This document shows positions 1 through 13,170 of a stretch of DNA of 13,170 nucleotides, one piece after another. Made by a program: the position numbers and the translations under genes. The notes beneath the pieces were generated by a model. That model worked only from the letters and a program-made list of their open reading frames with translations. It was not told the DNA's origin and did not search any database. Numbering within the stretch: the first letter of the stretch is position 1; the number at the start of each line of letters is the position of its first letter. Source of the DNA: Candidatus Woesearchaeota archaeon (GTDB taxonomy: Archaea > Nanobdellota > Nanobdellia > SCGC-AAA011-G17 > UBA489); contig JAUXTV010000079.1 of NCBI GenBank assembly GCA_030679025.1, positions 1 to 13,170 of the forward strand, in the 5' to 3' direction.

Positions 1-54
1 GTTTGCTTCACATTGCATTACGATAGTACATAATGAATTGGATCGACGATACTC

Positions 55-62
55 TTTTAAAT
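55..62 (+). promoter_or_regulatory. TATA box, leaderless promoter of the 105-aa gene
   Basis: TTTTAAAT is centred 26.5 bases before the ATG at 85. Archaeal transcription starts about 25 bases after the TATA centre, so the mRNA should begin at or next to the start codon. Confidence 0.6.
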
Positions 63-84
63 AGGAATTATACAAATTTTCTCT

Positions 85-402
85 ATGAGTCTTACACAAG
101 TTTGTAATGCTGTTGTTCTTACTTTAGGTAATATTCAAAGACTCCTACATTTAGAAGAGCTTGAATTATTTGCTTCTCGTACTTTTCAACAACACTACCC
201 TACTAGTCCAGAGGCTAACAATAATTATAGGTTTACAAGCACACTAGACTCAGCAATCTTAGACCTTAGTGTTCAAGGCATTCTTACCTTTGATTGTGAT
301 GGTCCCTACTCTTATTATCATCTTACAGGTTATGGTCAAGAACGCTACATTCAATTACAACTCTCTTCAACTCAGCAACAAGATAAAAGAAGAGCACCTT
401 AA
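85..402 (+). CDS. Small unrecognised protein, possible winged-helix domain
   Basis: This 105-aa protein matches no family I can name. Residues 52-82 have the pattern of a winged helix: a helix (STLDSAILDLSVQGIL), then a short beta hairpin ending in YYHLTGYG, like the 'hLT..G' end seen in many small archaeal regulators. The N-terminal half is probably helical, and the C-terminus is a Gln/Lys/Arg-rich tail. No signal peptide or membrane segment is seen. The ATG at 85 is supported by a TATA box at leaderless spacing. An alternative frame at 269-484 lies partly over it but lacks a promoter and has low-complexity sequence. Being alone upstream of rtcB, it could be a transcription factor, but nothing links the two functionally. 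Confidence 0.6.
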   Translation: MSLTQVCNAVVLTLGNIQRLLHLEELELFASRTFQQHYPTSPEANNNYRFTSTLDSAILDLSVQGILTFDCDGPYSYYHLTGYGQERYIQLQLSSTQQQDKRRAP

Positions 403-446
403 AATTTTTGAAGCTATTAGAAGATCATGCAAGCAAATTTGTTTTT

Positions 447-470
447 CAATCCTTATAGCAATCCTTATAA
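447..470 (+). repeat. Tandem 12-base duplication in the rtcB promoter
   Basis: Two adjacent copies, CAATCCTTATAG (447-458) and CAATCCTTATAA (459-470), differ only in the last base. The second copy holds the rtcB TATA box and the first carries a degraded TATA-like element 12 bases upstream. Confidence 0.7.
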
Positions 471-471
471 A
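464..471 (+). promoter_or_regulatory. TATA box, leaderless promoter of rtcB
   Basis: CTTATAAA is centred 26.5 bases before the rtcB ATG at 494. No purine-rich ribosome-binding site lies between them, which fits leaderless translation. Confidence 0.6.
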
Positions 472-493
472 AACTAGATCGTAGTTTTCTTCT

Positions 494-1954
494 ATGTCGA
501 ATGTGCCCTCAGTGATTAAACAAATTGACGAAACTACTTGGGAAATTCCTCAAACTTATAAAAAAGGAATGCTTGTTCCTGGGAGAATTATAGCGACGAA
601 GAAACTCTTTGATGCTATGGATAAAGAAGTGTTTGATCAAATCGCCAATGTTGCTATGTTACCAGGTATCCAAAAATATTCATTAGCAATGCCCGACTGT
701 CATCGAGGCTACGGCATGGCTATTGGTGGAGTTGCTGCTTTCGATGCTGAAACTGGTGTTATAAGCCCTGGATCTGTAGGATTTGATTTGAACTGCGGGA
801 TGCGATTGCTCACAACAAACTTAACTATCAAAGAAGTCCAGCCGAAATTAAAAGATTTGGTAGATCATATTTTCAAAACTGTGCCCGCTGGTGTTGGCTG
901 CAAAGGCATTGTGAAAGTGAACCATCAACAATTCGATGATATTATGACTGACGGTGTGAAATGGTGTGTAGATAATGGCTATGGCTGGAAAGAAGATATT
1001 ACCAGGTGTGAAGGCAAAGGAAAAATTGATTGGGCTGATGCTAGTAAAGTTTCTGACAAAGCGAAAAAAAGAGGCATTGAACAATTAGGCACTCTAGGTT
1101 CTGGCAATCACTATCTAGAAATTCAGGTCGTCAAAAAAGAAAACATTCACGATGCTGCACTCGCTAAGAAGTTTGGCATTACTCAAGATGGACAGATTGT
1201 TGTGATGATTCATTGTGGATCACGCGGACTCGGTCATCAATTAGCAACAGATTATTTACGCACCTTTGAAACTGCGATGCAAAAATATAAAATTACTGTA
1301 CCTGATAAAGAATTAAGTTGTGCTCCTTTTAGTTCGAATGAAGGACAGGACTATTATAAAGCAATGGCTTGTGCTGCGAATATGGCCTTCGCAAATAGAC
1401 AAGTTATTTTGCATAGAGTACGTGAAGCATTCCAACATATTTTCAAACAAACTCCTGAAGCGATGGAAATGAATTTGATTTATGATGTTGCTCATAATGT
1501 TGCTAAAGTAGAAGAACATAGAATAGATGGCAAGAAAAAGAAATTAGTAGTGCATAGAAAAGGATCTACTCGAGCATTTCCGCCAGGACATCCAGAACTG
1601 ATTCCACTCTATAAAGAAACTGGACAGCCTATTATTCTTGGTGGATCTATGGAAACAGGAAGCGCGCTTTTAGTTGGAACACAGAAAGCTATGGATGAAA
1701 CTTTTGGATCTACTGCACATGGCAGTGGAAGAACTATGAGTAGAACTGCTGCAAAAAATACTATTGACGGCAAAGAATTACAAAAAAATATGGAGAAAAA
1801 AGGCATCTATGTTCGAACGACTAGCTACAGCGGACTCGCAGAGGAAGCTGGAGCTGCATACAAAGAAATTACTGATGTGCTTGACACGTTGAACAAATCT
1901 GGCATTTCCAAATCTGTCGTACTTTTGCGCCCGATTGGAAATGTAAAAGGTTAG
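494..1954 (+). CDS. rtcB: RNA-splicing ligase RtcB
   Basis: RtcB joins RNA ends carrying a 2',3'-cyclic phosphate or 3'-phosphate to a 5'-OH, using GTP and Mn2+. In archaea it seals tRNA exons after intron removal. The active-site signatures are present: DCHRGYG (68-74), the metal-binding Asp98 and Cys101 in GFDLNCG, Asn205-His206 in LGSGNH, His240 in IHCGSRGLGH, His334 in DVAHN, HRKGSTRA (354-361), the guanylylated histidine His409 in GSTAHGSGR, and the near-terminal Lys485 in RPIGNVKG. At 486 aa it matches the normal mature length and carries no intein, unlike some archaeal homologues. The start is fixed by a leaderless TATA box. Archease, its activator, lies 1.4 kb downstream with two unknown genes between, and a tRNA with an intron, the expected type of substrate, is also in the window. 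Confidence 0.97.
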   Translation: MSNVPSVIKQIDETTWEIPQTYKKGMLVPGRIIATKKLFDAMDKEVFDQIANVAMLPGIQKYSLAMPDCHRGYGMAIGGVAAFDAETGVISPGSVGFDLNCGMRLLTTNLTIKEVQPKLKDLVDHIFKTVPAGVGCKGIVKVNHQQFDDIMTDGVKWCVDNGYGWKEDITRCEGKGKIDWADASKVSDKAKKRGIEQLGTLGSGNHYLEIQVVKKENIHDAALAKKFGITQDGQIVVMIHCGSRGLGHQLATDYLRTFETAMQKYKITVPDKELSCAPFSSNEGQDYYKAMACAANMAFANRQVILHRVREAFQHIFKQTPEAMEMNLIYDVAHNVAKVEEHRIDGKKKKLVVHRKGSTRAFPPGHPELIPLYKETGQPIILGGSMETGSALLVGTQKAMDETFGSTAHGSGRTMSRTAAKNTIDGKELQKNMEKKGIYVRTTSYSGLAEEAGAAYKEITDVLDTLNKSGISKSVVLLRPIGNVKG

Positions 1955-1981
1955 TACCTATAAGTAGTAACTATAGTAAGA

Positions 1982-1989
1982 TTTATAAA
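1982..1989 (+). promoter_or_regulatory. TATA box, leaderless promoter of the 286-aa gene
   Basis: TTTATAAA is centred 26.5 bases before the ATG at 2012. It separates this gene and its follower from rtcB as their own transcription unit. Confidence 0.6.
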
Positions 1990-2011
1990 GAGAAAAAACA
2001 TTTAGTTTACG

Positions 2012-2872
2012 ATGGAAACACCAACTCCTTTACAACAACAAATTGAATACTTAGTAACTAATGGTCGAGGCTATACTCCTCAAATTACTCCAACAGTATT
2101 CTCAAGATTATCTGAAAAGATGTATCTTATTGATTTTTATGCTGCTCTAGAACAACAACGATTACAAGATGCTTTAGGCTCCATGGAAAGACAACAATCT
2201 TCTCCAACACTTGATGCTTTATTTACAAATGATTTAGACAGAATCCTTAGATCTACTGCTCGCCCTGGAAGCGATATTGAGCTTATAAAAAATTATGAAG
2301 ATCCAAGAAAATTTTCTAAAATTACTCCTCTAAAAGAAAGATTTTCTAATAATGAAACCCCTGATAGAACAATTCCTTTCTCTAAAAAGGGAGCAAACGC
2401 AGGTCATGAGGTGCCTTTAGATCCTGATACTATAAGAGCATACAGAGCAAAACTTTTAGCTATGGGATTAAATCCTTTTGCTGTTGATGGACCTGATCCT
2501 GGAAAAAATTGGGGATTAAATCCTTCTGCTACTGATCAACCTCCTCGTCATGTATATGATGTTTTCTCTTCTGATGCTAGACTTTCTTCACCTGATCTTG
2601 GAAAAAATTGGGAATTTCCTTATTTGAAACCTCGTCCAGAACAAGATCCTTGTGATATGCCTTGGAAAAAAGAACCTAAAAATTTTGAACCTCCTGAAAC
2701 TGCTTCCCAACAGAGAGATACTTCTGATCTTTTGCACTTTCTCCCTCCTCCTAAACCTAGTTCAAATCCAGCACCAGAACCTTTAGACTCTCAAGATCCC
2801 TTAGATAAGTTCTTAAGAAAATTAGATCCAGAAAATCGAAAAAAAGACTCTGAAAAGAAATGGATAGAGTAA
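2012..2872 (+). CDS. Unrecognised 286-aa protein with Pro-rich, repeat-bearing C-terminal half
   Basis: I do not recognise the family. The first ~150 residues look soluble and partly helical. From about residue 150 the protein becomes Pro/Asp/Lys-rich and probably disordered. It has short repeats: LNPFAVD (153-159) and LNPSATD (169-175), and PDPGKNW (161-167) and PDLGKNW (194-200), with a weaker relative around DMPWKKEPKNF (215-225). The C-terminus is highly charged. No signal peptide or membrane helix is visible, so it is probably cytoplasmic. It has its own leaderless promoter and is followed after 3 bases by a 129-aa gene, so the two are probably cotranscribed. Lying between rtcB and archease raises the question of an RNA-repair link, but there is no direct evidence. 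The repeated GKNW peptides could be docking motifs. Confidence 0.7.
   Translation: METPTPLQQQIEYLVTNGRGYTPQITPTVFSRLSEKMYLIDFYAALEQQRLQDALGSMERQQSSPTLDALFTNDLDRILRSTARPGSDIELIKNYEDPRKFSKITPLKERFSNNETPDRTIPFSKKGANAGHEVPLDPDTIRAYRAKLLAMGLNPFAVDGPDPGKNWGLNPSATDQPPRHVYDVFSSDARLSSPDLGKNWEFPYLKPRPEQDPCDMPWKKEPKNFEPPETASQQRDTSDLLHFLPPPKPSSNPAPEPLDSQDPLDKFLRKLDPENRKKDSEKKWIE
2464..2611 (+). repeat. Short internal direct repeats in the 286-aa gene
   Basis: GGGATTAAATCCTT occurs at 2464-2477 and again at 2512-2525, a 48-base (16-codon) period. A 21-base unit encoding PD(P/L)GKNW at 2492-2512 recurs at 2591-2611 with a single difference. The near-identity at DNA level suggests recent duplication within the gene. 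Confidence 0.75.
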
Positions 2873-2875
2873 AAC

Positions 2876-3265
2876 GTGACTGAAACTGAATTGTCTGTTG
2901 AACAACGAATAGCACAATTTTTGGTAAGCCATGATATTCTCATTGTACCTGTGAGAATTGGTCAATATGAACAACTAAATTTTTTACAACAGCCTCATGA
3001 TAGCTCTATGCGACACTTTGGTGGCGGCTTCAACTTTGGTAGCCTTACTTACGATACCACAACAGGCACTACAGAACCAATAAATCAATATACTAGGTTA
3101 GCAAGTCACCACCTTAAAGGATTTGCAAGGACAGTAATAAAACCTCTAGCAAAACTTCTTGAACAAGTTAAGGGAGATTTGCATGATGATCGTTTTCAGC
3201 CTATTCATGATGCTTTAGATAAAGTAGAGGCAAAATATCGACAGATACCATCCCCGCCAAAATAA
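2876..3265 (+). CDS. Unrecognised 129-aa protein, GTG start
   Basis: The gene starts with GTG three bases after the stop of the 286-aa gene and is almost certainly cotranscribed with it. No strong ribosome-binding site precedes it, so translation is probably coupled to the upstream gene. The family is not recognised. The N-terminus (SVEQRIAQFLVSHDILIVP) looks like a helix followed by a beta strand. The middle has a Gly-rich stretch (HFGGGFNFGS, 47-56). Residues 75-125 are likely helical and end in a Pro-rich tail. It has no signal peptide or membrane segment. The first in-frame ATG would remove about a third of the protein, so GTG is preferred. Confidence 0.65.
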   Translation: MTETELSVEQRIAQFLVSHDILIVPVRIGQYEQLNFLQQPHDSSMRHFGGGFNFGSLTYDTTTGTTEPINQYTRLASHHLKGFARTVIKPLAKLLEQVKGDLHDDRFQPIHDALDKVEAKYRQIPSPPK

Positions 3266-3292
3266 CACATTTTAATATAATTTATTTATCTC

Positions 3293-3308
3293 AATTATTT
3301 TTTCTTTA
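3293..3308 (+). terminator. T-rich tract, possible archaeal terminator
   Basis: A T-rich run after the 129-aa gene and just before the archease TATA box. Archaeal RNA polymerase can stop at U-rich tracts without a hairpin. The evidence is base composition only. Confidence 0.3.
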
Positions 3309-3313
3309 GAAGC

Positions 3314-3321
3314 TTTTAAAT
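3314..3321 (+). promoter_or_regulatory. TATA box, leaderless promoter of archease
   Basis: TTTTAAAT is centred 26.5 bases before the ATG at 3344. A GAGG also lies 6 bases before that ATG (3334-3337), but it would fall upstream of the predicted transcription start. It would work only on a readthrough transcript from the genes upstream. Confidence 0.55.
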
Positions 3322-3343
3322 ATCTTTACACAAGAGGATTAGT

Positions 3344-3775
3344 ATGAAACACTTTGTTTTTCTTGAAGATGTTAGCATAGCAGACATAGCTTTTGATGCT
3401 TTTGGCAAGACAGTAGAAGAACTCTTTGAACACTGTGCTGAAGCGATGTTCACGATGATGGTCAATCTTAAAACAGTAGAGCTGACAGTCAAACGTGAGA
3501 TCCATTTACGTGCTGACTCTTTGGAAAACTTATTGTATGATTTTTTATCTGAACTAGTCTATTTGAAAGACACAGAATTGCTCTTGTTCAAAACTGTGCA
3601 AGTTACCCTAGGCAAAGACGGCAAAGAGCATACGTTGTCTGCTGAACTCCAAGGAGAAACGATTGATCGAGTCAAACATGAACTAGGCAATGACGTGAAA
3701 GCGATCACTAAACATTTGTTTGCTATTACTCAAGAGAAGACATGTTACAAGGCGAGAATTGTTGTAGATATTTAA
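3344..3775 (+). CDS. Archease, activator of the RtcB ligase
   Basis: Archease speeds RtcB guanylylation and turnover. The 143-aa length is normal. Recognisable blocks are the N-terminal strand and acidic site (FLEDVSIADIAF, 6-17), the FGKTVEELFEHCAEAMFTMM helix (20-39), LLYDFLSELVYLKDTE (63-78), the KHELGNDVKAITKH block (111-124, normally H-x-x-G-x-x-V-K-A-x-T) and the terminal VVDI with Asp142. Most archeases have an (E/D)HTAD motif near the N-terminus. Here it reads EDVSIAD, so Asp14 is kept while the His-Thr are not obvious, a departure from the usual pattern. The gene has its own leaderless promoter and converges on the minus-strand antitoxin-like gene, the two stop codons overlapping by 4 bases. 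The family is clear from the overall pattern, but activity of the variant site is not proven. Confidence 0.9.
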   Translation: MKHFVFLEDVSIADIAFDAFGKTVEELFEHCAEAMFTMMVNLKTVELTVKREIHLRADSLENLLYDFLSELVYLKDTELLLFKTVQVTLGKDGKEHTLSAELQGETIDRVKHELGNDVKAITKHLFAITQEKTCYKARIVVDI

Positions 3776-4107
3776 TTCCTCTTTTTTTCTCGAGAAAGAA
3801 TGATTCTATTTTTATCTGGAACAGAAACGTAGATATCCTCCCCGGGCTTGAGATCTATACTTCTGACAATGTTAGCATTGAAATAGGTTCCTAATCTTCC
3901 TTTGGAAAGCTTGACTATTTTTTGCTTGATTTTGAGTTGCATGTCTTTTGCTTTTAATTCGGCGACTACTTTTTTTGAGGACTCTTCTTCAAATGTAAAA
4001 TAGATGCAATCTGGATTAGAGCATTGAAAGCTGAGCACTTTTTGCCTTGCTCCTTCTATGTTTACTTTTCTCTTTTTCAATAGATAATTACATTTTGGAC
4101 ATTGCAT
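3772..4107 (-). CDS. Zinc-ribbon plus AbrB-like DNA-binding protein, probable antitoxin
   Basis: Two modules are visible. Residues 1-40 form a zinc ribbon with CPKC (Cys3, Cys6) and CSNPDC (Cys29, Cys34), like the YgiT/MqsA-type fingers at the N-terminus of some antitoxins. After a Lys-rich helix, residues 62-107 resemble a SpoVT/AbrB (MazE-like) swapped-hairpin domain: IVKLSKGRLGTYF, then IDLKPGEDIYVSV and NRIILSR. Such domains bind operator DNA in autoregulated toxin-antitoxin operons. The gene begins 2 bases after the 70-aa toxin-like gene, so the two are cotranscribed. An AAGGA lies 10 bases before the ATG. It could also be a plain transcription factor. The antitoxin role is inferred from gene pairing and domain type. 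Confidence 0.75.
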   Translation of the reverse strand: MQCPKCNYLLKKRKVNIEGARQKVLSFQCSNPDCIYFTFEEESSKKVVAELKAKDMQLKIKQKIVKLSKGRLGTYFNANIVRSIDLKPGEDIYVSVPDKNRIILSREKKRN

Positions 4108-4109
4108 GA

Positions 4110-4322
4110 TTATGTTTTCCTTTTCGCATTGATTATGTAAAGATCTCCCTTTCTCAATTCACCCAAGATATAATATTGTTTATATTCAATTTCAATTTTG
4201 TTTCCTTTCTTTCGCATATATTTTTCAGCCTTACCAATAATAGTAAGAACTTCCATCCAAGGCACTTGTCTTTCATGATTGTCAATATAATGCTGATCCT
4301 TTTTGGCGGCTTTGAAATCCAT
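4110..4322 (-). CDS. Small toxin-like protein, DUF4258-like guess
   Basis: This basic 70-aa protein is the first gene of a two-gene minus-strand operon. It has a helix with His11 and His16 (DQHYIDNHERQVPWMEVL, 9-26). Strands follow (IEIEYKQYYILGEL, 43-56), then LYIINAKRK at the end. This helix-then-antiparallel-sheet layout, with an N-terminal His and a basic C-terminus, resembles small RelE-fold or DUF4258-type toxins, many of which sit beside zinc-finger antitoxins. I cannot assign catalytic residues. The start is supported by a TATA box 47.5 bases upstream and a GGGCGG 7 bases before the ATG. A longer 97-codon frame over the same DNA (4154-4447) is rejected: it is low in complexity and begins upstream of that promoter. 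If this is a toxin it probably targets RNA or ribosomes, which is inference. Confidence 0.55.
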   Translation of the reverse strand: MDFKAAKKDQHYIDNHERQVPWMEVLTIIGKAEKYMRKKGNKIEIEYKQYYILGELRKGDLYIINAKRKT

Positions 4323-4365
4323 CTTTTTACCGCCCTAAAGATAGTAAAAGTGTAGTCATAAAGAC

Positions 4366-4373
4366 TATATAAA
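4366..4373 (-). promoter_or_regulatory. TATA box of the toxin-antitoxin-like operon
   Basis: On the minus strand this reads TTTATATA, 47.5 bases before the ATG at 4322. A leader of about 21 bases is implied, containing GGGCGG (4331-4336, minus strand) as ribosome-binding site. Confidence 0.6.
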
Positions 4374-4612
4374 TATTCTGTCCCATGTGTTATGTGTGTT
4401 GTATCTTCTTCATCTCTCTTTTGCATATTTTTCCGAAGAGTTTTCATTTCTACCGATTTACTTTCGACTTTTCTTGCTCTTTTTTCGATTTAGACTTCTC
4501 TATCCGTATGCCTTCCTGAAAAACCGTTCTTTTTACGGATCTATTTAGGTTGCAATGTAAAAGAGTTGATATCTAATTTATTTACATCTACTATAAAGGA
4601 GTAACAGAAAAG

Positions 4613-4620
4613 TATTTAAA
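4613..4620 (+). promoter_or_regulatory. TATA box, leaderless promoter of the 344-aa gene
   Basis: TATTTAAA is centred 25.5 bases before the ATG at 4642, implying a leaderless mRNA. Confidence 0.6.
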
Positions 4621-4641
4621 CCATTTCGTTATTGATGTAGT

Positions 4642-5676
4642 ATGACAACTATTACTGTTCCACGCATGAAGCATTTACAAGATGTACCTGGTTATCAAGA
4701 GTTTGTTCAGGATTTAGAAACAACTTGTAATTTACACGACTTGCAGCCTGAAGCATTACGATGGGCAGATATTCAACCGGGACTCGTTTCCTTAGATTAT
4801 CCTCCAAATATTGTAGTAAATATTGCACCAGATACTCCTCAGTTAGCCGTAGCTTTACATCCTACTCAAGACGGTAATCCTATAACTGTTAATGCTACAT
4901 ATCATACACCTTTACTTTTACGCGATGTTGGAAGATGGGGAAGTTCACCTTTACAACGCCATCAAATAACGAGATGGAGAGGCAGATCTGATGCAGAAAC
5001 TTTTTTTACAAAAAAACAATCTTATCCTTTAGCTGAATTCTTAGAAAATCTTGTTGAAGGTATTTCTGATAGTACACCTGTAGTTGATGTTGCTGCTCTT
5101 TTTCCTATTTCACCCCAAGGAAAATATGCTACTGAATTTTGTCCTGTACTTCAATTTGACTCTTCGGGACATAGAGATTATGCAGTTAGTGTTATTATGG
5201 AGGGAGGGTTCAGTTTCTACAAATTACTAAGCAGAGGTCAATCAGTAGGAGTCCTTGATATAGATAAAGATCAAAAACAGTTTAAATGGAAAGTTGATGC
5301 TGTTCGTGATTTGTCTGACATAGATCAACTTATGTTGCCCAGTTCTGTAGGACATATGGTTCTCTTAGTACAACCTGTTGAAGAACAACGACCCCCGGGC
5401 TTGTTTAGGGATTCTGATTCTAGCAGACATACTTTTGGTAGTGATAATCCTATGAGAAGTATGAGAGGTGCAAGTATAGGTGCTGGAAGTATTTCTCAAG
5501 GATCTTCAAGTGGACAAGGAAAATTATATGGAGGCAGTCTTGCTTCTTCAAAAAGAGGTCACGCAGTCATTTATCATATAACTGCTCTTACAGTAAAACC
5601 AGATACTATTGAACAGCTTCGCACTACTGGATTAGGTCAATTACATAAAACTCTTGATACTTTTGTCCAAGAATAA
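4642..5676 (+). CDS. Unrecognised 344-aa soluble protein
   Basis: No family is recognised. Residues 1-250 look globular and mixed alpha/beta, with strands such as NIVVNIAP (56-63), AVSVIMEGGFSFYKLL (181-196) and HMVLLVQPV (238-246), and a helix LAEFLENLVEGI (130-141). A basic WGSSPLQRHQITRWRGR segment (99-115) stands out. Residues 255-306 form a Ser/Gly/Arg-rich, probably disordered linker (DSDSSRHTFG, GSISQGSSSGQG). It is followed by a last strand-helix unit (GHAVIYHITALTV, then TIEQLRTTGLGQLHKTL). There is no signal peptide or membrane helix. It forms a single-gene unit with its own leaderless promoter and a T-rich 3' tract. Its Gln-rich style recalls the 286-aa protein at 2012, but no shared motif was found. 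Confidence 0.7.
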   Translation: MTTITVPRMKHLQDVPGYQEFVQDLETTCNLHDLQPEALRWADIQPGLVSLDYPPNIVVNIAPDTPQLAVALHPTQDGNPITVNATYHTPLLLRDVGRWGSSPLQRHQITRWRGRSDAETFFTKKQSYPLAEFLENLVEGISDSTPVVDVAALFPISPQGKYATEFCPVLQFDSSGHRDYAVSVIMEGGFSFYKLLSRGQSVGVLDIDKDQKQFKWKVDAVRDLSDIDQLMLPSSVGHMVLLVQPVEEQRPPGLFRDSDSSRHTFGSDNPMRSMRGASIGAGSISQGSSSGQGKLYGGSLASSKRGHAVIYHITALTVKPDTIEQLRTTGLGQLHKTLDTFVQE

Positions 5677-5714
5677 TCTTCTTTCTCTTTTCACTTTTAT
5701 CTCTACTCTTTTAG
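5677..5714 (+). terminator. Pyrimidine tract after the 344-aa gene
   Basis: Directly after the stop codon the plus strand is almost pure C/T with several T runs and no clear hairpin. This resembles an archaeal U-rich terminator. The tract is absent inside the neighbouring arv operon. Confidence 0.4.
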
Positions 5715-5748
5715 CACTGCAGAATAGTACTCTTGTATCACAGAAATG

Positions 5749-5756
5749 CTTAAAAA
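5749..5756 (+). promoter_or_regulatory. TATA-like box of the arv operon
   Basis: CTTAAAAA is centred 43.5 bases before the ATG at 5796. It predicts transcription from about 5778, just before a GAGGT ribosome-binding site, and rules against translation from the TTG at 5769. Confidence 0.5.
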
Positions 5757-5779
5757 GAAAGTAGAGTCTTGTCTCATAA

Positions 5780-5784
5780 GAGGT
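5780..5784 (+). promoter_or_regulatory. Ribosome-binding site that decides the GTPase start
   Basis: GAGGT can pair with the 3' end of archaeal 16S rRNA (CACCUCC). Twelve bases separate GAGG from the ATG at 5796, the same spacing as for the next gene in the operon. Confidence 0.55.
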
Positions 5785-5795
5785 TGAACAACTAC

Positions 5796-6428
5796 ATGAT
5801 CAAATTTTTAAGAGACTTTGTCCAACGCATGGTTGATAAGCTCTTTTCACAAAAGAGACACATTAAGATGGGTCTTTATGGACCTCCTAATTCTGGTAAA
5901 ACTACACTCGCTAACCGCATTTGTAAAGACTGGTTAGGAGAAAAAATGGGTTCTGTGTCCAATATACCCCATGAAACGAGAGAAATCCAGATCAAAGAGA
6001 AAATACATATCAAACATAAGAACAAAGAATTAACTTTCAGCCTTATTGATACTCCTGGTATCGCCACTAAAATTGATTATGAAGACTTCATGAAATTTAA
6101 AATGTCTGAGAAGGAAGCAAAGAGCAGAGCTAAGGAAGCAACTAAAGGAGTTATTGATTCTATTAAATGGCTAGATGACATGGACTGTGTCGTAGTAGTT
6201 TTAGATTCCACGCAAAATCCTTATTCACAAGTGAATGTCACTATCATCGGTAATTTAGCTGCAAGAGATATTCCTGTGTTAATCGCGGGCAATAAAGTGG
6301 ATTTGAAAAAATCGAATCTCAAAAAAATTGAAAGTGCATTCCCACAGTATGATGTGGTGGGCATTTCAGCTATGAATGGAAAAAATATGGAAGAATTTTA
6401 TGAGTCTTTATTTAGGGTAATAAAATAG
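5796..6428 (+). CDS. arvA: Era-like small GTPase, ArvA type
   Basis: A 210-aa GTPase with all GTP-binding motifs: P-loop GPPNSGKT (29-36), a switch-I Thr near position 61 (HETREI), DTPG (85-88), NKVD (166-169) and SAM (191-193). An N-terminal basic amphipathic helix (MIKFLRDFVQRMVDKLF) could contact membranes. The gene order GTPase, DUF2073, zinc ribbon matches the archaeal operon called oapABC/arvABC, whose GTPase drives extracellular vesicle formation in Haloferax volcanii. The vesicle role here is carried over from that homologue. An in-frame TTG at 5769 would add nine residues, but it lies too close to the TATA-like box. The ATG at 5796 has a well-placed ribosome-binding site. A second in-frame TTG (5784) is also possible. 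The arvB ribosome-binding site overlaps this gene's stop codon. Confidence 0.88.
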   Translation: MIKFLRDFVQRMVDKLFSQKRHIKMGLYGPPNSGKTTLANRICKDWLGEKMGSVSNIPHETREIQIKEKIHIKHKNKELTFSLIDTPGIATKIDYEDFMKFKMSEKEAKSRAKEATKGVIDSIKWLDDMDCVVVVLDSTQNPYSQVNVTIIGNLAARDIPVLIAGNKVDLKKSNLKKIESAFPQYDVVGISAMNGKNMEEFYESLFRVIK

Positions 6429-6434
6429 AGGTGA
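6428..6434 (+). promoter_or_regulatory. Strong ribosome-binding site of the DUF2073 gene
   Basis: GAGGTGA is a 7-base match to the 16S anti-Shine-Dalgarno complement. It begins on the last base of the GTPase stop codon, with 12 bases between GAGG and the ATG at 6444. Confidence 0.7.
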
Positions 6435-6443
6435 AAGGGAACT

Positions 6444-6872
6444 ATGCTAAAACTTCAATTCGTGCCATACGCAGATATTGAGCACTTGGATACGAGCGAT
6501 CGTATTGATAAACTGCTTGGAATTGTCAAAGGAAATAAAATTGTCTTAATGCAAGGACGTTTACATCCTGAAGAAGAAGGACAACTTATTCAAGAAACGA
6601 TGCAACAAATTGAAGACAGTTTCCGAGGCATTGAAATCTGCACTATTTACCCTGAAGAAAAAAACTTACAACTCTTAAAACGTGTCAAAAAAGAAATGGT
6701 CAAATATATCATAGGCAATAGAGACGGTATAACTATTATTGGACCAGCCACTATTGTTCGCGAAATTAAGCGCGATCCGAATAACATGATGCTCTTGACG
6801 ATGCATACGACAACTCCTAGAACTAGAAGCGCATCTAAAAAGACTCCATCACGTTCGAAAAAACGAAGGTAA
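6444..6872 (+). CDS. arvB: DUF2073 family protein, ArvB type
   Basis: This 142-aa protein follows the small GTPase after 15 bases, the conserved position of DUF2073 proteins in archaea (annotated OapB/ArvB). Its sequence fits the family: FVPYADIEHLDTSDRIDKLL (6-25), a strand-turn-helix with KIVLMQGRLHPEEEGQLI (32-49), EICTIYP (64-70), and GNRDGITIIGPATIVREI (91-108). The last ~20 residues are a very basic, probably flexible tail with TTPRTRSASKKTPSRSKKRR-type composition. That tail could bind acidic lipid heads, nucleic acid or the acidic tail of the next protein. The biochemical role of the family is not known to me. It is thought to act with the GTPase, here strongly supported by operon structure. 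Confidence 0.85.
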   Translation: MLKLQFVPYADIEHLDTSDRIDKLLGIVKGNKIVLMQGRLHPEEEGQLIQETMQQIEDSFRGIEICTIYPEEKNLQLLKRVKKEMVKYIIGNRDGITIIGPATIVREIKRDPNNMMLLTMHTTTPRTRSASKKTPSRSKKRR

Positions 6873-6875
6873 GCA

Positions 6876-7367
6876 ATGCCCCATCAATGCGTCCGTTGCT
6901 CCAAGATGTATGATGATGGTTCTGATATTATCTTGAAGGGATGCACTTGTGGCAGCAGATTCTTTTTCTATATGAAGAAAGAAGCAATTAAAGTTGCTAG
7001 AGAACTTACTGCTCAATTGACTTTAGAAGACAAGCAACAACTTGAGCAAGACGCGATGGAATTTATTGGCGAAGAGCAAGAACCAGAACACCCAGTAGTG
7101 CTAGACTTAGAATCTATTCGCATGCTGCAACCAGGCAAATTTGAAATTGATCTGATCGACTTATTCAAAGGCAAACCTCTAGTGTATAAATTAGCAGAAG
7201 GCAAATATGTGATTGACATCGCTTCTACCTTTGGCAGAAATCTAGCTACAGACAAAGATGCTTTGGAAGAAGTTCTTGATGAAGATACAGAAGAAGTTCC
7301 TACACCTACTACTGCTGATGAAACTTCTGCAACTTCGGACGAAGACTCTGTGAAAAAAGAAAAATAA
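6876..7367 (+). CDS. arvC: Zinc-ribbon protein, ArvC type
   Basis: The 163-aa third gene of the operon starts 3 bases after the DUF2073 stop, with GAAGG 6 bases before the ATG. The N-terminus carries a zinc ribbon with CVRC (Cys5, Cys8) and CTCG (Cys23, Cys25), followed by RFFFYMKKE (28-36), the pattern of the archaeal zinc-ribbon family annotated OapC/ArvC. A helical, Glu/Gln-rich middle (residues 40-72) leads to a conserved-looking block, SIRMLQPGKFEIDLIDLFKG then YKLAEGKYVIDIASTFGR (104-121). The C-terminal ~35 residues are acidic (EEVLDEDTEEV, TSDEDS). The acidic tail contrasts with the basic tail of its operon partner, so the two may bind each other. That is inference. Confidence 0.85.
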   Translation: MPHQCVRCSKMYDDGSDIILKGCTCGSRFFFYMKKEAIKVARELTAQLTLEDKQQLEQDAMEFIGEEQEPEHPVVLDLESIRMLQPGKFEIDLIDLFKGKPLVYKLAEGKYVIDIASTFGRNLATDKDALEEVLDEDTEEVPTPTTADETSATSDEDSVKKEK

Positions 7368-7409
7368 GTTCTTCAGTATATAGTTACTTCTCAAAGACCC
7401 CTTTCTTGA

Positions 7410-7417
7410 TTTATAAA
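7410..7417 (+). promoter_or_regulatory. TATA box, leaderless promoter of the repeat-nuclease gene
   Basis: TTTATAAA is centred 25.5 bases before the ATG at 7439, separating this gene from the arv operon. Confidence 0.6.
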
Positions 7418-7438
7418 CAATACTTTCTTCTTATTTAG

Positions 7439-8515
7439 ATGTATACAGATGTTGAACAAAGAAAAATACTAGTTAGAAGCCTCATTAAAGATAATCCAAA
7501 AGCTACTTGTGCATATATCCAAAGAAAAACTGCTATTAAAATTGAACGTGTCTATATTGGTGGCATGGCGGAAGCATTTCGAGATGCTGGTGTTGAACCT
7601 CCGAGAACGTTCAAACGAAAGAACAGGGAAGAAAGAAGAGCGATAATTATTGATTATATTAAACAACATCCAAGAGCAGGTGGGCAGATCATAAGTAGAG
7701 ATACAAAAATCGGAATTTCAAGCGCTTTTAAAACTACGAAAGAAGCTTTTGATGCTGCGGGCGTTCCTTATCCACGACCAATAGATAAGCAGTTACAAGA
7801 AGAAAAGAAACAGACTATTATTGCTTATGTAAAAAAACATCCGTTGATTACTGCAACTGCACTACAGAAAAAGTTTCATACAAAATTATATAATTATTTT
7901 TCAAGTATTGATGAAATATATAAAATAGTTGGAATTAAATCTCCTAATCGTAGACTGAAAGGAAGTCATCTTATAAAAATAAAAAAACAAAAGATAGTAA
8001 TAGAGTTTATTAAAAACAATTCTACACCAACTCAAAGAGAAATAAACACAGCATGCAAGACACATGTTCAACTAATTTTTAAAAAAGGCATTTATGAAGC
8101 TTATAAAAAAGCAGGAGTAAATTTTCCTTTTGAAAGATTAAAGACATATGGTGTTGGAAAGAAAGAAATTAGAGAAAGATGGAAATATTATGAAAATATG
8201 ATTGCTGATAAATTATTACAATATGGTAAAATACAGAGATTAGTAAAGACAAAAAGAGGTTTTGCTGATATTATTTTAGAGAGAAGAAAGAAAAAAGCAA
8301 TTATAGAGGTTAAAGATTATAGATCTCATGAAATTAGCATTTCCCAAATAAAACAGCTCTATAAATATCTAGAAGACTGTAACTATACTTTAGGAATTTT
8401 AGTGTGTCCTAAGAAGCCAAAAAGAGATGCTCTTCGTATTGGAGATAAAAAAATATTTATTGTGAATGATAAGCACATTGAAGATATTCCTTACTTCATG
8501 AACAAATACGGGTAG
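7439..8515 (+). CDS. Four-repeat HTH-like protein with PD-(D/E)XK nuclease domain
   Basis: The 358-aa protein has two parts. Residues 8-57, 66-113, 124-170 and 183-230 are four tandem copies of a ~58-aa unit with the pattern (R/K)xxII..(I/V)K.hP...(~18 residues)F....EAF..AGV..P. This resembles a helix-turn-helix or homeodomain-like repeat and is probably DNA-binding. Residues 245-358 form a restriction-endonuclease-like domain: Glu252 in a helix (YYENMIADKLL), Asp277 in GFADIIL, Glu290-x-Lys292 in AIIEVKDY, then SQIKQLYKYLED and TLGILVCPK. The D-x12-E-x-K spacing and the downstream Gln helix are typical of Mrr/archaeal resolvase-like nucleases, so DNA cleavage is likely. The 3' half uses mostly AGA for arginine and is richer in A/T than neighbouring genes, which may hint at a different origin. 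It ends one base before the tRNA-Trp TATA box. Defence, homing or repair roles are all possible. Confidence 0.8.
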   Translation: MYTDVEQRKILVRSLIKDNPKATCAYIQRKTAIKIERVYIGGMAEAFRDAGVEPPRTFKRKNREERRAIIIDYIKQHPRAGGQIISRDTKIGISSAFKTTKEAFDAAGVPYPRPIDKQLQEEKKQTIIAYVKKHPLITATALQKKFHTKLYNYFSSIDEIYKIVGIKSPNRRLKGSHLIKIKKQKIVIEFIKNNSTPTQREINTACKTHVQLIFKKGIYEAYKKAGVNFPFERLKTYGVGKKEIRERWKYYENMIADKLLQYGKIQRLVKTKRGFADIILERRKKKAIIEVKDYRSHEISISQIKQLYKYLEDCNYTLGILVCPKKPKRDALRIGDKKIFIVNDKHIEDIPYFMNKYG

Positions 8516-8516
8516 A

Positions 8517-8524
8517 TTTATAAA
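8517..8524 (+). promoter_or_regulatory. TATA box of tRNA-Trp
   Basis: TTTATAAA is centred 28.5 bases before the tRNA 5' end, giving a leader of only a few bases. It begins 1 base after the nuclease stop codon. Confidence 0.6.
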
Positions 8525-8548
8525 GAATTATTGAGTCTTATTTTTATC

Positions 8549-8636
8549 GGGGATATATTTCAACCTGGTAGAAGAAGCGCCTCCAACGATTTTTTGGAGT
8601 CAGCGCTGGATGTAGGTTCAAATCCTACTATCCCCA
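8549..8636 (+). tRNA. tRNA-Trp (anticodon CCA), intron-containing
   Basis: All arms pair. The acceptor stem is GGGGATA (8549-8555) with TATCCCC (8629-8635), discriminator A8636. The D stem is TTTC/GAAG with loop AACCTGGTA. The anticodon stem is AGCGC (8576-8580) with GCGCT (8603-8607). The variable loop has four bases. The T arm is GTAGG-TTCAAAT-CCTAC (8612-8628). The anticodon loop is interrupted by a 15-base intron at 8587-8601; removing it leaves CTCCAAA with anticodon CCA (8583-8585), read as Trp. CCA is not encoded at the 3' end. The RtcB ligase encoded in this window is the enzyme expected to join the two exons. Confidence 0.95.
8587..8601 (+). other. 15-base tRNA intron with bulge-helix-bulge
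   Basis: The intron follows position 37 of the tRNA. CTCC (8581-8584) pairs with GGAG (8596-8599), a 4-bp central helix flanked by 3-base bulges AAC (8585-8587) and TCA (8600-8602). Cutting after the second base of each bulge gives these boundaries. This is the canonical substrate of the archaeal splicing endonuclease. Confidence 0.88.
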
Positions 8637-8648
8637 TTTACCATAACT

Positions 8649-8656
8649 CTTAAATA
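8649..8656 (+). promoter_or_regulatory. TATA-like box of the 186-aa exported protein
   Basis: CTTAAATA is centred about 28 bases before the ATG at 8681 and about 22 before an alternative GTG at 8675. The ATG therefore fits a near-leaderless mRNA better. Confidence 0.5.
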
Positions 8657-8680
8657 TGCAATAACCATTCTCAAGTGGTA

Positions 8681-9241
8681 ATGAAATCCATCGTCTATCT
8701 TCTGTTGCTGTTTTGTTTAGTGAGCACAGTAGTTAGCGCAGCTCCGAATAAAGTATTAGTACATGACATCAAAATTGCTAACATTATTATTAGTGAACAA
8801 TCTCTCCATTGCACTAAAGAAATCTTAGTTCTAGTAGATGTAGAAAACAAAGGAACTTATACTGAAGATGTGTATGTTGAACTAGTGAATAAACCTTTAA
8901 ATGTTCATGCATTTTCTCCTAGTCTTCAAGTGAGACCAAGAAGTCGAGAACAAATTTTGTTTCCTTTGTATCTCCAAGAAGAACCTCAAGGCAAATATAC
9001 TTTTGATGCTTACCTCTATAGTGGCAAAGAGATTCGACAAGCATTTGATTCTTTTACTTTTAGCGGCTGTAAAACTGTCCAACTTACTTCTTATATTCAA
9101 ACACAACCACCTGTGAAAATTCCTCTACAATCGTCCCCAGCTGTACAGGAAAATGATGTAGATCTTCTCTTGGTAAGCACACTTCTCATTGTTGCATTCT
9201 TGCTTCTTACTGCATCTGCAGCGCTTGTGAGATCGTTTTAG
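8681..9241 (+). CDS. Exported, C-terminally membrane-anchored beta-sandwich protein
   Basis: The 186-aa protein begins with a signal peptide (MKSIVYLLLLFCLVSTVVSA, 1-20) and ends with a transmembrane helix (about 160-183, DLLLVSTLLIVAFLLLTASA) and a short basic tail. It should sit on the outer face of the membrane. The ectodomain (about 25-140) is strand-rich with the pattern of CARDB/NEW3-like sandwiches: EILVLVDVENKGTYTEDVYV (47-66), SREQILFPLYL and GKYTFDAYLYSG. Cys44 and Cys130 could form a disulfide. A Pro/Gln-rich linker (141-156) leads to the membrane. An in-frame GTG at 8675 would add two residues, but promoter spacing favours ATG. The architecture is a small version of the S-layer-like protein that follows, but each has its own promoter. 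The exact family is uncertain. Confidence 0.75.
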   Translation: MKSIVYLLLLFCLVSTVVSAAPNKVLVHDIKIANIIISEQSLHCTKEILVLVDVENKGTYTEDVYVELVNKPLNVHAFSPSLQVRPRSREQILFPLYLQEEPQGKYTFDAYLYSGKEIRQAFDSFTFSGCKTVQLTSYIQTQPPVKIPLQSSPAVQENDVDLLLVSTLLIVAFLLLTASAALVRSF

Positions 9242-9265
9242 TTTTTTCTGTTACTACCCGAAAGG

Positions 9266-9273
9266 TTTATATA
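9266..9273 (+). promoter_or_regulatory. Strong TATA box with BRE of the S-layer-like gene
   Basis: TTTATATA preceded by CGAAAGG gives a good TATA/BRE pair. Transcription should begin near 9295, leaving an untranslated leader of about 48 bases, the longest predicted in the window. Confidence 0.65.
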
Positions 9274-9301
9274 GTAATCATAACTGTCCAATAGCAACAA
9301 A

Positions 9302-9317
9302 TCGAGTATAAACTCGA
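9302..9317 (+). promoter_or_regulatory. Hairpin in the 5' leader of the S-layer-like mRNA
   Basis: TCGAGT and ACTCGA form a 6-bp stem with a 4-base loop (ATAA), starting about 7 bases from the predicted 5' end. It may stabilise the transcript. Confidence 0.55.
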
Positions 9318-9325
9318 AAACATTT

Positions 9326-9330
9326 GGGGG
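9326..9330 (+). promoter_or_regulatory. GGGGG element 13 bases before the S-layer-like ATG
   Basis: TTGGGGG stands exactly 13 bases before the start codon, as in the NosD-like gene. GGGGG can pair with CCUCC of 16S rRNA using one G-U pair, so it may be a variant ribosome-binding site. Confidence 0.4.
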
Positions 9331-9343
9331 TTACACAGATACC

Positions 9344-10690
9344 ATGAAATCAACATTGATAACAGCACTATTATTCATATTTACGGTATGCGCAGGCTTA
9401 GTTTCTGCAGCAGCACCAGATTATACTATTATTGGAGTCGAAGTTAACGATCTTCAAGCATTTGGCGGTAGCACTACTATCCCAAATTTAGACGTTGAAC
9501 GAGGAGAAACTATCGAAATTGAAGTTACTCTCCAAGGCAATGCAACCATTCCAGGCGGTCAAGTTCCTGATGTTCGCGTTGAAGCTAGAATCGTTGGCTA
9601 TGAATTCGGCACTGTTTCCGACATCAGCGATATTTTCTCTGTTGATCAAGGTTTAGTGTACAAGAAAAGATTAACTCTCGTTATCCCTGAAGACATTGAT
9701 GCTTCTGAACTTTACACTTTACGTGTTGAAGCTTCTGACAGTCGCAATGAAGATCAAATTGAATTCACTTTAAACATCGATGAACAAAGACACTCTTTGA
9801 ACATCTTTGACATTCTTGTGAACCCAAGCTCAAATGTTGTTGCTGGACAACCTATCTTCGTAATTTCTCGTATTGAAAACTTAGGAGAATTAAAGGAAGA
9901 TGATGTTCGTGTAACTGCATCCATTCCAGAATTAGGCGTCTCTACCAGTAACTTCATTGATGAATTAATCACTGAATTACAAGAAGAGGAAGAAGAATTC
10001 AGACTAGACGAACAAAGCTCTAGACAATTAGAATTCCTTTTAAGAATTCCAGAAGATGCTCAAACTGGCGAATACACTCTTAAGGTTGATGTGTTATACA
10101 ACAGAGGCCACAGTCTTTTAACAGAAACAAGAAAAATTTTCGTTAAAGGCATGGAAAAACCTAAGGAAGTTGACACATTAATCAATATCGACAGCACTAC
10201 TAAACGTGTTAACCAAAATGAAGAAACCTCTTTCAAACTGATGTTTGCTAACATGGGCACTGAAAAAGGATTATACACTGTACAAGTTGATGGTGTAGCT
10301 CCTTGGGGCCAATACAGAGTAGAACCTGGTTTCATCACTGTTCAAGCTGATGGCACTGCTGAAGCTAATATCTTCATCAGAGCTAATGAAAATGCAGAAC
10401 CAAAGAACTATGTTTCTGTTGTTCGTGTTATGATGGGCAGAGAAATTGTCCATGAATTCAATGTGAACACAGAAGTTGTTGGCGTTGCACAGAAGACTAG
10501 CACAACCACAGTCAAGACAGTTTTAGCAGTCATCTTCATCATTTTAGTAATTGCATTGGTAGTCTTAGGATTGATCATTGCTTTTAGAAAAATGAAAGAA
10601 GACAATGAAGGCACTGAAACCATGACTAATGTTGCTGAAGGTCAGACCTATTATTATTACCCGCAATACCAGGGTAACCAAAGACGATAA
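9344..10690 (+). CDS. S-layer-like surface protein with C-terminal membrane anchor
   Basis: The 448-aa protein has a signal peptide (1-22), about three tandem beta-sandwich regions (roughly 25-145, 150-270, 275-380), a transmembrane helix (about 392-414) and a 34-residue cytoplasmic tail. The sandwiches show CARDB/NEW3-type features: IENLGELKEDDVRVTASIP, LRIPEDAQTGEYTLKVDV, and FANMGTEKGLYTVQV. This layout matches proteins annotated as putative S-layer proteins in Woesearchaeota and relatives. An acidic segment (ELITELQEEEEEF) lies in the middle region. The tail ends with YYYYPQYQGNQRR, an odd Tyr/Gln-rich stretch that should face the cytoplasm. A strong promoter, a leader hairpin, a terminator hairpin and frequent C-ending codons (TTC, AAC, ATC) suggest high expression. 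Whether it is the main lattice protein or an accessory anchor cannot be told. Confidence 0.8.
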   Translation: MKSTLITALLFIFTVCAGLVSAAAPDYTIIGVEVNDLQAFGGSTTIPNLDVERGETIEIEVTLQGNATIPGGQVPDVRVEARIVGYEFGTVSDISDIFSVDQGLVYKKRLTLVIPEDIDASELYTLRVEASDSRNEDQIEFTLNIDEQRHSLNIFDILVNPSSNVVAGQPIFVISRIENLGELKEDDVRVTASIPELGVSTSNFIDELITELQEEEEEFRLDEQSSRQLEFLLRIPEDAQTGEYTLKVDVLYNRGHSLLTETRKIFVKGMEKPKEVDTLINIDSTTKRVNQNEETSFKLMFANMGTEKGLYTVQVDGVAPWGQYRVEPGFITVQADGTAEANIFIRANENAEPKNYVSVVRVMMGREIVHEFNVNTEVVGVAQKTSTTTVKTVLAVIFIILVIALVVLGLIIAFRKMKEDNEGTETMTNVAEGQTYYYYPQYQGNQRR

Positions 10691-10740
10691 TTTTCGTCTT
10701 TTTTCTTTTTTTTCTTCTCTTCTCTTTTTTATTTTATTAT
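10680..10740 (+). terminator. Hairpin plus T tract over the S-layer-like stop codon
   Basis: AAAGACGA (10680-10687) pairs with TCGTCTTT (10694-10701), an 8-bp stem whose 6-base loop contains the stop codon (10688-10690). A long T/C tract follows immediately. The tract may also mark the end of the convergent minus-strand gene's intergenic space. Confidence 0.65.
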
Positions 10741-10747
10741 TCTCTTC

Positions 10748-11791
10748 TTAGTGTATTTTAGAAAGTTTTTCCTTCAATAAACCTATAATCTCAAATAAAT
10801 ACTGTTTTCCTTGTTCTTGCAAGTTCATTTCCCGTAACAAGTGTTCCACCTCAGTTATGAGATTGAAAGCATATGTTTTTGTTTTTTCCAGTCCTTTTGT
10901 TGTTCTGATACTACTCTTTATGGACTCAGCTTCTTCCTTGGTAAGCTCTTTGTTTCCAAGCCCTTTCTGAATTATTGCTTTCTGCTGAGGTGAAGCATGT
11001 TCAAGTGTCATGGCTATAATGAATGTTCTCTTTCCCTCTTTGAGATCTGCATAAGGTATTTTTCCTGTCTCTGCCTGTTCTGTAAAGAGATTACTTAGAT
11101 CATCAATAATCTGAAAAGCAAGACCAAGAGATTTTCCACATGCTTTCAGTTTTACGATGTCAGCTTCTTTTGCTCCAGCAAGAATAGCCCCTAAAGCTAA
11201 AGGACCAGTTGTGGTATATGCTGCAGTCTTTAGATTGTAGGTCTGTAAAATATCTTCCTTTGTTACTTGTTCTGTCGCATTGAGAATATCCAAGGATTGA
11301 CCATAGTATTCCTGCTCTAGAATCCCATTTATTTCTTTTATTACTCTTATTCTGATAGCTGCTGGAAGAGACGCTTGCTCAACTAATTCATAGACCAACA
11401 ACGCAGCGATATCACCTGCTAACATAGCTATAGACTTGCCCAGGTTTTCGTTATATCCTTTGTAAGTTTCATAGATCTTGTGTACTGTCGGTTTTCCCCT
11501 GCGCAGATCATCATTGTCCATAACATCATCTTGAATAAGCAACGCTGTTTGCAGCAGTTCTGTAGTCAGAGCAAGACGCTGCGCTTCAGGCGTGATCTCT
11601 TTGAACATAGCATACGCAGACAAGCATATCAGAGGGCGTATCCTGCTTGACTTTCTAAGAGTAAATTCCTTAATGGTTTCCATAATATGAGTTATATCCC
11701 TGGGATAGTCTTTTAATGTGCTTATTTTCTGATTGAAAAACTGCTCGAGCAGGAGATGTATTTTCTCTTTATAGTTAAGAATAGATTCCAT
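10748..11791 (-). CDS. Polyprenyl diphosphate synthase, geranylgeranyl-type
   Basis: This trans-isoprenyl diphosphate synthase condenses isopentenyl diphosphate with an allylic primer, making the C20 or longer precursor of archaeal ether lipids. The 347-aa sequence has the first Asp-rich motif DDVMD (88-92) followed by NDDLRRGKPTVH, and the second Asp-rich region FQIIDDLSN (226-234), with Lys244 and the DLKEGKRTF block (249-257) downstream. Ala83, five residues before the first Asp motif, is small, which favours products longer than C15. Two deviations stand out. The usual GGKRxRP reads RKSSRIRP (46-53), so the IPP-binding Lys is displaced. The second motif ends in Asn, not Asp. The ATG at 11791 lies 26.5 bases after a TATA box on the minus strand, so the mRNA is leaderless. 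It is a single gene, convergent with the S-layer-like gene and divergent from the NosD-like gene. Confidence 0.9.
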   Translation of the reverse strand: MESILNYKEKIHLLLEQFFNQKISTLKDYPRDITHIMETIKEFTLRKSSRIRPLICLSAYAMFKEITPEAQRLALTTELLQTALLIQDDVMDNDDLRRGKPTVHKIYETYKGYNENLGKSIAMLAGDIAALLVYELVEQASLPAAIRIRVIKEINGILEQEYYGQSLDILNATEQVTKEDILQTYNLKTAAYTTTGPLALGAILAGAKEADIVKLKACGKSLGLAFQIIDDLSNLFTEQAETGKIPYADLKEGKRTFIIAMTLEHASPQQKAIIQKGLGNKELTKEEAESIKSSIRTTKGLEKTKTYAFNLITEVEHLLREMNLQEQGKQYLFEIIGLLKEKLSKIH

Positions 11792-11813
11792 GTCTTTTCT
11801 TATTCCTGCGCTT

Positions 11814-11821
11814 TTTTAAAT
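11814..11821 (-). promoter_or_regulatory. TATA box, leaderless promoter of the prenyl synthase
   Basis: On the minus strand this reads ATTTAAAA, centred 26.5 bases before the ATG at 11791. Confidence 0.55.
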
Positions 11822-11867
11822 ACTTTGTTCCTTTCTTTTCCTACTGACCAAAGAAAACGAACGATAG

Positions 11868-11875
11868 ATTTATTA
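11868..11875 (+). promoter_or_regulatory. TATA box of the NosD-like gene
   Basis: ATTTATTA is centred 45.5 bases before the ATG at 11917. It implies a leader of about 19 bases whose first bases include the GGGGG element. Confidence 0.5.
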
Positions 11876-11898
11876 AGGAGTTTACCTTGTTGTGAGTT

Positions 11899-11903
11899 GG
11901 GGG
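11899..11903 (+). promoter_or_regulatory. GGGGG element 13 bases before the NosD-like ATG
   Basis: TTGGGGG precedes the start codon by the same 13 bases as in the S-layer-like gene. It is probably a variant ribosome-binding site. Confidence 0.4.
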
Positions 11904-11916
11904 ATATAACTACACT

Positions 11917-13170
11917 ATGAGAAATTTACTCTTTGCATTTGCAGTTTTCCTAGGCATTTTATTATCATTTCATTTAGTTGCTGCAGTTGAATGCGGTCAA
12001 ACTCCAACAGATCATTGCACTATTTCTACAAGCACTACCTTTACTCCAGGGACTTATCAGGTTGAGAATCTTACTATTATAGCTAATGACACTGTGATTG
12101 ACTGCAATGGCGCTCAGTTCAACAAACTTAATGCCTTACTTTTTGTTGTTGATGCTACTGAAGGCGTTACTATTCAAAATTGTTATATGTCTGGTTATGC
12201 GAGAGCTATCACTGGAGGCAGTAACAGTGTTCCACCGTTCCCTTCAGTACTCACTCTGACTGTTCGGGACAACATATTTGATAGTGTCTGGACTGCAGTC
12301 TATCTCATAGGCAGACGCACTGTAAATAATACTAGACCTGCAGATCCTTTCCCCAATATCCAAATCGTGAATAATACTATCACGAATGCTGTTTCTGCTA
12401 TTAAACTTATTAATGAAGACAACAATATTATCACAGACAATACTATTCAGGTGATCACTCAGGCTTCTAATTTTGAAGCTATTGTTTTGGCAGGGTCATC
12501 TAATTCTCTTCTCTTAAGGAATACTATTGACGGTGGAAAGATTCGCATTCAACGCGACGCTGGAAAAAATGCTACTAATGCCACCATCGAGGAAAATGTT
12601 ATCTCAGATTCTCCTTTAGCTATCGAACTTCTTCAAGGCGCTGATGGAGCTAGGGTAAGACGCAATATCGCCTCTCGTGTTGACCAAGGAATGTCCATTT
12701 CTTACTCAAGCGATCATTATATCCGCGCGAACGCTTTTTCCGCTAATGAACTCATTGATACTGTAGGCGGAGGCATCAGTATTGAAGGTGGAAATTTAGC
12801 GCAGAATATCACTATTTTCCTCAATTACTTTGAAAATTTGAGCGATCCTGTTTTTGATGGCGGTTTTAATAATAGTTGGGATAACAATATTACCTTGCTA
12901 GGACGAACTTTCAGCTTTGGAAATTTCTATCAAACATTTTACCGCGATAATCAGACCCGCAGAGGATTCGCTTGTGTAGATCTTGACTTCGACAACATCT
13001 GCGATAATCCTTATCTCTTTGACGTGAATGTTCGAGACAACTTTCCTATCCGCTCTCTCTCTGGTCCAGATAGTCCAGGCGGCGGCGGATGGTCAGAGAA
13101 TACCCCGGTAGTAGAGCCTATACAACCCTTCATGATCAGCGAAGTTGGTCAAATACATGTTCTGATAAAC
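11917..13170 (+). CDS. Secreted NosD-like parallel beta-helix protein, 3' end outside window
   Basis: The frame stays open for 418 codons to the last base, so the C-terminal part is missing. A signal peptide (about 1-23, MRNLLFAFAVFLGILLSFHLVAA) precedes a region with NosD/PbH1-type right-handed beta-helix repeats. Short strand-turn units recur, such as TVIDCNGAQF, VTIQNCYMSGYARAI, IQIVNNTITNAVSAIKL, NNIITDNTI, LLLRNTIDGG and ATIEENVISDSPLAIEL. CGQTPTDHCTIS at the start is typical of archaeal surface copies. There are many N-x-(S/T) sequons (NLT, NDT, NNT, NAT, NIT, NNS, NQT), suggesting heavy N-glycosylation. A Cys pair (CVDLDFDNICDNPY) and a Gly/Pro-rich linker (SPGGGGW) near the break suggest a following stalk or anchor. 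Ligand unknown, possibly glycan-binding. Confidence 0.85.
   Translation, partial: MRNLLFAFAVFLGILLSFHLVAAVECGQTPTDHCTISTSTTFTPGTYQVENLTIIANDTVIDCNGAQFNKLNALLFVVDATEGVTIQNCYMSGYARAITGGSNSVPPFPSVLTLTVRDNIFDSVWTAVYLIGRRTVNNTRPADPFPNIQIVNNTITNAVSAIKLINEDNNIITDNTIQVITQASNFEAIVLAGSSNSLLLRNTIDGGKIRIQRDAGKNATNATIEENVISDSPLAIELLQGADGARVRRNIASRVDQGMSISYSSDHYIRANAFSANELIDTVGGGISIEGGNLAQNITIFLNYFENLSDPVFDGGFNNSWDNNITLLGRTFSFGNFYQTFYRDNQTRRGFACVDLDFDNICDNPYLFDVNVRDNFPIRSLSGPDSPGGGGWSENTPVVEPIQPFMISEVGQIHVLIN

What the first reader, a model, noticed from the sequence alone, without database searches (positions are those of the whole stretch)
7439..8515. Four tandem HTH-like repeats fused to a PD-(D/E)XK nuclease beside a tRNA gene
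The sequence shows four ~58-aa repeats with a shared pattern (basic start, (I/V)K..P, F....EAF..AGV..P) followed by D277, E290 and K292 of a restriction-like nuclease. An array of DNA-binding units on a cleavage domain could give long, modular site recognition. Its position abutting tRNA-Trp and its A/T-rich, AGA-rich codon use suggest possible acquisition. This is my best candidate for an undescribed system in the window.
Basis: partly seen in the sequence, partly recalled or inferred. Interest (0 to 1): 0.72.

Follow-up and report, generated by a model that had tools for sequence, protein, structure and literature searches.

The report
Selfish nuclease gene riding tRNA-Trp
The gene codes for a probable DNA-cutting enzyme with four DNA-binding-like units that, in many tiny archaea, sits directly against the gene for the tryptophan tRNA and looks like a selfish element that copies itself into that essential gene while replacing part of it.

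Summary
In detail: ORF 7439-8515 encodes four ~58-aa HTH-like repeats plus a PD-(D/E)XK nuclease (D277, E290, K292). The tRNA next door is the key. In 21 of 22 genomes with readable flanks a complete tRNA-Trp adjoins the nuclease gene or its remnant (the 22nd has a tRNA 3' half), although the gene is patchy. Nuclease-free relatives keep the same neighbours around tRNA-Trp. In 9 of 17 loci tested (not the window) a ~16-nt 5' stub of tRNA-Trp lies 46-67 nt before the start codon, so the element reads [tRNA stub]-nuclease-[whole tRNA-Trp]. Window and sister genome G002 share flanking proteins at 96-99% identity, but one tract (7510 to ~8603), most of the nuclease plus the tRNA's 5' part, is only ~72% identical at DNA level: replacement by recombination. 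A cousin family overlaps the 3' end of ahcY (4 of 4 loci), and one relative carries the repeats on a LAGLIDADG domain. Best reading: a free-standing homing element aimed at tRNA-Trp that brings its own copy of the target's 5' part, like yeast WHO elements at FBA1 but with unrelated enzyme, target and host. DNA binding, cleavage and resistance are untested.

The parts
7439..8515 (+). nuclease ORF, 358 aa: 4 HTH-like repeats + PD-(D/E)XK domain
7439..7612 (+). HTH-like repeat 1 (aa 1-58)
   Evidence: hhalign among repeats; helices
7613..7786 (+). HTH-like repeat 2 (aa 59-116)
7787..7960 (+). HTH-like repeat 3 (aa 117-174)
7961..8137 (+). HTH-like repeat 4 (aa 175-233)
8138..8512 (+). PD-(D/E)XK nuclease domain (aa 234-358); D277 at 8267-8269, E290 at 8306-8308, K292 at 8312-8314
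   Evidence: invariant residues; nearest folds McrC, Can2, AF1548, NucS/EndoMS, Hjc
8516..8525 (+). ATTTATAAAG, TATA-like, between stop and tRNA; identical in G002 and in nuclease-free G001
   Evidence: alignment; promoter function inferred
8549..8636 (+). tRNA-Trp (CCA), 88 nt, with a 15-nt intron after the anticodon (about 8588-8602)
7510..8603 (.). exchanged tract against sister genome G002: 71.9% identical over 7510-8592, last mismatch of the anticodon region at 8603; patchy at its left edge (86.8% over 7510-7600)
6876..7367 (+). left neighbour OapC (syntenic landmark; OapB at 6444-6872)
   Evidence: Pfam; synteny
8675..9241 (+). right neighbour, 188 aa, no Pfam match
9344..10690 (+). right neighbour, 448 aa NEW3/Ig-like protein (syntenic landmark)

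Best explanation
It is a free-standing homing element. The nuclease binds the tRNA-Trp gene through its HTH repeats and cuts it (inferred). The break is repaired by copying from a chromosome that carries the element; the copy brings the nuclease gene together with the donor's tRNA-Trp 5' part (exchange shown for one sister pair; cut and direction inferred). The recipient's old tRNA 5' end is left as a short stub upstream of the nuclease (stub shown in 9 of 17 loci; that it is the old end is inferred), and a whole tRNA-Trp is kept downstream. The incoming tRNA sequence probably no longer fits the enzyme, so the new host is immune (inferred). The nuclease gene later decays or is deleted (remnants in two genomes).
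For: (1) tRNA-Trp adjoins the gene in 21 of 22 genomes with readable flanks, from nine family codes: strict script 19 of 22 (17 same-strand, 2 convergent), plus L048 by Rfam and L049 by eye, both same-strand. Script gaps for same-strand cases run from -38 to +34 nt. (2) Patchy: 7 of 61 genomes, the window's own included; 30 of 371 in the phylum, of which 13 above 50 bits; 20 of 200 in another order, of which 12 above 60 bits. (3) Occupied against empty sites: in genus g181 the same upstream gene lies before tRNA-Trp in 12 of 15 nuclease-free tRNA-Trp loci, and before stub+nuclease+tRNA in G393 and G395. (4) tRNA 5' stub upstream of the ORF: p<0.02 in 9 of 17 loci tested, 6 beating all 1,778 control windows, 46-67 nt before ATG (nominal combined p about 1e-13, loci not fully independent). 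(5) Exchange tract between window and G002: nuclease dS 0.98 against 0.12-0.20 in four flanking genes; 7380-7509 identical. (6) Decay: G001 keeps an in-frame IPYLLNRHG* where the window has IPYFMNKYG* (translated by eye); G403 has a fragment beside tRNA-Trp. (7) Cousin family convergent on the 3' end of ahcY in 4 of 4 loci, one degenerate. (8) P0197: 57% identity over 103 aa of repeats, fused to LAGLIDADG_3. (9) Active-site residues invariant.
Against: No cleavage or binding data. No recognisable stub in the window (p 0.95), G002 (0.92) or six others of the 17 (L041, L016, L017, L018, L021, L005: p 0.09-0.89); five of 22 loci were not tested. That the stub is the old host end is weakly supported: the G395 stub matches its own tRNA at 11/16 and 15 relatives at 10-15/16, but its downstream tRNA also matches relatives at 7-15/16, best to nuclease-free G394; for G393 the stub matches 9/16 own and 8-13/16 relatives, and its downstream tRNA 7-13/16. 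Exchange is shown for one genome pair, both drafts. Transfer between orders is not shown (AU p 0.33). Two loci are convergent, and G040 has only a tRNA 3' half. How the linked tRNA escapes cutting is unknown.
Confidence: 0.75

Rival explanations
1. A host-serving gene: a vertically inherited DNA-binding nuclease co-transcribed with tRNA-Trp that regulates or guards that gene, lost in many lineages.
For: Constant pairing and often overlap with the tRNA suggest a shared transcript. Within one genus the locus is syntenic. The AU test does not reject one clade per order.
Against: dS about 1 and a mosaic inside near-identical flanks; presence in a minority of genomes; tRNA stub upstream in 9 of 17 loci; convergent tRNA in 2 loci; cousins at ahcY and a LAGLIDADG fusion.
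Confidence: 0.12
2. A restriction-like defence or cargo gene that landed at a tRNA integration hotspot through another element's integrase.
For: Restriction-type nuclease fold; tRNA genes are common integration sites (general knowledge).
Against: It abuts tRNA-Trp in 21 of 22 genomes rather than varied tRNAs. No recombinase among 10 window ORFs scanned with Pfam (several smaller or unnamed ORFs, such as 2012-2872, 2876-3265 and 4642-5676, were not scanned). No PADLOC match for the window protein; no phage relative by tblastn and none by pattern scan of viral contigs. Integrases usually duplicate a tRNA 3' end (recalled); here a 5' stub is seen.
Confidence: 0.08
3. Chance neighbourhood or an assembly artefact.
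For: Most genomes are draft assemblies; three loci were unreadable at contig ends or as fragments; the window-G002 mosaic rests on two drafts.
Against: Same pairing in 21 of 22 genomes of nine family codes, some on long contigs (G117: 1,000,545 bp; G009: 535,886 bp).
Confidence: 0.02

Closest known systems
WHO homing elements at FBA1 in yeasts (PMC7282813; outline, abstract and 12 passages seen)
   Same: Homing gene lies beside, not inside, an essential target gene; each homing event replaces one end of the target; a partial target copy remains on the other side; decayed copies; relatives at other genes.
   Different: WHO is an intein-like endonuclease with a zinc finger acting at the 3' end of a protein gene in yeast; here HTH-like repeats + PD-(D/E)XK, a tRNA gene's 5' part, archaea. 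WHO cleavage and allele resistance were shown by experiment; here not.
Free-standing phage homing endonucleases, SegB type (PMC2988022: 12 passages; PMC13096335: 12 passages and section 10)
   Same: Free-standing nuclease beside tRNA genes; intronless homing with co-conversion; cleavage peaks inside tRNA genes for SegB (the older table gives the tRNA intergenic region).
   Different: SegB is GIY-YIG, in phages, beside tRNAs of many isotypes; this family is PD-(D/E)XK, in archaeal genomes, beside tRNA-Trp, and no phage relative was found.
I-Ssp6803I, PD-(D/E)XK homing endonuclease of a tRNA-fMet group I intron (recalled; search listing only)
   Same: PD-(D/E)XK homing enzyme connected with a tRNA gene (recalled).
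   Different: Intron-encoded; Rfam reported only tRNA at the loci scanned.
Mrr/McrC/NucS-type nuclease domains
   Different: Different N-terminal part and genomic setting.
Homing-endonuclease-associated repeat, PF18780 HNH_repeat
   Same: An F..EA..AG(V/L) pattern (recalled lead).
   Different: The Pfam model does not match the window protein or its genome and is not among the 21 families matched by the 42 members.

Membership tests
Free-standing homing element | Gene lies in or beside its constant target | tested here: met
   tRNA-Trp adjacent in 21 of 22 genomes; that it is the target is inferred
Free-standing homing element | Occupied and empty versions of the same site; patchy presence | tested here: met
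   G001 and genus g181; 7/61, 30/371, 20/200
Free-standing homing element | Co-conversion tract including target sequence | tested here: met
   Window vs G002, 7510 to ~8603, one pair only
Free-standing homing element | Site-specific cleavage of the element-free target, not of its own | not testable with these tools
   needs an assay
Free-standing homing element | Nuclease active-site residues present | tested here: met
   D277, E290, K292 invariant in A1 (42 rows) and A2 (16 rows)
Free-standing homing element | Horizontal spread between distant hosts | tested here: inconclusive
   tree of 14 rows, AU p 0.33
WHO element | Intein-like endonuclease + zinc finger protein | tested here: not met
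   Pfam: HTH and PD-(D/E)XK families lead; no LAGLIDADG, intein or zinc finger model among those listed
WHO element | Partial copy of the target gene at the other end of the element | tested here: met
   9 of 17 loci, not in the window
Group I intron-encoded homing endonuclease | Lies in a group I intron of its target | tested here: not met
   Rfam at gathering threshold reports only tRNA in the window and 34 sources
PF18780 HNH_repeat | Profile match to the repeat | tested here: not met
Type IV restriction (Mrr) | Mrr-type catalytic domain | tested here: met
   Mrr_cat in 32 of 42 members at E<=0.01; not for the window protein itself
Type IV restriction (Mrr) | Restricts modified foreign DNA | not testable with these tools
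   no assay
Integrase-borne tRNA island | Recombinase gene in the element | tested here: inconclusive
   none among 10 window ORFs scanned; other window ORFs and other loci not scanned

The most novel reading that the evidence does not exclude
A homing family of DPANN archaea whose unit of spread is nuclease plus a cleavage-resistant tRNA-Trp 5' part: each invasion overwrites part of the host's tRNA-Trp gene and leaves the old end as a stub, so the host comes to depend on the element's tRNA. The HTH array retargets the family (tRNA-Trp, ahcY), and the catalytic domain can be exchanged (PD-(D/E)XK or LAGLIDADG).
Probability: 0.45. Interest if true: 0.85.

Novelty: new variant of a known kind. 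Interest (0 to 1): 0.74.

Why it matters
It would be a homing element that captures an essential tRNA gene by overwriting part of it, in little-studied archaea, with an HTH array that might be read as a DNA-recognition code. It would also give a direct cause for mosaic evolution of tRNA-Trp in these lineages, and one that can be tested with purified protein and short DNA.

Tried and rejected

Errors of mine: the tRNA finder had a wrong T-loop pattern and found nothing (corrected). The first stub test used two wrong tRNA starts, L017 and L049 (corrected). In one search the codon alignment of the GTPase gene failed and the 344-aa ORF gave only a 20-residue match; both rows were dropped (tblastn gave 97.3% for the GTPase). 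L114 was dropped from the g181 comparison because its hit is not a tRNA-Trp. On checking, the right edge of the exchange tract moved from ~8592 to ~8603, and the odds of the novel case were lowered from 0.50 to 0.45 because the downstream tRNAs of G393 and G395 match relatives about as well as the stubs do.

Full report

Family. The protein search gave 215 homologues, of which 120 are listed: 115 of 120 are 340-380 aa and 99 are 350-360 aa (the search admits only 0.55 to 1.75 times the query length). Most names given are Woesearchaeota, Pacearchaeota or other Nanoarchaeota; one record is labelled Paceibacterota. A two-repeat family of about 245 aa (A4) and a family that I read by eye as three repeats, nuclease and one more repeat (A3) are cousins. 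The gene is patchy: 7 of 61 genomes, the window's own included; 30 of 371 in the phylum, 13 above 50 bits; 20 of 200 in the order of G380, 12 above 60 bits.

The tRNA link. Three were set aside: L085 ends at a contig end, and L022 and L087 are fragments near contig ends (no tRNA in the 147 nt after L087). For the other 22 a script asking for a 7-bp acceptor stem, a T-arm and a [CT]TCCA motif in between found tRNA-Trp against the nuclease gene in 19, 17 same-strand and 2 convergent (G071, G117); it does not test the anticodon stem. L048 is missed for acceptor mismatches but found by Rfam; L049 is broken up by introns but its ends and CTCCA are readable; both are same-strand. G040 (L006) has only a tRNA 3' half, and no 5' half on its contig. 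L086 (G403) is a nuclease remnant. ARAGORN labels several of the intron-bearing tRNAs as other isotypes; I call them Trp from CTCCA. A tRNA-Trp-derived model gave 7 hits in the window's genome and 10 in G002; of the 6 and 6 that could be read, only the nuclease-linked one is tRNA-Trp.

Empty sites. In the window's genus the order OapC - [nuclease] - tRNA-Trp - 188-aa ORF - NEW3 protein is shared. G001 lacks the nuclease, but between OapC and the tRNA it has an in-frame IPYLLNRHG* matching the window's IPYFMNKYG* and the same ATTTATAAAG; I read this as a deletion scar, though a pre-insertion sequence is possible. In genus g181, 15 genomes without a nuclease match gave a tRNA-Trp locus; 12 have the same upstream gene, which ends 25-182 nt before the tRNA in 10 of them. 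In G393 and G395 that gene is followed by a tRNA 5' stub, a TATA-like box, the nuclease and a whole tRNA-Trp. Nuclease-free G394 has a tRNA close to that of G395 and 389 nt of other sequence between gene and tRNA; it may have lost an element or never had one.

The stub. A leave-one-out matrix of tRNA-Trp 5' ends, scanned over the 150 nt before the ORF, gives p<0.02 in 9 of 17 loci and beats all 1,778 control windows in 6; all nine start 46-67 nt before the ATG (for L004 the start at 1501 was taken; nominal Fisher combination about 1e-13, with loci and matrix not independent). The window (p 0.95), G002 (0.92) and six more show none, among them the three two-repeat loci tested; 5 of the 22 loci were not tested. 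The stubs of G395 and G393 match relatives at 10-15 and 8-13 of 16 positions, against 11 and 9 with their own downstream tRNA; the downstream tRNAs match relatives at 7-15 and 7-13. So the stub is real, but its origin as the recipient's old end is only weakly supported.

Exchange. Window and G002 share 96-99% protein identity in flanking genes (dS 0.12-0.20 in four genes), yet the nucleases are 68% identical (dS 0.98, dN 0.20). DNA identity is 95.0% over 5901-7379, 100% over 7380-7509, 86.8% over 7510-7600, 70.6% over 7601-8592; the last mismatch of the anticodon region is at 8603, after which only one (8631, in the acceptor stem) occurs in the tRNA; 8637-8760 is 91.9% and 8761-10560 97.2%. 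The tract thus holds the nuclease from codon 24-25 on and the tRNA's 5' part with its anticodon arm. Fast evolution does not explain identical first codons beside saturated later ones; recombination with a diverged copy does. A chimeric assembly is possible but would need both edges inside the locus. A tree of 14 nucleases does not show transfer between orders (AU p 0.33).

Cousins. The A3 family lies convergent on, and overlapping, the 3' end of ahcY in 4 of 4 loci (G202, G156, G104 and a degenerate copy in G072; PF05221 in all four neighbours). A further relative, L131, is beside neither target. P0197 has two repeats 57% identical to the tRNA-Trp family over 103 aa fused to LAGLIDADG_3, a homing endonuclease domain; its own neighbourhood could not be seen, since no genome searched held it whole.

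How it most likely works. Shown: constant pairing, empty sites, stub, one exchange tract, conserved active-site residues. Inferred: the repeats read tRNA-Trp DNA, the nuclease cuts it, repair copies the element with the donor tRNA 5' part, and the new tRNA sequence resists the enzyme. This is the logic demonstrated for WHO elements at FBA1 in yeast (PMC7282813, outline, abstract and passages): the unit of spread is the endonuclease plus a resistance-conferring end of the target, and a partial copy of the target remains behind. Free-standing phage enzymes show intronless homing with co-conversion (PMC2988022, passages), and SegB cuts within tRNA genes but is not tied to one isotype (PMC13096335, passages and section 10).

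Novelty. The principle (intronless homing with replacement of the target's end) is known; this combination of enzyme, target and host group was not found in the searches made (open-licence PMC only). I rate it a new variant of a known kind.

Noticed in passing
L127, L128, L129, L130 (oriented to the nuclease), near the nuclease 3' end: Cousin nuclease family overlaps the 3' end of ahcY; in G202 (L127) the ahcY C-terminus is altered (ends LSSWSEGT where L128, L129 and L130 end HYRY).
   Followed up: partly
upstream of the nuclease in L017, L019, L021, L127, L128, L129: CACTGGAC seen by eye upstream of the ORF in two-repeat tRNA-Trp and ahcY families (L129 and L128 also have a second ACTGGAC), not noticed in the upstream stretches printed for the 4-repeat loci; perhaps a regulatory site.
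   Followed up: no
P0197 (352 aa): Same HTH repeats fused to a LAGLIDADG domain; 158 of 371 genomes match P0197, in the rows listed mostly through the LAGLIDADG part.
   Followed up: partly
L071:743-856 (G001): tRNA-Trp of the nuclease-free sister has an extra insert of about 29 nt in the T-arm region besides the anticodon-loop intron.
   Followed up: no
L006 / L161 (G040): Nuclease ORF runs into a tRNA 3' half without a 5' half on the contig: decayed or split tRNA.
   Followed up: partly
L131 (G071:C41): 396-aa Mrr_cat protein with a similar repeat beside neither tRNA-Trp nor ahcY; possibly a third target.
   Followed up: no
window 494-1954 and 3344-3775: RtcB ligase and archease genes, which act in tRNA splicing (general knowledge), lie in the same window.
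   Followed up: no
ORF 3' ends of several loci: Conserved KIFIL is often coded ATATTTATA, a possible TATA box for the tRNA inside the nuclease gene.
   Followed up: partly
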